NCBI RefSeq assembly: GCF_007474545.1
Contig: NZ_VKOG01000003.1
Coordinates: forward strand, 186,001 to 250,000
Length of the DNA: 64,000 nt
Direction: 5' to 3'
Source of the DNA: Chryseobacterium binzhouense
Lineage (GTDB): Bacteria > Bacteroidota > Bacteroidia > Flavobacteriales > Weeksellaceae
The position numbers were made by a program, and so were the translations under genes. This document shows, piece by piece, positions 1 through 64,000 of the stretch. Under the pieces are notes generated by a model. It saw only the letters and a list, made by a program, of their open reading frames with translations, did not search any database and was not told the origin of the DNA. How positions within the stretch are numbered: the stretch's first letter is position 1; each line of letters begins with the position of its first letter.

Positions 1-19
1 ATTTTTACTATCTTTAAGT

Positions 20-325
20 ATGGAAATATTACAAGGAAATAACCACGCAAGTCCTGAGGATTTTTATAATTCTTTAAAGGAAAAACTGGAAAATAATCAT
101 GATTTTCCGGAAGATTATCTGTTCAAATTCATCATTCCGACCGATGAAGCCAAGATTACCGAAATCTATAAAGTTTTCGACGGCATCAAATTTACCATGA
201 GCAACCGCGAGAGTAAAAACGGCAAATATACTGCCTGCAACATCAATGCGTTCGTTTTGGATGCAGATCAGGTAGTATTTATTTATCAGGAAGTGGCAAA
301 AATTGAAAATGTTATTTTGTTATAG
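20..325 (+). CDS. DUF493 family protein
   Basis: A 101-residue cytosolic protein with no signal peptide or membrane segment. Its pattern matches the small DUF493/UPF0250 (YbeD-like) family: an N-terminal helix, then FKFIIP, a short beta-alpha-beta core and a C-terminal helix with VFIYQEVAKIENV. The family has an ACT-like ferredoxin fold and no settled biochemical role; a regulatory ligand-binding function is only suspected. The ATG at 20 is the first start in frame and gives the usual family length. A strong terminator follows 22 bases after the stop, so this is the last gene of its transcript. Confidence 0.75.
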   Translation: MEILQGNNHASPEDFYNSLKEKLENNHDFPEDYLFKFIIPTDEAKITEIYKVFDGIKFTMSNRESKNGKYTACNINAFVLDADQVVFIYQEVAKIENVILL

Positions 326-347
326 AATAAAAATTTTTAAATTACAG

Positions 348-372
348 GGTCGGCAATTGCCGGCCTTTTTTG
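348..372 (+). terminator. Rho-independent terminator after the DUF493 gene
   Basis: A 7-bp GC-rich stem (348-354 with 359-365, one G-U pair) around an AATT loop is followed directly by six T residues at 366-371. Confidence 0.85.
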
Positions 373-390
373 TTTACAAATAATGCATCA

Positions 391-560
391 ACCAGCGGAG
401 CAATCCGGAACTTACAAACACTGTTGTTTTAAATCAAATAAGTTCTCAGGAGTTTCTATATAACTTGCACGAGAATTCAATCATAGCCCTTCGGAAGCTA
501 AAAAAGATTGTTTAAACAAATGAAGAAGTCAGGACGTTTACAAATATGTTTTGGATGATG
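391..560. repeat. Degenerate 42-bp tandem repeat, copy set 1
   Basis: This 496-base gap (326-821) has no convincing gene. It holds decayed copies of the unit seen more clearly at 2426-2592. The best unit is 411-452, with a TTACAAACA start, a TTGTTTTAAA core and a CTCAGGAG end. Weaker units follow at about 453-495 and 496-537, and the tail of an earlier unit lies at 391-410. I see nothing recognisable in 561-821 other than the lead-in to the next gene. Confidence 0.5.
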
Positions 561-821
561 GAAATTTTTAATATTACACTTTGCTAACGTAAACTTCAGG
601 CTCGTGCTGGGATTTTTTAATACAAGCAAGATATTCGTACCAGTGAAGGAGAAATTTCCTTATTGGACTGAGCTAAAAAGAAACATTCACTTAAACGCTT
701 TTACATTTTTCCCTTTATTCAGGCAACCATGACAGGATTTTTAGCGTCTTACAAATAAAGAACGCAATTGTTTTCAGAAACATTTTTTGTCTCTTTTTGA
801 TCAACCTAAAACATCACTGTC

Positions 822-1454
822 ATGAAAAAAACATTCTATATTCTAGCACTTTCAGCAGGCACATGTTGTTTTGCGCAAACAGATCAATTAGCCGTTTATG
901 CAGGTGTCGAGATGCAGCCTGCAATCCGCAGTTATCAGCCTGCCTCACAATTCAATGCGAGAGCTTATCTTAATGAAAAAATTTCTTTGGGTGGTGCCGT
1001 AAGTTTCGCTCTGGAAAAGCACCCTCAGAATTTTGGCTTTTCAGCAGAAAGAACCCGCTCTCAGCATACCACGCTCAACTTTATGGTTCAGAATGATTTT
1101 GCGAATACCGAAAAGCTTTTTTTTAGTACTTATCTTTCTAGCGGAATGTATCTTGTGGCACTCGTCAATCCCGATGACAAAACGAACGAAATTTTTTATA
1201 ATGATCTGGACGGTGTCTGGAACGCAAATCCGTATAAAGTTCCCAGAAGACTCAACCGCGACTTATTCTATAACATTCAGGGCGGATTTGATTTTTCCTA
1301 CAGACTTACTACGATCAGCAAACAGAAAGTTTCACTTTACCTTACGTCACGGGCAGGTTACCAGTTCGTTTTCGGAAAAGGAGATTTCTCTACCGGAAGC
1401 CAGTTCACAAAACCTGTCTTTTCTTTGGGTGTGACCTTTAAAGCAAATAAATAA
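822..1454 (+). CDS. Outer-membrane beta-barrel-like secreted protein
   Basis: A 210-residue protein that begins with a typical signal peptide (MKKTFYILALSAGTCCFAQ, cleavage expected after about residue 19). The mature part is built of short alternating strands rich in aromatic and small residues (for example ARAYLNEKISLGGAVSFAL, and a C-terminal PVFSLGVTF strand). This is the look of a small outer-membrane beta-barrel of the Bacteroidota. No enzyme motif is visible. It stands alone, ahead of a convergent gene. The specific family and function are not recognised; localisation is inferred from the signal peptide and strand pattern. Confidence 0.7.
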   Translation: MKKTFYILALSAGTCCFAQTDQLAVYAGVEMQPAIRSYQPASQFNARAYLNEKISLGGAVSFALEKHPQNFGFSAERTRSQHTTLNFMVQNDFANTEKLFFSTYLSSGMYLVALVNPDDKTNEIFYNDLDGVWNANPYKVPRRLNRDLFYNIQGGFDFSYRLTTISKQKVSLYLTSRAGYQFVFGKGDFSTGSQFTKPVFSLGVTFKANK

Positions 1455-1483
1455 AAAGCAAAAACACATCAATGGCAGGAATA

Positions 1484-1510
1484 TGAAAAAACTCAGCGGT
1501 CTGCTGAGTC
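1484..1510 (-). terminator. Terminator of the DUF6261-like gene
   Basis: A perfect 7-bp stem (1491-1497 with 1503-1509) with a 5-base loop. On the minus strand it is followed by a T-run (A residues at 1485-1490). It sits between convergent genes. Confidence 0.75.
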
Positions 1511-1515
1511 ATTAT

Positions 1516-2211
1516 TTACGATGGTTTTTCACCTTTCTTTACTTCCGAATTTTTCGCTGCTTTTACCAGTTCATTCGTATCACTGTAGAGCAGTTGCCAA
1601 CCGGGAACATTCTTCATTGCCGTTAAAAGACCGAGGTAGGTTTTCAGGTTTTTCTCAAGATCTTTGCGGATGGCACTTGCACTCGTCATTTGTCGGAGGT
1701 CTGCATTGGCTTCTGCCTGATCTGCAAACTGTACTTCAAAATCTTCATGTTTGGTTTTCATATCTGCGAAAGCCGTATTTAAGGAAAGAGCCGTTATTTT
1801 CTGGCTGTTTTCGTGAGTTTCCAGTTCTTCGATCAGTTTTTTTATCTGTGCGGTTTGTGAAGAATAACTTAAACGATCCAGATTCAGCCCAAAGGTTTTG
1901 AAGATGCCGTACAAATCCTCCGCCAACTGATAATTGGGTGCAGAAGACAGCTTTCGGTAACCGTTGAGAAAGGCTTTCAGATTGGTATAAGCGACATCCC
2001 TTTCATGATCTGCTGTGGCAACATCTTTTCCTTTTCCGCTGTAGATTTGTTTGGTGTAGACCTTATCGTATTCGGTGTAAGAGTTTTGCAGAGTTGTGGT
2101 AAGAGGATGATCGGTAATGACAGAATATTTGCCCGACTGACTGTTGGAAATAATTCTTTGAGCTAAAGTCGCAAGATCTTTAGTGCTCAACTTAGTGAGT
2201 GTAATTTTCAT
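1516..2211 (-). CDS. DUF6261-like protein
   Basis: A helical cytosolic protein of 231 residues when started at the ATG at 2211 (MKITLTKLSTKDLATLAQR). The frame stays open upstream to an ATG at 2247, but the extra 12 residues are basic, low-complexity and lie in AT-rich leader sequence, so I prefer the downstream start. The sequence is rich in Lys, Glu and Leu helices. It ends in a segment (TAMKNVPGWQLLYSDTNELVKAAK) that I associate with the DUF6261 family, found mainly in Bacteroidota and often in several copies per genome. No catalytic motif, signal peptide or membrane segment is visible. Function unknown. The gene is monocistronic and has its own terminator. Confidence 0.65.
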   Translation of the reverse strand: MKITLTKLSTKDLATLAQRIISNSQSGKYSVITDHPLTTTLQNSYTEYDKVYTKQIYSGKGKDVATADHERDVAYTNLKAFLNGYRKLSSAPNYQLAEDLYGIFKTFGLNLDRLSYSSQTAQIKKLIEELETHENSQKITALSLNTAFADMKTKHEDFEVQFADQAEANADLRQMTSASAIRKDLEKNLKTYLGLLTAMKNVPGWQLLYSDTNELVKAAKNSEVKKGEKPS

Positions 2212-2300
2212 ACGTTTGTGTTTTTTAATTAATAAATGATATTTCAAATATATAAAAATTAGAATATTATTTAATATTTCTTTACTTACTAATTCTCAAA

Positions 2301-2384
2301 AAAGGTCTTCGACAGGCTCAGACTGACAATCCTAATACTACATGTATATGATAACCTGTCAGGTTGAGCTTGTCGAAACCTTTG
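2301..2384. repeat. Palindromic intergenic repeat (TTCGACA family)
   Basis: Two complementary arms, about 2304-2329 and 2355-2382, each carry TTCGACA-type and CTCA-type blocks separated by a short AT-rich loop. They would form a long imperfect hairpin. A fragment of the same family (TCTTCGACTCCGCTCAGACT) also lies inside trpF near 56160, so this is a dispersed element. It has no coding potential. Confidence 0.65.
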
Positions 2385-2425
2385 CGGTTAATTATAGCGA
2401 TTTAAAAAGCTGAAAAACTTCTTTG

Positions 2426-2592
2426 GTTACAAACAGACTTGTTTCAAACCAACGGAGTGCTCCGGAAGTTACCAACAGGTTTGTTTTAAACTAAAGAAGT
2501 CCTCCAAAGGTTTCCCGCAACTTGTTGGAGACTTCCGAAGGACTACAGAAGTTACAGATAACTTTGTTTTAAACAAAATGAAGATGTAGGAG
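2426..2592. repeat. Degenerate 42-bp tandem repeat, copy set 2
   Basis: Four consecutive units start at 2426, 2468, 2510 and 2551, with spacings of 42, 42 and 41. The best units read GTTAC, ACAG, then TTTGTTTTAAAC, then GAAGT and a CTCC block; the third unit is more diverged. The same unit family occurs at 391-560. It is not a CRISPR array because there are no variable spacers between identical repeats. Confidence 0.65.
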
Positions 2593-2677
2593 GTTTGTTT
2601 TAAGGGTGTTTGTGAGTTATTGCTTATACGAGTGGTTTTAATTCAACTACTAAGTGAATTTCCGTTAAAATACGGAA

Positions 2678-2706
2678 TTGTTTATCATATATGTTTAATA
2701 TATTTG
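2678..2706 (+). promoter_or_regulatory. Promoter of the Thoeris-like operon
   Basis: ATTG at 2677-2680, then an 18-base spacer, then TATATTTG at 2699-2706. This matches the Bacteroidota -33/-7 pattern and lies 41 bases upstream of the first TIR gene. Confidence 0.6.
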
Positions 2707-2747
2707 AAGATCATAATATTAAATTTACTTAAAAAAGAATACAAGTC

Positions 2748-3311
2748 ATGAGTAAAATATACAATTACTGCGCATTTTACGTTAAAGAACCATTTAGCGA
2801 ATCATCATTAAGAGCTTATGCAACTGAAGATTTTTGTTATTATAATATGTTAAAAGCTTGGAAAGGTTTTGACAGTACATTTCCATTTAGTAATGCACAC
2901 GACACAACATATAATGTTCGTGATAGTAGTGATTGGGAAAATACACTAAAGCCAAGACTTCGTGAAAGGTTAAGAAATTCGAAAAATATTATTTTATTTC
3001 TAAGTGATCATACTCTAAATTCTAGAGCTATAAATGAAGAGATAGACTACGGAATTAACACTTTAAACTTACCAGTAATTGTAATATATCCTAATTTGAA
3101 AAATAAAGAAGATTTATTAACTTCTGATAAAAATATAAACAATAGAGTAAAATCTTTATGGAATAAATTACCCATTTTTAGAGACTCAAAATTTAAGGTA
3201 CCTGTATTACATATACCTTTAAATAAAGAAACCATAAGAACTGCTTTAAATAATTCTGATTTTAGATATGGTTCAGCTAAAAAAAATGATGACTATACTT
3301 ATAAACAATAA
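2748..3311 (+). CDS. thsB: Thoeris ThsB-like TIR domain protein (DUF1863 type)
   Basis: A 187-residue protein made almost entirely of a TIR-like fold. Visible motifs are an N-terminal YCAFYVKE strand, a LKAWKG segment, NIILFLSDHT (80-89), and NSRAINEEIDYGI (91-103) followed by LPVIVIYPN. The Glu in NEEID (97-98) sits where TIR NADases and ThsB proteins carry the catalytic Glu. In Thoeris systems ThsB senses phage infection and makes a signal molecule from NAD+; in type II systems the signal is an ADP-ribose conjugate read by a macro domain. The gene is 3 bases from the TM-macro gene, which fits this reading. It is clearly more AT-rich than flanking housekeeping genes. The system assignment is inferred from family pattern and context. 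Confidence 0.75.
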   Translation: MSKIYNYCAFYVKEPFSESSLRAYATEDFCYYNMLKAWKGFDSTFPFSNAHDTTYNVRDSSDWENTLKPRLRERLRNSKNIILFLSDHTLNSRAINEEIDYGINTLNLPVIVIYPNLKNKEDLLTSDKNINNRVKSLWNKLPIFRDSKFKVPVLHIPLNKETIRTALNNSDFRYGSAKKNDDYTYKQ

Positions 3312-3314
3312 TCA

Positions 3315-4157
3315 ATGAAAGTTAAATTTTTAGATAAAAATGTTAGAAGCAAATTTTGGTTTCTGTTTTCAGTAATTTCAGGTGTTTTATCTTTTATATT
3401 ATTATTTAATATAATTCCAGAGGAACATAAAAATTATTTAAAATATCTCGGATATCTATCGTTTGGTTTGTTAATATTGGCGTACTTCGGAATTTGGATT
3501 TATGCAAATAAACTTACTAACATAAATATAAATATAGATGGAAGTAATGTAAATATTAAATGTGGTGATTTATTTCTAGAAAATGGTCTTAAAACAATTC
3601 CTTTCAATGAGTTTTTTGACACTATTGTTGATGATAAAATTATATCACAAAGCTCACTTAATGGAATTTTTATTGATCGTTTTTTCCAAAATAAAGTTTA
3701 CGATCTTGATAACTTTATTGCTACTCAAACAGATAACTCAGATGTTATTGATAATCAATTCTACAGAAAAAAGGGTGGGAAAAATGTAAAATTTAAGTTA
3801 AGTACAATTTTTGTCTATAATGATTTTGTAATTACTGCCTTTGCCAAATTTGATGAGTATAATAGAGCGACGTTAACAATGCCTGAATATATTGAATTTT
3901 TAATCAATTTTTGGGACAGAATCAATCGCGTGTATGCTCAAAAAAATGTTTCAGTTCCAGTTTTTGGATCTGGTATTACTCGTTTAAAAGAACATAAAAA
4001 CATTAATGACGAAGATTTATTAAAGATAATGATTTGGACATTTAAACTAAGTGAGATGAAATTTAAATATCCTGCCAAATTGACTATTGTTATACATAAA
4101 GACAAAATAGATCAGATTAATCTATTCAATCTTAAATCAATTGAATCAGGATTGTAA
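3315..4157 (+). CDS. thsA: Thoeris type II ThsA-like effector: two TM helices plus macro-like domain
   Basis: A 280-residue protein. Two hydrophobic helices at about 14-33 and 44-63 form a membrane hairpin. A soluble domain follows that begins VNIKCGDLF (79-87), continues IPFNEFFDTIVDDKIISQSSLNG (95-117) and has a Gly-rich VFGSGITRL loop (217-224). This is the look of the macro/DUF6430-like ligand-binding domain of type II Thoeris effectors. In that family, binding of the TIR-made ADP-ribose derivative by the macro domain is thought to trigger the membrane part and stop growth of the infected cell. It directly follows thsB (3-base gap), so the two are co-transcribed. It is not the SIR2-SLOG ThsA of type I systems. 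Confidence 0.75.
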   Translation: MKVKFLDKNVRSKFWFLFSVISGVLSFILLFNIIPEEHKNYLKYLGYLSFGLLILAYFGIWIYANKLTNININIDGSNVNIKCGDLFLENGLKTIPFNEFFDTIVDDKIISQSSLNGIFIDRFFQNKVYDLDNFIATQTDNSDVIDNQFYRKKGGKNVKFKLSTIFVYNDFVITAFAKFDEYNRATLTMPEYIEFLINFWDRINRVYAQKNVSVPVFGSGITRLKEHKNINDEDLLKIMIWTFKLSEMKFKYPAKLTIVIHKDKIDQINLFNLKSIESGL

Positions 4158-4215
4158 TTTTTAATTATGTAGAAATTATTTACAGTTTTTTAATAAAAAA
4201 TAACACCCATTTTAT

Positions 4216-5007
4216 ATGAAAGTTTTTATAAGTTGGTCTGGAGAGAGAAGCAGGCAGGTTGCTGAATTGTTGGACGATTGGATTCAATGTGTTATCCAAG
4301 TTGTTGACCCTTGGATGTCATCAAAGGATATAGATCGTGGAGCTTTATGGTTTACCGAAATATCAGATCAATTGGCAGCAACTGGAGTAGGAATCGTTTG
4401 TTTAACAAAGGAGAATAAAAACAAACCTTGGATTTTATTTGAATCTGGTGCTTTAGCTAAAGGATTAAATTCTAATAGAGTATGTACATTTCTCATAGAT
4501 TTAACTCCGAATGATTTGGAAAATCCTTTGGCTCAATTTAATCATACATTTCCAACAAAAGAAGGTGTATGGGAATTAGTTAGAACTATTAATTTAACAT
4601 TAAAAGATAGAGCACTTAAAGAATCCATTCTTGAAAAAGTTTTTAACACATATTGGCCACAGTTTGAAAGTAAATTTTCTACTATTATAATTAATACTCC
4701 AGAAAATGAAAATTTGGAAAAAAGAGATGAAAGTGATATAATGGGCGATGTATTATCGACAGTTAGAATGTTAGATAGAAGACTTAGAAACATGGAATCA
4801 TTTAACAGAAATAAATTACAATCGGCTGATTCAAATCATATTAATAGAAGAGAATTGTTACAATTAATAAAAGATCATCTTGACGCAGGATTCACCAAAG
4901 ATTTTATTAAACAGCTTCTAAAGGATAAATACAACATTCCAAATATTACAATTGCAAGAGAAATTGATGCAATATTAAATATGCAAAATGAAGCCGAAGG
5001 TGAATGA
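4216..5007 (+). CDS. Second TIR domain protein with helical C-terminal extension
   Basis: A 263-residue protein with a canonical bacterial TIR domain at 1-140: KVFISWSGERS at the start, PWMSSKDIDRGALWF (32-46), GIVCLTKEN (59-67) and PWILFESGALAKG (71-83). Glu76 is the expected NAD-cleaving residue. Residues 150-263 are charged and helical. They include a coiled-coil-like stretch (about 180-200) and a C-terminal helical segment RRELLQLIKDHLDAGFTKD onward that I do not recognise. It follows thsA by 58 bases with no clear promoter between, so it probably belongs to the same operon. Many Thoeris loci carry more than one TIR gene, each possibly tuned to different phages. Whether this one feeds the same effector is inference. 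Confidence 0.75.
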   Translation: MKVFISWSGERSRQVAELLDDWIQCVIQVVDPWMSSKDIDRGALWFTEISDQLAATGVGIVCLTKENKNKPWILFESGALAKGLNSNRVCTFLIDLTPNDLENPLAQFNHTFPTKEGVWELVRTINLTLKDRALKESILEKVFNTYWPQFESKFSTIIINTPENENLEKRDESDIMGDVLSTVRMLDRRLRNMESFNRNKLQSADSNHINRRELLQLIKDHLDAGFTKDFIKQLLKDKYNIPNITIAREIDAILNMQNEAEGE

Positions 5008-5152
5008 AATAAGCTTGATCTTTTATTATTAAACACAAAGAAAATTATAGATCAGCATTATCACAAAATGAGTCCGTCTCGGAACTCTACGAAGTGGGTT
5101 GAGAATCTCTTAAATGAAAACCATTCTCAGACAGGAGGTCGAGAAAAAAGAC

Positions 5153-5187
5153 AAAAAAAGGCTGTTTTCACTAGTTGTGAGACAGCC
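5153..5187 (-). terminator. Stem-loop, probable terminator of the hutU relic
   Basis: AGGCTGT (5159-5165) pairs with ACAGCCT (5181-5187), with further pairing inside. On the minus strand a seven-base T-run follows (A residues at 5153-5158 plus one). It lies beyond the relic hutU end at 5288, in the position a hutU terminator would take. I see no gene in 5008-5287. Confidence 0.6.
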
Positions 5188-5199
5188 TCTATTATTTCT

Positions 5200-5283
5200 G
5201 TTATTGTAAGCAAAGCGAAGCAATCCGTTTAAAATAGTTGTGCAGATTCAACAGATTGCTTCGTCGTTCCTCCTCGCAATGAC
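5200..5283. repeat. Palindromic 84-bp repeat, copy A
   Basis: Begins TTATTGTAAGCAAAGCGAAG and ends TTCGTCGTTCCTCCTCGCAA plus TGAC. The two ends are imperfectly complementary, giving a long hairpin. Nearly identical to 6970-7053, with only a handful of differences. Both copies sit immediately downstream of a hutU 3' end. Confidence 0.8.
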
Positions 5284-5287
5284 GTTT

Positions 5288-5385
5288 TTAAAACAAACTC
5301 TCATCCACAAAATTCGGAAGCGTTACTTTCAAATTTGGTTCAGCTTCCATGGCTCTTTTAATGGCGAAAACAGCACCTTATTTCT
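5288..5385 (-). pseudogene. Relic of the hutU 3' end, copy 1
   Basis: On the minus strand this piece reads as the last 29 residues of urocanate hydratase (GAVFAIKRAMEAEPNLKV then TLPNFVDESLF and a stop). The amino acids are the same as the intact gene at 7057-7146, but several third positions differ, so it came from a diverged allele and is not a recent local copy. Similarity ends at about 5385. Together with copy A of the 84-bp repeat it forms a direct repeat of about 180 bp with 6970-7148. Confidence 0.85.
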
Positions 5386-5438
5386 GACAAAGTTAATCTC
5401 ACCATTTTATCTTTAAACAAAAAAAAAGACGTGTGGAG

Positions 5439-5495
5439 ATTCCCCTCCTCCGGAGGGGTGGATTAATTTTCAAAAGAAAATTAAGACGGGGTGGT
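5439..5495. repeat. Left inverted repeat flanking the DUF559 cassette
   Basis: Contains a CCCCTCC/GGAGGGG hairpin, a TAATTTTC/GAAAATTA hairpin and an outward block GACGGGGTGGT (5485-5495). The same blocks occur in inverted order at 6005-6060 on the other side of the endonuclease gene. Confidence 0.7.
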
Positions 5496-5543
5496 CAGTT
5501 CCATTTTGAAAAAAACGTAACTTCGTTCAAAATAAAAACATAA

Positions 5544-5962
5544 ATGTTAGAAAAACAGATTTTAACACACGTAAACGGCATTATTATCTATCGAAACTCC
5601 GTTGAAAACCTGCCTTACAATCCTCTACTTAAGCCTTTAGCAAAGAAAAAAGAAAATTAGGAATTCTGTCAGAAGTGTTATTCTGGAAACAGGTTAGAAG
5701 TAAAACTTTTCACCATATTGATTTTGACAGACAGAGAATTATCGGTAACTATATTGTTGATTTTTATGTGAAAACTTTGGGACTTGTGGTTGAGATTGAT
5801 GGGACAAGTCACGACTTTAAACAAGAATATGATTTGGAAAGAACAAAGTTTCTGGAAAGTCTGGGTTTGAAAATTTTTAGAATTACCGATTGGGATGTAA
5901 AGCAAAATCTCCCTTTAGCAATGAAAGATCTCGAGAATTTTATTGTTGAGAATTATAGTTGA
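5544..5962 (+). pseudogene. Frameshifted DUF559 (Vsr-like) endonuclease gene
   Basis: An ATG at 5544 opens a frame reading MLEKQILTHVNGIIIYRNSV then ENLPYNPLLKPLAKKKEN and a stop at 5660. The family normally continues as AKEKRKLG-LSEVLFWKQVR. That continuation (RKLGILSEVLFWKQVRSKTF) is present but one frame back, from about 5650 to 5962. One base appears to be missing in or next to the A-run at 5644-5651. The downstream frame keeps the endonuclease core: FHHIDFDRQRIIGNYIVDFY, VVEIDGTSHD and LGLKIFRI, a PD-(D/E)XK-type arrangement related to Vsr. Such genes are small mobile-looking endonucleases of unproven role. The gene lies between inverted repeats (5439-5495 and 6005-6060). Ribosomal slippage on the A-run is possible, but a true frameshift is more likely. 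Confidence 0.75.
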
Positions 5963-6004
5963 TGTTTATTTAAATTAACAGGGTGGCTTGCTTCATTCAA
6001 CATA

Positions 6005-6060
6005 ACCACCCCGTCAATTCGTCTTTGCCGAATCGCCACCCCTCCAAAGGAGGGGAATTC
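6005..6060. repeat. Right inverted repeat flanking the DUF559 cassette
   Basis: ACCACCCCGTC (6005-6015), an ATTCG/CGAAT hairpin, CCACCCCTCC and a CCCCTCC-AAA-GGAGGGG hairpin. This is the reverse order and strand of the blocks at 5439-5495. Confidence 0.7.
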
Positions 6061-6111
6061 TTAGTCAAAGAGATTTTCATCCACAAAATTCGGGAGCATA
6101 ACTTTCAAATT
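6061..6111 (-). pseudogene. Relic of the hutU 3' end, copy 2
   Basis: On the minus strand 17 codons read NLKVMLPNFVDENLFD and stop. The intact gene ends NLKVTLPNFVDESLF. Two substitutions and one extra residue show a third, more diverged allele. It separates the DUF559 cassette from the zeta-toxin module. Confidence 0.8.
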
Positions 6112-6181
6112 TAATTTAACTAAAACACTGAGTTTACAATATCTCTAAACAGCAGAAAGCAAAAGTTTATCTAAAAAAATG

Positions 6182-6189
6182 TAATTTTG
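6182..6189 (+). promoter_or_regulatory. -7 element of the zeta-like operon
   Basis: TAATTTTG fits TAnnTTTG and ends 5 bases before the ATG at 6195, so the 5' leader would be very short or absent. No good -33 element is visible at the expected distance. Confidence 0.45.
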
Positions 6190-6194
6190 CGAAA

Positions 6195-6779
6195 ATGAAC
6201 AACAAAAAGCTTTACATTATAGCAGGTTGCAACGGTGCTGGTAAAACAACAGCTTCGTTCACTATTTTGCCTGAAATTCTGGACTGTAAAGAATTTGTAA
6301 ATGCAGATGAGATTGCAAAAGGATTATCGCCTTTTCAGCCGGAAAAGGTTTCTTTCGAAGCTGGAAGGATAATGCTTAATAGAATTAATGAGCTATTATC
6401 AGAAAATGAAAACTTTGCTTTTGAAACAACATTATCCACTAAAAGCTATAAAAGTAAAATCATCGAAGCAAAGGCAAAAGGTTACAGAGTAACTTTACTG
6501 TTTTTTTGGCTTCAAAATATTGAGTTAGCTAAAGAACGTGTAATAACAAGAGTTTCTGAGGGCGGACATAATATTGAACCGGAAATTATTGCAAGAAGAT
6601 ATATCCGAGGAATTAAAAATCTATTCGATATTTATCTTCCTATTGTTGATGGAGCTTTAATTTTTGATAATTCCGAAGGGCAACATCAATTTTTAGCTGA
6701 CAAACAAATTGATGGCTTAATGAACATCATAAATCACGAAAAATTTAACCTTTTAAAAAACTATTATGACAACAATTGA
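6195..6779 (+). CDS. Zeta-toxin-like P-loop kinase/ATPase (COG4185 type)
   Basis: A 194-residue single-domain protein. The P-loop GCNGAGKTT is at 11-19. NADEIAKGLSPFQPE (36-50) matches the substrate-binding Asp region of zeta toxins, and FAFETTLS (75-82) carries the Thr/Leu motif that follows it. LLFFWLQNIELAKERVITRV (100-119) and ARRYIRGIKNL are also family features. Zeta-type toxins phosphorylate UDP-activated amino sugars and block wall synthesis; for this shorter COG4185-like branch the substrate is not established. No epsilon-like antitoxin lies upstream, but a 49-residue gene overlaps the 3' end by 14 bases. The module sits between a hutU relic and intact hutU, which suggests acquisition. 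Confidence 0.75.
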   Translation: MNNKKLYIIAGCNGAGKTTASFTILPEILDCKEFVNADEIAKGLSPFQPEKVSFEAGRIMLNRINELLSENENFAFETTLSTKSYKSKIIEAKAKGYRVTLLFFWLQNIELAKERVITRVSEGGHNIEPEIIARRYIRGIKNLFDIYLPIVDGALIFDNSEGQHQFLADKQIDGLMNIINHEKFNLLKNYYDNN

Positions 6780-6915
6780 AATTCAGATAGAAGAAAGAAA
6801 TAAAATACTGAAAGGGCTTGAAAAAACGTACGAAAAACTTTTGGAATTTAAAAAAAATAAAAAAAGTGAACTAGTAGTTCTGCGTGACAATAAGATTGTG
6901 AAAATCAAACTTTAA
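6766..6915 (+). CDS. Small 49-residue partner of the zeta-like gene
   Basis: The ATG at 6766 lies inside the last codons of the zeta-like gene in another frame (14-base overlap). It encodes MTTIEIQIEERNKILKGLEK, then a Lys-rich helix and a C-terminal strand pair ELVVLRDNKIVKIKL. The overlap implies translational coupling. The size, charge and tight linkage suit an antitoxin or accessory subunit, but I do not recognise a named family. A bidirectional terminator follows at 6936. Confidence 0.6.
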   Translation: MTTIEIQIEERNKILKGLEKTYEKLLEFKKNKKSELVVLRDNKIVKIKL

Positions 6916-6935
6916 TAAATTATTATATTATATAG

Positions 6936-6963
6936 AAAAACCTGCCTCACAGCAGGTTTTTTT
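6936..6963. terminator. Bidirectional terminator between the zeta module and hutU
   Basis: The AAAAACCTGC arm (6936-6945) pairs with GCAGGTTTTT (6952-6961) around a 6-base loop, with T-runs on both strands. It can end both converging transcripts. Confidence 0.8.
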
Positions 6964-6969
6964 ATATCT

Positions 6970-7053
6970 GTCATTGTAAGCAAAGCGAAGCAATCCGTTT
7001 AAAATACTTGTGCAGATTTAAGAGATTGCTTCGTCGTTCGTCCTCGCAATGAC
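6970..7053. repeat. Palindromic 84-bp repeat, copy B
   Basis: Close copy of 5200-5283, located 3 bases past the hutU stop codon. The arms TCATTGTAAGCAAAGCGAAG and TTCGTCGTTC-CTCGCAATGA are imperfectly complementary. Confidence 0.8.
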
Positions 7054-7056
7054 ATT

Positions 7057-9042
7057 TTAAAACAAGCTCTCATCCACAAAATTCGGGAGCGTCACTTTCA
7101 GATTCGGTTCTGCTTCCATGGCTCTTTTAATGGCGAAAACAGCACCTTCATTTCTTGCCCAGCTTCGTCTTGAAATTCCGTTATTTACGTCCCAGAAAAG
7201 CATTGATTTTAATCTTCTGTCGGCATCATCGCTTCCATCGAGCAACATCCCGAAACCACCGTTAATGACTTCGCCCCATCCTACTCCGCCTCCGTTGTGG
7301 ATGGAAACCCAGGTTGCTCCACGGAAACTGTCGCCAATCACATTGTGAATCGCCATATCTGCCGTAAATCTCGAACCGTCATAAATATTGGAAGTCTCTC
7401 TGTACGGAGAATCTGTCCCCGATACATCATGATGATCTCTTCCCAAAACCACCGCTCCGATTTCTCCGTTGGCAATAGCTTTGTTGAAGGCTTCAGCGAT
7501 TTTCATTCTTCCTTCCGCATCGGCATATAAAATTCTTGCCTGCGAACCGACCACGAGATTATTTTCCTGCGCTTCTTTGATCCACTGAATATTGTCTTTC
7601 ATCTGCTGCTGAATTTCTTCCGGAGAAGTTTTAATCATTTCCTCTAAAACTTGGCAGGCAATTTCATCCGTTTTCTGCAGATCTTCCGGTTTTCCGCTTG
7701 CACAAACCCAACGGAACGGTCCGAAACCATAATCAAAACACATCGGTCCCATAATATCCTGAACGTAAGAAGGGAATTTGAACTCTCTTCCCAACGTAGG
7801 ATGATCTGACATTACATCGGCTCCGGCTCTTGAAGCTTCCAGTAAAAAGGCGTTTCCGTAATCAAAGAAATACGTTCCTTTTTCTGTATGTTTATTGATG
7901 GCTGCAGCGTGTCTTTTCAAAGTCTCCTGAACTTTTCCCTTGAATAATTCAGGGTTTTCTGCCATCATGATATTGGATTCTTCAAAGCTTTGTCCGGCAG
8001 GATAATATCCTCCCGCCCAAGGATTGTGAAGCGAAGTCTGATCGCTGCCAATATCAATTTTTATGTTTTCCTGATCAAATTTTTCCCAAACCTCAACGAT
8101 GTTTCCAAGATAAGCCAGAGAAACCGATTCTTTATTTTCCTGCGCTTTTCTTACTCTTTCTACCAGTTTATCCAGATTTTCATGGATTTCGTTCACCCAT
8201 TTCTGGTCGTGACGAATCTTGGTAATCTTCGGGTTAACTTCTGCACAAACCGTCACACAACCTGCAATATTTCCTGCTTTTGGCTGTGCTCCGGACATTC
8301 CGCCCAAACCTGAAGTCACGAACAATCCGCCTTTTGGTGCTTTATTTATTTTTCTGAATGCATTCAAAACCGTAATTGTTGTTCCGTGAACAATTCCCTG
8401 CGGACCGATATACATATAACTTCCCGCAGTCATTTGCCCGTACTGCGAAACCCCCAAAGCATTGAATTTTTCCCAGTCATCGGGTTTAGAATAGTTAGGA
8501 ATTACCATCCCGTTTGTCACGACCACTCTCGGCGCATCTTTATGCGAAGGAAATAATCCCATCGGATGACCGGAATACATCACCAGAGTCTGTTCGTCCG
8601 TCATTTCAGACAGATATTTCATGGTTAAAAGATACTGCGCCCAGTTGGAGAAAACTCCTCCGTTTCCACCGTAAGTAATCAATTCGTGAGGATGTTGCGC
8701 TACAGCATAATCCAGATTGTTCTGAATCATCAGCATAATCGCTTTTGCCTGCTCAGATTTTCCGGGATATTCAGAAATTGGTCTGGCTTTCATTTCGTAA
8801 TCCGGACGAAAACGGTACATATAAATTCTTCCGTATTCATCAAGTTCTTTTCTGAACTCCAGAATTAACTCTGCATGAAATTGAGGTTCGAAATACCGTA
8901 AAGCATTCTTTAATGCTAATTTTTTTTCTTCTTCCGTTAAAATTTCTTTACGTTTCGGAGCGTGGTTGATGTTGGTTTCGTATGGTTTCGGTTGTGGCAG
9001 CTGGCTTGGAATACCCTGCTGTATTTGCTCTTTGAAAGTCAT
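7057..9042 (-). CDS. hutU: Urocanate hydratase
   Basis: Converts urocanate to imidazolone propionate, the second step of histidine degradation, using tightly bound NAD+. At 661 residues it matches the longer urocanase form. Signature segments in order are GGNGGVFSNWAQYLL, YSGHPMGLFP, QMTAGSYMYIGPQGIVHGTT, TSGLGGMSGAQPKAGNIAGC (NAD-binding), GSDQTSLHNPWAGGYYPAG, FGPFRWVCASG (the active-site Cys) and HNGGGVGWGEVINGGFGM. The start ATG at 9042 gives a full N-terminus. No other hut gene is present nearby, so the gene stands alone here. Its 3' end is the apparent target of repeated insertions, with two relics at 5288 and 6061. Confidence 0.95.
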   Translation of the reverse strand: MTFKEQIQQGIPSQLPQPKPYETNINHAPKRKEILTEEEKKLALKNALRYFEPQFHAELILEFRKELDEYGRIYMYRFRPDYEMKARPISEYPGKSEQAKAIMLMIQNNLDYAVAQHPHELITYGGNGGVFSNWAQYLLTMKYLSEMTDEQTLVMYSGHPMGLFPSHKDAPRVVVTNGMVIPNYSKPDDWEKFNALGVSQYGQMTAGSYMYIGPQGIVHGTTITVLNAFRKINKAPKGGLFVTSGLGGMSGAQPKAGNIAGCVTVCAEVNPKITKIRHDQKWVNEIHENLDKLVERVRKAQENKESVSLAYLGNIVEVWEKFDQENIKIDIGSDQTSLHNPWAGGYYPAGQSFEESNIMMAENPELFKGKVQETLKRHAAAINKHTEKGTYFFDYGNAFLLEASRAGADVMSDHPTLGREFKFPSYVQDIMGPMCFDYGFGPFRWVCASGKPEDLQKTDEIACQVLEEMIKTSPEEIQQQMKDNIQWIKEAQENNLVVGSQARILYADAEGRMKIAEAFNKAIANGEIGAVVLGRDHHDVSGTDSPYRETSNIYDGSRFTADMAIHNVIGDSFRGATWVSIHNGGGVGWGEVINGGFGMLLDGSDDADRRLKSMLFWDVNNGISRRSWARNEGAVFAIKRAMEAEPNLKVTLPNFVDESLF

Positions 9043-9310
9043 AGTTCAGTTTAAAATTCTTTGGTTGAATGCTGAAATTATAGTTCTAAAATCAAGGTTT
9101 TAAAGATATAAAGAAAAATTTATACCTGAAACAGGCTTCGACATGTGTTTTAAAAAGCTTTTGAAGCAAAAAGTATTTCACAAAATCATCAGGTTTTTTA
9201 TATTTGGCATCTGCGGAAGTGTTTGTATGAAACTTTACAGAATCCAGATAGACCGAAGAATTATTTATTAAATATAACTGTTTTACAATCAATATTAAAA
9301 TACACATCAA

Positions 9311-9811
9311 ATGAGAGAAGAAAACCTGAATAAACTGAAAAGTATTTTTTCTGACCTAAAAAGTGAAGAACAAAAACTGAAAGAAAGTCTGGAAAAGAAG
9401 AAAACCGAAGAAGATCTTTTTCTTGAAGAGTTCAAAAAACTCTGCAAAAATATTATTGATCCCAAAATGCAGGAATTCAGAAGAATGCTGAGAGAAAACG
9501 GTTTTGGATGTAAAATCTCAGTAAATGAGGAAAACCGGGAAGGAAAAGGAATCAATTCCAGAGCTCATATCAAACTTCAGATTTCCAGAAATCCTGATTC
9601 TAATTTTTATACCAACAGTAAATTTCCGCATATCATGTTTATCGGAAATATTGTTTCCAAAAGAATCGAAATTCACGAGGATACTATTTTTCAGAACGGA
9701 ACAGGAAGTGCCGCTCTTAAAGAGCAAACTTATTCTATAGAAAATCTTAATGAAGAAATTACAGAGCAGGAAATCTTGCATTCTATTGAGAATATTCTGA
9801 TGAATAAATAG
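9311..9811 (+). CDS. Hypothetical coiled-coil protein
   Basis: A 166-residue protein that I do not recognise. Residues 1-45 form a charged coiled coil (NLKSEEQKLKESLEKKKTEE-like heptads). A beta-rich C-terminal half follows, containing AHIKLQISRNP and FPHIMFIGNIVSKRIEIHED. No signal peptide, membrane segment or enzyme motif. Codon use looks like real coding sequence, the opposite-strand frames are worse, and the start ATG at 9311 is the first in frame. The gene is single. The 268 bases before it (9043-9310) show no gene I can support. Confidence 0.6.
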   Translation: MREENLNKLKSIFSDLKSEEQKLKESLEKKKTEEDLFLEEFKKLCKNIIDPKMQEFRRMLRENGFGCKISVNEENREGKGINSRAHIKLQISRNPDSNFYTNSKFPHIMFIGNIVSKRIEIHEDTIFQNGTGSAALKEQTYSIENLNEEITEQEILHSIENILMNK

Positions 9812-9856
9812 CCAAGATTTTCAGGTTTAGAAAAATAATCAGTAAAAACCAGTTTA

Positions 9857-9886
9857 ATAAAAAAGGAGAATCATTTCTGATTCTCC
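9857..9886 (-). terminator. Terminator of the initiator tRNA operon
   Basis: A perfect 9-bp stem GGAGAATCA (9865-9873) with TGATTCTCC (9878-9886). On the minus strand a T-run follows (A residues at 9859-9864). It lies just after the CCA end of the last tRNA. Confidence 0.75.
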
Positions 9887-9892
9887 TGTTGG

Positions 9893-9965
<73 letters not shown>

Positions 9966-10005
9966 GTATATTTTCTGAAACGTTTACCGAAAACGTTATG
10001 CTTAG

Positions 10006-10078
<73 letters not shown>

Positions 10079-10114
10079 ATATATTTTTGCACTCTAAATG
10101 GTAAGTGACCTTAG

Positions 10115-10187
<73 letters not shown>

Positions 10188-10254
10188 ATATTGGACTGCA
10201 AATATACGAATAATTCTTAAAAATGCAAGTTTTTCTTTTAAATAAGGCATATTC

Positions 10255-10284
10255 TTTGATTCAATCTAAATATTCGTACATTTG
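10255..10284 (+). promoter_or_regulatory. Promoter of the tsaC operon
   Basis: TTTG (10255-10258), an 18-base spacer, then TACATTTG (10277-10284). The -7 box ends only 3 bases before the ATG at 10288, so the transcript is predicted to be leaderless or nearly so. Confidence 0.65.
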
Positions 10285-10287
10285 TTT

Positions 10288-10899
10288 ATGGCAAAAATTT
10301 TAAAAATATATCCAGATAATCCTCAGGAAAATCTTATCAATGAGGTAATTAAGACATTGAATAATGGTGGACTTATCATCTACCCTTCTGATACGGTATA
10401 TGCTTTGGGTTGTAATATTTTTGACATTAAAGCAATGGAAAAACTTGCCCAGCTAAAAAAGCAAAAACTGGAAAAAGCAAAATTTTCTATCATTTGTAAT
10501 GATCTGAGCCATCTTTCGGATTTTACAAGACCTATTGATACTTCTATATTCAGATTTCTGAAAAGCCATCTTCCGGGTCCGTTTACTTTTATCCTTGATG
10601 CCAACAAAAACCTGCCTTTAGCCTACAAAAACCACAAAACTATCGGGATACGGGTTCCTGATCATCCTATCCCGCAGTTAATTGTAGAAAAACTGGGACA
10701 CCCTATCGCTTCTACGTCTATTAAAGATGACGACGAGATTATTGAATATTCTACTGATCCCGAACTCATTGCTGAAAAGTACGATCATCTGGTTGATATT
10801 GTGATTGATTCCGGCTATGGAGATAATGTAGCATCAACCATTGTAGATCTAACTTCCGGTGAACCAGAGATCATTCGTCAGGGAAAAGGAGAAATATAG
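10288..10899 (+). CDS. tsaC: L-threonylcarbamoyladenylate synthase (TsaC/YrdC/Sua5 family)
   Basis: Makes threonylcarbamoyl-AMP from Thr, bicarbonate and ATP, the first step of the t6A37 modification of ANN-decoding tRNAs. The 203-residue protein has the YrdC fold: GGLIIYPSDTVYALGCN (near 27-43), LKKQKLEKAKFSIICND (the KxR-type basic region), HLPGPFTFILDAN, IGIRVPDHP and the ASTSIK nucleotide-binding motif. It ends after the YrdC domain and lacks the extra C-terminal Sua5 domain. A TTG at 10282 is also in frame, but it lies inside the -7 promoter box, so the ATG at 10288 is preferred. First gene of an operon with the next three. Confidence 0.9.
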   Translation: MAKILKIYPDNPQENLINEVIKTLNNGGLIIYPSDTVYALGCNIFDIKAMEKLAQLKKQKLEKAKFSIICNDLSHLSDFTRPIDTSIFRFLKSHLPGPFTFILDANKNLPLAYKNHKTIGIRVPDHPIPQLIVEKLGHPIASTSIKDDDEIIEYSTDPELIAEKYDHLVDIVIDSGYGDNVASTIVDLTSGEPEIIRQGKGEI

Positions 10900-10911
10900 A
10901 TCTGCTTTAGA

Positions 10912-11613
10912 ATGAGTTTAAACGGTAGATATTCTTTAGGTATAATCCTCACCTTTGTATTGCTTACTGCTTTTATGCTGTACTCAATGCCTGTTATCAA
11001 TATTTTTTTCCAGTATAAAGCAGTAACACCAGATTTGTTTTTTTATAACAGACTTTCGCTATGGCTGGTTTTAGCATTGGTTTTATTGTATAATTTCTTT
11101 ATAGAAGACAGATCTTTTTTCGTTTGGGAAGATAAAAAATATTCTTTTCTGTTTTATTTGAGTGCTGTTGCCGTATTGTATCTTATATGTACAATTGGCG
11201 GTGCTCTTCTGAACGGTATTATCATTTTTCTGACAGAAGAAAAAATCAGCAAAAGACTCGCAGAGTTCAAAATTTTATTTCAAGACAATTATCTGCTAAT
11301 AGCATTTACCTGTCTTACCGCAGGAGTGATTGAAGAACTGCTGATAAGGGCTTACATTCAGCCAAGAATTGAAAAAATTTATAACAGTCCGATGCTGGGC
11401 GTGGTGGGTTCTGCACTTTTGTTTGGACTTCTTCACAGTACTTACGGAACAATCGGGCAAGTTGCGGTTCCGTTTTTTATAGGACTTGTTTTTGCCATGT
11501 TTTATAAAGTATATTCCAATATTAAAATTCTGATCATCTGTCATTTTCTTATTGATTTCATTTCTTTGATGATGATGAATCTGATCGATATTAAACACTT
11601 ATCTTTATTATAG
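10912..11613 (+). CDS. CPBP family intramembrane metalloprotease
   Basis: A 233-residue polytopic membrane protein with about six to seven hydrophobic helices. It has the Abi/CPBP (CAAX protease-like) motifs in the C-terminal half: EELLIRAY (the EExxxR motif, about 142-149), FGLLHSTYG (about 166-174) and the final CHFLIDF with the third His. The Glu and His residues form the intramembrane active site in this family. Members range from prenyl-protein processing to bacteriocin immunity; the substrate here is unknown. It is 12 bases after tsaC and 2 bases before yaaA, so it is part of that operon by spacing. Confidence 0.85.
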   Translation: MSLNGRYSLGIILTFVLLTAFMLYSMPVINIFFQYKAVTPDLFFYNRLSLWLVLALVLLYNFFIEDRSFFVWEDKKYSFLFYLSAVAVLYLICTIGGALLNGIIIFLTEEKISKRLAEFKILFQDNYLLIAFTCLTAGVIEELLIRAYIQPRIEKIYNSPMLGVVGSALLFGLLHSTYGTIGQVAVPFFIGLVFAMFYKVYSNIKILIICHFLIDFISLMMMNLIDIKHLSLL

Positions 11614-11615
11614 TT

Positions 11616-12374
11616 ATGAAAATTATAACTTCTCCCGCAAAACTGATGAATGTAGATTATTCAACTGATCTTCTTCGTTCCACAACACCCAAATTTATTG
11701 ATGAAGCAGCATTAATCCAATCTTATTTAAAAGAAAAAACTCCCAAATATCTTTCAGAATTAATGGAAATTTCGTCTAAACTCGCTGACGAAAACTGGGA
11801 AAGAAACCAAAAATGGAAAGCCAAACCAACGGCAAAAGAATCATGTCCTGCCCTATTTGCTTTTACGGGAGAAGTTTACAGGGGTTTAGATGCCAAAAGC
11901 TTAGATAAAAAAGCCGTGGATTATCTTCAAAAAAATCACCGAATACTTTCCGGATTGTATGGATTACTAAAACCTTCTGACAAAGTAATGCTTTACCGTC
12001 TGGAAATGGGAAGAAATTTTGAATTTGAAGAATATAAAAACCTCTACAGCTTCTGGACAGAAAAAGTAACTGATCTGCTTAATTCTGAGATGAAAAAAAA
12101 TGAAATCCTTCTTAACCTTGCAAGCAACGAATATGTAAAAGTAATTGACCGAAAAAAACTGAATCATCAGATGATTAATTTCGATTTTTATGAGCTGAAA
12201 GAAGGAAAACTGAAAACCATTGTTGTTTATACCAAACATGCAAGAGGTCTCGTCGCAAGATTCTGCGCAGAAAATAATGCTGAAACGCTGAACGATGTAA
12301 AAGCATTCAACTATGAAGGCTACAGAATTGATGAAGAAAAATCAACGGATAACCATCTTGTTTTTGTACGATGA
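11616..12374 (+). CDS. yaaA: Peroxide stress protein YaaA
   Basis: A 252-residue cytosolic protein of the UPF0246/DUF328 family. It shows the family start KIITSPAKLMNVD, the central PALFAFTGEVYRGLDA, HRILSGLYGLLKPSDKVMLYRLEMG and the terminal basic segment YTKHARGLVARFCAEN. In E. coli, YaaA lowers free intracellular iron and limits hydroxyl-radical damage during H2O2 stress. Length is normal for the family. The stop codon overlaps the start of prmC in an ATGA arrangement, implying translational coupling. katG is nearby in the window, but in a separate unit. Confidence 0.92.
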   Translation: MKIITSPAKLMNVDYSTDLLRSTTPKFIDEAALIQSYLKEKTPKYLSELMEISSKLADENWERNQKWKAKPTAKESCPALFAFTGEVYRGLDAKSLDKKAVDYLQKNHRILSGLYGLLKPSDKVMLYRLEMGRNFEFEEYKNLYSFWTEKVTDLLNSEMKKNEILLNLASNEYVKVIDRKKLNHQMINFDFYELKEGKLKTIVVYTKHARGLVARFCAENNAETLNDVKAFNYEGYRIDEEKSTDNHLVFVR

Positions 12375-13222
12375 AATTTGAAAAAATAAAGAAAATTTTT
12401 GCTCAAAACATTTCTGATTTATATGAAGAATCGGAAAACCGTTTTATGTTTCAACTGTTTGCCGAACATATTCTGGGCTGGAATACAATTCAACAAAGAC
12501 AGTTTTCAGATAAGGAAATCTCAGAAGAACATGAAAGAAAATTCAGACACATTATTTCAGAACTAAAAACAGGAAAACCTTATCAGCAGATTTTGGGTGA
12601 AACTGAATTTTACGGAATGAAAATTTTTGTGGATGAAAATGTGCTGATTCCACGTCCGGAAACGGAAGAGCTGCTGGAAATTGCACTACAAAAAATCCAA
12701 AGTTCTGAACTCAAAATTCAGGATATGAAAATTCTTGATATCGGAACCGGGAGCGGAATCATTCCTTTAGTTTTGAAAAAACATTTTCCTGAAGCTGTAG
12801 TTTACACCGTTGACTTCTCTGAAGAAGCCTTGAAAACTGCCAGAAAAAATGCAGAATTTCATCAGTCTGACATTCATTTCATTCATGCTGATTATCTTAA
12901 TTACGATCTGAAGCAGAATTTCGATATTATTATTTCAAATCCACCTTATATTGGAATAAATGAAGAAACTGAAATTGCTGATGCTGTTAAAAACTTTGAA
13001 CCCACAATGGCGTTGTTTTCTCCTACTTCAGATGCGCTGATTTTTTATAGAAAAATTGCAAAAGATGCAAAGAAATATCTGCATAAAAACGGGTTTGTAT
13101 TTCTTGAAATCAATCAGAAATTAGGACATGAAACATTGGCTTTATATGAAAAAGATTTCACTGAAGCGGAACTAATAAAAGATCTTAGCGGAAATGACAG
13201 ATTTATAGTAGTTAAAAAATAA
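12371..13222 (+). CDS. prmC: Release factor glutamine N5-methyltransferase
   Basis: Methylates the Gln of the GGQ motif of peptide release factors RF1 and RF2, using SAM. The 283-residue protein has an N-terminal helical domain (1-80), the RPETEELLE motif, the SAM-binding loop ILDIGTGSGIIPL (about 124-136) and the catalytic SNPPYI (about 196-201), which is diagnostic for glutamine methylation. It overlaps yaaA by 4 bases and is the last gene of the tsaC operon. It is followed by a convergent gene. Confidence 0.92.
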   Translation: MKFEKIKKIFAQNISDLYEESENRFMFQLFAEHILGWNTIQQRQFSDKEISEEHERKFRHIISELKTGKPYQQILGETEFYGMKIFVDENVLIPRPETEELLEIALQKIQSSELKIQDMKILDIGTGSGIIPLVLKKHFPEAVVYTVDFSEEALKTARKNAEFHQSDIHFIHADYLNYDLKQNFDIIISNPPYIGINEETEIADAVKNFEPTMALFSPTSDALIFYRKIAKDAKKYLHKNGFVFLEINQKLGHETLALYEKDFTEAELIKDLSGNDRFIVVKK

Positions 13223-13319
13223 AGACTGAATAAAGATTGAACTCCTACAAGGTTGTCTTTTCTCTGCATTTTTTTACGGCTAAAAGGAAATTTCGATATT
13301 ATATCTGAAAGACTCAAAA

Positions 13320-14846
13320 TTATTTATGGGCAGCAATATTGTTTAAAATCCATTCCAGCTGCACATCTTTTTTATCAATTACATCCTGCAAACTTTCTAT
13401 GACTTCAACATCAGGAACAACGCCCCGCTGTTTCCCTTCAAACTCAATGTTAGGCTGCACCAAAAGCAAGCCAATCGGAAATTCTATTTTAGAATGGGGT
13501 AACTTTTGATAAGAATAAAATCCTGCTACCGTTCCGTCATTGGCGCCTCCCGTTTCTTCACCTACCAAAACAGCTCGTTTGTTATACTTTAATTTTGACG
13601 AAATTACCGATGAGGCAGAGAAACTGCTTCCGTTGATGAGTACATATACTTTCCCTGAAAAAGCATCTTCTTTAGGCTTTGTAGATTTATTTTCTTTCCT
13701 CTTGTAATACACAATTCCGTCTTTGCCTTTGTAAACATTAAAAGCCTGATAAAAAAAGTAACCGGGATAAGCCAGACTTTTGAAAGTATACTGCAGCGGA
13801 TTGGCTTTTCGAAAATAATTGGTTCTGAACGGACTCATTCTGGAGGTTAATTCTGAAGGTTTGATCAGGACAAAAGGTTCTTTCGCAAGATAAGAGTAGA
13901 GATTATTGATCTCAGAAAGCGAGCCTCCGTAATTGTTCCTGATGTCAATAATCAGATAGGAAGATTGGGCATTTTTAATTTTAGAAAATGTTTCTTTATA
14001 AAATTTCTGTGAGAAAGTTCCCGAAAAGCTCTTGATCTTCATATATGCAACCGTACTGTCTCTGTCCAGAAATTTAAAACTCCTGTTATAAGAATTGCTG
14101 AATGCTACATAATCGTTGATCTTTTTTTCAGGAGTTCTTTTTCGGTCTGTTTTTTCTTTTTCGAGCTCTTTTTCGTTCTTTGATTGTCGTTTTAAAATGA
14201 TTTGCTTTCTTTTGTTTTCATAAAGCGTTTCAATTTTTGCGCTGTCCAGAATTCCTTTTTCAGCAACATAAAAATTAAAGAAAACATCGTTCAGATAATA
14301 AGGCTGGAACGTCGTATTTTCACCATCACTATTGATTAATTTACTATATTTTATGATATATTTTGAAACAGGTTCATCATTAATACTCAGGAGTTCTGTT
14401 CCCGGTTTAATATTCTCAACAGAATCTTTATTCTCTGTAAAATAAAGATGCTCACCCTCAAGACGGTACTCAAATCTTCCGAAAAGTCCTTTTTTATTTT
14501 TCAGTGTTTTAATTTCTTTTTTTGAAAATCTTTTTGCAGGCATTCTAAGAGAAAGATGACCTTCTTTGATCTGCGCAATAACAGGCTGCAATTTGAAATA
14601 AAACTGTACAGAATTGAGCGGCTTATTTATCGTATTTTTGATGCTGTCAAATTTATAATCAAGTTCCTTTTTAGAGATGTACCAGTATAGTTTTGGATGA
14701 AGCTGCTGAAGTTTAGAATAAGCAAAGTCTACATCTTTTCTGAGATTTTCCGGAGAGATCATTTCCAGTCTCTGCTCGTTATAGTTTTTCACAGAAGTAC
14801 AGGAAGAAAAAATGACTGCTAAAGCAATAAAAAAAAGATATTTCAA
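13320..14846 (-). CDS. S41 family (tail-specific protease-like) lipoprotein
   Basis: A 508-residue exported protein. The N-terminus MKYLFFIALAVIFSSCTS is a lipoprotein signal with the lipid-modified Cys at 16. A helical pre-domain follows (about 30-110), then a PDZ-like region (PGTELLSINDEPV, about 165-178). The S41 core comprises LIIDIRNNYGGSLSEIN, KVYVLINGSSFSASSVIS (with the nucleophile-type Ser) and VLVGEETGGANDGT. A Lys/Glu-rich insertion lies at about 235-260. S41 proteases cleave misfolded or C-terminally marked periplasmic proteins. The catalytic assignment is by motif only. Convergent with prmC and divergent from the MBL gene. Confidence 0.82.
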   Translation of the reverse strand: MKYLFFIALAVIFSSCTSVKNYNEQRLEMISPENLRKDVDFAYSKLQQLHPKLYWYISKKELDYKFDSIKNTINKPLNSVQFYFKLQPVIAQIKEGHLSLRMPAKRFSKKEIKTLKNKKGLFGRFEYRLEGEHLYFTENKDSVENIKPGTELLSINDEPVSKYIIKYSKLINSDGENTTFQPYYLNDVFFNFYVAEKGILDSAKIETLYENKRKQIILKRQSKNEKELEKEKTDRKRTPEKKINDYVAFSNSYNRSFKFLDRDSTVAYMKIKSFSGTFSQKFYKETFSKIKNAQSSYLIIDIRNNYGGSLSEINNLYSYLAKEPFVLIKPSELTSRMSPFRTNYFRKANPLQYTFKSLAYPGYFFYQAFNVYKGKDGIVYYKRKENKSTKPKEDAFSGKVYVLINGSSFSASSVISSKLKYNKRAVLVGEETGGANDGTVAGFYSYQKLPHSKIEFPIGLLLVQPNIEFEGKQRGVVPDVEVIESLQDVIDKKDVQLEWILNNIAAHK

Positions 14847-14995
14847 GGTTAAGCGGTTTAAAAAATAAAATTACTAAAACTTTATTGAAAATAAAAAGTA
14901 AAACAGAAACTCATCCGTCAGTTAAAAAAGTTGATTAACTTTATCATTATTAAGAATCATTCATTATTGTTTTATATTTAAAAAAAAAAAAACAA

Positions 14996-16087
14996 ATGAT
15001 CTATTTTTTAATTATTATTGCTGTACTATTTGTATCGGCTTATTTCATTCTTTCATCAGAAGTTTTCGGAGCAAATCCGAAAGGAAAACGCCGGGAAAGA
15101 ATTTTACAGTCTAAAAACTTCAAAAACAAGCAGTTTCAGAATCAGAGTTTTACTCCTCAGTTTGCAGAAGGCTATTCTATGCCCAAAGTAATGTCAGAAT
15201 TTTTTTTAGGCAAAAAAGATCCTTTATTGAAGCCTGCCCAGGCTATACCCGCAATACATTCAGACCTGAAGAATTTACCTCAGGATAAGGATGTTTTTGT
15301 CTGGCTGGGACATTCTTCTTACTTCTTAAAAATTGAAGGTGTTTCGTTTTTGATAGATCCTGTTTTAAGTAAATACGGCTCGCCTTTTCCGATATTTAAC
15401 AAAGCTTTTGAAGGTTCAGATATCTTTAAACCTGAAGATATTCCTGCTATTGATTATCTTGTCATTACCCACGATCATTACGATCATCTTGATTTTCCTA
15501 CGGTAAAAGCAATCCGCAACAGGGTTGAAAAAGTCATTCTTCCTTTGGGAGTCGGAGCGCATTTTGAAAGATGGGGATATTCTGAAGACCAGCTAATAGA
15601 AGAAGACTGGGACGCTGTTGTTGAGCTTAAAAAACAATTTAAGATTACCTTTACACCCGCAAGACACTTTTCCGGAAGAAAATTTAGCCGAAACAATACT
15701 TTATGGACATCCTACGTACTTCAGTCATCTTCAATGAAGATATTTTTGGGCGGCGACAGCGGCTATGATACCCATTTTAAAAATATAGGAAAAAATTTCG
15801 GACCTTTTGATCTTGCCATTCTGGAAAACGGACAGTATAATGAAGCATGGAAATATATTCACGCGCTACCGGAAGATGTGATACAGGCAAGTCTTGATAT
15901 CAATGCAAAGAAAATAATCCCTGTTCATTCCGGAAAATTTGCACTGGCGCTTCATCCCTGGAACGAACCGCTTCAAAAAGTGACTTCTTTGGCAAAAGAA
16001 CACAACATTAAAGTTTTAACACCGAAAATTGGCGAAGTTTTAGAACTCCACAATGATGAAACATCATTCGAACGGTGGTGGCAATAA
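14996..16087 (+). CDS. MBL-fold metal-dependent hydrolase (UlaG/NAPE-PLD-like)
   Basis: A 363-residue protein anchored by one N-terminal hydrophobic helix (1-20). The metallo-beta-lactamase fold starts at WLGHSSYFLKIEG. Metal-binding motifs are THDHYDHLD (the HxHxDH motif, about 158-166), a His in ARHFSGR (about 222), GGDSGYD (about 251) and VHSGKF near the C-terminus. This arrangement is that of UlaG and NAPE-phospholipase D-like hydrolases, which act on lactones or phosphodiesters. The natural substrate cannot be told from sequence. It is separated by 1 base from a convergent GNAT gene. Confidence 0.85.
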   Translation: MIYFLIIIAVLFVSAYFILSSEVFGANPKGKRRERILQSKNFKNKQFQNQSFTPQFAEGYSMPKVMSEFFLGKKDPLLKPAQAIPAIHSDLKNLPQDKDVFVWLGHSSYFLKIEGVSFLIDPVLSKYGSPFPIFNKAFEGSDIFKPEDIPAIDYLVITHDHYDHLDFPTVKAIRNRVEKVILPLGVGAHFERWGYSEDQLIEEDWDAVVELKKQFKITFTPARHFSGRKFSRNNTLWTSYVLQSSSMKIFLGGDSGYDTHFKNIGKNFGPFDLAILENGQYNEAWKYIHALPEDVIQASLDINAKKIIPVHSGKFALALHPWNEPLQKVTSLAKEHNIKVLTPKIGEVLELHNDETSFERWWQ

Positions 16088-16088
16088 C

Positions 16089-16376
16089 TTAATCGTGCCA
16101 GATTCCTTTATATCTTTTCGGGTGATTTTCTAGCTGTTGCCTTACAAAATCGCATTCCGGATCTATCATCAGATCTTTTTCTTCGGCATAATTTACAAGC
16201 TTGTCTAAAAGCAGCTTTGCAAAGCCATGCCCTTCATGCTTTTCATCAATTTTTGTATAGTAGACATTCAGAAGCCTCCCGTCTAAAGAGATTGACATAT
16301 ACCCAACTTTTTCATCATCTATAATAAGTTGAAGCTCATCTTGATACGGAGATATTTGAAATTTAATATTATTCAT
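16089..16376 (-). CDS. GNAT-type N-acetyltransferase, short form
   Basis: A 95-residue protein matching the small one-domain Gcn5-related acetyltransferase group. It has a beta-hairpin start, a YYTKIDEKHEGHGFAKLLLDKL acetyl-CoA-binding loop and helix (about 40-61), and a CDFVRQQLENHPKRY end typical of this subfamily. The acceptor substrate is unknown. The start ATG at 16376 gives the normal length. It is divergent from katG across a 245-base AT-rich gap (16377-16621) in which I see no gene and no clear operator. Confidence 0.8.
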   Translation of the reverse strand: MNNIKFQISPYQDELQLIIDDEKVGYMSISLDGRLLNVYYTKIDEKHEGHGFAKLLLDKLVNYAEEKDLMIDPECDFVRQQLENHPKRYKGIWHD

Positions 16377-16615
16377 AATAACTTATTTATAATGGTTGAT
16401 ATTGAGATCGTTTTCATTTTAAAACTACAAAAATTTAATGAATATTTCAAACTAAAATTTGTAATTTAGATAGCGTATTGAAATATTATAGATTTTAATA
16501 ATTAATTTTAAAAATATAATTAATTTGATCTATCACGTAAATTATCTTTAAAAATTAAAAAACTATCCTTAACAATTATTCTTATTTTAATTTTGAAATA
16601 TTAATTGAAAAATAA

Positions 16616-18916
<2,301 letters not shown>

Positions 18917-18939
18917 GCATATTTCATCATCATATTAAT

Positions 18940-18976
18940 AATCCTTCATTGTTTTTAAACTTTGAGGGATTTTTTA
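18940..18976 (+). terminator. Terminator after katG
   Basis: AATCCTTCA (18940-18948) pairs with TGAGGGATT (18963-18971, one G-U pair), followed by a T-run to 18976. Confidence 0.75.
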
Positions 18977-18997
18977 TTCAAAAGATTAAACTTTTCT

Positions 18998-19005
18998 TAT
19001 TTTTG
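18998..19005 (+). promoter_or_regulatory. -7 element of the first cyclase gene
   Basis: TATTTTTG fits TAnnTTTG, 21 bases before the TTG start. No convincing -33 element. Confidence 0.4.
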
Positions 19006-19026
19006 TGAAAATATAAATACTCGGTC

Positions 19027-21360
19027 TTGAAGAATCACTTAATCATCTTTTCTACTGCTTTATTCGGTGTTTTTGCCGGGTGGATCGACGTTAAAGGTCA
19101 GGAATCTAAAGAAATTCTGGAACTGAAGAGTAAACTGACTTCTGCAAAAAGCCCTAAAGATAAACACATCCATTATTTGCAGCTTGCTAACGCTTACGGA
19201 ATGCAAGGGAAAACAGATAGTGTTTTTGTTTTTTTAACCAGAAGCGAAGAAAATGCTAAGAAAATGAATAATAATGATGAGGCCGGTAGAATAAATATTT
19301 TTCTCTCACAATTTTTTTTGCAGAAAGGAGATTTGAAAAATTCTGAAAAATACATTAACGAAGCTCATCTTTTGTTAGCCAATTCCAAAAATTATGACCA
19401 TGTAGGATTACTAAATTATGCCACAGCTGGTGTAAACATCTTTAAAAAACAATATACCAAAGCCACGGAAAATTACAAAAAAAATATCCGTTTGTATGAT
19501 GAAGGCAAGGAAATAGACAAAAAATATGTCACCATGGCTTATCAGGGATTGTTCACCAATTTAATCATTCAGAGCAACTTTAGAGAGGGCTATTTAGAAT
19601 CGAATAAGTATATTGACTACGTAAAGAAAAACGAACCAGAAAAGTTAGATATTGCCTATCTTTTGTTGGGTAGTTTTTACATGAGTGCTAAAGATTACGA
19701 CAAATCGCTCAATTCATATCAAAAAACAGTTTCTTTGTCCAAGAATCAGGATTTAGTAAATCTTTGTTATGCTTTTTTAGGAATTATTTATGCCGAAAAA
19801 AAAGAGTTGGATTTAGCAAAAAAATATACCGATAAAGCCAATGCGTTTTTTAAAGGAGGCAATAACAATATTGCTTTAGGAAGTATTTACTACGGTTACG
19901 CAAGTATTTTTTTACAGGAAAACAAATTAGATCAAGCGGAAGAATATATTAAAAAAGCAATTGTAATTGCCCCAGAAAAAGACATTTCATCTACTAAATT
20001 TTCATACATTTCTAAACAGAATGAAATTTTGCTTAAAAAATTAACGCAATCGGGTTCTAATATGAGCGATGTAGAGAGAAAACAAAAATTAGAACTACTT
20101 CTAAATGATTTAAAAGAGAACTCCCAATTTTTAGAATCTACTGATACTTTCCTAAGTCCAGAACTTATTATTACTAATTTTGATAATCTATCGAAAGTAA
20201 ACGAAGAATTGGGAAATTATGAACAAGCTCTTTTTTATCGAAAAAAATACATTGATAAAAAAGAAGAAACGTACGGTTTGGATAAAATGAAAGAATTTCT
20301 GAATACCCAATCTGATTACGAATTGCGTGAACAAAAAGCCAAAATAGAACTTCAGGAAGCTACTAAACGTATTCAGCTGCAAAAAGAGATTGAACTAAAA
20401 GCCTTAAAGTTCGAGTACGAAAAAAAACAAGCCGAAGCCAAGACCGAAGCCGAAAAGAAAAGATTGCTTTTGGAAGAAGACCTGAAACGCAGAGAAATAG
20501 AGCTTACCTATGTTCAACAAAAAAAAGCAGCAGAACAAAGATATATTCAGGAGAAAAAATTAGCTCAAATTAATCAAGAGAAAAAAGACGCCATTGCCAA
20601 AGCAGAATTAGAAACCTCAAAATCCGAAAAAAATATGTGGGCAATTGGTGCTGGTTTGTCTTTGTTGCTGTTGGGTTTTGCAGGCTTTTCTTATAACCAA
20701 AAGCGTAAAGACAATAAGAAAATAGCCGAAGAAAAACAAAAATCTGAAAATCTTCTGCTGAATATTCTTCCGCATGAAGTGGCAGAAGAGCTGAAAGAAA
20801 AAGGTAAAACAAGTGCAAAACATTTTGATGAAGTTTCAGTTTTATTTACCGATTTTGTCAATTTCACTGCAAATTCAGAAAGAATAGGTGTACAAGAAGT
20901 TCTTAATGAACTCAACATCTGCTTTACAGAATTTGACAAAATTATGGACAGATATAATCTGGAAAAAATAAAAACCATTGGAGATGCTTATCTTGCGGTA
21001 AGCGGATTACCGGTTTCTAATGAAGAGCATGCAGAAAACGCAGTTAATGCGGGATTGGAAATTTTAGATTACATCAAAAAGAGAAAGGAAAATAATCCCA
21101 ATGCTTTGGATATAAGGATTGGAATACATTCAGGACCAGTGATTGCCGGAATTGTCGGAGTGAAAAAGTTTGCATACGATATCTGGGGAGACACCGTAAA
21201 CACAGCGGCAAGAATGGAGCAAAACAGCCAGAAAGGCAGGCTCAATATTTCTGGCTTTACATACGATTTGATAAAAAACAAATTCGTTTGCGAATACAGA
21301 GGTAAAATAGAGGTAAAAGGAAAAGGTGAACTGGATATGTATTTTGTAGAAAAATTATAA
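19027..21360 (+). CDS. TPR-containing membrane adenylate cyclase (class III)
   Basis: A 777-residue protein starting at a TTG. The first in-frame ATG lies inside the TPR region, while the TTG gives a good signal peptide (KNHLIIFSTALFGVFAG). Tetratricopeptide-type repeats fill about 30-340 outside the membrane. A long charged coiled coil follows (about 410-530), then one membrane helix (537-556) and a cytosolic class III cyclase domain (about 595-777). LFTDFVNFT holds a metal Asp. KTIGDAYLAV (Lys649) and YDIWGDTVNTAARM (Asp718) hold the Lys/Asp pair that selects ATP, plus the transition-state Asn and Arg. So it is predicted to make cAMP. A close paralogue with a different sensor follows 106 bases downstream. 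Confidence 0.85.
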   Translation: MKNHLIIFSTALFGVFAGWIDVKGQESKEILELKSKLTSAKSPKDKHIHYLQLANAYGMQGKTDSVFVFLTRSEENAKKMNNNDEAGRINIFLSQFFLQKGDLKNSEKYINEAHLLLANSKNYDHVGLLNYATAGVNIFKKQYTKATENYKKNIRLYDEGKEIDKKYVTMAYQGLFTNLIIQSNFREGYLESNKYIDYVKKNEPEKLDIAYLLLGSFYMSAKDYDKSLNSYQKTVSLSKNQDLVNLCYAFLGIIYAEKKELDLAKKYTDKANAFFKGGNNNIALGSIYYGYASIFLQENKLDQAEEYIKKAIVIAPEKDISSTKFSYISKQNEILLKKLTQSGSNMSDVERKQKLELLLNDLKENSQFLESTDTFLSPELIITNFDNLSKVNEELGNYEQALFYRKKYIDKKEETYGLDKMKEFLNTQSDYELREQKAKIELQEATKRIQLQKEIELKALKFEYEKKQAEAKTEAEKKRLLLEEDLKRREIELTYVQQKKAAEQRYIQEKKLAQINQEKKDAIAKAELETSKSEKNMWAIGAGLSLLLLGFAGFSYNQKRKDNKKIAEEKQKSENLLLNILPHEVAEELKEKGKTSAKHFDEVSVLFTDFVNFTANSERIGVQEVLNELNICFTEFDKIMDRYNLEKIKTIGDAYLAVSGLPVSNEEHAENAVNAGLEILDYIKKRKENNPNALDIRIGIHSGPVIAGIVGVKKFAYDIWGDTVNTAARMEQNSQKGRLNISGFTYDLIKNKFVCEYRGKIEVKGKGELDMYFVEKL

Positions 21361-21466
21361 TTGTGATTACAAAAAACTCACTATTTCAGCCAACATATTT
21401 TCTGATTATCTTTACAGATTGATAGCGTATCAATCAGCAAATTCTACCAACTTAAAATATAAAGGT

Positions 21467-23479
21467 TTGAAAAAAAGTCTACTTCTCCGACTGCTTTATA
21501 TTGCAATAATATTAATGCAACATTTTTATTCTGCGCAAAACACTGCGGAGAATCTTCAGATTTTATATGAAAAAGAAGTAGAGGAAGGCTTTGCCATTGA
21601 GGGAAAATGTAAGTTTTCCACAAATGACAATCCAGCTTTTGCCCAAACAAATTTTAATGATTCTCAATGGAAATTTATTGACTTCACTTCACGTGATCTT
21701 TTAAAGAAAAGTCAGGTTTTTTGGTTTCGATATCATTTTAAAATCGACAGCACCCTTATCGGAAAACCTCTTTTTTTAGAGGTTAACCAATCCGGAGCTT
21801 CCGAAATTTTTCTTAATGGAAAAAAAATAAAAACCCTTGGTAAAATTGGTGTAGGAGAAAAGCAGATTTCAAAAATAAAAGACAGTAAACCTTTAATAAT
21901 CTCCTTTGATGGTACCGGAAAAAATGTATTGGCAATTAGATATAAACCATCCATAGAAAAAAATGGGGTTTCATCGGTGAATTTTGGGTCTAAAGCAATA
22001 AATATCACTTTTTCTCCGGCAAACGCTTACGTGGAAAACAAGATGTCTATTTCCAGAAATATCAACTTTTATACAATGTTGATTTGCGGTATTTTTCTTG
22101 CGTTAGGATTTATACATCTTTTACTTTTTATTTTTTACAGAAAGGCGGTTTACAACTTTTATTTTTCCACTTACAACCTTTCAATTTGTGTGATGAGCTA
22201 TATGGTTCTTCTTATCTATGAGATTGAAGATCCTGCAAAATTCAGACTTTATCTCCTTATTGCTTTGTATGCACTTATCATATTCGGTGGCTCTTTAACA
22301 GGTTTTGTGAATACGTTATTCGGAAAAAGCAGATTGAGATTCAGAATTATGCTTGCAATTCCGGTCTTACTGATCATCATTCACTTTTTCTCACCAGAAA
22401 TATCCTTTATTTTCTGTATTTTTTATTTGTTTTTTGCAGCCATGGAATCCTTTTATCTTATTATAAGAGCCATGATAAAAAGAGAAAAATCAGCTTTTAT
22501 CGTTGGAGGCGGAATTCTAACTTTCTTTTTGTTTACTGTAATTACATTGGTCGTTTTCCTGTTGGATTCTTTTAATATTGTAGATGCAGACAATATTATG
22601 GATACGGACGGGATGGGATATTTTGCGCTCTTCGTTTTCATTAGCTTTCCTGTTTCTATTTCAGCTTATCTTGCATGGCAGTTTGCAGCAACCAATTTAA
22701 GTTTGAAAAAACAGCTTGACGAGGTAAACAGACTTTCTGAAATCAATCTTTTGCAGGAACAGGAAAAACAGCATATCTTACAAAACCAAAACGACATTCT
22801 CGAAAAACAGGTAGATGAGAGAACAAAAGAACTACAGGTTGAGAAACATAAAACAGAAACGTTACTGCTCAATATTCTTCCGCAGGAAGTTGCCGAAGAA
22901 CTGAAGGAAAACGGAAGTTCAGAAGCTAAATATTATGACGAGGTGACTGTCTTATTTACAGACTTTGTAAATTTTACTCAAAACTCCGAAAAAATGGGAG
23001 CCGAAAAAATGCTTGTAGAACTCAACGATTGTTTTACCGCATTTGATCTGATCATGGAAAAACATGGTCTGGAAAAAATAAAAACCATTGGAGACGCTTA
23101 TCTTTCGGTCTGCGGGCTTCCAAATCAGAATCCGCAACATGCATATCAAACGGTTTTGGCAGCTTTAGACATTTTACAATTTATTGAAAACCGAAAGAAA
23201 ACAAATCCTGAAACGCTTGAAATAAGAATTGGGATCAACTCAGGATCTCTGGTTGCAGGAATTGTTGGTCTCAAAAAATTTGCATACGACATTTGGGGAG
23301 ACACCGTAAATACTGCCGCAAGAATGGAACAAAACAGTGAAAAAGGTAAAATCAATATTTCTGATTCTACTTATCAGCTGATTAAAGACAAGATCATCTG
23401 CGAATACAGGGGTAAAATAGATACCAAAGGAAAAGGTGCGATGGATATGTATTTTGCTCTCCAAATAAAAAACAATTAA
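21467..23479 (+). CDS. 7TM sensor adenylate cyclase (7TMR-DISM type, class III)
   Basis: A predicted adenylate cyclase of about 670 residues. The frame is open from a TTG at 21419; I prefer the TTG at 21467 because it gives a clean signal peptide (KKSLLLRLLYIAIILMQHFY). A beta-sandwich sensor with the 7TMR-DISMED2 look follows (about 30-185, WFRYHFKID and EIFLNGKKIKTLG). Seven hydrophobic helices occupy about 200-410, then a coiled coil (420-465) and a class III cyclase domain (about 485-670). LFTDFVNFT, KTIGDAYLSV (Lys539) and YDIWGDTVNTAARM (Asp608) give the ATP-selecting pair. The catalytic domain is closely similar to that of the gene upstream, so the pair looks like a duplication with swapped sensors. 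Confidence 0.85.
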   Translation: MKKSLLLRLLYIAIILMQHFYSAQNTAENLQILYEKEVEEGFAIEGKCKFSTNDNPAFAQTNFNDSQWKFIDFTSRDLLKKSQVFWFRYHFKIDSTLIGKPLFLEVNQSGASEIFLNGKKIKTLGKIGVGEKQISKIKDSKPLIISFDGTGKNVLAIRYKPSIEKNGVSSVNFGSKAINITFSPANAYVENKMSISRNINFYTMLICGIFLALGFIHLLLFIFYRKAVYNFYFSTYNLSICVMSYMVLLIYEIEDPAKFRLYLLIALYALIIFGGSLTGFVNTLFGKSRLRFRIMLAIPVLLIIIHFFSPEISFIFCIFYLFFAAMESFYLIIRAMIKREKSAFIVGGGILTFFLFTVITLVVFLLDSFNIVDADNIMDTDGMGYFALFVFISFPVSISAYLAWQFAATNLSLKKQLDEVNRLSEINLLQEQEKQHILQNQNDILEKQVDERTKELQVEKHKTETLLLNILPQEVAEELKENGSSEAKYYDEVTVLFTDFVNFTQNSEKMGAEKMLVELNDCFTAFDLIMEKHGLEKIKTIGDAYLSVCGLPNQNPQHAYQTVLAALDILQFIENRKKTNPETLEIRIGINSGSLVAGIVGLKKFAYDIWGDTVNTAARMEQNSEKGKINISDSTYQLIKDKIICEYRGKIDTKGKGAMDMYFALQIKNN

Positions 23480-23493
23480 AAATTTTTTATCTT

Positions 23494-23501
23494 TATTTTT
23501 G
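23494..23501 (+). promoter_or_regulatory. -7 element directly before the HD-domain gene
   Basis: TATTTTTG ends 3 bases before the ATG at 23505, predicting a leaderless transcript. No strong -33 element, so read-through from the cyclase gene is also possible. Confidence 0.4.
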
Positions 23502-23504
23502 AAT

Positions 23505-24086
23505 ATGGAATACGAAAAAATAAAAAAAGTTATACTCCAGAAATTAAAGGAAAATCTTCCCGAACATCTTTCTTACCACAGTGTACTTCATGTGAAGGAC
23601 GTTATTGATGCAGTTCAGAAAATAGCAGTTTCTGAGGGAATTTCCGGTGAAGAGATGGTTCTTCTCAAAACGGCAGCTTTATTCCATGATACCGGATTTT
23701 TGTACGGCGCAAAAGACCATGAGGAAAAGTCATGCGACATTGCTAAGGAATATCTTCCGGATTACGGATACAGCGACTCTCAGATTCAAAAAATAAACGG
23801 AATGATCATGGCAACCAAAATTCCGCAGTCACCTAATAATCACCTGGAACAAATCATGGCAGATGCAGATCTGGATTATTTGGGAAGAGAAGATTTTTTT
23901 ACCATCGGAGACAAACTTTTCGAAGAGCTTACCATGTTTGGAATTGTAAATTCTGAGCGTGACTGGAATCTTCTGCAGGAAAAATTTCTGGAAAGTCACC
24001 ACTTCTTCACCGAAACAGCCATTAAAACACGTAATCAGAAAAAACAGGAAAATTTAGACATTATTAAATCTAAATTAAATTCATAA
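23505..24086 (+). CDS. HD-domain phosphohydrolase
   Basis: A 193-residue cytosolic protein of the HD superfamily. Metal ligands are visible as YHSVLHVKDVIDAV (first His), ALFHDTGFLYG (the HD pair, about 66-76) and MADADLDYLG (the last Asp). These enzymes remove phosphate from nucleotides or cyclic nucleotides; the exact substrate cannot be read from sequence. Its place 25 bases after two adenylate cyclases makes a role in cyclic-nucleotide or nucleotide turnover worth testing. The frame opens at a TTG at 23499, which falls in the promoter-like box, so the ATG at 23505 is used. It is 2 bases before the YitT gene, an operon by spacing. Confidence 0.82.
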   Translation: MEYEKIKKVILQKLKENLPEHLSYHSVLHVKDVIDAVQKIAVSEGISGEEMVLLKTAALFHDTGFLYGAKDHEEKSCDIAKEYLPDYGYSDSQIQKINGMIMATKIPQSPNNHLEQIMADADLDYLGREDFFTIGDKLFEELTMFGIVNSERDWNLLQEKFLESHHFFTETAIKTRNQKKQENLDIIKSKLNS

Positions 24087-24088
24087 GC

Positions 24089-24967
24089 ATGAGTTCTCAA
24101 AAACCGCACGGATCATTATTCAGCATTTCAGATATAATCTATCTGCTTTTAGGAGTTATTTCAACAAGCATTGCCCTCAAAATTTTCTTGGTTCCCAACC
24201 ATTTTCTGGATGGCGGAGTAACCGGCATTTCGCTGCTTTTCCATGAAGTAAAACATTGGAATCTAGGTATTTTACTTATTTTGCTCAACATTCCATTCGT
24301 TCTTTTGGCTTATTTCAAAGTAAGCCGGCACTTTGCCATACGCAGTACTGTTGCGATTGTTCTTATTGCATTGATACTTAATTTTGTCCACTTTCCTGAA
24401 CTTACACACGACAAATTATTGGTTGCTATTTTCGGAGGTGTTTTTCTGGGAATCGGTATTGGATTATGTATGAGAGGTGGCGGAACCTTCGACGGCATGG
24501 AAGTTTTGGCATTAATGACTTTCAAAAAAAGTAGTTTCAGCATTACCGAAATTATTTTGGGAATGAATATCATCATTTTCGTGATTGCCGCATCATTTTT
24601 AAAGATTGAGACCGCATTGTATGCTATTCTTACCTACGTCATTGCCAGTCAGATTACCAAATATGTGATCGAAGGAATTGAAGCCTACACCGGAGTCACC
24701 ATTATTTCGGGGAATAGTGAAGAAATAAAAAAAGCTTTAGTTCTTACTTTGAACCGCGGAATTACTGTTTACAAAGGCGAAAGAGGATTTATGAAAGAAA
24801 CTTTTGAGCAGAGTGCAGATGTAGATATTATTTTTACCATTGTGACCCGACTTGAAGTGAGAAAACTTCAGAATATTGTAAAATCTATAGATCCAAAAGC
24901 ATTTATTTTCACCCAAACCGTACGTGAACCGCAGGGAGGAATCGTAAAAGAAATCGTAAAACATTAA
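24089..24967 (+). CDS. YitT family membrane protein
   Basis: A 292-residue protein with about five membrane helices in the first 200 residues (the YitT/DUF161 part). Visible are FLVPNHFLDGGVTGISLL and GIGLCMRGGGTFDGMEVLAL. A cytosolic C-terminal DUF2179 domain follows (about 205-292, GITVYKGERGF and TRLEVRKLQNIVKSIDP). The family is widespread and functionally undefined; a transport or ligand-sensing role is only suggested by the fold. It starts 2 bases after the HD-domain gene and is probably co-transcribed with it. Confidence 0.85.
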   Translation: MSSQKPHGSLFSISDIIYLLLGVISTSIALKIFLVPNHFLDGGVTGISLLFHEVKHWNLGILLILLNIPFVLLAYFKVSRHFAIRSTVAIVLIALILNFVHFPELTHDKLLVAIFGGVFLGIGIGLCMRGGGTFDGMEVLALMTFKKSSFSITEIILGMNIIIFVIAASFLKIETALYAILTYVIASQITKYVIEGIEAYTGVTIISGNSEEIKKALVLTLNRGITVYKGERGFMKETFEQSADVDIIFTIVTRLEVRKLQNIVKSIDPKAFIFTQTVREPQGGIVKEIVKH

Positions 24968-24995
24968 TCAAATCTGATTAATGTTAAGCTTTTTC
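24961..24995 (+). terminator. Hairpin at the end of the YitT gene
   Basis: A perfect 10-bp stem ACATTAATCA (24961-24970) with TGATTAATGT (24975-24984) includes the stop codon. A short T-run follows at 24990-24994. It is AT-rich, so a weak terminator at best. Confidence 0.4.
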
Positions 24996-25087
24996 AGGAG
25001 CTATTTCCGGCTATACACTATATCTTTTTTGTTTTCCCGGACTGATATTCCATCTTAAAACAAAAAAGGATGCCGTTTCTATCCGGG
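24996..25087. repeat. Palindromic dispersed repeat (GAGCTATTTCC family)
   Basis: Starts GGAGCTATTTCCGGCTATA and ends GGATGCCGTTTCTATCCGGG-CT. A central CTTTTTTGTTTT (25024-25035) pairs with AAAACAAAAAAG (25057-25068). I know this layout as a common intergenic repeat of Flavobacteria. It sits between the converging YitT and ArsC-like genes. Confidence 0.6.
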
Positions 25088-25141
25088 CTGTAAAAAAAAC
25101 CATAGCTTTTACCATTTTGGAATCAAAAGACTAAGTTTATA

Positions 25142-25492
25142 TTAAACTCCAAAAAATTCTTTAAGAGCTTCTACATTCTTTTTATCATTTCCAATAAAAA
25201 TCTGCTTATCCGTAAGAAAAACCGGACGTTTTAAAAAAGTATAATGATCCAGAATCAGTTCTTTAAAATCATTTTCCTTTAAAGCTTTTACATCCAGACC
25301 TCTGAGTTTTATCTGCGTAGATTTTTTGCTGAATAATGATTCGTAAGATTGACTTTTATCATACATTTCGTCCAGCTCTTCCTTAGTAACCGGCTCTTTT
25401 TTGATCTCTCTCACTTCCCAGTCTGACAGATCAAACTGTGCTAAAATCTTTCTGCACGTATCACAAGTATTCAGATAAAAAACTTTCTTCAT
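25142..25492 (-). CDS. ArsC/Spx family thioredoxin-fold protein
   Basis: A 116-residue protein with the ArsC-like thioredoxin fold. The N-terminal motif LNTCDTCRK contains a CxxC pair, which is the Spx-like form; glutaredoxin-type ArsC enzymes have a single catalytic Cys followed by an Arg triad. KRPVFLTDKQIFIGND near the C-terminus holds the family Arg-Pro. It may be a redox-sensing or reductase protein; no ars genes are near, so I do not assign arsenate resistance. Single gene on the minus strand. Confidence 0.78.
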   Translation of the reverse strand: MKKVFYLNTCDTCRKILAQFDLSDWEVREIKKEPVTKEELDEMYDKSQSYESLFSKKSTQIKLRGLDVKALKENDFKELILDHYTFLKRPVFLTDKQIFIGNDKKNVEALKEFFGV

Positions 25493-25605
25493 GATTGATA
25501 ATTTAGGTCAAAGAAACAAAATATTCAGCAAAATTAAAATCTGCAAAATAAGATTTTAGGTAAAATCTTAAAAATTATAAATATCTTTATTCAAATTAAA
25601 ACAAA

Positions 25606-26073
25606 ATGGAGAACAAACCGGTTACTTTTCAGTTTATTTCAGAGCCTTCGGATGTCAACTATGGCGGAAACGTCCACGGTGGAAGCGTAATGAAGTGGAT
25701 TGATCAGGCTGGCTACGCCTGTGCAACTACCTGGAGCGGCAATTATTCTGTAACAGTATATGTTGGCGGAATACGTTTTTATGAACCCATCAAGATCGGA
25801 GAAATTGTAAAGGTTGAAGCGCAGGTGATCTACACAGGTTCTTCCAGCATGCATATTTCGATCAATGTATTTTCGAGAAATCTAAAGCAGCCGGATTTTG
25901 ATAAGAAAACCCACTGCATCATCGTTTTTGTTGCAGTAGATGAAAATGGTAAAAAACTTCCGGTTCCTAAATGGATTCCCGTTACCGAAGAAGAAAAAAA
26001 ACAGGAGGAATATGCTAAAAGGCTGATGGAGCTCAGAACTCAGATTGAGAACGAAATGAAACCTTTTCTTTGA
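25606..26073 (+). CDS. Acyl-CoA thioesterase, hot-dog fold
   Basis: A 155-residue protein of the YciA/acyl-CoA hydrolase group that cleaves acyl-CoA to free acid and CoA. The core motif GGNVHGGSVMKWIDQAGYACA (about 19-39) holds the catalytic Asp and the CoA-binding His-Gly segment. Hot-dog beta strands follow (VTVYVGGIRFYEPIKIGEIV) and then a C-terminal helix rich in Glu and Lys. The acyl-chain preference is unknown. Its stop codon overlaps the next ATG (TGATG), so the two are translationally coupled. Confidence 0.88.
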   Translation: MENKPVTFQFISEPSDVNYGGNVHGGSVMKWIDQAGYACATTWSGNYSVTVYVGGIRFYEPIKIGEIVKVEAQVIYTGSSSMHISINVFSRNLKQPDFDKKTHCIIVFVAVDENGKKLPVPKWIPVTEEEKKQEEYAKRLMELRTQIENEMKPFL

Positions 26074-26942
26074 TGGAGAGAAAAGATTTCATAAAACTTT
26101 CAGCTTTGGGCATTCTTGGTTTATATTCCTGTCGGGTTTCGAACATGATCACAAAAAAACCTTTAGCAATACAGCTTTATACCATCAGAGATGCTGTTTC
26201 ACAAAATCCGGAAAAAGCACTGGAAAAACTGGCACAATTAGGATTTAATCAAATTGAAATTTATGGTTACGATGGTTTATTTTTCGGGAAAAACCTCAAT
26301 GAATTTAAAAAGATTCTGAAAAACACAGGTCTGAAAGTCATTAGCTCACACCACACAACAGGAGTTGTACAGTCAGGAAGAGGCAGTCTGATGAACAATT
26401 GGGAACAAACTGTAGAAGACTTGCAGTCTTTAGACATTAAATATATGGTTTGTTCATATATTTTTCCTGAAGAGAGAACCATGGAAAATTACAAAAAGCT
26501 TCCTGATTTGCTTGAAAAGTCTGGTGAAGCTACCCAAAAAGCAAACATTCAGTTTGCTTATCATAACCATGATTTCGAGTTTGATGCTTTCGATAAAAAA
26601 AACAGTGTTTATGATTTCATTTTAAAAAACACTTCATCAAATATGGTGAAAATGGAGCTTGATCTGTACTGGATTGCAAAAGCAGGACTCAACCCTATAG
26701 ATTATTTTGAAAAATATCCCGGAAGATTTCCTTTGTGGCACGTGAAAGACATGAAAGCAGAAAATCAGGATTTCACTGAAATAGGAAACGGAACTATTGA
26801 TTTTGAAACCATTTTCAGGCATAAAGAAAAAGCAGGATTAAAGCATTGGTTTCTGGAGCAGGATTCCAGCGATAAAAATATATTTGAAAGCATTGTCTTG
26901 AGTAAAAAATTTATCCAGCAAAACAATTATTTTGATATATAA
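26073..26942 (+). CDS. Sugar phosphate isomerase/epimerase-like TIM-barrel lipoprotein
   Basis: A 289-residue exported protein. The N-terminus ERKDFIKLSALGILGLYSC is a signal that ends in a lipobox-like Cys and begins with the RKxF pattern seen in Tat-type signals of this family. The rest is a xylose isomerase-like TIM barrel: PLAIQLYTIRDAV, QIEIYGYDG, YHNHDFEF (metal-binding His and Glu), MELDLYWIAKAG, WHVKDMK and FLEQDSS. Such proteins epimerise or isomerise sugars or polyols. The substrate is unknown. A TTG start 3 bases earlier is possible; the ATG at 26073 fits the overlap with the thioesterase stop. Confidence 0.82.
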   Translation: MERKDFIKLSALGILGLYSCRVSNMITKKPLAIQLYTIRDAVSQNPEKALEKLAQLGFNQIEIYGYDGLFFGKNLNEFKKILKNTGLKVISSHHTTGVVQSGRGSLMNNWEQTVEDLQSLDIKYMVCSYIFPEERTMENYKKLPDLLEKSGEATQKANIQFAYHNHDFEFDAFDKKNSVYDFILKNTSSNMVKMELDLYWIAKAGLNPIDYFEKYPGRFPLWHVKDMKAENQDFTEIGNGTIDFETIFRHKEKAGLKHWFLEQDSSDKNIFESIVLSKKFIQQNNYFDI

Positions 26943-26943
26943 T

Positions 26944-26976
26944 GAAAAAAAGCCAGAACAATTCTAATTCTGGCTT
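26944..26976 (-). terminator. Terminator of rimO
   Basis: AAGCCAGAA (26950-26958) pairs perfectly with TTCTGGCTT (26968-26976). A T-run follows on the minus strand (A residues 26945-26950). Confidence 0.78.
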
Positions 26977-26997
26977 CCTATATTTACTATAAAAATT

Positions 26998-28299
26998 CTA
27001 AATCAACTCACCATACAGGTCAAATTCTTCGGCTGAAGTAATCTTGACATTGGCAAATTCACCAATTGAGATATACTTGTTTTCGGCAGAAACCAATACG
27101 GTATTGTCCACATCCGGAGAATCATATTCAGTACGTCCTACAAAATAATTTCCTTCCTTACGGTCAAAAATGCACTTGTAAACCTCTCCTATTTTTGCCT
27201 GATTCTTTTCCCAGGAAATCTGAGACTGAAGTTCCATGATCTCTTCTACTCTTGCTTCTTTTACTTCCTGCGGAATGTCGTCTTCTAAAACATAAGCAGT
27301 AGTATTTTCTTCGTGAGAATAAGTAAAGCATCCCAATCTGTCGAACTTCTGCATTTTTACCCACTCTTTCAGTTCCTGAAATCTTTCTTCAGTTTCTCCC
27401 GGATAGCCAACAATTAAAGTTGTTCTGATTGCCATATCCGGAACCTTCTCTCTGAATTTGGTCAAAAGAGCATCCGTCTTTTCGTGAGTCGTTCCTCTTT
27501 TCATGGATTTAAGCAAATCTGAATTGATGTGCTGAAGCGGAATATCTATATAATTACAAACTTTTGGTTCTTCACGGATAATATCCAGTACATCTTCCGG
27601 AAAACCACTTGGAAAAGCATAATGAAGACGAATCCATTCGATTCCTTCAACTTTTACCAGCTCTTTTAAAAGGTCGCCTAAAGCTCTTCTTTTATATATA
27701 TCCAAACCGTAATACGTTAAATCCTGAGCGATAAGAATTAATTCTTTTACTCCGACCTTTGCGAGTTTTTCAGCTTCTTTCACTAATTTTTCAATCGGTG
27801 TAGAAACGTGACCGCCTCTCATCAAAGGAATTGCACAGAAAGAACAAGGTCTGTCACAACCTTCAGATATTTTAAGGTAAGCATAATGTTTTGGAGTCGT
27901 TGTTAATCTTTCTCCAACCAATTCATGTTTGTAATCTGCTCCTAAATGTTTCAACAAAATCGGAAGATCCCTCGTTCCGAAATATTGGTCTACATCAGGA
28001 ATTTCTTTTACTAAATCCGGCTTATATCTTTCGGAAAGACATCCTGTAACGAAAACTTTTTCAACCTCACCTCTGTTTTTAGCTTCAACAAAATCAAGTA
28101 TTGTGTTGATTGATTCTTCTTTAGCATTGTCTATAAAGCCACAGGTATTGATCACCACAATGTCTCCTTTGTCTTCGTGCACAACTTCTTTTCCGTTGGC
28201 TTTCAGCTGGCTCATCAGCACTTCAGAATCGTAAACATTCTTGGAGCATCCTAATGTGACGATATTTATTTTCTTCTTCCCTACAGATTTTGTGCGCAT
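26998..28299 (-). CDS. rimO: Ribosomal protein S12 methylthiotransferase
   Basis: A radical-SAM enzyme that adds a methylthio group to an Asp of ribosomal protein S12. The 433-residue protein has the three-Cys N-terminal domain (LGCSKNVYDSEVL, NTCGFIDNAKEES, VTGCLSERY), which holds the auxiliary cluster. The radical-SAM motif CDRPCSFCAIP (CxxxCxxC) follows, and a C-terminal TRAM domain. NTCGFIDNAKEESI points to RimO and not MiaB. Full length. A -7 like box on the minus strand (TAAATTTG, 28341-28348) lies upstream. Confidence 0.93.
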   Translation of the reverse strand: MRTKSVGKKKINIVTLGCSKNVYDSEVLMSQLKANGKEVVHEDKGDIVVINTCGFIDNAKEESINTILDFVEAKNRGEVEKVFVTGCLSERYKPDLVKEIPDVDQYFGTRDLPILLKHLGADYKHELVGERLTTTPKHYAYLKISEGCDRPCSFCAIPLMRGGHVSTPIEKLVKEAEKLAKVGVKELILIAQDLTYYGLDIYKRRALGDLLKELVKVEGIEWIRLHYAFPSGFPEDVLDIIREEPKVCNYIDIPLQHINSDLLKSMKRGTTHEKTDALLTKFREKVPDMAIRTTLIVGYPGETEERFQELKEWVKMQKFDRLGCFTYSHEENTTAYVLEDDIPQEVKEARVEEIMELQSQISWEKNQAKIGEVYKCIFDRKEGNYFVGRTEYDSPDVDNTVLVSAENKYISIGEFANVKITSAEEFDLYGELI

Positions 28300-28352
28300 T
28301 TTATATTGAATAATAAGTATTTAAGTATTTTTTGTGGCTGCAAATTTAAGAA

Positions 28353-28379
28353 TAAAAAAAGAACCGAAAGATTCGGCTC
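28353..28379 (-). terminator. Terminator after rfbC
   Basis: An 8-bp stem (28361-28368 with 28372-28379, one G-U pair) with a T-run on the minus strand (seven A residues, 28354-28360). It ends the polysaccharide locus. Confidence 0.75.
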
Positions 28380-28404
28380 CCTATTTAGATTTATTATAAA
28401 CACT

Positions 28405-28950
28405 TTAATAATTTTTTTCGGAAAATAATGGTGCATTTTGATCCTTCTCTGAAAGAATCATGTCTTTCTCATCTAATTTCCAGTCTATACATAAAGTAGA
28501 GTCATTGAATTTTACACTTCCTTCAGAATCTTTATTGTAAAAATTATCACACTTATAAGAAAAAACGGCAGTTTTACTAATTACAGAAAAACCATGGCCA
28601 AAACCTCTGGGAATATATAATTGAAGTTTGTTTTCGGCAGATAGCTCAATCCCGAACCATTGTCCAAATGTAGAAGAATCTTTCCGAAGATCTACCGCTA
28701 CATCCCAAACACTTCCTTCAAGACATGAAACCAGCTTTGCCTGTGCGTGATCACCTTTTTGTAAATGTAAGCCTCTTAAAACACCATAAGATGATTTTGA
28801 TATATTATCCTGAACGAAATGTCCATTCATACCTGTAAGTTCTTCAAATTTTCTTTCATTAAATTTTTCAAAAAAATAGCCTCTATCGTCCTCAAAAATT
28901 GTTGGTTCGATAATATAACAGTCTTTTAATGGAGTGTGTTTTATTTTCAT
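28405..28950 (-). CDS. rfbC: dTDP-4-dehydrorhamnose 3,5-epimerase
   Basis: Epimerises dTDP-4-keto-6-deoxyglucose at C3 and C5 on the way to dTDP-L-rhamnose. The 181-residue cupin shows the family start MKIKHTPLKDCYIIEPTIFEDDRGYF, then FVQDNISKSSYGVLRGLHLQ (with the catalytic His), GSVWDVAVDLRKDSSTFGQWFGIEL, and YIPRGFGHGF. Full length. The companion rfbA, rfbB and rfbD genes are not in this window. Last gene of the minus-strand polysaccharide locus. Confidence 0.93.
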   Translation of the reverse strand: MKIKHTPLKDCYIIEPTIFEDDRGYFFEKFNERKFEELTGMNGHFVQDNISKSSYGVLRGLHLQKGDHAQAKLVSCLEGSVWDVAVDLRKDSSTFGQWFGIELSAENKLQLYIPRGFGHGFSVISKTAVFSYKCDNFYNKDSEGSVKFNDSTLCIDWKLDEKDMILSEKDQNAPLFSEKNY

Positions 28951-29029
28951 AAATTTTTATACCGTGAGATTATTCATAAGTAAAATACATTATTGCAATA
29001 ATGAGCCCATTGTTTTATACAAAAAAACA

Positions 29030-30016
29030 TTAATTACTATTAAGTGTGAAAACAATTTTTAATGTTTTGAAAATGATTTTTACGTCAAAAAGCACAGAGT
29101 AATTTTTGATATAATACAAATCATATTCTAATTTTTCAAGATTATCTTCCGGTGTAGCTTTTGGCAGGTTTACTTGTGCCCATCCCGTAACTCCAGGTTT
29201 GATAAGATGTCTCAAATCAAACATTGCATTTTCTTCATTACTTATTTTCACATAATACGGTCTTTCTGGTCTCGGACCTATTAAACTCATATCACCTTTT
29301 AAAATATTCCATATTTGTGGGAGTTCATCAATTTTTGTAAGCCTCAGAAATCTTCCTACCATATTTATTCTTTGATCGTTGTTGGTTGTAAAATCACCAC
29401 TATGTTTTAAGACCATTGTTCTGATCTTGTAAATTGTAAAACATTTTGAATTTTTACCTACTCTCTCCTGACTGAACAAGACGCGACCTTTCGATGTAAT
29501 TTTTACTAAAATAAAACCAAAAACTATTAAAGGAATGATGATAGGTAAAAGAAGTATACTTACAAATAGATCAATTGCACGTTTTAGACTAAATTTTTTC
29601 TGATCTTGACCAATGGTAAAAATATCATCAACCAAATATTCATTTTGTAATCTTACTAAAGGGATACGTTTGTTTACATACTCGTAAAACTCATGTGCAT
29701 CATATACAGGTATTCCTTTTTTGCGTGCTGATACAATCTCATTGGCAATATTTTTGTGCAAATGATTTACATTGGTTGTCTCTAATATTATACATTTAAT
29801 ATTAAATTTATCCAGATACTCTGATATTGTGATTCTTGATTGTGAAGAATCATAGGCAATCGCTTTATACTTTTTCTTAAATTTTTTATCGCTAAATAAC
29901 TTTAAAGAAATATCACTTACATTGATGAAAAGACATACCTTTACAGACCCATTTACCTTAAAAACCTGCCTGTTCTCTTTCATTGCCACAAAAGCTTTTG
30001 TTAAACTTTTTTCCAC
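29030..30016 (-). CDS. Polyprenyl glycosylphosphotransferase without N-terminal TM bundle
   Basis: A 328-residue protein that is predicted to transfer a sugar-1-phosphate to undecaprenyl phosphate and start repeat-unit assembly. Residues 20-135 form a soluble Rossmann-like domain (the CoA_binding_3-like part). The catalytic module is at about 140-328: membrane segment FVSILLLPIIIPLIVFGFIL, KIRTM, TKIDELPQIWNILKGDMSLIG and PRPERPYYV, then WAQVNLPKATPEDN. Full-size relatives of about 460 residues have four further TM helices at the N-terminus, which are missing here. The start is a GTG at 30016; an ATG at 29983 is an alternative. The 128 bases upstream (30017-30144) hold no visible remnant. Confidence 0.88.
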   Translation of the reverse strand: MEKSLTKAFVAMKENRQVFKVNGSVKVCLFINVSDISLKLFSDKKFKKKYKAIAYDSSQSRITISEYLDKFNIKCIILETTNVNHLHKNIANEIVSARKKGIPVYDAHEFYEYVNKRIPLVRLQNEYLVDDIFTIGQDQKKFSLKRAIDLFVSILLLPIIIPLIVFGFILVKITSKGRVLFSQERVGKNSKCFTIYKIRTMVLKHSGDFTTNNDQRINMVGRFLRLTKIDELPQIWNILKGDMSLIGPRPERPYYVKISNEENAMFDLRHLIKPGVTGWAQVNLPKATPEDNLEKLEYDLYYIKNYSVLFDVKIIFKTLKIVFTLNSN

Positions 30017-30144
30017 TTAAATCATGTTAAAATTAAAGACATGTTCTTATGCTGTTTACAAATGTATAAAAATACGGAAAAAGTCTTATTTTAAATTTGC
30101 TAAACTATTAATAATATTAAATTTTACCAAATAATCTTATCAAG

Positions 30145-31170
30145 TTATGTATTATAAATTTCTAAATAATCAGTTACCATATTATTAATAGTAAATTTTG
30201 AATAATACTTTTCTAAAGAATTTTCTGCGAACTTATTGTTAATATTTTCATTGCTTAGAATATATTTAATTTTTTCAGCAAAAATCCTATTATCATTAGG
30301 AATTGTATAACCATTTTCATTATTCAAAACAATTTCAGATATACCTCCCACATTTGATGAAACTATAGGTTTTCCATAACTTAGCGCATCTACCAATACA
30401 ATGGGTATACCTTCATAATTTGTAGGAAGAACGAATAAATCTGCTAATTGTATATATTTTTTTGCATTTGGTATAGCCGGAATACAAAATACATTATCCG
30501 GAAGCTGCGCATAATCTTTATCTGTACCTATCCAGACAAAAGCATATTCAGGCAATAGGGCTGCAATTTCTAAAAAACTATCAAACCGCTTTTGAGGAGA
30601 TACTCTGGCAATACACATTACCACTTTTTTGCCTCCAAAATCTTTGAGAAACAAGTCTGATTGTAGTTTTGGTTTTTTAACACCATTATAAACTATAAAT
30701 AATTTTTTTCTAATCCCTTCATTAATTATGTTTTTTTTATCATATTCGCTCGCAAGCACAATTGCCTTACATCTGTTTTTCAGCAATCTTTCAAGAGGTA
30801 AAAATTTTCTGTACGCAATTCTTATTGAGTCAAATCCATGAACCGAATAAACAATTTTATCTTTAGGAAAAGCCAACCGCCCTAAAACTCCAATTTTTGA
30901 TGAGTGAAGGTGTATCACATCAGGTTTAAACTTTCTGTATAAATTTCTTAATTTAAAAAAAGTGATTAAATCTTTAACAACGGAAACATTCCTTACAATT
31001 TCAGAAATTTTGATCTTTTTTATTCGATTGTCTAATGCACTCCACATGGGACCATCTTCACCTGCTGCTATGGCAATTTCATGATCTTGACACATAGAAT
31101 TAGCCAAATGGATAACTACCGATTGTGCACCTCCAAGATCAGAACGGGTTATTACATGTAGAATCTTCAT
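30145..31170 (-). CDS. Glycosyltransferase family 4
   Basis: A 341-residue GT-B glycosyltransferase. The acceptor domain starts KILHVITRSDLGGAQSVVIHLA. The donor-binding half holds VVMCIARVSPQKRFDSFLEIA and NYEGIPIVLVDALSYGKPIV followed by SSNVGGISEIV, the variant of the E-x7-E nucleotide-sugar site. It is cytosolic or membrane-peripheral and adds one sugar to the lipid-linked repeat unit. The sugar is unknown. It sits 34 bases after the preceding GT2 gene. Confidence 0.88.
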   Translation of the reverse strand: MKILHVITRSDLGGAQSVVIHLANSMCQDHEIAIAAGEDGPMWSALDNRIKKIKISEIVRNVSVVKDLITFFKLRNLYRKFKPDVIHLHSSKIGVLGRLAFPKDKIVYSVHGFDSIRIAYRKFLPLERLLKNRCKAIVLASEYDKKNIINEGIRKKLFIVYNGVKKPKLQSDLFLKDFGGKKVVMCIARVSPQKRFDSFLEIAALLPEYAFVWIGTDKDYAQLPDNVFCIPAIPNAKKYIQLADLFVLPTNYEGIPIVLVDALSYGKPIVSSNVGGISEIVLNNENGYTIPNDNRIFAEKIKYILSNENINNKFAENSLEKYYSKFTINNMVTDYLEIYNT

Positions 31171-31204
31171 ATTTATAATCTATTACAAAAATGTATAATT
31201 TAGT

Positions 31205-32023
31205 TTAAATTCTAATATAAAGAGAATATTTTTTTTTCTCTAATTGTACTTTGTTTCTTTTCTTGACAAGAATTTCCTCTAACCCCAAAAGATTAAAAAT
31301 TAAATATATAAAGGTAGAAACAAGATATTTTAAAGAGAATGATAGATATCTTAAAGAAAATGTGTGTGTTTTTATTATATAAAAAACTCCTGACAAGCCT
31401 TTAATATATTTTTTATAATACTGATCACCGACTTCTCTGTAAAAGAGTAATGGTTCTGTTATTATTCTAAAATTATATTTATCTTTTGTACGTAACCAAA
31501 GATCAGTATCTTCTATTCTATAAGCTAATACGTCATAAGGGTTACTTTTAAACCACTCTGTTTTTGCCATTACAGTGGGGTGGATAAATGTATTTGCTGT
31601 TTCAAGATAATTATCTCCTATTTTTCTCCTTAATCCTACAACTTGATCATTCTGATCAATTGAATACACATTTGTACCTAAAACATCTATATCTGGGTTT
31701 TCTTCAAATACATTTAATTGTTTCTCAATCCTCTTAGGATGCATTATATCATCAGCATCCATTCTTGCTAAAAATTCTGTATCTACAATTAGAGGTATCT
31801 GATTAAGACGATTTCCGAGATTAATATTCTTACCATCAGAAATTAGTTTCACTCTCTTATCATAAAGATATTTTTGAGCAATTGATAACGATGAATCTGT
31901 AGAACCATCGTTTATTAAAAGTAATATAAAATCGGAAAAGGTTTGGGCAAGTACAGAAAGTATTGCTGATTCAAAATAGTCTTCAGCATTATAGAAAGGA
32001 ATTGCAATAGTAACTTTTGGCAT
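31205..32023 (-). CDS. Glycosyltransferase family 2
   Basis: A 272-residue GT-A glycosyltransferase. Visible are the start VTIAIPFYNAEDYFESAILS, LLLINDGSTDSSL (nucleotide binding), EFLARMDADDIMHPKR (the DxD metal motif) and YRIEDTDLWLR (the ED acceptor/base motif). It ends in an amphipathic to hydrophobic C-terminal stretch that may hold it at the membrane. The sugar and linkage are unknown. Confidence 0.88.
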   Translation of the reverse strand: MPKVTIAIPFYNAEDYFESAILSVLAQTFSDFILLLINDGSTDSSLSIAQKYLYDKRVKLISDGKNINLGNRLNQIPLIVDTEFLARMDADDIMHPKRIEKQLNVFEENPDIDVLGTNVYSIDQNDQVVGLRRKIGDNYLETANTFIHPTVMAKTEWFKSNPYDVLAYRIEDTDLWLRTKDKYNFRIITEPLLFYREVGDQYYKKYIKGLSGVFYIIKTHTFSLRYLSFSLKYLVSTFIYLIFNLLGLEEILVKKRNKVQLEKKKYSLYIRI

Positions 32024-32090
32024 CTTTTACTGTATTCTACAAATATAAAAAAACAATCTTATAGATTTTTAACTCATAGCTAGTTAAAAA

Positions 32091-33251
32091 TTAAAGATTA
32101 GTTGATTTATCAATATTATTAAGAGCATCAGAAAATCTTTTGGCGGAATTGTTCCAACTTTTTTCTCCAAAAAAATACTTTTGTTCTATATTATTACTTA
32201 TTTTATTTCTTAAATCATTGTTTTCATAAATTTCTATTATGGCTTGTGCAATAGCATTTGAATCTTTTGGTTCTATAATTATTCCTGTTTCCCCATTCTG
32301 CACCATTTCGGGTAATCCTCCCACATTGGTTGCAATAACAGGCTTTTTGAATGCGAAAGCAGACATTATCACCCCGCTTTGAGTAGCATCTGTATAAGGA
32401 CAAACCACAACATTGGCTTGATTAATAAGCTGCGCAAGATTTTGGGGATCAATATAATTATTAATAAAAAAAATATTTTCGAATGATTCATAAGGTTTTA
32501 AATCAAAATCAAAATCTCCACTTCCTGCAATAGTGAGTGAAATCTTACCCTTATATTCAGGATATGATGACAAAATTGTAACAAAACCATCTAATAAATA
32601 TTTAATCCCTTTATATGGCGATATTCTTCCAAAAAATAACACATTAAAGGATTTTGCTTCTACATTTTTATAATCATAGAATCTTAGAAAGTCATAAACC
32701 CCAAGAAAGGATGTAGAAATATGTTTAGGATTAAAATGATAATATTTTATAAAATCATTTTTTTGATTTTCATTAAGTAAAATCTTATGATTAATAAGAT
32801 TAAAATGCAGCTTTCTCAGATACCTGTCTATAAAATAATTTTCTCCGGAATGTAAAAACGGATCATGTACGATCATAAGCATCTTTTTTCGGAAATTTAA
32901 TGTTGACACAAAGTAGGTCAGCATATAATTATCTATTATTATGACATCAGGATTAATTTTTCTCACCCACTGATTAACTTTGTATGAAATGTATAATTTC
33001 TTTAATATATTAATATTTCTTGTTCCCTTTATTACATATGTTTTATCTAAGTTTATAAAGTCTTTTATATGTTGTAACTCTTCTACATTTTTACCTGTTG
33101 TAATAGTTTCCCGGAGTTTAGACCTATCTAGAAAATTACTCACTTTATATAATGCTTCAATAAAGAAGTAAACATCATTATTTTTACTTAAAGCGTTTAC
33201 CAATGAAGCGTTAGCATCTAATGCAAATGCCGAAAGAAATGCAATTTTCAT
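32091..33251 (-). CDS. Glycosyltransferase family 4
   Basis: A 386-residue GT-B enzyme: KIAFLSAFALDANASLVNAL at the start, FNVLFFGRISPYKGIKYLLDG in the hinge region, and VVVCPYTDATQSGVIMSAFA then KKPVIATNVGGLPEMVQNGE in the donor site. It lies 1 base downstream of the EpsG-like gene, so it is translationally close to the polymerase. The codon composition is very AT-rich, as across this locus. Confidence 0.88.
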   Translation of the reverse strand: MKIAFLSAFALDANASLVNALSKNNDVYFFIEALYKVSNFLDRSKLRETITTGKNVEELQHIKDFINLDKTYVIKGTRNINILKKLYISYKVNQWVRKINPDVIIIDNYMLTYFVSTLNFRKKMLMIVHDPFLHSGENYFIDRYLRKLHFNLINHKILLNENQKNDFIKYYHFNPKHISTSFLGVYDFLRFYDYKNVEAKSFNVLFFGRISPYKGIKYLLDGFVTILSSYPEYKGKISLTIAGSGDFDFDLKPYESFENIFFINNYIDPQNLAQLINQANVVVCPYTDATQSGVIMSAFAFKKPVIATNVGGLPEMVQNGETGIIIEPKDSNAIAQAIIEIYENNDLRNKISNNIEQKYFFGEKSWNNSAKRFSDALNNIDKSTNL

Positions 33252-33252
33252 A

Positions 33253-34476
33253 TTATTTTTTTTGAGGATTAAGAATTTTATCCAAATGTTTATTTAAAAT
33301 ATAATATGCTCTACTTATAGTTGGCTGATTCCATAAAATATTTTCGTATTTCCTGATGATATTATTGTTTGAATTTAACATTTTGTAAATCCCAAATAGA
33401 AATAAAATGACAGCAAAAATTATTTTAAATACTCTCTCAAGATTAACGTATAAGTAAGGATAAAGTATCCAATATGACATTACAAAAAGAGTTGTCATCC
33501 TATCTATCAATACAGAATATTCTGACAAGAATAAGTAAGTTAGGGTAAAGATAAAAAACAAGTTATAAAATATATTTGTTAGATAATCATCCATAATATA
33601 TTCTGAAATCTTATCATAAAACTTATACAATAATATAAAAGTGAAAAACTTCTCTATATATCCCATTGTAATCCCATAACCTGTGCTATATAAATCGTCT
33701 TGTGAATAAAATTTTGCCATTAATGCATATTCACCACCAAGTAAATCGCCTATGCCTGTAACTAATGGAGTAATATATTTAATTTGTCCCAGATACAATA
33801 TATTCCCTACAATGAATGCTCCCCATACTACTTGTTGTGGAATTTTCTTGTGAAGAAAAAAATAAAGCGGAAAATAAAAAATCGCAGATGTATGAAAAAA
33901 AAGACCTATAATGTTACAAATATAAAATTTTAATGGATTACGCTCTTTTATAAATTGCAAAGAATAGATAAAAAGAAATAATGATTTTGAATTTCTCATT
34001 AAGTTAAACTCAATAATAAGCCCTGAAAATATAAAAAACATTATAAAACTTAATACATATTGAGGCGAATATTTTTTAAAGAAATAATTCAAGAAAAGTA
34101 CATTAATAAGAGAAGAAACAAACTGTAAAAAAAAATAATCTGGATAAATACTTTTAACTAAAATAACAAAGATTTTAAACCCTGGCTCTACCTTTAAGAT
34201 ATAGTCATTATTTATTCCTGAAAAAAAATTTGATATACCTGCAGAATCTGTAATCACAGGCGCATCTTCAAAAATTGGATAGTAGACAACAAAATCAGTA
34301 TCCATGTAGCCTCTTAATCCAAAGAAAAAGGAAAATAAAACAATACAAATATACCGTATGATAATAATGTTGCTATCACTTTTTCTCATTCTATTTTCCC
34401 ACAGAAATAGAATGAAAAATGCACTAAAAAAAAATATATATGGTATAGAATAATTATAACCAAATGTAGGCTCCAT
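33253..34476 (-). CDS. EpsG-like polysaccharide polymerase (Wzy role)
   Basis: A 407-residue polytopic membrane protein with about ten to eleven hydrophobic helices. It shows EpsG-family features: FFFGLRGYMDTDFVVYYPIF near the start, EPGFKIFVILVKSIYPDY, and GLIIEFNLMRNSKSLFLFIY with the conserved Arg-Asn. The expected role is joining repeat units at the outer face of the inner membrane. Assignment as the polymerase rests on the family resemblance and on its being the only such protein in the locus. Confidence 0.82.
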   Translation of the reverse strand: MEPTFGYNYSIPYIFFFSAFFILFLWENRMRKSDSNIIIIRYICIVLFSFFFGLRGYMDTDFVVYYPIFEDAPVITDSAGISNFFSGINNDYILKVEPGFKIFVILVKSIYPDYFFLQFVSSLINVLFLNYFFKKYSPQYVLSFIMFFIFSGLIIEFNLMRNSKSLFLFIYSLQFIKERNPLKFYICNIIGLFFHTSAIFYFPLYFFLHKKIPQQVVWGAFIVGNILYLGQIKYITPLVTGIGDLLGGEYALMAKFYSQDDLYSTGYGITMGYIEKFFTFILLYKFYDKISEYIMDDYLTNIFYNLFFIFTLTYLFLSEYSVLIDRMTTLFVMSYWILYPYLYVNLERVFKIIFAVILFLFGIYKMLNSNNNIIRKYENILWNQPTISRAYYILNKHLDKILNPQKK

Positions 34477-34489
34477 TAATTAATCGATT

Positions 34490-35407
34490 TTATATTTTAC
34501 AATCTTTAATTGACTTAGATTTTTTTTGGTATAATTTTAAACCTTCAATATAAGCATGTAAAGCTATCTTCCATTGCTTTCTGGAATATTTAAAATATAG
34601 GATAATAAGAATGTAAAGAAAATTATATCCTAGTACATACCATACATATAGGGGTTTGTAGTTTTTTAAAGAAAAATAGACTAAATTCCTCCATAAAAAT
34701 CTTACAGAAAAATCACTCATTTTTCCTGTAGAAGAAGATTCATTATGATAAACAACGGAAGAGAAAATATACCATAGTGACTTTTGATACTTTTCTATTG
34801 CTCTGTATACAAAATCCGTATCGTCATAATAAACAAAATAGTTCTCATCCATTAATCCTACATCATTAAAAACATTTTTTTTCACAAGCATAAAGCATGT
34901 AGGGGCATAAACTACTTGTTTATCATAATCAAACTGACCTATATCTTCTTGTCCTTCTCCATACTGAATTGTAATCCCATTACGCAAGTTGTATCCACCA
35001 CCGGCTGCCCAAATTTTATTAGTTCCATAAAAATAGATTTTCGGAACTACCATATCAGCATCTCTCACTAATAATCCATTTCTTAATTGCTCTATTGAAT
35101 CAGGGTTTAACACAATATCATTATTGGATATTAAAAAAAAATCACAATTATCTTTTAATGCTTTTTTAATCCCAATATTATTCCCTTTTGCCACACCGTA
35201 ATTAGCATCATTTTCAATTATTATAGTTTCAAATGCGTAATGATCTTTTAACCTCTTTGATAATTCTAAAGAACCATCGGGAGATAGGTTATCTACGATA
35301 TATAAAACAAAGTTGCGGTAAGTTTGTTTACTTAAACTTTCAAAAAATTCAGTAAGAACAGGCTCACTATTATACAATATAGTAATAATTCCTATTTTTT
35401 CATTCAT
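34490..35407 (-). CDS. Glycosyltransferase family 2 (rhamnosyltransferase-like)
   Basis: A 305-residue GT-A enzyme. It has IGIITILYNSEPVLTEFFES, LYIVDNLSPDGSLE, DFFLISNNDIVLNP (the NND form of the DxD motif, typical of rhamnosyl- and fucosyltransferase-like GT2) and YFVYYDDTDFVYR. A hydrophobic C-terminal helix lies at about 255-275. It overlaps the upstream epimerase gene by 4 bases, so the two are coupled. The presence of rfbC suits a deoxy-sugar donor, but this is inference. Confidence 0.85.
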   Translation of the reverse strand: MNEKIGIITILYNSEPVLTEFFESLSKQTYRNFVLYIVDNLSPDGSLELSKRLKDHYAFETIIIENDANYGVAKGNNIGIKKALKDNCDFFLISNNDIVLNPDSIEQLRNGLLVRDADMVVPKIYFYGTNKIWAAGGGYNLRNGITIQYGEGQEDIGQFDYDKQVVYAPTCFMLVKKNVFNDVGLMDENYFVYYDDTDFVYRAIEKYQKSLWYIFSSVVYHNESSSTGKMSDFSVRFLWRNLVYFSLKNYKPLYVWYVLGYNFLYILIILYFKYSRKQWKIALHAYIEGLKLYQKKSKSIKDCKI

Positions 35408-36540
35408 TTGTATAATCCTTTATTTTTCATTTCTTCAATAGAGGATTCGTACATATCATAAGGAACTTCTTGTTTATTAACCCAATCAGTAAATTCTTTA
35501 ATTCCTTTATTAAAATCCCATTTCGGTTCAAAATTTAAATCTTGTTTTATTTTTGAAATATCTGCAAAATTATGTCTAATGTCTCCGAGCCTATAGCTGC
35601 CAGTAATATTGATCGGCACTTTGGCTTTATAATACTCTGTTAATTTCTCTGCAACCGTTAAGACATCTGTTGCTATACCTGTACCTACATTATAGATTTT
35701 TCCATCAGCATTCTCATTTTCTAAACCTAGTAATGTTGCCTCAACAACATCATCTATAAAAACAAAATCTCTTGTTTCCTTTCCGTCTTCAAATATATTA
35801 ATAGGATTATTATTCTTTATTCTAGTAGAAAATATAGATAATATTCCTGTGTAAGGATTTGAAAGAGATTGTCCGGGACCGTAAACATTTTGATATCTGT
35901 AAGCTACTGCAGAAATATTTAAGGACTGACAGACAGTAAGAACCAACTGCTCTTGATTCTGCTTTGTAATACCATATACTGAAGTTGGGTGAATCTTACT
36001 ATCTTCAGAAGTAGGTAGCAATTCTACGTTTTTATTACAAATAGGACATTTACATAAAAAATCTCCATTTTTCATATTACTATCTTCTCTAGATAGTGGA
36101 TATACTATCCCATGTTCTGTACATAAATATTTACCTTCACCATATATTGCCCTAGAAGACGCAACAATCACTTTTTTAACGCTATGAACAGAATTGGCTA
36201 ATAAATCAAGAAATAATGCAGTTCCTCCAATATTTATATCGGTATATTTTTGAATTTCATACATAGACTGACCAGTACCTGTTTCAGCAGCTAAATGTAT
36301 AACCGCTTCCTGATTTTCTAAAGCATCAATCCAATCTTGTTTTGACGTTACTGTACCTTTTATAAAATTAACCTTATTTAAGATTTTTTTATATAGAGGA
36401 GATGTAATGATAGGATTTTCGCCATGAATCTGAGGTGAAAGATTATCCAAAACGGTTACATTAATGCCTTTTTCAATTAGTCTTAATGCTAAATTAGAAC
36501 CTATAAATCCTGCCCCGCCTGTAATCAAAATGTTTTTCAT
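35404..36540 (-). CDS. NAD-dependent epimerase, dTDP-L-rhamnose 4-epimerase-like
   Basis: A 378-residue extended short-chain dehydrogenase. The NAD loop is ILITGGAGFIGSNLALRL, the catalytic pair is in SVYGITKQNQE (Tyr-x3-Lys), and a deoxysugar-type end is present. Between the NAD and catalytic parts is an insertion with Cys residues (YLCTEHG, FLCKCPICNKN then LLPTSED). I associate this with WbiB/Tle-like enzymes that make dTDP-6-deoxy-L-talose from dTDP-L-rhamnose. With rfbC in the same locus, that is a reasonable but unproven reading. UDP-glucose 4-epimerase activity is the alternative. Confidence 0.82.
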   Translation of the reverse strand: MKNILITGGAGFIGSNLALRLIEKGINVTVLDNLSPQIHGENPIITSPLYKKILNKVNFIKGTVTSKQDWIDALENQEAVIHLAAETGTGQSMYEIQKYTDINIGGTALFLDLLANSVHSVKKVIVASSRAIYGEGKYLCTEHGIVYPLSREDSNMKNGDFLCKCPICNKNVELLPTSEDSKIHPTSVYGITKQNQEQLVLTVCQSLNISAVAYRYQNVYGPGQSLSNPYTGILSIFSTRIKNNNPINIFEDGKETRDFVFIDDVVEATLLGLENENADGKIYNVGTGIATDVLTVAEKLTEYYKAKVPINITGSYRLGDIRHNFADISKIKQDLNFEPKWDFNKGIKEFTDWVNKQEVPYDMYESSIEEMKNKGLYK

Positions 36541-36566
36541 AAATAGCTTTTTCTTAGTAAGAGAAT

Positions 36567-37175
36567 TTAAATTTGAATAAAATTACCTTTATCATCTGTT
36601 TTGAGCCATTCTTTTTTATCAAAAGAATATCTTTTAATAATTTTTGCGGGTGATCCGGCAATTACACAATAATCTGGAAAGTTACCTCTTAATACAGCAT
36701 TGGAACCTACCACACAATGATTACCTAAAATAGTTCCTGGCTGAATAACTGCACCATAACCAATAAAGCAATTTTCTCCAATATGAGTTTTGCTAATTAT
36801 ATTCTGCTGATCCAATATATGTTTGCCAATTTCCTTATAATTATGATCTAAATTACTAATAAAAACATTTCCTGAAATTGTACAATTTCTTTCTATACAT
36901 AATTCTAATTTACAACTTATTATATGAAAATTTTGTCCAATATTTGCGTTTTCTTTTATTGTAATAGTACCTCCATTGTGTGTTTCTATACGACTTCCGG
37001 GATAGATTGTTACACCTTTTTCGATTTTTACACCGCCGCCATTATAAATAAATATTGGAGATACCAAAGTTGATTTAATGTGTATATTTATAATTTTAAA
37101 ACGAACTGGAATCGTGCGAATTATTCTTTCGATAAAACTTATCTTTTTATGATCAAAAATATTCATAAATAACAA
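36567..37175 (-). CDS. Hexapeptide-repeat acyltransferase
   Basis: A 202-residue left-handed beta-helix protein of the CatB/maltose O-acetyltransferase type. Repeated hexapeptide turns include GVTIYPGSRIETHNGGTITI, GENCFIGYGAVIQPGTILG and NHCVVGSNAVLRG, followed by VIAGSPAKIIKRYSF. The active-site His is in SNLDHNYKEIG. It is likely to O-acetylate a sugar of the polysaccharide. Spacing to the methyltransferase gene is 1 base. Confidence 0.86.
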   Translation of the reverse strand: MLFMNIFDHKKISFIERIIRTIPVRFKIINIHIKSTLVSPIFIYNGGGVKIEKGVTIYPGSRIETHNGGTITIKENANIGQNFHIISCKLELCIERNCTISGNVFISNLDHNYKEIGKHILDQQNIISKTHIGENCFIGYGAVIQPGTILGNHCVVGSNAVLRGNFPDYCVIAGSPAKIIKRYSFDKKEWLKTDDKGNFIQI

Positions 37176-37176
37176 A

Positions 37177-38106
37177 TCAATTTATCTTTTTTAAGACAAA
37201 ACGTATAACATCGCCATCTTTTATTTCATTTAATTTTTTAGCAAATTTATTGCAATCTTTAATATATTTTGAAGAAAGTGAAAGGCTGTCACTATACTTT
37301 AAGTTTCGCAAATATTTTTCACTTTCTATAAATTGGTAAGCACCGGATTCGTAATGCTCTTTTTCAATTACAAAACCTGTATTTTGTGATAAAATATTCA
37401 TACTTTTAACAGTATGAATATAAAAATGCCGAGGAGCATCAAGCTGAAACCAATTTACACCATATTTACGCCAAGCATAACTATCACAAACAGGAACTTG
37501 AATTAGAACTTTACCATCATTATTTAAAAGTCTGTGGAGTTCTTTCATTACACCGAACTGATTATCCATATGCTCAAGTACACCGCTCATCATAATGAGT
37601 GAATAATTTCCCTCATGTTCAAAAATAGTTTCTTTATATACTTTACCTGAATTTTTATCTAATATAATTTCTTTTTCAATAAAAGGATCTATTCCACTTA
37701 AATTTTTAAAACCCCAAGTCGCCATCTGTTGAAGAAAAATACCATTCCCACATCCAACATCTAGAATGGGTGATGTCAATTTTGTTTCTTTTAACACAGA
37801 AAGTAAATTCGACTCTTTTTGATAGAAAAAATTATGCTTAATTATTTTTTTGTAATACAGTTTAAATAATATATTTTTGATAAAAGATTTATAATTTTTA
37901 GCAGGTAAATTCTTAAATGAATAATATTTATCAATAGGATAATATTTTGAAATATCCAAAGGAGGTTCATTAATTTGGAGACAACCACAAGATGAACATT
38001 TAAAATACAAAAAAGTATCATCAAATCCAAACATCATTTCACGACCTATAAATTCTGTATTATTTTTAGAATTATTACATATTCTACATATATATTGTAC
38101 ACTCAT
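37177..38106 (-). CDS. SAM-dependent methyltransferase with N-terminal zinc-binding motif
   Basis: A 309-residue class I methyltransferase. The N-terminus holds two Cys pairs (YICRICNNS and FKCSSCGCLQI), a zinc-ribbon arrangement seen in many sugar- or peptide-modifying methyltransferases. The SAM site is PILDVGCGNGIFLQQM, followed by LIMMSGVLEHMDNQFGVM and GKVLIQVPV. The position within the locus suggests sugar methylation, with no direct proof. It overlaps the flippase gene by 4 bases. Confidence 0.85.
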   Translation of the reverse strand: MSVQYICRICNNSKNNTEFIGREMMFGFDDTFLYFKCSSCGCLQINEPPLDISKYYPIDKYYSFKNLPAKNYKSFIKNILFKLYYKKIIKHNFFYQKESNLLSVLKETKLTSPILDVGCGNGIFLQQMATWGFKNLSGIDPFIEKEIILDKNSGKVYKETIFEHEGNYSLIMMSGVLEHMDNQFGVMKELHRLLNNDGKVLIQVPVCDSYAWRKYGVNWFQLDAPRHFYIHTVKSMNILSQNTGFVIEKEHYESGAYQFIESEKYLRNLKYSDSLSLSSKYIKDCNKFAKKLNEIKDGDVIRFVLKKIN

Positions 38107-39596
38107 TTCTTAATCATTTGGCGTTTATTTATTAATCTTTTAATTATTTCATTTTTCAAAATTAATGGTAAAAATAAAAATATAAGTAATAATAAAAGAA
38201 TTGCTTTGGTTTCATCCCAATATATATTCAAAAAACGAAATATGAATATACACAAAACATATATTAAACAAAATAATACGAATTGTAATTTATAATTCCA
38301 AGAAAATATTTTAATATAGCTTATCTTAATTTTACTTCCATAGCTATAAATCAAAATTATTGACGAAACTGCTATTGAAATACCCCATGCTAAAACTACT
38401 CCATAGCCGTAGAAAGAGTTCCCAAGCAAATATCCAAGGATCAAATTAATTAAAGCCATGCCGATATGTATTGACAGCAAAATAGTCAGTCTCCCCTCGG
38501 CAAGACAGCTAAAGTAAGCCGGTCCACATAATATATTAATTAAATTAGAAGCTATCAAAATTAGCATTGATAATGAAAAATCATAATTAAAACTACCAAT
38601 CCATATTATTGAAATTAATGGAATTGCTAACATAAACAAAGAAGATAGCGGTACTGTTATAAGTAAAAGAACTTTATTCATTTTCTGATAAAACTCTTGA
38701 GTTTGTGCGCGCGTTTTAATCTTATAATTTTGAACGATTACAGGAACAACAACCTGATTTGTATTTACAAGCAAAGCTCTAAATTGATTAACAGCTTTAC
38801 TTGCCATTTCGTAATGACCTACAAATGCCAGTCCCCCAAACTTACTTAAAAGTATTTTTGTGGTAGGCTCACATAATAATTGTGCTATAGAAATCGCTTG
38901 AAATTTATAACCATAGTTGAAAAGCTCTTTGAAAGATTGCGAACTCCATTTCCAATTTACAATATTATTATCCTGACTCAGTTTTAAAGTAAATATTATA
39001 GCTGAAATAAGAATGAATAATGATTGTATAAGTTGTGCAATCGCAACACCTATTATATTATATTCTGGAGTTAAAAATAATACCAGTATCAGCATTACTA
39101 TTCCTGAAATAATAAAAATGTAGTTTCTAATATAATTTTTTTGATGTCCCTCTAAAACAGATGTAAATATGCCGCCTACAGCATTTATTGTTAAAGACGC
39201 TAATGAATATGGTAATATATTCATTGCTATATTTATAAAGTTTTCATCTACCACATAAGGCAAAATTATTTCTGCGAATAAAATAATGATTACACTTAAT
39301 AGCGAAAACAAGGTAATCATTGAAATAGTAGATGTAAAAATGAGTTTACCTATTTTAGTTCTATCATCACCTATTAAATATTCAGCTACAAATTTTACAA
39401 GACCAGATGTAAATCCTAAGTTTGCTAAATTTGCTATAGATGAAAATGATAAAATCAGTGACCAAATTCCTAATTGTTCTGCACCAATATTCTCTAAAAG
39501 ATATTTATACAGAAAAAAGTATAATACTCCGGTAAAACCAACCTGAAAAACAGTTGAAATAGCATTAATAGTAAGCTTTTTAGAAGAAAAATTCAT
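38103..39596 (-). CDS. Oligosaccharide flippase (Wzx-like, MATE/MOP superfamily)
   Basis: A 497-residue membrane protein with about twelve to fourteen helices. The N-terminal pattern is NAISTVFQVGFTGVLYFFLY and AEQLGIWSLILSFSSIANLA then LGFTSGLVKFVAEYL, typical of polysaccharide-export flippases. It is predicted to move lipid-linked repeat units across the inner membrane. It lies between the autokinase gene (19 bases) and the methyltransferase gene (4-base overlap). Confidence 0.88.
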   Translation of the reverse strand: MNFSSKKLTINAISTVFQVGFTGVLYFFLYKYLLENIGAEQLGIWSLILSFSSIANLANLGFTSGLVKFVAEYLIGDDRTKIGKLIFTSTISMITLFSLLSVIIILFAEIILPYVVDENFINIAMNILPYSLASLTINAVGGIFTSVLEGHQKNYIRNYIFIISGIVMLILVLFLTPEYNIIGVAIAQLIQSLFILISAIIFTLKLSQDNNIVNWKWSSQSFKELFNYGYKFQAISIAQLLCEPTTKILLSKFGGLAFVGHYEMASKAVNQFRALLVNTNQVVVPVIVQNYKIKTRAQTQEFYQKMNKVLLLITVPLSSLFMLAIPLISIIWIGSFNYDFSLSMLILIASNLINILCGPAYFSCLAEGRLTILLSIHIGMALINLILGYLLGNSFYGYGVVLAWGISIAVSSIILIYSYGSKIKISYIKIFSWNYKLQFVLFCLIYVLCIFIFRFLNIYWDETKAILLLLLIFLFLPLILKNEIIKRLINKRQMIKK

Positions 39597-39615
39597 CGTA
39601 AATTATTTTTTACAA

Positions 39616-41958
39616 CTAAAATCTTTGCCACCATTTTTTTTCATCAGCATTATTATAGCCGTATCCAAATTTGTTGCCATATCCAAAGTTTGTCTCACTT
39701 ACTCCATTTACGACTATAGCAACGTTATTCAGTTTCTTTTCTTCCACATTTACGTTCAAAAATTCAAAATAACTTTTCTCGGTAACTTCAGATCTCGTTA
39801 CATACACAATAACATCTGACTTGTCTGCAATAAGGAAAGAATCTGTTACCAATAAAAGAGGTGCAGTATCCAAAACAATATATTTATATTTATTTTCTTT
39901 TTTTACTGTTGCTAAAAGCTCATTCAATTTTCCGTTTTGAAGTAGATCAGTCGGATTAGGCGGAATAGCTCCTGAATAAATAAGATCACAGTTTTCATTA
40001 TATCCGCTGGAGTGAATAATATTATCAATAGATACCTCATCACCACTCAGAAATTCAGTCAGTCCTTTGGCAGACTTCATCGATGGATTATATCGTTGAA
40101 GTTGTGGATTTCTTACATCAGCTCCTATAACTAGAACCCTATCCCGTGAGGATGCTAAAATTACAGAAAGATTAGTAGAAATAAATGTTTTTCCTTCACC
40201 TTTAACGGATGATGTGACCATAATAACATTAGAATCTTTTTTTGGAAGCAGAAATTTAAGATTTGTAACAAAGATTCTGAAAGCTTCTGCCATTGGAGAA
40301 ACATCATTAAATGAAACTAGAGGCTCATTTCTATTCTTTAGCTTTGGAATTTCAGCAATTACAGGTAGTTTTGTTAGTTTGTTGATATCTGATCTATTAA
40401 GAATAGAACTTTGTAAAAGCAATTTAGCATATATTATTGAAAAAGGAATTATTAATCCTAAAACGGCAAAAACACCTAAAATAACCATTTTTCTTGGTGC
40501 AACAGGTTTTTTAAATATAAAAGCTTTATCAATAATTCTTGCTTTTTCTGCTGTGATTTCCATGCTTATTGCTGCCTCTTCACGTTTTTGCAATAATAAT
40601 AGATACAAATTTTCCTTTATCTGTTGTTGACGCTCTATACTTCTAAATAGTTTTTCCTGACCAGGAATTTTGCTTATCATAGATTCCGAACCTCCTAACT
40701 GAGTTTCTACTTTCTTTCTGGCCAATTCTAATGTGGTAACATTTCTTTGTAAAGACTCAGAAAGAGAAGATTTCATTTGCTCAATCTGTTTATTCATATC
40801 TTTTACAAGCGGATTGTCTGGTGTTGCCTCTTGTAAATACTTATTACGCTGTAATACCAAAGCATTATAGTCCTGAATGGCATTTAAGGCGGCTTCATTT
40901 TCGAGCCCTATATTAAGTGGCAATACATCACCTGTTCCCTTTTTATTTAAAGAACTTCTTAGGAATTTATTAAGTTCCATCTGTGTTCCTAATTCTAATA
41001 TTTGAGCCTTACTTTGCTCTTTCATCTGAAGGTTAATCCTCGCTTCTGTTGGAAGATCTACTATATTATTCCCAGATTTAAAGCCTTGCTTCTGAGATTC
41101 CACATCACCTAATTCCCTGGAAATCAATAAAATTCTTTCATCAATAAAATCTTTTGTCTTCTTTGATTCAATATTTTTATCGTTGATGGCATAAACATTA
41201 TATTGTCTTACAAGGCGATTTAGAAAATCTTTAGCCTTATCTTTATTTTCAAAATCAACAGATAATGTTATTATAGTCCCATCTTTATCCATCAAATCTA
41301 CTTTTAAAGCTTCCTGATAGTCAACAACAGTATTATCAAAACTTGAATAGTAAAATATAATATCCGACATATCTACTTTATACGGAGTTCTATATTTAGG
41401 ATTTTTTGAAATAATCAGTGTCGCAAATGGTAGACTTGTTGTCTTATTATATGTAGTAATAATATCTTTATCAAACTCTTCGGATGATAATATAATATTA
41501 TCACCTTTCGTCTGAATAGAAATAGGCTTCTTCGGAAGTTCAATATTTTCCTTTTCCTTAATAATATTTATAATGTATGGATTAGATTCTCCATACAATT
41601 CTAATTTTTTTAGACTTTGTTTTGCATAAAATGTTATTTGAAAGTTAAGTTCTCTCAGAACATCTTCTACAATTGATTTAGATTCAAAAACTCCTACTTC
41701 ATTTTCAATACTACTGGTTCCCATTCCATTTAGTCCCCCCAAACTTTGAAGTACTCCTATATCACCTGCTGCTGCAGACATCTTTTTTGCATCTTTAATA
41801 AGTACAGAGGTCTGGGCTTTATAGACAGGTGATTTTGATTTAATATAATAAATTGCTGCAAGTAATGCCAGAAAAACTGTGGCAACAAAATACTTCCAGT
41901 TTCTTAAATATGGTGTTAGAAGCTCTTTTATATTAATTTCTTTCTTATTACTATCCAT
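39616..41958 (-). CDS. Polysaccharide biosynthesis tyrosine autokinase (Wzc-like)
   Basis: A 780-residue inner-membrane protein that controls chain length and export. TM1 is at about 21-40, followed by the Wzz-type periplasmic region with coiled coils (about 250-440, including the PGQEKLFRSIERQQQIKE motif), and TM2 at about 490-512. A cytosolic BY-kinase has Walker A SSVKGEGKTFISTNL, Walker A' VLVIGADVRNPQLQ and Walker B YIVLDTAPLLLV. The C-terminus has a small Tyr cluster (FGYGNKFGYGYNN) for autophosphorylation. First gene of the main polysaccharide operon. A -7 like box lies at 42002-42009. Confidence 0.92.
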   Translation of the reverse strand: MDSNKKEINIKELLTPYLRNWKYFVATVFLALLAAIYYIKSKSPVYKAQTSVLIKDAKKMSAAAGDIGVLQSLGGLNGMGTSSIENEVGVFESKSIVEDVLRELNFQITFYAKQSLKKLELYGESNPYIINIIKEKENIELPKKPISIQTKGDNIILSSEEFDKDIITTYNKTTSLPFATLIISKNPKYRTPYKVDMSDIIFYYSSFDNTVVDYQEALKVDLMDKDGTIITLSVDFENKDKAKDFLNRLVRQYNVYAINDKNIESKKTKDFIDERILLISRELGDVESQKQGFKSGNNIVDLPTEARINLQMKEQSKAQILELGTQMELNKFLRSSLNKKGTGDVLPLNIGLENEAALNAIQDYNALVLQRNKYLQEATPDNPLVKDMNKQIEQMKSSLSESLQRNVTTLELARKKVETQLGGSESMISKIPGQEKLFRSIERQQQIKENLYLLLLQKREEAAISMEITAEKARIIDKAFIFKKPVAPRKMVILGVFAVLGLIIPFSIIYAKLLLQSSILNRSDINKLTKLPVIAEIPKLKNRNEPLVSFNDVSPMAEAFRIFVTNLKFLLPKKDSNVIMVTSSVKGEGKTFISTNLSVILASSRDRVLVIGADVRNPQLQRYNPSMKSAKGLTEFLSGDEVSIDNIIHSSGYNENCDLIYSGAIPPNPTDLLQNGKLNELLATVKKENKYKYIVLDTAPLLLVTDSFLIADKSDVIVYVTRSEVTEKSYFEFLNVNVEEKKLNNVAIVVNGVSETNFGYGNKFGYGYNNADEKKWWQRF

Positions 41959-42001
41959 TTTTTTGGATTAATGCTTAAATATTAATTTTTATAAACGATT
42001 G

Positions 42002-42009
42002 CAAATATA
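42002..42009 (-). promoter_or_regulatory. -7 element of the polysaccharide operon
   Basis: TATATTTG on the minus strand fits TAnnTTTG, about 43 bases upstream of the autokinase start. No -33 element at the ideal spacing. The rest of the 181-base gap (41960-42140) shows no gene. Confidence 0.4.
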
Positions 42010-42140
42010 TCCATTATTTACTATAAAAAGCAGTATTGACAAAGGATAATTTACCATAATCTTTACTTATCATAAAAAATTTTAATGGTGTATAATAATA
42101 CAAAAAAAAACTTAAACAGAAATAAGGCTAACATATTAAT

Positions 42141-42782
42141 CTACAATATATAAGTAATCATCACTCCGCCTCTTGTAGGAATTATTTCTCCGCTTTTATT
42201 CCAGTTCTTTGCACCATCATATCGTTCTCCGTTATCTTTCAAATATCCTTTATACAATGACTGAGTAAGTCCGACACCACCAAAAACGTCAATTCCCAGC
42301 TTATCATTTATAATAAAGTGATAACCGCCACTAATTCCCAATATAAAAGCCAGTCCTTTCTGGTAACGATCTGTTACACGGACAGTCCCATCCGGTAATA
42401 ATTCCGGAACTCCATTTTCATCAACTACAGGCGCAGGATTGAAGTAGTTCCACTTTTGTAAATTAAAAGCACCAACAGATCCGTAAATTCCAAGATGCCA
42501 TTTCTTCATGACTTCACCAAAATAATACCTGCCTTCCAAAGTACCCATGTAGATCTGAAGATTTTTCCCGCTAAATGATTTCCAGGGAGAAACAAAAACT
42601 TCAGCCTGCAAAGATATTTTTTTATTCAAGGATCGCTCTGCTGAGGCATTAAAAATTCCGAAAGGAACAAAAGGCGCATTAATTTTAACCTGTGTTTGAG
42701 CTTTTACTGATAAGACAAAAAATAATATAAGTACTGTACAAATTTTTTGCACTAGTCTTAAAATGCAGATTTTTAAAAACAT
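42141..42782 (-). CDS. DUF3575-like outer-membrane protein
   Basis: A 213-residue exported protein with a long N-terminal signal (hydrophobic to about residue 29, ending VKAQ). The mature part has repeated beta strands: INAPFVPFGIFNASAERSLN, ISLQAEVFVSPW, LEGRYYFGE, GISGGYHFI, LGIDVFGGVGLTQS. This is the look of DUF3575, a Bacteroidota beta-barrel family. It begins 4 bases after the short sugar transferase gene, so both are co-transcribed. The link to polysaccharide export is by position only. Confidence 0.75.
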   Translation of the reverse strand: MFLKICILRLVQKICTVLILFFVLSVKAQTQVKINAPFVPFGIFNASAERSLNKKISLQAEVFVSPWKSFSGKNLQIYMGTLEGRYYFGEVMKKWHLGIYGSVGAFNLQKWNYFNPAPVVDENGVPELLPDGTVRVTDRYQKGLAFILGISGGYHFIINDKLGIDVFGGVGLTQSLYKGYLKDNGERYDGAKNWNKSGEIIPTRGGVMITYIL

Positions 42783-42786
42783 TAAT

Positions 42787-43356
42787 TTATTTTAAAATGA
42801 GAAAAAAGGTCTTCAGCAAAATCTGTGCATCTTTTTTAAATGAAAGCTGATAATAGTAATCCAGATTCATTTTTACTTTCTCAGGAAAAAGAATACTATC
42901 GTTATATTCCAAAGGATTTTTCTGCTGTTTAAGGATATCCTCTTCATTACTGAACTTTATTCCAGCTTCGCTGGTAAGACCAGGCTTTAAATTTAAAATC
43001 AATTGATTTTCGCCTTCCAATGCGTCATAATATCCGGGAATGTCTGGTCTTGGACCAACAAAAGACATATCGCCTTTCAAAATATTAAATAACTGAGGCA
43101 GCTCATCAAGTTTTGTTTTCCGCATCCATTTTCCAACAGAAGACTTTTTAGAGGTTTTAGCATGATAAGTTCTTAATTTGTAAATAACAAAAGTTTTACC
43201 GTACCGCCCTACTCTTTTCTGTGTAAATATTCCCGGAAAGCCAGTATCGAAAGATGAAATTATAATCAATAATAAAAATAAAGGCAGCAGAGTAATAATT
43301 GATATAAGACTTAGTCCGTAATCCATCATTGCTTTCCACCAAGGGTATTTTTTCAC
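42787..43356 (-). CDS. Short monotopic sugar-phosphate transferase (PglC-like)
   Basis: A 189-residue phosphoglycosyl transferase of the minimal type. It has one N-terminal re-entrant hydrophobic segment (LISIITLLPLFLLLIIIS), then FTQKRVGRYGKTFVIYKLRT, KTKLDELPQLFNILKGDMSF, VGPRPDIPGYYD and a C-terminal LKPGLTSEAGIKFS. It transfers a sugar-1-phosphate to undecaprenyl phosphate. It is the second initiating enzyme in the region, the other being at 29030-30016. It starts a two-gene unit with the DUF3575-like gene. Confidence 0.88.
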   Translation of the reverse strand: MKKYPWWKAMMDYGLSLISIITLLPLFLLLIIISSFDTGFPGIFTQKRVGRYGKTFVIYKLRTYHAKTSKKSSVGKWMRKTKLDELPQLFNILKGDMSFVGPRPDIPGYYDALEGENQLILNLKPGLTSEAGIKFSNEEDILKQQKNPLEYNDSILFPEKVKMNLDYYYQLSFKKDAQILLKTFFLILK

Positions 43357-43432
43357 GTTGCATTTAATTGTCCGGTAAAGATATGATAAAGAAATATCTT
43401 TTTTAATATTACCTATTTAATTATTTATTACG

Positions 43433-43462
43433 AAAAAGAGCCTTACAAAAAAAGTAAGGCTT
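43433..43462 (-). terminator. Terminator of the T9SS repeat protein gene
   Basis: AGCCTTAC (43439-43446) pairs perfectly with GTAAGGCT (43454-43461), with a T-run on the minus strand (A residues 43433-43437). Confidence 0.78.
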
Positions 43463-43484
43463 GCCAAATGCAAGATGTGTAAAA

Positions 43485-46400
43485 TCAGTTATTATTCTTA
43501 ACAAGAATCCAGCCGGTAAATGTTCTTCCATCCGGAAGCGTAATGACATACCAATAGCTTGATGTAGGAATAGGTCTGCCTGCAATTGTACCGTCCCAAA
43601 CAATCTGCGTATTGGTATTTTGTTCAAAAATAAGATAACTATATCGGTCAAAAACTTTCACATTAGTCATTTCCTTTCCAAATACCTGAAGATTTTTCAC
43701 AATCCATTTATCATTAAAACCATCACCATTTGGTGTAATGGTATTTTTAATATCTAAAATTACTCCGTCTTTTTTTACAATACATTTCCCTTCAGCATAT
43801 TTTACATAAAATGTTGTAATTCCGGTTGGAAGATTATAGAAAATATTGCTGTCCTGCCAGTTGAAACCATCTATGGAATATAATATAGGCTGTGAACCCG
43901 TAGCAATCACCGTAAAAGTATTACCATTTGCTGTAAGCTGTTGTATTACGGGAACATCATAATATTTAGCTTCGAATGTTGCAGTAAAAGAGCAGCCACT
44001 ATCAGAAACCACAGTTACAGAATAAATTCCCTGTAAAACAGCATTAGAAAGAGTATTTCCTGTTGATACGATTTCTACCGCAGGATTAGTCCATGTATAA
44101 CTTATAATAGTATGTCCTTCAACATTTAATGTAAAGCTGAAGCTTTCCCCCGGACAAAAAAACTGTGTAGGGATTACAAAAGAAGGAACAGATTTTAATG
44201 TAATATTTATTGATGCAATATCGGGGCAAAAACCAGGCGCACTTACTTTTACAAAAACAGTATTAGGCATCGTATTTTGATTAAAAGTAAAATTTGAAGG
44301 ATTGGAAACTGCATTGATCCCTGAATTGAGGTCTGAAAGCGACAAATAATAAGTAAACACAGCATTACTGCCGCTAAATATCTGATTTTCAAATTGTGTT
44401 AAATTTAAATTCTCTACGCCGTCATTTCCGTTATCACAAATATTATTCATTAGAAAAGGTCCTGCATTCTGAAGCGTAACTTTACTTCCAGCTGTAAAAT
44501 TAATACTTGCCACATCATCACAGCCGGGAATATTGGTAACCTTTACCCATATTTGCTGAGGAAATGGCTGTGCAGAAAAGTTTTGGGGATTTGCTATTGG
44601 GTTTGTTCCATTTAAAGCATCCTGTTGAGTAAGATAGTAAGAAAAGGTATTGATTGAATTAGGAATATCAACATATAACTGAGTAAAATTATTGAGATTA
44701 ACTTCAAAAATGCCGTCTAAATTATCGTCGCATATAATGACTGTTGAATTAATCGCTTTAGGTGGAAAATAAGTATTGAGCTGAATTGGCGCAACAGAAT
44801 AACAGCCAGTAGTTTTTGATTGAAATCTTGCCCAGATCTGAACTGTAGAAATACTAGTTACTATAGTGTTGCCGATCTGCGATGACGAATTCCCGGAATT
44901 GGCATCAGCTGAATTCAGATAGAATGAAACATCCATATCAGATAAAGGCTGAGAATTTTGAGAAGCTACAAACAATTGGGAAAGAGCATCATTCAACTGA
45001 AAAGTTTCATTCAGATTAAAATCTTCATCACATTGATTGAGCACTGCATTATTCAATACAATTGCGGGCAGAAAGGTCATCTGGACAGTAAGTTGAGTAA
45101 CAGAAAAACATTCACTGCTATTAAATTTAGTTTTAACAAAAACGGTGGCATTTCCAGGAACCGGAAACTGAGAAGGATCTGAAATCTGTCCTGAAAATGT
45201 TTGCGTTAAAGCATTATAAGAAGTATAGTAAGTAAAAGTTACTCCGGAACCGGTGTATATTTGTGGCTGAGCCTGCAATAGATTGTAAACTTCAACACCG
45301 TCATTATTATTGTCGCAAATATTGGTAAGAGAAATCGTCACATTAGGATTCACATTTGGTGTCGGAGTAAGACTGACTGTTATAGGATATACCTGAATAC
45401 AGTTATAAGAATTTATTCTAACAAAGATCTGTTGATTCCCATTAATATTTACAGTGCTGATTGGATTTGTATTGTTTTGTGCATTAGCCTGAGTGAGAAA
45501 AAAAATTACCGTTGCATTCTGATTGCCAATGATTTGACCTGAAAACTGATTTAATAGAACATTTTCGGAGTTATCATTATTAAAATCACAGATGGTAAAA
45601 TTTGATTGCACAATGACTGGATGCACAAGATTTACATTGATTGCTCTTACCGTATAACAGTCATCATCCTGCTCAAAACGAACGAAAAACGTCTTGGTAA
45701 CTAAATTGCCGTTGTCTGTGATAATCTGATTCGGAGAAATGGGTGTAAGACCCTCCATAGCAGCCAGATAATTATCATAAAATTCTGTAACAGGTACAGT
45801 TAAAGGCTGCGTAAGCATATTGGAAGATAGTGTAGCGAGATTAACTGTAATATCTTCCGAACCATTAAAACAGATATATTCATTTTTATCATTAGCCAAA
45901 ATTTCGGTAAACGTAATATTCATATTAACAGGAACTACGGCAAAACATCCCCCCGGAATCTGCACCCTGATAAAAATTGTATAAATTCCTTTCTTGATAC
46001 TTCCCAATGGAGTTCCGCCACCCTGAAAAGCAGCTGCTGCAGTCTCGTAAGGTGTAAAAGAAACCCCAGGCTGGTTTGATATAAGCGGTCCCAGATTAAC
46101 TGCAAAATCAAATTCTTCAAAATTATCTGCATTAATGTCACACATAGTCAAAACAAATGAAATAGGTGAGTTGACATTGACACCTGTTTTTAAAACAAAA
46201 TTCACAGGTCCCAGTATATAAGTACAACCCAAAGACTGTATACGAACCCAAATTTTTGTTCCCGACGAAATATTTGCAGATGTAACAGCTCCTGTATTAT
46301 TTTGAGCATCATTCTGTGAAAGGAAATATGAAAATCCGGTAGTTCCAACAGGAAAAATTTCATTATTAATAAGATTTAGGTCATAGTTTGCCTCAATTCC

Positions 46401-47684
46401 ATCATTATTGGTATCACAGACAGAAATAACATCGGTTATAAGATTATATGTCTTAAAATTTAATGTAAGAACAGCTGTTCTGTAACAATCAGGGATTGAT
46501 GGGTTCTGAATTCTCACATATAAAACCGAATTGGAATTGAGAATATAATTTGTTGAGATACTGTTGGTATTATTTTGTGCATCCTGAATGGTATTATAGA
46601 ATGTAAAAATAAAATTAGAAGGATTCTGAGAAGTAAGGTTGGGTCTGAAATCATTCAGGTTCAGCGTGATGGGAGAGTTTCCGCAAAAATCCTGACTATA
46701 ATTTTTAGACGAAGGATAAGCAGGATCAAAACTAAGATTAAAATCATCAGATAATGTCAAAATACTGTTTCCGCAGATATTAAAGTTGACATTGGCTGTG
46801 TAAAGTTCATTCTGTGTAGGGCAGAGAGTTGCAGTAATACCTGTGGCTACAATTTGTCCTGAAGAATCTAGCCAGTTTACCTGCGGCTGTATGTTGGCTC
46901 CTGATGGCGAAAATCGCCACGCTTCCTGTGAAGCCTGCCAGTTTCCTGTATTTCTTGATACCGGAGAATATCCCAGACTACCATCATCATTTATTATACC
47001 TATAAGAGCATTCTCAAATTTCCTTGTTGCACAAGGCTGTGGCTTAGATCCTATAAAAACATCTACTACATTGGTTGTTTCATGCAGAACAATCTGCGAT
47101 GAAGATCTTTCTGTACATCCGGCAATTCTTCCTTCAAAAAAATTAATAACAAACTTTCTGTTAGGATAGCTTCCGGTTACAGAATAATAGATCTCTGAAG
47201 CATCAGACGAAGAAAAAACCATATCATGATAAGCTCCGAAAATTGAATTTTTAGGCAAACTTGCACTTGGGTTTTGCCATGCGACATTAGGATAATTGAT
47301 ATTTCCTAACTGGCTTTCATCAAATGTAATCATGCCGTTGGAACCTACTACAACAGATTCAAAATATTGATTGAAAAAGCAGAATTTAAATGGAAGATTA
47401 AGCTTTGCTGCAAAAAGATCATCATAATTTGCGTTGATTGGCGTCCCCTGATTAAAAGGAATCACAGGGAAAAAATTTTCTGAAGTTGTTTCATATGAAG
47501 TTGTCTGCTTAATCACTGGATATTCTACCCCAAGTGTGAAACAGCCATTTGCATCCAGATTATTTACACAGGTTACATTAAAGTTTTCATTTCCTGAAGC
47601 ATCTGTTACTTTAACAGCAATAGGAGCCTGAGCAAAATATAAAACAGCAAAAAACAAACAAAAAACTGATAAAAATTTTGTCAT
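43485..47684 (-). CDS. Large T9SS type B secreted repeat protein
   Basis: A 1399-residue cell-surface protein. It has a signal peptide (TKFLSVFCLFFAVLYFAQ), then an N-terminal domain with FKFCFFNQYFESVVVGSNGMI-like segments. About eight repeat modules of roughly 80-95 residues follow, each holding a Cys-Asp start such as VCDTNNDGIEANYDLN, MCDINADNFEEFDF, ICDFNNDNSENVLLN, ICDNNNDGVEVYNLL, ICDDNLDGIFEVNLN and ICDNGNDGVENLNL. The C-terminus (about 1310-1399) has ITPNGDGFNDKWIVKNL, VKVFDRYSYLIFEQ and SYWYVITLPDGRTFTGWILV, the gliding motility-associated type B sorting domain. It is exported by the T9SS and probably works in adhesion or the surface layer. The Asp/Asn-rich turns may bind calcium (inference). 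Confidence 0.9.
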   Translation of the reverse strand: MTKFLSVFCLFFAVLYFAQAPIAVKVTDASGNENFNVTCVNNLDANGCFTLGVEYPVIKQTTSYETTSENFFPVIPFNQGTPINANYDDLFAAKLNLPFKFCFFNQYFESVVVGSNGMITFDESQLGNINYPNVAWQNPSASLPKNSIFGAYHDMVFSSSDASEIYYSVTGSYPNRKFVINFFEGRIAGCTERSSSQIVLHETTNVVDVFIGSKPQPCATRKFENALIGIINDDGSLGYSPVSRNTGNWQASQEAWRFSPSGANIQPQVNWLDSSGQIVATGITATLCPTQNELYTANVNFNICGNSILTLSDDFNLSFDPAYPSSKNYSQDFCGNSPITLNLNDFRPNLTSQNPSNFIFTFYNTIQDAQNNTNSISTNYILNSNSVLYVRIQNPSIPDCYRTAVLTLNFKTYNLITDVISVCDTNNDGIEANYDLNLINNEIFPVGTTGFSYFLSQNDAQNNTGAVTSANISSGTKIWVRIQSLGCTYILGPVNFVLKTGVNVNSPISFVLTMCDINADNFEEFDFAVNLGPLISNQPGVSFTPYETAAAAFQGGGTPLGSIKKGIYTIFIRVQIPGGCFAVVPVNMNITFTEILANDKNEYICFNGSEDITVNLATLSSNMLTQPLTVPVTEFYDNYLAAMEGLTPISPNQIITDNGNLVTKTFFVRFEQDDDCYTVRAINVNLVHPVIVQSNFTICDFNNDNSENVLLNQFSGQIIGNQNATVIFFLTQANAQNNTNPISTVNINGNQQIFVRINSYNCIQVYPITVSLTPTPNVNPNVTISLTNICDNNNDGVEVYNLLQAQPQIYTGSGVTFTYYTSYNALTQTFSGQISDPSQFPVPGNATVFVKTKFNSSECFSVTQLTVQMTFLPAIVLNNAVLNQCDEDFNLNETFQLNDALSQLFVASQNSQPLSDMDVSFYLNSADANSGNSSSQIGNTIVTSISTVQIWARFQSKTTGCYSVAPIQLNTYFPPKAINSTVIICDDNLDGIFEVNLNNFTQLYVDIPNSINTFSYYLTQQDALNGTNPIANPQNFSAQPFPQQIWVKVTNIPGCDDVASINFTAGSKVTLQNAGPFLMNNICDNGNDGVENLNLTQFENQIFSGSNAVFTYYLSLSDLNSGINAVSNPSNFTFNQNTMPNTVFVKVSAPGFCPDIASINITLKSVPSFVIPTQFFCPGESFSFTLNVEGHTIISYTWTNPAVEIVSTGNTLSNAVLQGIYSVTVVSDSGCSFTATFEAKYYDVPVIQQLTANGNTFTVIATGSQPILYSIDGFNWQDSNIFYNLPTGITTFYVKYAEGKCIVKKDGVILDIKNTITPNGDGFNDKWIVKNLQVFGKEMTNVKVFDRYSYLIFEQNTNTQIVWDGTIAGRPIPTSSYWYVITLPDGRTFTGWILVKNNN

Positions 47685-47927
47685 TGATTTGGCTTAAATA
47701 TGATTATAAAAAATGTTATGGATTAAAAACACCATAATCATTGCTTAACAAAAATAATAAATTACATAGATGAACGAATAAATTATAAAATTAAGTGGTA
47801 AAAATTCACAAATCAATACACATAAATAGTTATTTATAAAAATAACCAAAACAAAACCACCCTTTAACTTTTATCGTTTTTCAGACATATCGGGCATAAA
47901 AAAGTGAGAGTGAATTAATATTTATAT

Positions 47928-47961
47928 AAAAAAAGACCGCATCACTCAAAGTAATGCAGTC
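47928..47961 (-). terminator. Terminator of lysS
   Basis: An imperfect long stem (47935-47946 with 47951-47961) with a T-run on the minus strand (A residues 47928-47934). The rest of the 299-base gap 47685-47983 shows no gene. Confidence 0.72.
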
Positions 47962-47983
47962 CTTTATATTATTATTTTAATAT

Positions 47984-49684
47984 TTAAACCAGCTTCATCA
48001 AAACATTATCATCAATTTTTTCCACTTTTACCATACCATGTTTAGTAAGATTTTTTGAAGCTTTATCCCATTTTTTACCGGATAACTGGCTTCTTTCTTT
48101 CACTTCTGCTAAAGAAAATGCATTTTCCTGAGAATTTAAAATCTCCAGAATTACTTTTTCATCTTCTCCCAATTCAATCTGCGGAACCACTTTTTCAGGT
48201 CTCATCTGAGGGAAGAATAAGACTTCCTGAATAGATGGATTATTCGTCAGGAACATAATCAGTCTGTCCATTCCGATTCCCAGACCGGAAGTTGGCGGCA
48301 TTCCGTATTCCAAAGCTCTAAGGAAATCTTCATCGATAAATCCGGTTGCTTCATCATCACCTTTCTCTGATAATTTCAGCTGCTCTTCGAAACGTTCTCT
48401 CTGATCAATCGGATCATTTAATTCTGAATAAGCATTTGCGATTTCCTTACCACAAACCATCAATTCAAAACGCTCTGTAAGACCATCTTTGCTTCTGTGT
48501 TTTTTGGTTAAAGGTGACATTTCGATCGGATAATCAGTAATAAATGTCGGCTGTATGAAATTCCCTTCACATTTTTCGCCAAAAATTTCATCAATTAATT
48601 TTCCTTTCCCCATCGTTTCATTTACCTCGATTCCGATAGATTTTGCAAAGTCGAATAATTCCTGCTCCGTTTTACCTGTAATATCAAAACCTGCATATTT
48701 TAGGATTGCTTCTGTCATAGAAATTCTTGGATAAGGAGCTTTCCAGCTGATCGTGTGTTCACCGAATCTAGATTCTGCACTACCATTTACAGAAGTTGCA
48801 CAGAATTCCAGCAATTTCTCTGTGAAATCCATCATCCAGTTGTAATCTTTATAAGCCACATAAATTTCCATTGCGGTAAATTCCGGATTATGGGTTCTAT
48901 CCATTCCTTCATTTCTGAAATTTTTCGAGAATTCGTAAACGCCATCAAATCCACCAACGATCAATCTTTTGAGATATAATTCGTTTGCAATTCTTAAATA
49001 TAATGGAATATCTAAAGCATTGTGATGTGTAATAAACGGTCTTGCTGCTGCTCCACCGGGAATTGACTGCAAAATTGGCGTTTCAACTTCAAAATATCCT
49101 GCATCGTTGAAGAAAGTTCTCATGGCATTGAACAATTTTGTTCTTTTCACGAAAATTTCTTTCACATGAGGATTTACCGTTAAATCTACATAACGCTGTC
49201 TGTATCTCATTTCCGCATCATTGAAAGCATCATGCACTACTCCATTCTCATCAGTTTTCGCAAGCGGCAGCGGTCTTAAAGATTTGGTAAGCAAAGTGAA
49301 ATTTTTCACCAAAACTGTTTTTTCACCAACCTGAGTAGTGAACAGCTCACCTTCAACTCCGATGATGTCACCAATATCTAAAAGGTGTTTATATACATCG
49401 TTATATAAAGTTTTATCTTCTCCGGTACAGATTTCGTCACGGTTAAAGTAAACCTGAATTTTCCCTGTAGAATCCTGCAACTCAGCAAAAGAAGCTTTCC
49501 CCTGAATTCTGCGTGACATCAATCTTCCCGCAATTTTCACCTGTTTACTCTCAGAAAAATTCTGTTTTATAGATTCGGTAGTATCTGTAATTACATATTC
49601 ATCTGCCGGGAATGCATTGATTCCCATTTCAACAAGCTTATTCAGCTTTTCTCTTCTAATGATTTCCTGTTCTGATAATTGCAT
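47984..49684 (-). CDS. lysS: Lysine--tRNA ligase, class II, with C-terminal extension
   Basis: Charges tRNA-Lys with lysine. The 566-residue protein has an N-terminal OB fold (VKIAGRLMSRRIQGKASFAE then LQDSTGKIQVYF) and a class II core: motif 1 around FNDAGYFEVETPILQSIPGG, motif 2 FRNEGMDRTHNPEFTAMEIY and motif 3 GLGIGMDRLIMFLTN. After the core there is an extra segment of about 65 residues with a winged-helix look (EDEKVILEILNSQENAFSLAE onward), longer than the E. coli enzyme. The frame is open to 49711, but the ATG at 49684 (MQLSEQEIIRREKL) gives the usual start. A -7 like box (TATTTTTG, minus strand) lies at 49709-49716. Confidence 0.94.
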   Translation of the reverse strand: MQLSEQEIIRREKLNKLVEMGINAFPADEYVITDTTESIKQNFSESKQVKIAGRLMSRRIQGKASFAELQDSTGKIQVYFNRDEICTGEDKTLYNDVYKHLLDIGDIIGVEGELFTTQVGEKTVLVKNFTLLTKSLRPLPLAKTDENGVVHDAFNDAEMRYRQRYVDLTVNPHVKEIFVKRTKLFNAMRTFFNDAGYFEVETPILQSIPGGAAARPFITHHNALDIPLYLRIANELYLKRLIVGGFDGVYEFSKNFRNEGMDRTHNPEFTAMEIYVAYKDYNWMMDFTEKLLEFCATSVNGSAESRFGEHTISWKAPYPRISMTEAILKYAGFDITGKTEQELFDFAKSIGIEVNETMGKGKLIDEIFGEKCEGNFIQPTFITDYPIEMSPLTKKHRSKDGLTERFELMVCGKEIANAYSELNDPIDQRERFEEQLKLSEKGDDEATGFIDEDFLRALEYGMPPTSGLGIGMDRLIMFLTNNPSIQEVLFFPQMRPEKVVPQIELGEDEKVILEILNSQENAFSLAEVKERSQLSGKKWDKASKNLTKHGMVKVEKIDDNVLMKLV

Positions 49685-49708
49685 TGTAAATTCAATTTTT
49701 TCGAATTG

Positions 49709-49716
49709 CAAAAATA
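49709..49716 (-). promoter_or_regulatory. -7 element of lysS
   Basis: TATTTTTG on the minus strand fits TAnnTTTG, 24 bases upstream of the lysS ATG. Confidence 0.45.
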
Positions 49717-49790
49717 GTGAATTTAAAGGTTTTATGGAAGTTAAATTTTATGATAAGATTTTACCCGGAATTTAGATAACTTCTATCACA

Positions 49791-49881
49791 TCGCCAAATT
49801 GCAGCCCGGCTTGAGTGGAGCTCTTTTTGTGAGGAGGTACGACGAGCAAAAAAGCGGGAACGGAAGACGGAAATTGCTGCC
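49791..49881 (-). repeat. Dispersed 90-bp repeat (TTTCCGTCTTCCG family), copy 1
   Basis: Read on the minus strand it runs GGCAGCAATTTCCGTCTTCC, a GCTTTTTTGC block, ACAAAAAGAGCTCC and CTCAAGCCGGGCTGCAATTT. A diverged copy in the other orientation lies at 54781-54873 between trpD and trpC. It lies between lysS and rlmF and codes for nothing recognisable. Confidence 0.7.
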
Positions 49882-49891
49882 CAAAAATAAT

Positions 49892-50815
49892 TTAAAAAAC
49901 TTTCCTTTCAGTTTTAGGAATAAAAGTCCAGGCTAAAATCCTGCTCATTTTCTGACCTTGAGACATTTCAATCGTTTTGATTTCTGCTGCTTTTAGTTTA
50001 TTTAAAAGTGCATTCAACTTGAAAAGATTTTCTTTTTTTGAAACCAAACAGGTAAACCACAACACTTGGGGCGAAAACATAGCACTTTCTTCAATCATTT
50101 TAGAAACGAAGCCAATTTCTCCACCTTCGCACCAAAGTTCAGATTGTTGTCCGCTGAAATTCAGATTCGGATTTTTAATTTTAGATTTATTGAGATTTTT
50201 TGTTTTCCTCAAATTACCTTTCAAAGCAGATTCTTCCGAATCATGAAATGGGGGATTGCACATTGAAAAAGCAAACTTATCTTCAGAGGAAATGATATTT
50301 TTAAATATAAAATTTGAATTTTCCTGAAATCTTAATTCAATTTCAGACGATAAATCGGGATTTTGACTTAAAATACGTTGTGCGTTTTGGAAAGAATCTT
50401 TATTGATATCAGTTCCGAGCATACTCCAGCCATAAGATTGATGTGCAATTAAAGGATACACTAAGTTAGCTCCGGTTCCGATATCCAACCCTTTTACAGA
50501 AAAACCTTTTGGAATTTCGAGATGATTTTCAGCCAGCAAATCGGCAATATAATGCACGTAATCTGCTCTTCCGGGAATAGGCGGACAAAGATTACCATCC
50601 GGAATATCCCAGTTTTTGATTCCGTAAAAATGCTGCAGCAAAGCTTTATTAAGCAATTTTACCGCTTTCGGAATACTGAAATTGATGGTAAGGTTTCCGT
50701 AAGGATTTTTATAAACATAATGCTTCAATTCCGGCACACAAGAAATCAGAGAATCAAAATCATAAGAATTTCGGTGCAGATTCCTTGGGTGCAGGTTTGA
50801 TTTTTCAGAAGACAT
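49892..50815 (-). CDS. rlmF: 23S rRNA (adenine-1618-N6)-methyltransferase
   Basis: Methylates A1618 of 23S rRNA using SAM. The 307-residue protein shows the RlmF pattern: LHPRNLHRNSYDFDSL at the start, CPPIPGRADYVHYIADLL, the SAM loop GLDIGTGANLVYPLI, and the catalytic MCNPPFHDS. ELWCEGGEIGFVSKMIEES and ILAWTF complete the family set. It directly follows the cytochrome gene (adjacent, no gap) in an operon headed by a small lipoprotein. Confidence 0.92.
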   Translation of the reverse strand: MSSEKSNLHPRNLHRNSYDFDSLISCVPELKHYVYKNPYGNLTINFSIPKAVKLLNKALLQHFYGIKNWDIPDGNLCPPIPGRADYVHYIADLLAENHLEIPKGFSVKGLDIGTGANLVYPLIAHQSYGWSMLGTDINKDSFQNAQRILSQNPDLSSEIELRFQENSNFIFKNIISSEDKFAFSMCNPPFHDSEESALKGNLRKTKNLNKSKIKNPNLNFSGQQSELWCEGGEIGFVSKMIEESAMFSPQVLWFTCLVSKKENLFKLNALLNKLKAAEIKTIEMSQGQKMSRILAWTFIPKTERKVF

Positions 50816-51184
50816 TTACTTCTTCTGTTTTAGGATATATTCTACCATTTTTTTGGCATCCTCCTTTGAAAACTGGGAATGAGGCGCCATCGGTACATCT
50901 CCCCAAGCTCCGCTTCCGCCTTCAATTATTTTGGAAGCAAGTTTTTCAATATCTTTTTCGGAATATCGGGCGGCGATTTCCTGATAGGAAGGTCCAATCA
51001 TTTTTTCAGTCACATTATGGCATGACATACAGTCGGAAGTCTCTATCAAAGCCTGTCCGGAAATATTTTTCACTACTGGAGAAGGTACGTCATCCGTATC
51101 TGTTTGCTGAGCTTCCAAGTTTTCTTTTTTAGAACAGGAAAGTAGAAATAAGGTCGCCGTTACTGCCAAAAACAAATGTTTCAT
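50816..51184 (-). CDS. Cytochrome c lipoprotein (c551/c552-like)
   Basis: A 122-residue exported monoheme cytochrome. The N-terminal KHLFLAVTATLFLLSCSKK is a lipoprotein signal with Cys at 17. The heme-binding motif is CMSCH (about 52-56), and the Met ligand is in DVPMAPHSQFS near the C-terminus, followed by EYILKQ, as in class I c-type cytochromes. It carries electrons at the outer face of the inner membrane or in the periplasm. The start codon overlaps the stop of the upstream small lipoprotein by one base (TAATG). Confidence 0.88.
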   Translation of the reverse strand: MKHLFLAVTATLFLLSCSKKENLEAQQTDTDDVPSPVVKNISGQALIETSDCMSCHNVTEKMIGPSYQEIAARYSEKDIEKLASKIIEGGSGAWGDVPMAPHSQFSKEDAKKMVEYILKQKK

Positions 51185-51390
51185 TATTTTGCAGCTGTAG
51201 TATCTATCGCAGCAGGAGCTGGTGCCGCTACTGGTGCAGAATCAGTTTTTGTTGAAGTAGAATCAGTTACAGTTGGAGCAGCAGGTTCTTCAAGCATGAT
51301 ATTGCTGTCCTGTAGAGATTTTTCTTCTTTTTTTGAGCAGCTTACTGCCGCTAAACTTACGATGAATACGATTGCTAAAACTTTTTTCAT
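51184..51390 (-). CDS. Small Ala/Thr/Pro-rich lipoprotein
   Basis: A 68-residue protein: a lipoprotein signal MKKVLAIVFIVSLAAVSCSK (Cys at 18) and then a low-complexity tail rich in Ala, Pro, Thr, Ser and Asp (APTVTDSTSTKTDSAPVAAP). No domain is recognisable. Its last base is shared with the start codon of the cytochrome gene, so translation is coupled. A TATTTTTG box on the minus strand (51411-51418) lies 20 bases upstream and is the likely operon promoter. Confidence 0.7.
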   Translation of the reverse strand: MKKVLAIVFIVSLAAVSCSKKEEKSLQDSNIMLEEPAAPTVTDSTSTKTDSAPVAAPAPAAIDTTAAK

Positions 51391-51410
51391 TGTTGATTAT
51401 AATTTGATCA

Positions 51411-51418
51411 CAAAAATA
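51411..51418 (-). promoter_or_regulatory. -7 element of the lipoprotein-cytochrome-rlmF operon
   Basis: TATTTTTG on the minus strand fits TAnnTTTG, 20 bases upstream of the lipoprotein ATG. Confidence 0.45.
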
Positions 51419-51486
51419 TGAAAATATTATCTTTCACCACCACCTTAAGCTCCTAATTTGGTAAAGAACATTTTTTGATTTTTTTA

Positions 51487-51516
51487 TTTGTGGTTTCAAA
51501 AAAATATATACATTTG
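51487..51516 (+). promoter_or_regulatory. Promoter of the trp operon
   Basis: TTTG (51487-51490), an 18-base spacer and TACATTTG (51509-51516). The -7 box ends 4 bases before the leader-peptide ATG, so the leader is predicted to start almost at its first codon. Confidence 0.7.
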
Positions 51517-51520
51517 CAGT

Positions 51521-51598
51521 ATGATTATCTCAAACAACAGAAATTGGTGGTGGCTTTCAAACTCTTCGTCGGGTCTGAAACTATTGTCGTGTTGTTGA
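51521..51598 (+). CDS. trpL: trp operon leader peptide
   Basis: A 25-codon reading frame beginning MIISNNRN and then three consecutive Trp codons (residues 9-11, 51545-51553). It is followed by a Ser/Leu-rich tail and a TGA at 51596. Three tandem Trp codons just before a terminator and the trpE gene are the hallmark of attenuation: the ribosome stalls at them when charged tRNA-Trp is scarce. The frame is too short for ordinary gene calling. The ATG lies 4 bases after the -7 box. Confidence 0.85.
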   Translation: MIISNNRNWWWLSNSSSGLKLLSCC

Positions 51599-51667
51599 TC
51601 ATATTACAGCAGGAATAATATTAAAAATATAAATAAGACTTTGACGTGATACGTTGAAGTCTTTTTT
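51555..51667 (+). promoter_or_regulatory. trp attenuator: protector hairpin, antiterminator and terminator
   Basis: The terminator is a 12-bp stem (51635-51646 with 51652-51663) and a T-run to 51667. The 5' arm of the terminator (51636-51646) can instead pair with 51567-51576 (CGTCGGGTCT, two G-U pairs and one bulge) as an antiterminator. That same segment is sequestered by an alternative hairpin, 51555-51562 with 51573-51580. A ribosome stalled on the Trp codons would cover the 51555-51562 arm and free the antiterminator. Structures were found by eye, not by folding software. Confidence 0.75.
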
Positions 51668-51703
51668 GTTTATATCTCAAACAGCTATTAAAAATGAAAC
51701 AAA

Positions 51704-53125
51704 ATGTTCGATAAAAAAATATCAATAAAAACAATTTCAAAAAAAATATTGGGAGATCTTCATACTCCCATGAATATTTACCTGAGCCTTCGTGACAACT
51801 TCAGGGACACCATTCTTCTGGAAAGCGCAGATTCTAAAAATCCGCAAAACAATTTTTCTTTTATAGCGATCAATGCCATTGCAGGAATTGAAGTTAAAAA
51901 TATATCCGAATTTGAAGTAAAATTTCCCGGTCAAAATCCTGAAAAAACATCTTTGGAAAACATAGACTTAACCAACCTTCTGCATCAGTTTTCAAAAACT
52001 TTTCAATATGAAAAAGTGAATGAAAAAATAGAAGAAACCGCACAAAGCCTTTTTGGGTATACCAGTTTTGAAGCTGTGCAGTTTTTTGAAGAAATCAGAT
52101 TTAAAGATCAGACTCCGGAAATTGAGATTCCGATTCTTCGGTACAGGCTTTATCAATATGTGATTGCCATTAATCATTTTAATGATGAAATGCACCTCAT
52201 CGAAAACCAGATTAACGGAATAAAATCTGATTTCACAACTGTTGAAGATTTAATTAAAAATAAAAATGCAGTAATTTATCCTTTTGAAAAAATCTCTGAA
52301 GAAAGTTCAAATCTATCTGACGAAGAATATATTGAACTTGTAAAAACCGCACAAAAACACTGTATGAGAGGAGACGTGTTTCAACTGGTACTCAGCCGCA
52401 GATTTCAGCAAAGATTTAAAGGTGACGAGTTTAATGTTTACCGTGCGCTTAGAAACATCAATCCGTCTCCTTATTTGTTTTTCTTCGATTATGGCAATTA
52501 CAAACTCTTCGGATCAAGTCCTGAAAGCCAGCTTATTATAAAAGACAACAAAGCGATTATTCATCCTATTGCAGGAACATTTAAAAGAACAGGAGATCTG
52601 GAAACCGATCTGCAATCTATTGAACATTTAAAAAAAGATCCGAAAGAAAATGCAGAGCATACGATGCTGGTTGATTTGGCAAGAAATGATCTTGGAAAAC
52701 TGGGAAAAAACATTACCGTTACCAAGCTAAAGGAAATTCAGCTTTTCTCACATGTTATTCACATGGTCAGCGAAGTTACGGCAGACCTTCAGGAAAATGC
52801 CAATCCTTTTGAAATCGTTGCCACTACTTTTCCTCAGGGGACTTTAAGCGGTGCTCCAAAACATAAAGCATTACAGCTTATTGACACTTATGAAAAAGAT
52901 TCAAGAGGATATTACGGCGGATGCATAGGAATGATCGGGTTAAACGGCAACTGCAATCAGGCAATTATGATTCGTACTTTCCTCAGTAAAAACAATACTC
53001 TTTATTATCAGGCAGGCGCCGGATTAGTGGCAAAATCTGATCCTCAAAGCGAACTTCAGGAGGTAAACAATAAACTTAATGCACTGAAAAAAGCAGTGGA
53101 GAAAGCAGAAAAACTGGTTAAATAA
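51704..53125 (+). CDS. trpE: Anthranilate synthase component I
   Basis: Converts chorismate and ammonia (from TrpG) to anthranilate. The 473-residue protein has the chorismate-binding core: VFQLVLSRRFQQRF, SPYLFFFDYGNYKLFGSSPE, HPIAGTFKRTG, EHTMLVDLARNDLG and FPQGTLSGAPKHKALQLID, then GYYGGCIGMIG. The N-terminal part carries the region where Trp feedback binds (LESADSKNPQNNFSFIAI). First structural gene after the attenuator. Confidence 0.95.
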   Translation: MFDKKISIKTISKKILGDLHTPMNIYLSLRDNFRDTILLESADSKNPQNNFSFIAINAIAGIEVKNISEFEVKFPGQNPEKTSLENIDLTNLLHQFSKTFQYEKVNEKIEETAQSLFGYTSFEAVQFFEEIRFKDQTPEIEIPILRYRLYQYVIAINHFNDEMHLIENQINGIKSDFTTVEDLIKNKNAVIYPFEKISEESSNLSDEEYIELVKTAQKHCMRGDVFQLVLSRRFQQRFKGDEFNVYRALRNINPSPYLFFFDYGNYKLFGSSPESQLIIKDNKAIIHPIAGTFKRTGDLETDLQSIEHLKKDPKENAEHTMLVDLARNDLGKLGKNITVTKLKEIQLFSHVIHMVSEVTADLQENANPFEIVATTFPQGTLSGAPKHKALQLIDTYEKDSRGYYGGCIGMIGLNGNCNQAIMIRTFLSKNNTLYYQAGAGLVAKSDPQSELQEVNNKLNALKKAVEKAEKLVK

Positions 53126-53137
53126 AAAAGAAAAAAA

Positions 53138-53719
53138 ATGGATAATATAAAAGCAGCCAAAGTATTGGTATTCGACAATTACGACAGTTTCACCTACAAT
53201 TTGGTGCAGATGATCGAAAAAATACTGAACCAGAAAGTTGACATCGTAAAAAATGATAAAATTACTTTGGAAGAAATCAACAGATATGATAAAATAATTA
53301 TTTCTCCGGGACCGGGAATTCCTGAAGAAGCAGGAATTTTATTAGATCTGATTAAAAAATACGCTGCAACAAAAAGCATCTTGGGAGTTTGTCTCGGTCA
53401 GCAGGCTATCGCAGAAGCTTTTGGTGGCAGTTTAATCAATCTTTCAGAAATTTACCATGGTGTTGCTACAGAAGCAATTCGTGTAAAAGACCACAAAATC
53501 CTCAGAAATCTCCCCGAAACGCTGGAAGTAGGGCGTTATCATTCCTGGGCGGTGAATCCTGAAGATTTTCCTTCCGAACTGGAAGTTACCAGCGTAGATA
53601 AAAACGGAATGATCATGAGTCTTAAACATAAAATCTTTGATCTTCATGGAGTACAATATCATCCCGAGAGTATTTTAACGCCCAATGGCAAACAAATTTT
53701 AGAAAATTTTTTAAGCTAG
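53138..53719 (+). CDS. trpG: Anthranilate synthase component II (glutamine amidotransferase)
   Basis: Supplies ammonia from glutamine to TrpE. The 193-residue class I amidotransferase shows VLVFDNYDSFTYNLVQMIE, IISPGPGIPEEAG, ILGVCLGQQAIAEAFGG with the nucleophile Cys, and GVQYHPESILTPNGKQI with the catalytic His and Glu. It is separate from trpE (12-base gap) and not fused to trpD. Confidence 0.94.
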   Translation: MDNIKAAKVLVFDNYDSFTYNLVQMIEKILNQKVDIVKNDKITLEEINRYDKIIISPGPGIPEEAGILLDLIKKYAATKSILGVCLGQQAIAEAFGGSLINLSEIYHGVATEAIRVKDHKILRNLPETLEVGRYHSWAVNPEDFPSELEVTSVDKNGMIMSLKHKIFDLHGVQYHPESILTPNGKQILENFLS

Positions 53720-53788
53720 AAGTCAGAAAATTATAAACAAAGAATTATAAAATAAATAATAAAACTTCTCGCTGTAACCACTAAAACA

Positions 53789-54772
53789 ATGAAACAAATA
53801 TTACAATATCTTTTCAATCACCATACCTTGTCAAAGTCAGAAGCAAAAGCTGTACTTATTGATTTGGCTCAGAATAAATTCAATTCTACAGAAATAATTG
53901 CTTTTATGAGCATATTTCTCATGCGAAATATCACACTCGACGAACTTGAGGGCTTTCGCGAAGCACTTCTTCAGATGGCTGTTCCCGTAAATATTGATTC
54001 TGATAATGCTGTTGATATTGTAGGAACAGGAGGTGATGGTAAAAATACCATCAATATCTCAACTTTGGCAAGCTTCATCGTTGCAGGAGCCGGACAAAAA
54101 GTTACCAAGCACGGAAATTACGGCGCTTCAACAGTTACCGGTTCATCCAATGTGATGGAAGAACTGGGATACAGATTTAAAAACACTTCCGAAGAATTGC
54201 AGGAAGACTTGGAAAAAGCCAATATCTGCTTTCTCCATGCTCCTTATTTTCATCCAGCACTAAAATCTGTGGTAGAATTGAGAAAATCTTTAGGTTTAAG
54301 AACTTTTTTCAATCTATTGGGTCCGCTTGTTAATCCTGCAAAACCTCAGTTTTCGGTAATAGGAGTTTACAACCTTGAAATTGCCCGCATTTATCAGTAT
54401 TTACTTCAAAAAAAAGATCACAATTTTACTTTAGCGCATGGTTTAGATGGGTATGATGAGATAAGTCTTACACAAGACACCAAAATCATTACAAAAAACG
54501 GCGAAAACATCTATTCAGCTAAAGATTTAGGTTTTAATTCGGTATCTCCTGAAAGCATTAAGGCAGGTGACAATTCTACACAAACAGCTTCTATTTTTAG
54601 AAACATACTCGAAGGAAATGGTACTGAACAGCAAAACGCCGTCGTGTTAGCAAATGCTGCAGTTGCCCTTTTCGGCACAGGAAATTTCGGAAGTTATGAA
54701 GACTCCCTTTTGGCAGCCAAAGAAAGTCTGGAAAGCAAAAAGGCTTTGCAATGTCTTAAAAATCTTATTTAG
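53789..54772 (+). CDS. trpD: Anthranilate phosphoribosyltransferase
   Basis: Joins anthranilate to phosphoribosyl pyrophosphate. The 327-residue enzyme has the N-terminal helical domain and the PRPP loop DIVGTGGDGKNTINISTLAS, the anthranilate site KHGNYGASTVTGSSNVMEEL, FLHAPYFHPALKSV and RTFFNLLGPLVNPAKP. Full length. It follows trpG by 69 bases. Confidence 0.95.
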   Translation: MKQILQYLFNHHTLSKSEAKAVLIDLAQNKFNSTEIIAFMSIFLMRNITLDELEGFREALLQMAVPVNIDSDNAVDIVGTGGDGKNTINISTLASFIVAGAGQKVTKHGNYGASTVTGSSNVMEELGYRFKNTSEELQEDLEKANICFLHAPYFHPALKSVVELRKSLGLRTFFNLLGPLVNPAKPQFSVIGVYNLEIARIYQYLLQKKDHNFTLAHGLDGYDEISLTQDTKIITKNGENIYSAKDLGFNSVSPESIKAGDNSTQTASIFRNILEGNGTEQQNAVVLANAAVALFGTGNFGSYEDSLLAAKESLESKKALQCLKNLI

Positions 54773-54780
54773 AATTTTTA

Positions 54781-54873
54781 TGGCGACAATTTCCGTCTTC
54801 CGCTCCCACTCTTTTGCCGCAGCTTTTCCAGCAACAAAAGGAGTTCCGCTCAAGCCGGGTCGCAATTTTGTCA
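54781..54873 (+). repeat. Dispersed 90-bp repeat (TTTCCGTCTTCCG family), copy 2
   Basis: Starts TGGCGACAATTTCCGTCTTC and ends CTCAAGCCGGGTCGCAATTT plus TGTC. It is the diverged partner of 49791-49881 in opposite orientation. It fills about half of the 193-base trpD-trpC gap and begins 8 bases after the trpD stop. Confidence 0.7.
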
Positions 54874-54965
54874 AAAAATAAAATTTGGTCAAACATACAA
54901 CTTAACGACTTGAAAGCAGTCTGTTAATAAAAATAAATTCACTGCTTTGTGCTAAAATCAGAAAA

Positions 54966-55742
54966 ATGAACATCCTAGATAAAATCATAGAACGAAAAAA
55001 ACAGGAAATTGCAGAAGCAAAATCCAGAATTCCACTTGAAAAACTAAAAGATTCAGCGTTTTTCGGAAGACCGACTTTTTCGTTAAAGGAAACCATCAAA
55101 ACGAAATCGGGAATCATCGCAGAATTCAAACGAAAATCACCAAGCAAAGGGATTATCAATGATAAAGTTTTGCCTTTGGAAGTTGTTTGCCAATATGAAA
55201 AATTTGGTGCGAGCGCAGTTTCAATATTGACGGATGAAGATTTTTTCGGTGGAAGTTTTGATGATATTTTAAGCGTTAGAAATCATCTTCATATACCGAT
55301 TTTGAGAAAAGATTTTATGATTGATGAATACCAGTTTTATGAAGCCAAATCTATAGGAGCCGATGTTATTTTGCTGATTGCAGCTTGTCTTTCACCAATT
55401 CAGGTTTCCGAATTTACAGAATTGGCACATTCTATCAACCTTGAAGTTTTGCTGGAAATCCATTCCGAAGATGAGCTGAAACATATCAACAACAATGTTG
55501 ATTTTGTTGGAATCAATAACAGAAATTTGAAAGATTTTAAAGTCAATTTGCAGCATTCTGTCGATTTGAAAAATCAGATTCCGAAAGACATTTTGTCTGT
55601 TGCAGAAAGCGGAATTTACAACGAAGAAGATTTCAGATTTCTGAAAGAACAAGGATTTGACGGTTTTCTGATAGGCGAATATTTTATGAAAAATGAAAAT
55701 CCCGGAGAAAAATTTGAAACTTTTATAAAAAGTATGATGTAA
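54966..55742 (+). CDS. trpC: Indole-3-glycerol phosphate synthase
   Basis: Closes the indole ring from carboxyphenylamino-deoxyribulose phosphate. The 258-residue TIM barrel has IIAEFKRKSPSKGIIND (the catalytic Lys region), VSILTDEDFFGGSFDDI, ILRKDFMIDEYQFYEAKSIG, VGINNRNLKDFKVNL, VAESGIYNEED and GFLIGEYFMKNENPG. Full length and free-standing, not fused to trpF. Confidence 0.95.
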   Translation: MNILDKIIERKKQEIAEAKSRIPLEKLKDSAFFGRPTFSLKETIKTKSGIIAEFKRKSPSKGIINDKVLPLEVVCQYEKFGASAVSILTDEDFFGGSFDDILSVRNHLHIPILRKDFMIDEYQFYEAKSIGADVILLIAACLSPIQVSEFTELAHSINLEVLLEIHSEDELKHINNNVDFVGINNRNLKDFKVNLQHSVDLKNQIPKDILSVAESGIYNEEDFRFLKEQGFDGFLIGEYFMKNENPGEKFETFIKSMM

Positions 55743-55753
55743 AATGCATAAGT

Positions 55754-56473
55754 ATGAGTACAAATAACCAACAACTAACAACCATTAACCATCAACCAAA
55801 ACTAAAAGTTTGCGGATTAACAAAACTCAATCAGATTAAAGAATTGATTGATCTAAAAATTGATTATCTGGGATTTATCTTTTATGAAAAATCGCCACGT
55901 TATGTTCTTAATCATTTGAGTTTAAAACAGATTTCAGAAATTAATCACCAAGGAAAAGTTGGCGTTTTTGTAAATGAAGAATTGGAAAAAATCATTAAAA
56001 TTTCAGAACAGGCAAACTTGAATTTCATTCAGCTTCACGGTGATGAAACTGAAGATTTTATTTCAGAATTAAGAAAAAAGCTAAATTCAGAAATTAAAAT
56101 TATAAAAGTTATTAGGATTGGAAGCGAGAAAACAGAAGTCAAAAGTGAAATTAAAAAAGTCTTCGACTCCGCTCAGACTGACAACCACCAACCAAAAACC
56201 ATCAATTATCTAATGTTCGATACCGATTCCAAAGCTTTTGGCGGAACAGGAAAAACTTTTGACTGGAATATTTTGAACGAAATTGAAATTCCGATTTCTT
56301 ATTTTTTAAGTGGCGGAATTTCGTTGGAAAATATTAATGAATTATCAACCATCAATCATCAACCAATTGCTCTTGATATCAATTCAAAATTTGAAATCGA
56401 AGCTGGTAATAAAGATTTAGAAAAAATAAAAGAATTTATAAATCTGTTAAAAAGTCCCAAAGGGATATTTTAG
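55754..56473 (+). CDS. trpF: Phosphoribosylanthranilate isomerase with repeat-derived insertions
   Basis: An Amadori isomerase of the tryptophan pathway, 239 residues. Core motifs are intact: LKVCGLTKL (catalytic Cys20), DYLGFIFYEKSPRYV, VGVFVNE, IQLHGDE, MFDTDSKAFGGTGKTFDW (catalytic Asp), LSGGISLENI and ALDINSKFE. Unusual are the added NHQ segments: TTINHQP (9-15), INHQG (63-67), TDNHQP (142-147) and TINHQP (199-204). At least the first and third look like in-frame repeat insertions, and the third is fused to a fragment of the TTCGACA intergenic repeat (about 56158-56182). The last residues, KSPKGIF, are encoded by the left inverted repeat of the transposase relic downstream. The enzyme may still work because catalytic residues remain. 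Confidence 0.92.
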   Translation: MSTNNQQLTTINHQPKLKVCGLTKLNQIKELIDLKIDYLGFIFYEKSPRYVLNHLSLKQISEINHQGKVGVFVNEELEKIIKISEQANLNFIQLHGDETEDFISELRKKLNSEIKIIKVIRIGSEKTEVKSEIKKVFDSAQTDNHQPKTINYLMFDTDSKAFGGTGKTFDWNILNEIEIPISYFLSGGISLENINELSTINHQPIALDINSKFEIEAGNKDLEKIKEFINLLKSPKGIF

Positions 56474-56495
56474 CAAAGAATAGGATGGAATCTTA
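56453..56495. repeat. Left inverted repeat of the transposase relic
   Basis: AGTCCCAAAGGGAT onward to 56495. Its reverse complement matches 56669-56714 with some differences. It overlaps the trpF 3' end, including the stop codon. Confidence 0.75.
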
Positions 56496-56514
56496 TTTAA
56501 TTAAAATTTAAGAT

Positions 56515-56643
56515 ATGCCACAGTCATTAGTCAAAAATTACGTTCACATTATTTTCAGCACAAAATATCGTGAAGATTTTATTGATGAAAATATTGAAAT
56601 AGAATACAATATGGAATATGATGAAAAATATCTCTGGGATTAA
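56515..56643 (+). pseudogene. Internally deleted IS200/REP-type transposase
   Basis: A 42-codon frame reading MPQSLVKNYVHIIFSTKYRE and ending NMEYDEKYLWD. These are the two ends of a roughly 150-residue REP-associated (Y1, IS200-like) transposase family. The middle, including the HUH metal-binding motif and the catalytic Tyr, is missing. The frame is kept. It lies between inverted repeats, so the whole unit 56453-56714 is a dead, shrunken mobile element. Confidence 0.75.
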
Positions 56644-56668
56644 TTCGTAATTCCTTGACTTTTTATGG

Positions 56669-56714
56669 ATAGGATTGTACCCCCTATTCTTTATTAAATT
56701 GTCCCTTTGGGACT
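56669..56714. repeat. Right inverted repeat of the transposase relic
   Basis: Reverse complement of 56453-56495 with a few changes and small gaps; ends GTCCCTTTGGGACT. It stops 22 bases before the trpB ATG. Confidence 0.75.
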
Positions 56715-56736
56715 ACCTAAAATATTAATTAAAATT

Positions 56737-57915
56737 ATGAACTTTCAAAACCCAGATAAAAACGGTTACTACGGAGAATTCGGCGGTGCTTTCGTTCCCG
56801 AAATGCTGTATCCGAACGTTGCCGAATTACAGGAAAAATACATCCAGATCATCGAATCCGAAGAATTCCTGCAGGAATTTCAGAATTTGCAGAAAGATTA
56901 TGTCGGACGTGCTACTCCACTCTATTTCGCAAAAAACCTGAGCGACAAATACCAGACGCAGATTTATCTGAAAAGAGAAGATCTGAATCACACCGGAGCG
57001 CATAAGATCAACAACGCTTTGGGACAGGCATTGCTCGCTAAAAAATTAGGAAAACACAGAATTATTGCAGAAACAGGAGCCGGACAACACGGCGTTGCAA
57101 CGGCTACAGCTTGTGCTTTGCTTGGTTTGGAATGCATCGTTTACATGGGTGAAATCGACATCCAGAGACAAGCACCCAATGTTGCCCGAATGAAAATGTT
57201 GGGCGCCAAAGTTGTTCCGGCAACATCGGGTTCAAAAACCTTAAAAGACGCTGTGAATGAAGCTTTGCGAGACTGGATCAATAATCCTTCTACAACACAC
57301 TACATCATCGGAAGTGTGGTTGGTCCGCATCCTTTTCCTGATCTGGTGGCGAGATTTCAATCAGTAATTTCAAGAGAAATCAAAGAACAATTAAATGAAA
57401 AAATCGGCAGGGAAAATCCGGATTATGTGATTGCCTGCGTTGGCGGTGGAAGTAATGCAGCAGGAACTTTTTACCATTTTGTAAACGATGAAAATGTTAA
57501 AATAATAGCCGCTGAAGCTGGCGGATTTGGTGTAAGTTCCGGTAAATCGGCGGCAACGACTTTTCTTGGGACTATCGGTATTTTGCACGGAAGCCAAAGT
57601 CTGGTGATGCAGACCGAAGACGGACAGGTTATTGAACCACATTCGATTTCAGCCGGTTTGGATTATCCGGGAATCGGACCGATGCACGCCAATCTTTTCA
57701 GTTCAAATCGAGCAGAATTTTTCAGCATCAATGATAACGAAGCTTTGAAATCGGCTTTTGAGCTTACCAAAATCGAAGGCATTATTCCTGCTTTGGAAAG
57801 TGCTCACGCTTTAGCAGTTTTAGATAAGAAGAAATTTGCGAAAGATGACGTGGTTGTGATTTGTCTCAGCGGACGTGGCGATAAGGATATGGAAACTTAT
57901 TTGAAACATCTTTAA
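56737..57915 (+). CDS. trpB: Tryptophan synthase beta chain
   Basis: Condenses indole with serine, using PLP. The 392-residue protein has [37 protein letters not shown] (the PLP Lys in HKINN), [62 protein letters not shown] and [14 protein letters not shown] at 56707 is in frame, but it falls in the inverted repeat, so the ATG at 56737 ([13 protein letters not shown]) is used. Confidence 0.95.
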
Positions 57916-58001
57916 ATCTGTAAAATGTAAAACGTATTAATGTATTTATGATTCTCAATCGTTAATACATTTTACGTGAATACTTTAATACATTAAACAA
58001 A

Positions 58002-58736
58002 ATGAAAAAACTAAACATATATTTCACAGCCGGCATTCCAAAGCTGGAAGATACAGGCAAGATCGCCAGATTAATCCAAGATTCGGGTGCGGATATGATG
58101 GAAATCGGAATTCCGTATTCTGATCCGGTTGCAGATGGACCTGTAATTCAGGATGCGCATTCTCTGGCTTTGAAAAACGGAATGTCTATCAAAAAACTTT
58201 TTGAACAATTGGCTGAAATCAAAGAATCCGTCACTATTCCGAAGATATTAATGGGTTATCTGAATCCTGTTCTTCAGTTTGGTTTTAAGAATTTTTGTCA
58301 GAAATGTTCGGAAGTAGGAATTTCGGGATTGATTATTCCTGATTTACCTCCGATTGAATTTGAAAATAAATATGGGGAAATTCTTAAAAAATATAATCTA
58401 AACTTCACTTTTCTCGTGACACCGGAAACGCCGGAAGAGCGCATAAAATATCTTGATTCCCTAAGTTCAGGCTTTTTATATGCAGTAAGTTCATCTTCTA
58501 CTACAGGTAACGAGAATGCTGTTTTGAAAAATGAAAATTACCTTGACAGATTAGCTTCATTAAAATTAAAAAATCCTGTTTTCATTGGTTTTGGAATAAA
58601 GAATAAGTCGGATTTTGAAAACGTGACGGAAAAAGCGCAAGGTGGAATTATCGGAACCGCTTTTGTAAAGATTTTGCTGGAAAATAAAAATTGGGAAAAT
58701 GAAGCTGCCAATTTCATTCATTCTGTAAAAGCATAA
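58002..58736 (+). CDS. trpA: Tryptophan synthase alpha chain
   Basis: Cleaves indole-3-glycerol phosphate to indole and glyceraldehyde 3-phosphate. The 244-residue TIM barrel has LNIYFTAGIPKLEDT, MMEIGIPYSDPVADGPVIQD (catalytic Glu and Asp), MGYLNPVLQFG, GLIIPDLPPIEF and FVGFGI-type end FIGFGIKNKSDF. It partners with TrpB. Last gene of the operon, with an 86-base gap after trpB. Confidence 0.95.
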   Translation: MKKLNIYFTAGIPKLEDTGKIARLIQDSGADMMEIGIPYSDPVADGPVIQDAHSLALKNGMSIKKLFEQLAEIKESVTIPKILMGYLNPVLQFGFKNFCQKCSEVGISGLIIPDLPPIEFENKYGEILKKYNLNFTFLVTPETPEERIKYLDSLSSGFLYAVSSSSTTGNENAVLKNENYLDRLASLKLKNPVFIGFGIKNKSDFENVTEKAQGGIIGTAFVKILLENKNWENEAANFIHSVKA

Positions 58737-58751
58737 AAATCACTAAATTTG
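58723..58751 (+). promoter_or_regulatory. Promoter of lipB
   Basis: TCTG (58722-58725), an 18-base spacer, then TAAATTTG (58744-58751). It overlaps the trpA 3' end and lies 17 bases before the lipB ATG. Confidence 0.5.
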
Positions 58752-58768
58752 TTTCATTAAAATATATA

Positions 58769-59503
58769 ATGAATACACATCAGAATAAAGTTGTAGAATT
58801 TGAAGATTTGGGAACCAAAGACTATCAGGAATCCTGGAATTATCAGGAGTCTCTGATGAAAAATATTATTGATCTGAAAATCAAAAACCGTGATCTTCCG
58901 GAAGAACAGCACATCACAACGCCCAACCATTTCCTTTTGGTAGAACATCCGCATGTCTATACTTTAGGCAAAAGCGGACATGAGGAGAATATGCTTGCAG
59001 GAATTGATAAATTAAAAGAGATTGAAGCCACTTTTGTAAAGGTAAACCGTGGCGGAGATATTACTTATCATGGTTTTGGGCAGATTGTCGGGTATCCTAT
59101 TCTCGATCTGGAAAACTTCTTTACCGATATTCATAAGTATATGCGTAACCTAGAAGAGGTGATCATAAGAACCATTGCTGAATTCGGGCTGAAAGGTGAG
59201 CGTTCTGAAGGGGAAACCGGTGTCTGGCTGGATGTTGGAAAGCCTTATGCCAGAAAAATCTGTGCAATGGGTGTAAAAGCGTCAAGATGGGTAACCCTGC
59301 ATGGTTTTGCACTCAATGTAAATACCGATATGCGCTATTTTGAATATATCATTCCGTGCGGAATAAAAGACAAACAGGTAACTTCTTTGAAAAGAGAACT
59401 TGAAAGAGAACTGACCTCTGAAGAAATGGAAGGCATAAAAGCTAAAATCAAAAAACATTTTGCTGATGTTTTTGAAGCAGAATTGATGATCAAAGCCATG
59501 TAA
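58769..59503 (+). CDS. lipB: Octanoyl-[acyl-carrier-protein]:protein N-octanoyltransferase
   Basis: Moves the octanoyl group from ACP to lipoyl domains, the first step of lipoate synthesis. The 244-residue protein has FEDLGTKDYQESWNYQESL, LLVEHPHVYTLGKSGHEEN, VNRGGDITYHGFGQIVGYP, CAMGVKASRWVTLHGFALN (catalytic Lys) and YIIPCGIKDKQVTS (catalytic Cys). Full length, own promoter, no other lip genes adjacent. Confidence 0.94.
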   Translation: MNTHQNKVVEFEDLGTKDYQESWNYQESLMKNIIDLKIKNRDLPEEQHITTPNHFLLVEHPHVYTLGKSGHEENMLAGIDKLKEIEATFVKVNRGGDITYHGFGQIVGYPILDLENFFTDIHKYMRNLEEVIIRTIAEFGLKGERSEGETGVWLDVGKPYARKICAMGVKASRWVTLHGFALNVNTDMRYFEYIIPCGIKDKQVTSLKRELERELTSEEMEGIKAKIKKHFADVFEAELMIKAM

Positions 59504-59599
59504 TTCTTTATACTCCTTATTAATTTATTTCTTATAATCAAAAATCAGCATTAATTTTTTTTACCGACTTTTGCAACCTTTTCCATAATTTGAACATTC

Positions 59600-61723
59600 A
59601 TGAAACTTTGTATTGCCGAAAAACCAAGTGTTGCCAGAGATATTGCTAAAGTTTTAGGCGCAACAATGCCTAAACAAGGTTATATGGAAGGAAACGGCTA
59701 TTGTGTGACATGGACTTTCGGACATCTTTGTACGCTGAAAGAACCTCACGACTATGGTCCGCAATACAAATCGTGGAATCTTTTTCTGCTTCCCATTATT
59801 CCTCATCAGTTTGGAATTAAACTGATACCAAATAAAGGAGTGGAAAATCAGTTTAAAGTCATTGAAAAACTGTTAGAAAACTGTGAAGAGGTCATTAATT
59901 GCGGGGATGCCGGACAAGAAGGAGAACTGATTCAGCGGTGGGTTCTGCAGAAAGCAAAATGCAATAAGCCGATCCGTCGTTTATGGATTTCTTCATTAAC
60001 GGAAGAAGCTATTAAAGAGGGTTTCGCCAATCTTAAACCTGCTGAAGATTATAAAAATCTATATCTTGCAGGAAATGCAAGGGCCATTGGAGACTGGCTT
60101 CTGGGCATCAATGCAACCCGTCTTTTCACCAAAAAATTCGGCGGAAATAAAGCAGTTCTTTCAATCGGAAGGGTTCAGACTCCTACTTTGGCAATGCTGG
60201 TACAGCGCCAGAAAGAAATTGATGCTTTTACCATAGAAGAATACTGGGAACTGAAAACCAAATACAGGAATGTAGTTTTCAATGCCGCTATAGACCGCCT
60301 CAAAACTTTAGATCGTGCCGAAAAAGGGCTGGATTATTTAAAACAAAATCTATTTGAAATTGTTTCTTTTGAAATTAAAGAAGGTAAAGAAAAAAATCCG
60401 AGACTTTTTGATTTGACCGGGCTCCAGGTGGAAGCCAATAAAAAGTATGGCTATTCTGCGGAAAATACCCTTAATTATATCCAAAGTCTCTACGAGAAAA
60501 AGCACGTAACCTATCCTCGTGTTGATACCACTTATCTTGCTGAAAGTTTATATCCGAAAATTGAAGGAATTCTGCGAAGCATGAAGTTTTATCAGGATCT
60601 GATTACTCCCCTACTTCAGGAACCAATTCCTAAGTCGAAAGCTGTTTTTGATGACACAAAAGTGACTGATCACCATGCAATTATTCCGACAGAAGTTCCG
60701 CCTTCGCAAAATTTAACCCGGGAAGAAAAACTGATTTATGATTTAATAGCCAAACGTTTTATCTCGGTCTTTTATCCTGAATGTAAAATCTCCAATACTC
60801 TGGTAGAAGCAAAAGTAGGAACAATACCTTTCAAAACCAGCGGAAAGCAGATTCTGGAACCCGGATGGAGAATTGTTTACTCCAAAGAACCCAAAGAAGA
60901 GCCTTCTGATAAAGAAAAAGACAAGGATGAGGAACAGACTATTCCTGAGTTTGTTGCCGGAGAAACCGGACCGCATGATCCTATGATACATCAGGGAAAA
61001 ACTTCACCACCAAAACCTTATACAGAAGCAACCCTTCTTCGTGCTATGGAAACCGCAGGAAAACAGGTAGATGATGATGAACTTCGTGAAATGCTGAAAA
61101 ATAACGGGATCGGAAGACCATCTACCCGAGCTAACATTATCGAAACACTTTTCAAAAGAAAATATATTGAAAAGAAAAGAAAAAACCTCATCGCAACACC
61201 AACAGGAATTCAGCTGATTGATACGATTGAAGACGAACTGCTGAAAAGTCCTGAACTAACAGGAGAATGGGAACTTAAGCTCCGAAAAATTGAAAGCGGT
61301 GAATATGAAGCCAACCAGTTTAAAGAAGAGCTGATCCAAATGGTCACCAATCTTACCAAAAAAGTAGTCGACGGAAAAGGAAAAATCATCACATTGGAAG
61401 AAGAAAAATCCGAAACCAAAGAAAAGAAAAAGAGAGAACCGGCTGTAAAAAAAGATTTGCCTGCATGGGAAGAAACAAAATGTCCGAAATGTAAAGATCA
61501 TCATTTGATGAAAGGTAAAACCGCTATCGGATGTTCGGATTTTAAAAACTGTGGATTTAAAATTCCGTTTGAAATATTTGGTAAAAAACTTTCCGAAAAA
61601 CAATTGATGGATCTTATTTTAAAAGGAAAAACCTCCAAACTGAAAGGTTTTAGTTCACATCCTGAAAATATAACAGAAGGAATTATTTCTTTATCTTCCG
61701 AATTTTCAACGGTTTTAGTTTAA
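59600..61723 (+). CDS. topB: DNA topoisomerase III (type IA)
   Basis: Relaxes and decatenates DNA through single-strand breaks. The 707-residue protein has the Toprim domain (MKLCIAEKPSVARDIAKVLG, INCGDAGQEGELIQRW), GNARAIGDWLLGINATRLFT, SIGRVQTPTLAMLVQRQKEI, the active-site Tyr in HVTYPRVDTTYLAESLY, YTEATLLRAMETAG and IGRPSTRANIIETLFKRKYI. A Lys-rich linker and one C-terminal zinc motif (CPKCKDHHLMKG, GCSDFKNCGF) follow. Full length. It could be chromosomal topB or a mobile-element type; nothing around it suggests an element. Confidence 0.93.
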   Translation: MKLCIAEKPSVARDIAKVLGATMPKQGYMEGNGYCVTWTFGHLCTLKEPHDYGPQYKSWNLFLLPIIPHQFGIKLIPNKGVENQFKVIEKLLENCEEVINCGDAGQEGELIQRWVLQKAKCNKPIRRLWISSLTEEAIKEGFANLKPAEDYKNLYLAGNARAIGDWLLGINATRLFTKKFGGNKAVLSIGRVQTPTLAMLVQRQKEIDAFTIEEYWELKTKYRNVVFNAAIDRLKTLDRAEKGLDYLKQNLFEIVSFEIKEGKEKNPRLFDLTGLQVEANKKYGYSAENTLNYIQSLYEKKHVTYPRVDTTYLAESLYPKIEGILRSMKFYQDLITPLLQEPIPKSKAVFDDTKVTDHHAIIPTEVPPSQNLTREEKLIYDLIAKRFISVFYPECKISNTLVEAKVGTIPFKTSGKQILEPGWRIVYSKEPKEEPSDKEKDKDEEQTIPEFVAGETGPHDPMIHQGKTSPPKPYTEATLLRAMETAGKQVDDDELREMLKNNGIGRPSTRANIIETLFKRKYIEKKRKNLIATPTGIQLIDTIEDELLKSPELTGEWELKLRKIESGEYEANQFKEELIQMVTNLTKKVVDGKGKIITLEEEKSETKEKKKREPAVKKDLPAWEETKCPKCKDHHLMKGKTAIGCSDFKNCGFKIPFEIFGKKLSEKQLMDLILKGKTSKLKGFSSHPENITEGIISLSSEFSTVLV

Positions 61724-61727
61724 AACA

Positions 61728-61778
61728 ACAGAATGCGGGATAATTATTTAATGATCTAATTAATATCCCACATTCTGT
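61728..61778. terminator. Inverted repeat between topB and the HhH gene
   Basis: 15-base arms (61728-61742 and 61764-61778) with one mismatch form a strong hairpin between convergent genes. No T-run follows on the plus strand, so it may act as a bidirectional terminator or only as an mRNA end barrier. Confidence 0.55.
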
Positions 61779-61799
61779 AAGACTTCAATTCCCGAAACA

Positions 61800-63095
61800 T
61801 TATTTCAAATAAAGTTTCATTCTTGCCTCATATTCCGGTTTGGTTTTCAATAATTTCCAAATCTTTTTGTCATCAGGATAGCTGATTCTGTAGTACATGA
61901 TTTTATCCGCAGAATATTTAAAATAAGGATGATTTTTCAGCCACTCTTCAGGAGCATCAACCAAAGTATATCTCTCTACTTTAGAATTATCGAGCGGAGC
62001 AATATTTAAAAGTTTCTGAACCAATTCTTTATCTATATTATACGTTTCAAGAATCTGTTCTTTGGTCATGAATCCGCCAAGCTTTTTGCGAAAACCGATC
62101 ATAGAACCTGCACTTTTCTCATCCAGTCCAAATTCCAAAAGCTGTTTAAAAGTTATCGAATTCAGTTCAGCTTTTGTGAAATCTGTTTTTTCCTGTTTTA
62201 TTTCTGCTTTTTTCTGCTCAGAATTTTTTGCAGCTGTTGAAGGATCAAGTCTAATAAATGGTTTTAAGCTTTCAAATTTTTCCTGGGAAATTACGAAACA
62301 GTTTTTAAGATCGTCCAGAGTTTTAAAACTGCCTTTTAGATTTCTGTCACGATAATTTACAATCACATTAGCCTGTTTTTCAGAAAATCCAAGATTTTCC
62401 CAGCCTTTTTTATCTAACTCATTCGGATCAAAAGCTGTAAGTTTAATTGGTGACTTAGATGGTGTGGCAAACGATTTAAAATTTGCAGGAGTTTTAGCAG
62501 GCAGAATAATATAAGGTTCCAGCTTTTGGTAGTTTTCATCGCTGATAATAAAACATTCTCTGAATTTTTCTTTGCTTATAAAACTTCCACCCAGATAATC
62601 TCTGTACTTTAAAATAGCTGCAGATTGCTTTTCTGAAAAACCCATTGTCTGCCAATCGCTTTTAGTGAAATGATCAGGATTAAATTTACCATTAATGATC
62701 AAAGATTTTTTCTTAAAATTTTCAGAATGATAGTTAGATCTAGATTCAGAGCTGTTTTCAGGAAGCAGCAAAAATGGTTCAAGCTCATTGTATTTTTCCG
62801 CTGAAACGGCAAAACACTTTTTGAACTGCGCTTTGGAAATAAAATTACCGCCGACAATTTCTTTATACTTTAAAATAGTTTTAGTTTGTTTTTCGGAAAA
62901 GCCAAGCTTCTGCCACTGATTTTCATCTAAATCGTTTGGATTGAAGGCTGAAAAGATTTTAGAAGACGAATTTTCCGTAACAAAGGTAATTTCAGGAAAT
63001 TTTTCTTTCTTTGTTGCTGAATATTTTTTGAAAGCAAGTAAAGTCAGGAGCACAACTCCAAGCACAGCCATTTTCTGATAATAATTTTTCCTCAT
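61800..63095 (-). CDS. Helix-hairpin-helix repeat protein (ComEA-like)
   Basis: A 431-residue protein anchored or exported by one N-terminal hydrophobic segment (MAVLGVVLLTLLAF, about 9-22). It has three clear repeats of about 60-70 residues: FNPNDLDENQWQKLGFSEKQ then TKTILKYKEIVGGNFIS; FNPDHFTKSDWQTMGFSEKQ then SAAILKYRDYLGGSFIS; and FDPNELDKKGWENLGFSEKQ then ANVIVNYRDRNLKGSFKT. A fourth variant follows (TKAELNSITFKQLLEFGLDE then KSAGSMIGFRKKLGGFMT). These are paired HhH units as in ComEA, suggesting DNA binding outside the membrane, perhaps for DNA uptake. No other competence gene is in the window. Confidence 0.8.
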   Translation of the reverse strand: MRKNYYQKMAVLGVVLLTLLAFKKYSATKKEKFPEITFVTENSSSKIFSAFNPNDLDENQWQKLGFSEKQTKTILKYKEIVGGNFISKAQFKKCFAVSAEKYNELEPFLLLPENSSESRSNYHSENFKKKSLIINGKFNPDHFTKSDWQTMGFSEKQSAAILKYRDYLGGSFISKEKFRECFIISDENYQKLEPYIILPAKTPANFKSFATPSKSPIKLTAFDPNELDKKGWENLGFSEKQANVIVNYRDRNLKGSFKTLDDLKNCFVISQEKFESLKPFIRLDPSTAAKNSEQKKAEIKQEKTDFTKAELNSITFKQLLEFGLDEKSAGSMIGFRKKLGGFMTKEQILETYNIDKELVQKLLNIAPLDNSKVERYTLVDAPEEWLKNHPYFKYSADKIMYYRISYPDDKKIWKLLKTKPEYEARMKLYLK

Positions 63096-63190
63096 CTTTT
63101 ATGTTTTAATAAACTAAAGATAAGAATTATTTTCTATGCTGAAAATATTGAATATTATTTTAAACTAACAGAAAAGCAATTATTAAATTT

Positions 63191-63535
63191 TTATTCCTCA
63201 TTTTTTTCTGCCAAAGAATCTTTCAGTTTCAAAAGTTCAGCTTTTACAAACTCCAGTCTGTCAATAATAGTGACTGTTTCAGAAATTTTACTGTTGGTAG
63301 TCAATGCGATTTTGGCTCCATCCAATGTGTAACCTTTTTCTTTTACCAAATGATAAATGATTTTAAGATTTTTGATGTCTTCCGGAGTAAAATAGCGGTT
63401 TCCTTTTTTATTTTTTTTAGGCTTAATGATGGGAAACTCCTGTTCCCAATACCTTATCAATGAAGCATTTACATCGAATGCTTTAGCAACTTCTCCTATC
63501 GAATAATACAGTTTGTCGGGTAAATTTATCTTCAT
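63191..63535 (-). CDS. MerR family transcriptional regulator
   Basis: A 114-residue DNA-binding protein. The winged helix-turn-helix is YYSIGEVAKAFDVNASLIRY then WEQEFPIIKPKKNKKGNRYF and TPEDIKNLKIIYHLVKEKGY (about 10-70). A C-terminal coiled coil (about 80-112) serves dimerisation. There are no Cys residues for metal sensing and no ligand domain, so the signal is unknown. A promoter TATCTTTG with a TTTG 21 bases further upstream (63556-63588, minus strand) precedes it. Confidence 0.88.
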   Translation of the reverse strand: MKINLPDKLYYSIGEVAKAFDVNASLIRYWEQEFPIIKPKKNKKGNRYFTPEDIKNLKIIYHLVKEKGYTLDGAKIALTTNSKISETVTIIDRLEFVKAELLKLKDSLAEKNEE

Positions 63536-63555
63536 TACGTTGAATCCTGAAAATT

Positions 63556-63588
63556 CAAAGATAAATATTTTTGAAACTACAGTACAAA
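63556..63588 (-). promoter_or_regulatory. Promoter of the MerR-type gene
   Basis: On the minus strand, TTTG (63585-63588), a 21-base spacer and TATCTTTG (63556-63563), 20 bases upstream of the ATG. Confidence 0.5.
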
Positions 63589-63617
63589 TCGTACATTGTA
63601 ATCTTTAAAATTAAAAA

Positions 63618-64000
63618 ATGACAAAGGAGAAAGTTTTGGGTATTGTTGGTTTAATTTTGGTATTATTCAGTTGCCAATCAACAAAATATAAAAATATGTT
63701 TGAAGAAAACACCGAGCCAAAATTAATTTCAGATCAATTCAGTTTTACAGAAGGTCCTGCTGCCGATAAATCAGGAAATGTTTACTTTACCGATCAGCCT
63801 AATGACAAAATATACTTTTGGGACTGGAAAACCAATAAGATTGAACTTTTTTCGGACAAGACTGGTCGTGCCAACGGAACTTTTTTTGACGAGAATGACC
63901 ATCTGATTACCTGCTCAGACAATGAAGGTGAAATCTGGAAAATCAGTAAAGACAAATCTGTAGAAGTTCTTTCTAAAGGTTTTGAAGGAAAAAGACTAAA
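63618..64000 (+). CDS. SMP-30/gluconolactonase-like lipoprotein (cut by window end)
   Basis: The first 127 codons of an exported protein. MTKEKVLGIVGLILVLFSCQ is a lipoprotein signal with Cys at 19. A beta-propeller start typical of SMP-30/gluconolactonase/LRE proteins follows: FSFTEGPAADKSGNVYFTDQ, IYFWDWKTNKIELFSDKTGR and ANGTFFDENDHLITCSDNEG. The Glu of TEGP is the family metal ligand. Members hydrolyse sugar lactones or related esters. The frame is open to the edge, so the 3' end is outside the window. Confidence 0.82.
   Translation, partial: MTKEKVLGIVGLILVLFSCQSTKYKNMFEENTEPKLISDQFSFTEGPAADKSGNVYFTDQPNDKIYFWDWKTNKIELFSDKTGRANGTFFDENDHLITCSDNEGEIWKISKDKSVEVLSKGFEGKRL

Follow-up and report, generated by a model that had tools for sequence, protein, structure and literature searches.

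The window analysed here, a stretch of 64,000 nucleotides from Chryseobacterium binzhouense, contains the anchor gene hutU, encoding urocanate hydratase, and downstream of it two displaced copies of the hutU 3' end, hereafter called relics, which part three units of cargo, built respectively around a zeta kinase, a DUF559 gene and a Thoeris operon (Table 1). Both relics lie on the hutU strand and terminate at the hutU stop codon. The three hutU 3' ends in a row described by a first-pass annotation of this DNA were recovered as two relics plus the intact gene. As that annotation had also read them, relic 1 encodes the C-terminus of HutU (GAVFAIKRAMEAEPNLKVTLPNFVDESLF and stop) with synonymous changes, and relic 2 is a third, diverged C-terminus (NLKVMLPNFVDENLFD and stop); relic 1 in addition lacks a single base at its 5' edge. 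Given the E-values listed in Table 1, obtained in a search over the downstream regions of the 101 loci described below, neither relic is a chance match. The direct repeat comprising relic 1 and the adjoining 84 bp is likewise present, positions 5183-5292 matching 6953-7062 at 89% and positions 5286-5379 matching 7055-7148 at 94%; throughout the genome the 84-bp repeat has two full copies, both in the window region, and one match of ~33 nt elsewhere. Pfam and PADLOC searches bore out the cargo proposed from the letters alone (a Thoeris-like operon, a DUF559 gene and a zeta-like pair), the 49-aa partner of the zeta kinase giving no match in Pfam or PADLOC. The operon is a predicted Thoeris system, in which the ThsB TIR gene adjoins the gene of the ThsA effector. 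The DUF6261 gene family is present in 44 of the 101 loci.

Table 1. Features of the hutU locus in the window, ordered from the anchor gene outward
Feature	Position	Strand	Evidence
hutU (urocanate hydratase), anchor gene	7057..9042	-	661-aa ORF
84-bp repeat after hutU	6973..7056
49-aa ORF, overlaps zeta-kinase gene	6766..6915	+	ORF
Zeta-toxin-family kinase (Zeta_toxin), between hutU and relic 2	6195..6779	+	PF06414 3.1e-10; homologous unit in L115
Relic 2, displaced hutU 3' end, ending in NLKVMLPNFVDENLFD and stop	6061..6112	-	E 6.5e-6; best match is the L031 hutU end
DUF559 gene, between relics 2 and 1	5675..5962	+	PF04480 9.2e-23; unit colinear with L031
Relic 1, displaced hutU 3' end, ending in GAVFAIKRAMEAEPNLKVTLPNFVDESLF and stop	5288..5385	-	E 2.6e-26
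84-bp repeat after relic 1, 94% identical to hutU-side copy	5203..5286
TIR protein, beyond relic 1	4216..5007	+	PF13676 1.9e-6; PADLOC TIR-TM 5.9e-64
ThsA-like protein with macro domain, beyond relic 1	3315..4157	+	PF20016 8.5e-61; PADLOC ThsA 6.6e-111
ThsB-like TIR protein, beyond relic 1	2748..3311	+	PF08937 1e-26; PADLOC ThsB 4.5e-71
DUF6261 gene, far border of variable region	1516..2211	-	PF19775 6.5e-20

A hutU gene was matched in all 174 congeneric genomes. Up to 20 kb around the gene were collected from 100 of these, ranked by HutU similarity, and together with the window they make up the set of 101 loci; 20 further congeneric genomes, two of them picked for their extra matches, extended the set to 121. 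One of these loci, L031 of genome G030, whose HutU is 97% identical to that of the window, supplies the best case for the proposal that each module arrived with its own hutU end, which our data support. The hutU gene of G030 ends in NLFD and stop, the same as relic 2, whose best match is this native end; the DUF559 unit comes next, with a relic 1 remnant behind it. From relic 2 to relic 1 the window is colinear with L031 over ~750 nt, beginning inside the L031 hutU end. Since hutU of G030 runs directly into this colinear DUF559 unit, the zeta unit was either gained in the window after the split or lost from G030 by recombination between tails, and either history fits.

Relics are present well beyond the window. 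The 121 congeneric hutU loci hold 20 relics in 17 loci (18 in 15 among the first 101), with less than 7 kb of downstream sequence available in four (L048, L086, L093, L145). In other Weeksellaceae genera, 6 relics were found in 5 of 15 partly preselected loci (L174, L175 with two, L176, L177 and L193), and none appeared outside the family, where 59 loci were searched, mostly of Flavobacteriaceae and 56 of them with at least 2 kb downstream. When the tail of the window hutU was compared with whole genomes, 15 of 173 gave more than one match and, among the matches listed, five second matches adjoin hutU; in the order outside the family, the tail peptide found a second match in 2 of 119 matching genomes, of which the one among the matches listed falls within a 685-codon frame of a different contig. 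The resulting 26 relics leave out the first relic of L055 (E 0.006 with the 150-nt model and absent with a longer one), weak matches in L129, L086 and L141, the L031 remnant, a match in L181 on a separate contig, L210 (E 0.002, beyond the counted set) and L263, taken as the end of its own frameshifted hutU.

Within these loci, duplication of a gene's tail is centred on hutU. In the 101 loci the last 150 nt of the gene have 18 extra copies, and twelve other 150-nt segments of hutU have none. For 16 core gene families, profiles of the gene ends also gave extra matches in the same loci, 26 for 3' ends and 46 for 5' ends; in our reading these are probably copies that are complete, truncated or missed by gene calling, and many sit at locus ends. 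A better control, covering 1,770 genes of the 121 loci, separates copies with upstream homology from copies of the tail only: hutU has 19 tail-only matches (plus one with upstream homology), and all other genes together have 7, in 6 genes (plus 65 with upstream homology). Counted by blastn, a tail-only second copy occurs in 17 of 121 loci for hutU versus 6 of ~1,649 other genes (p = 4e-16), these 17 loci differing slightly from the 17 of the relic model by the inclusion of L138 and the absence of L116.

All 26 relics lie on the hutU strand and 25 extend to within 6 nt of the stop codon. In 23 of the 26, the 120 nt behind the relic match sequence located no more than 150 nt after the intact hutU of another genome, a match seen in 71 of 1,899 random controls. 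Because these 23 carry the post-hutU sequence of other genomes, the relics are displaced hutU ends. The same observation contradicts local duplication or assembly error, an explanation that we consider highly improbable and that is also at odds with the presence of whole modules between relics. The two relics of L118, separated by ~280 nt in which no clear gene is seen, would suit a local duplication; on the other hand, the relics of L108 and L112 recur at identical places in the records L203 (C. caseinilyticum) and L204 (C. tagetis), though these are probably the same assemblies.

The sequence downstream of hutU differs among relatives and is more variable than average, two properties that the first-pass annotation had made decisive for its proposal of a hotspot. 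The first gene after hutU belongs to 48 families in the 101 loci, with an effective number of 28.5 and the commonest family accounting for 0.22 of the loci. Among 30 other core-gene sides, 24 give at most 8 effective families and six give 12.0-38.3; hutU thus exceeds 29 of these 30 nearby sides, the sole one above it being the DUF6261 side that faces hutU. The 3' side of hutU is therefore a hotspot of gene turnover, where different genes occupy one address to a greater extent than at most other sites. As regards the genes lying from hutU up to the first core gene, PADLOC matches comprised Kiwa, Drt4, AbiU, Nsn, AriA, GajA, Old and Thoeris proteins, and Pfam matches included GmrSD, EcoRV endonuclease and two transposase families, as read from the best 25 families per table in a search of 140 of 159 representatives plus five window proteins. 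Seven of ten hand-picked genes near hutU matched PADLOC at 1e-10, including a type II methyltransferase/restriction pair in L089, AbiU in L106 and AriAB in L050. Several unrelated defence systems hence share the site, which is a defence hotspot, and defence genes are common there across the genus, in counts taken from this locus alone. Five of six single genes bounded by relics had no Pfam match.

Blocks bounded by tails behave as units that recur in different species and, in one case, in another genus, and neither the place of a unit in the array nor the tail that follows it is fixed. In the window the zeta unit opens the array and in L115 it comes second (85.8% over 354 nt), with a similar junction and with different sequence behind the relic that follows it. 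Likewise, the segment behind relic 2 follows hutU immediately in L031 and in L193, the latter from another genus, and after a relic in L175, also of another genus (89.1% over 397 nt). L032 and L149 have their cargo and its junction with the tail in common and differ in the sequence behind the relic; L074, L087 and L115 share cargo with a junction near -112, and behind each of their relics lies sequence typical of other relatives. Against this stands that the same cargo often has no relic detected behind it, as in 21 of the 23 members of one family, some of which do not adjoin hutU.

Taken together, we consider it probable that the hutU 3' end anchors the hotspot and that homologous recombination within the tail is what moves the units. 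The point of entry would lie within the final ~130 nt of hutU or next to them, and every module would carry its own copy of the hutU end and push the resident end outward with whatever lay behind it; as the module would bring its own end, HutU would stay intact. Repeated entry would give the order hutU, unit, relic, unit, relic, in which the unit nearest to hutU would be the newest and the order of arrival could presumably be read outside in, and the repeats would also permit loss of units by loop-out. Recombination of the RecA type, probably after DNA uptake, is what we infer from several cases in which the cargo/tail junction travels with its cargo while what lies behind the relic belongs to the host, and it is further favoured by the mosaic look of the relics. 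Those of L074 and L115 share a gap of 4-5 nt in their 5' halves and differ in their 3' halves, and L108 and L141 are 96% identical and diverge inside the relic. No carrier with a hutU tail was matched in plasmids or phages, and none of 34 pattern matches in viral contigs was confirmed. Natural competence has reportedly been observed in Riemerella. The model leaves the first joining of new cargo to a tail without explanation. Counting against recombination, the junction of L112 and L116 is not alignable despite their common cargo, and divergence along hutU, with one genome per species, shows no clear step marking imported tails. In pairs with common downstream DNA, the last 11 codons were more alike in only two of four divergence classes (ratios 1.05, 1.07, 0.71 and 0.65).

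The main rival to homologous recombination is a site-specific recombinase acting in trans on a site near -126 to -111 in hutU, with non-autonomous units whose attachment site includes the hutU end, and with the shorter relics being decayed. Twelve of the 26 relic starts fall in the band from -134 to -105 and three unrelated cargos begin at -127 to -129; a post hoc, hand-counted tally of relic starts gave clustering at p = 0.002 (8 of 19 in a 17-nt band), and hutU codons -35 to -26 show a synonymous variety of 0.68 of that expected, the third lowest of 652 codon windows, a modest signal. Such a mechanism seems nevertheless unlikely to us, since relic starts vary by cargo, reaching -180 in L055 and, in other genera, -154 in L174 and -360 in L177, so that no single site fits, and the mosaic relics speak against it as well. 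Although the window genome has 11 matches to tyrosine recombinases, none is near hutU, and with these 11 as queries no intact recombinase gene was found in an element within the 121 loci. They detected a single integrase-like ORF downstream of hutU, a 241-aa remnant in L131, whose cargo, judging from the sequences, presumably resembles type VI secretion genes. This remnant was considered as a tail-bearing element and rejected: in the two genomes with homologues of it, G086 and G051, homology to L131 begins only 6-22 nt past the hutU stop, and these homologues therefore lack the hutU tail. Of the two routes offered by the first-pass annotation, homologous recombination or site-specific insertion, the evidence thus leans to the former without settling the matter.

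Foreign DNA might instead pair with hutU at one end and be joined illegitimately at the other, a relic arising whenever the joint falls inside hutU. This one-sided, homology-facilitated recombination would suit the spread of relic starts from -49 to -360, and would account for how new cargo obtains a tail. Its joints would be expected all along the 2-kb gene, whereas the twelve segments outside the tail lack extra copies in the 101 loci, and junctions common to several species point to the movement of ready-made units. We therefore regard it as rather improbable as an explanation of the relics, while it may well be the start of new units; for their movement, we retain homologous recombination inside the tail.

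Our findings indicate that the locus after hutU keeps exchanging genes, many of them for antiviral defence, in Chryseobacterium and some related bacteria, and that some of these insertions leave the old hutU tail as a trace. In the open-access literature we found no description of arrays of displaced anchor-gene ends or of hutU as such a site, in agreement with the earlier remark that hutU was not known as a defence hotspot. It is established that hotspots exist without recognizable mobile elements, with recombination at the flanking core genes (Oliveira et al. 2017, PMC5635113). As far as those hotspots are described in the parts of that report considered here, the hutU locus resembles them in gene turnover between core genes, the lack of a visible intact integrase and flank recombination as the proposed driver, and differs in holding displaced anchor-gene ends that mark successive units, of which these parts make no mention (PMC5635113). 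Gene gain is hard to see at many hotspots devoid of a mobile element; here some insertions left a displaced anchor-gene end, and shared units, their probable order and the crossover zones consequently become readable from genomes and testable at the bench. Looking for displaced core-gene ends is also a simple way to find similar sites, as well as cargo genes that are still uncharacterised.

Core defence hotspots such as those of Pseudomonas aeruginosa are said to bring together numerous unrelated defence genes at a single chromosomal site, as the hutU locus does, the latter being set apart, in a comparison by description only, by its displaced gene ends. In the minimal mobile elements of Neisseria, cassettes are swapped by recombination in flanking conserved genes; the exchange is alike, but these elements are not known to build arrays of displaced gene ends, which distinguish hutU. 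Tyrosine-recombinase islands at gene 3' ends replace the gene end and displace the old one, just as at hutU, where, in contrast, units are mostly small, relic starts vary and no intact integrase was found. Integron cassettes, finally, are units with a short recombination sequence, repeated and stacked beside an anchor. The array at hutU shares the repeated recombination sequence and the stacking, but its repeat belongs to a host protein gene and has no special, attC-like fold (z-scores of +0.24 to +1.64 for the four strands tested, from two genomes), and no integron integrase was detected beside the array with the 11 tyrosine-recombinase queries in the 121 loci. Tentatively, and as a possibility to which we give somewhat less than an even chance, the hutU end could serve mobile cassettes pooled across the family as their common handle for recombination, each cassette consisting of a gene and a copy of the hutU end. 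Such cassettes would circulate between species and genera, stack at hutU in the sequence in which they arrived and be lost again by looping out, all without an integrase, and would form an integron-like adaptive array from host homology alone.

Tail-only second copies, that is, extra matches to the 3' end of a gene without upstream homology, were not confined to hutU: among 1,770 genes compared across 121 hutU loci, six other genes had such a copy within their own locus (one each in L061, L072, L107, L116, L119 and L144). The copies in L072 and L144 extend to the end of the gene and may represent cases similar to the hutU relics, the displaced copies of the hutU 3' end.

Positions of two relic settings and of other features are given in the table. 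In L131, from genome G066, an island of ∼12.7 kb separates hutU from a relic; it carries a truncated integrase and genes that look, from their sequences, like type VI secretion genes. Two relics lie ∼280 nt apart in L118 and share a common junction, the stretch between them holding no clear gene; the pair is like an amplified empty unit.

Positions of features near hutU
Feature	Locus	Position
Thoeris operon (ThsB TIR, ThsA macro and TIR genes)	window	2748-5007
81-nt sequence, three copies	window	9889-10191
Island between hutU and relic	L131	272 to 12,767 nt past hutU stop
Relic pair	L118	159-562 nt past hutU stop

The thrice-repeated 81-nt sequence looks like a putative tRNA gene. In many loci the next gene has the orientation of hutU and begins ≤40 nt past its stop codon, and may therefore be co-transcribed with it. 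Behind hutU, a histidine-degradation gene, the window carries a Thoeris operon; a histidine-ADPR molecule is the signal of one Thoeris type, and we take this adjacency as a coincidence.
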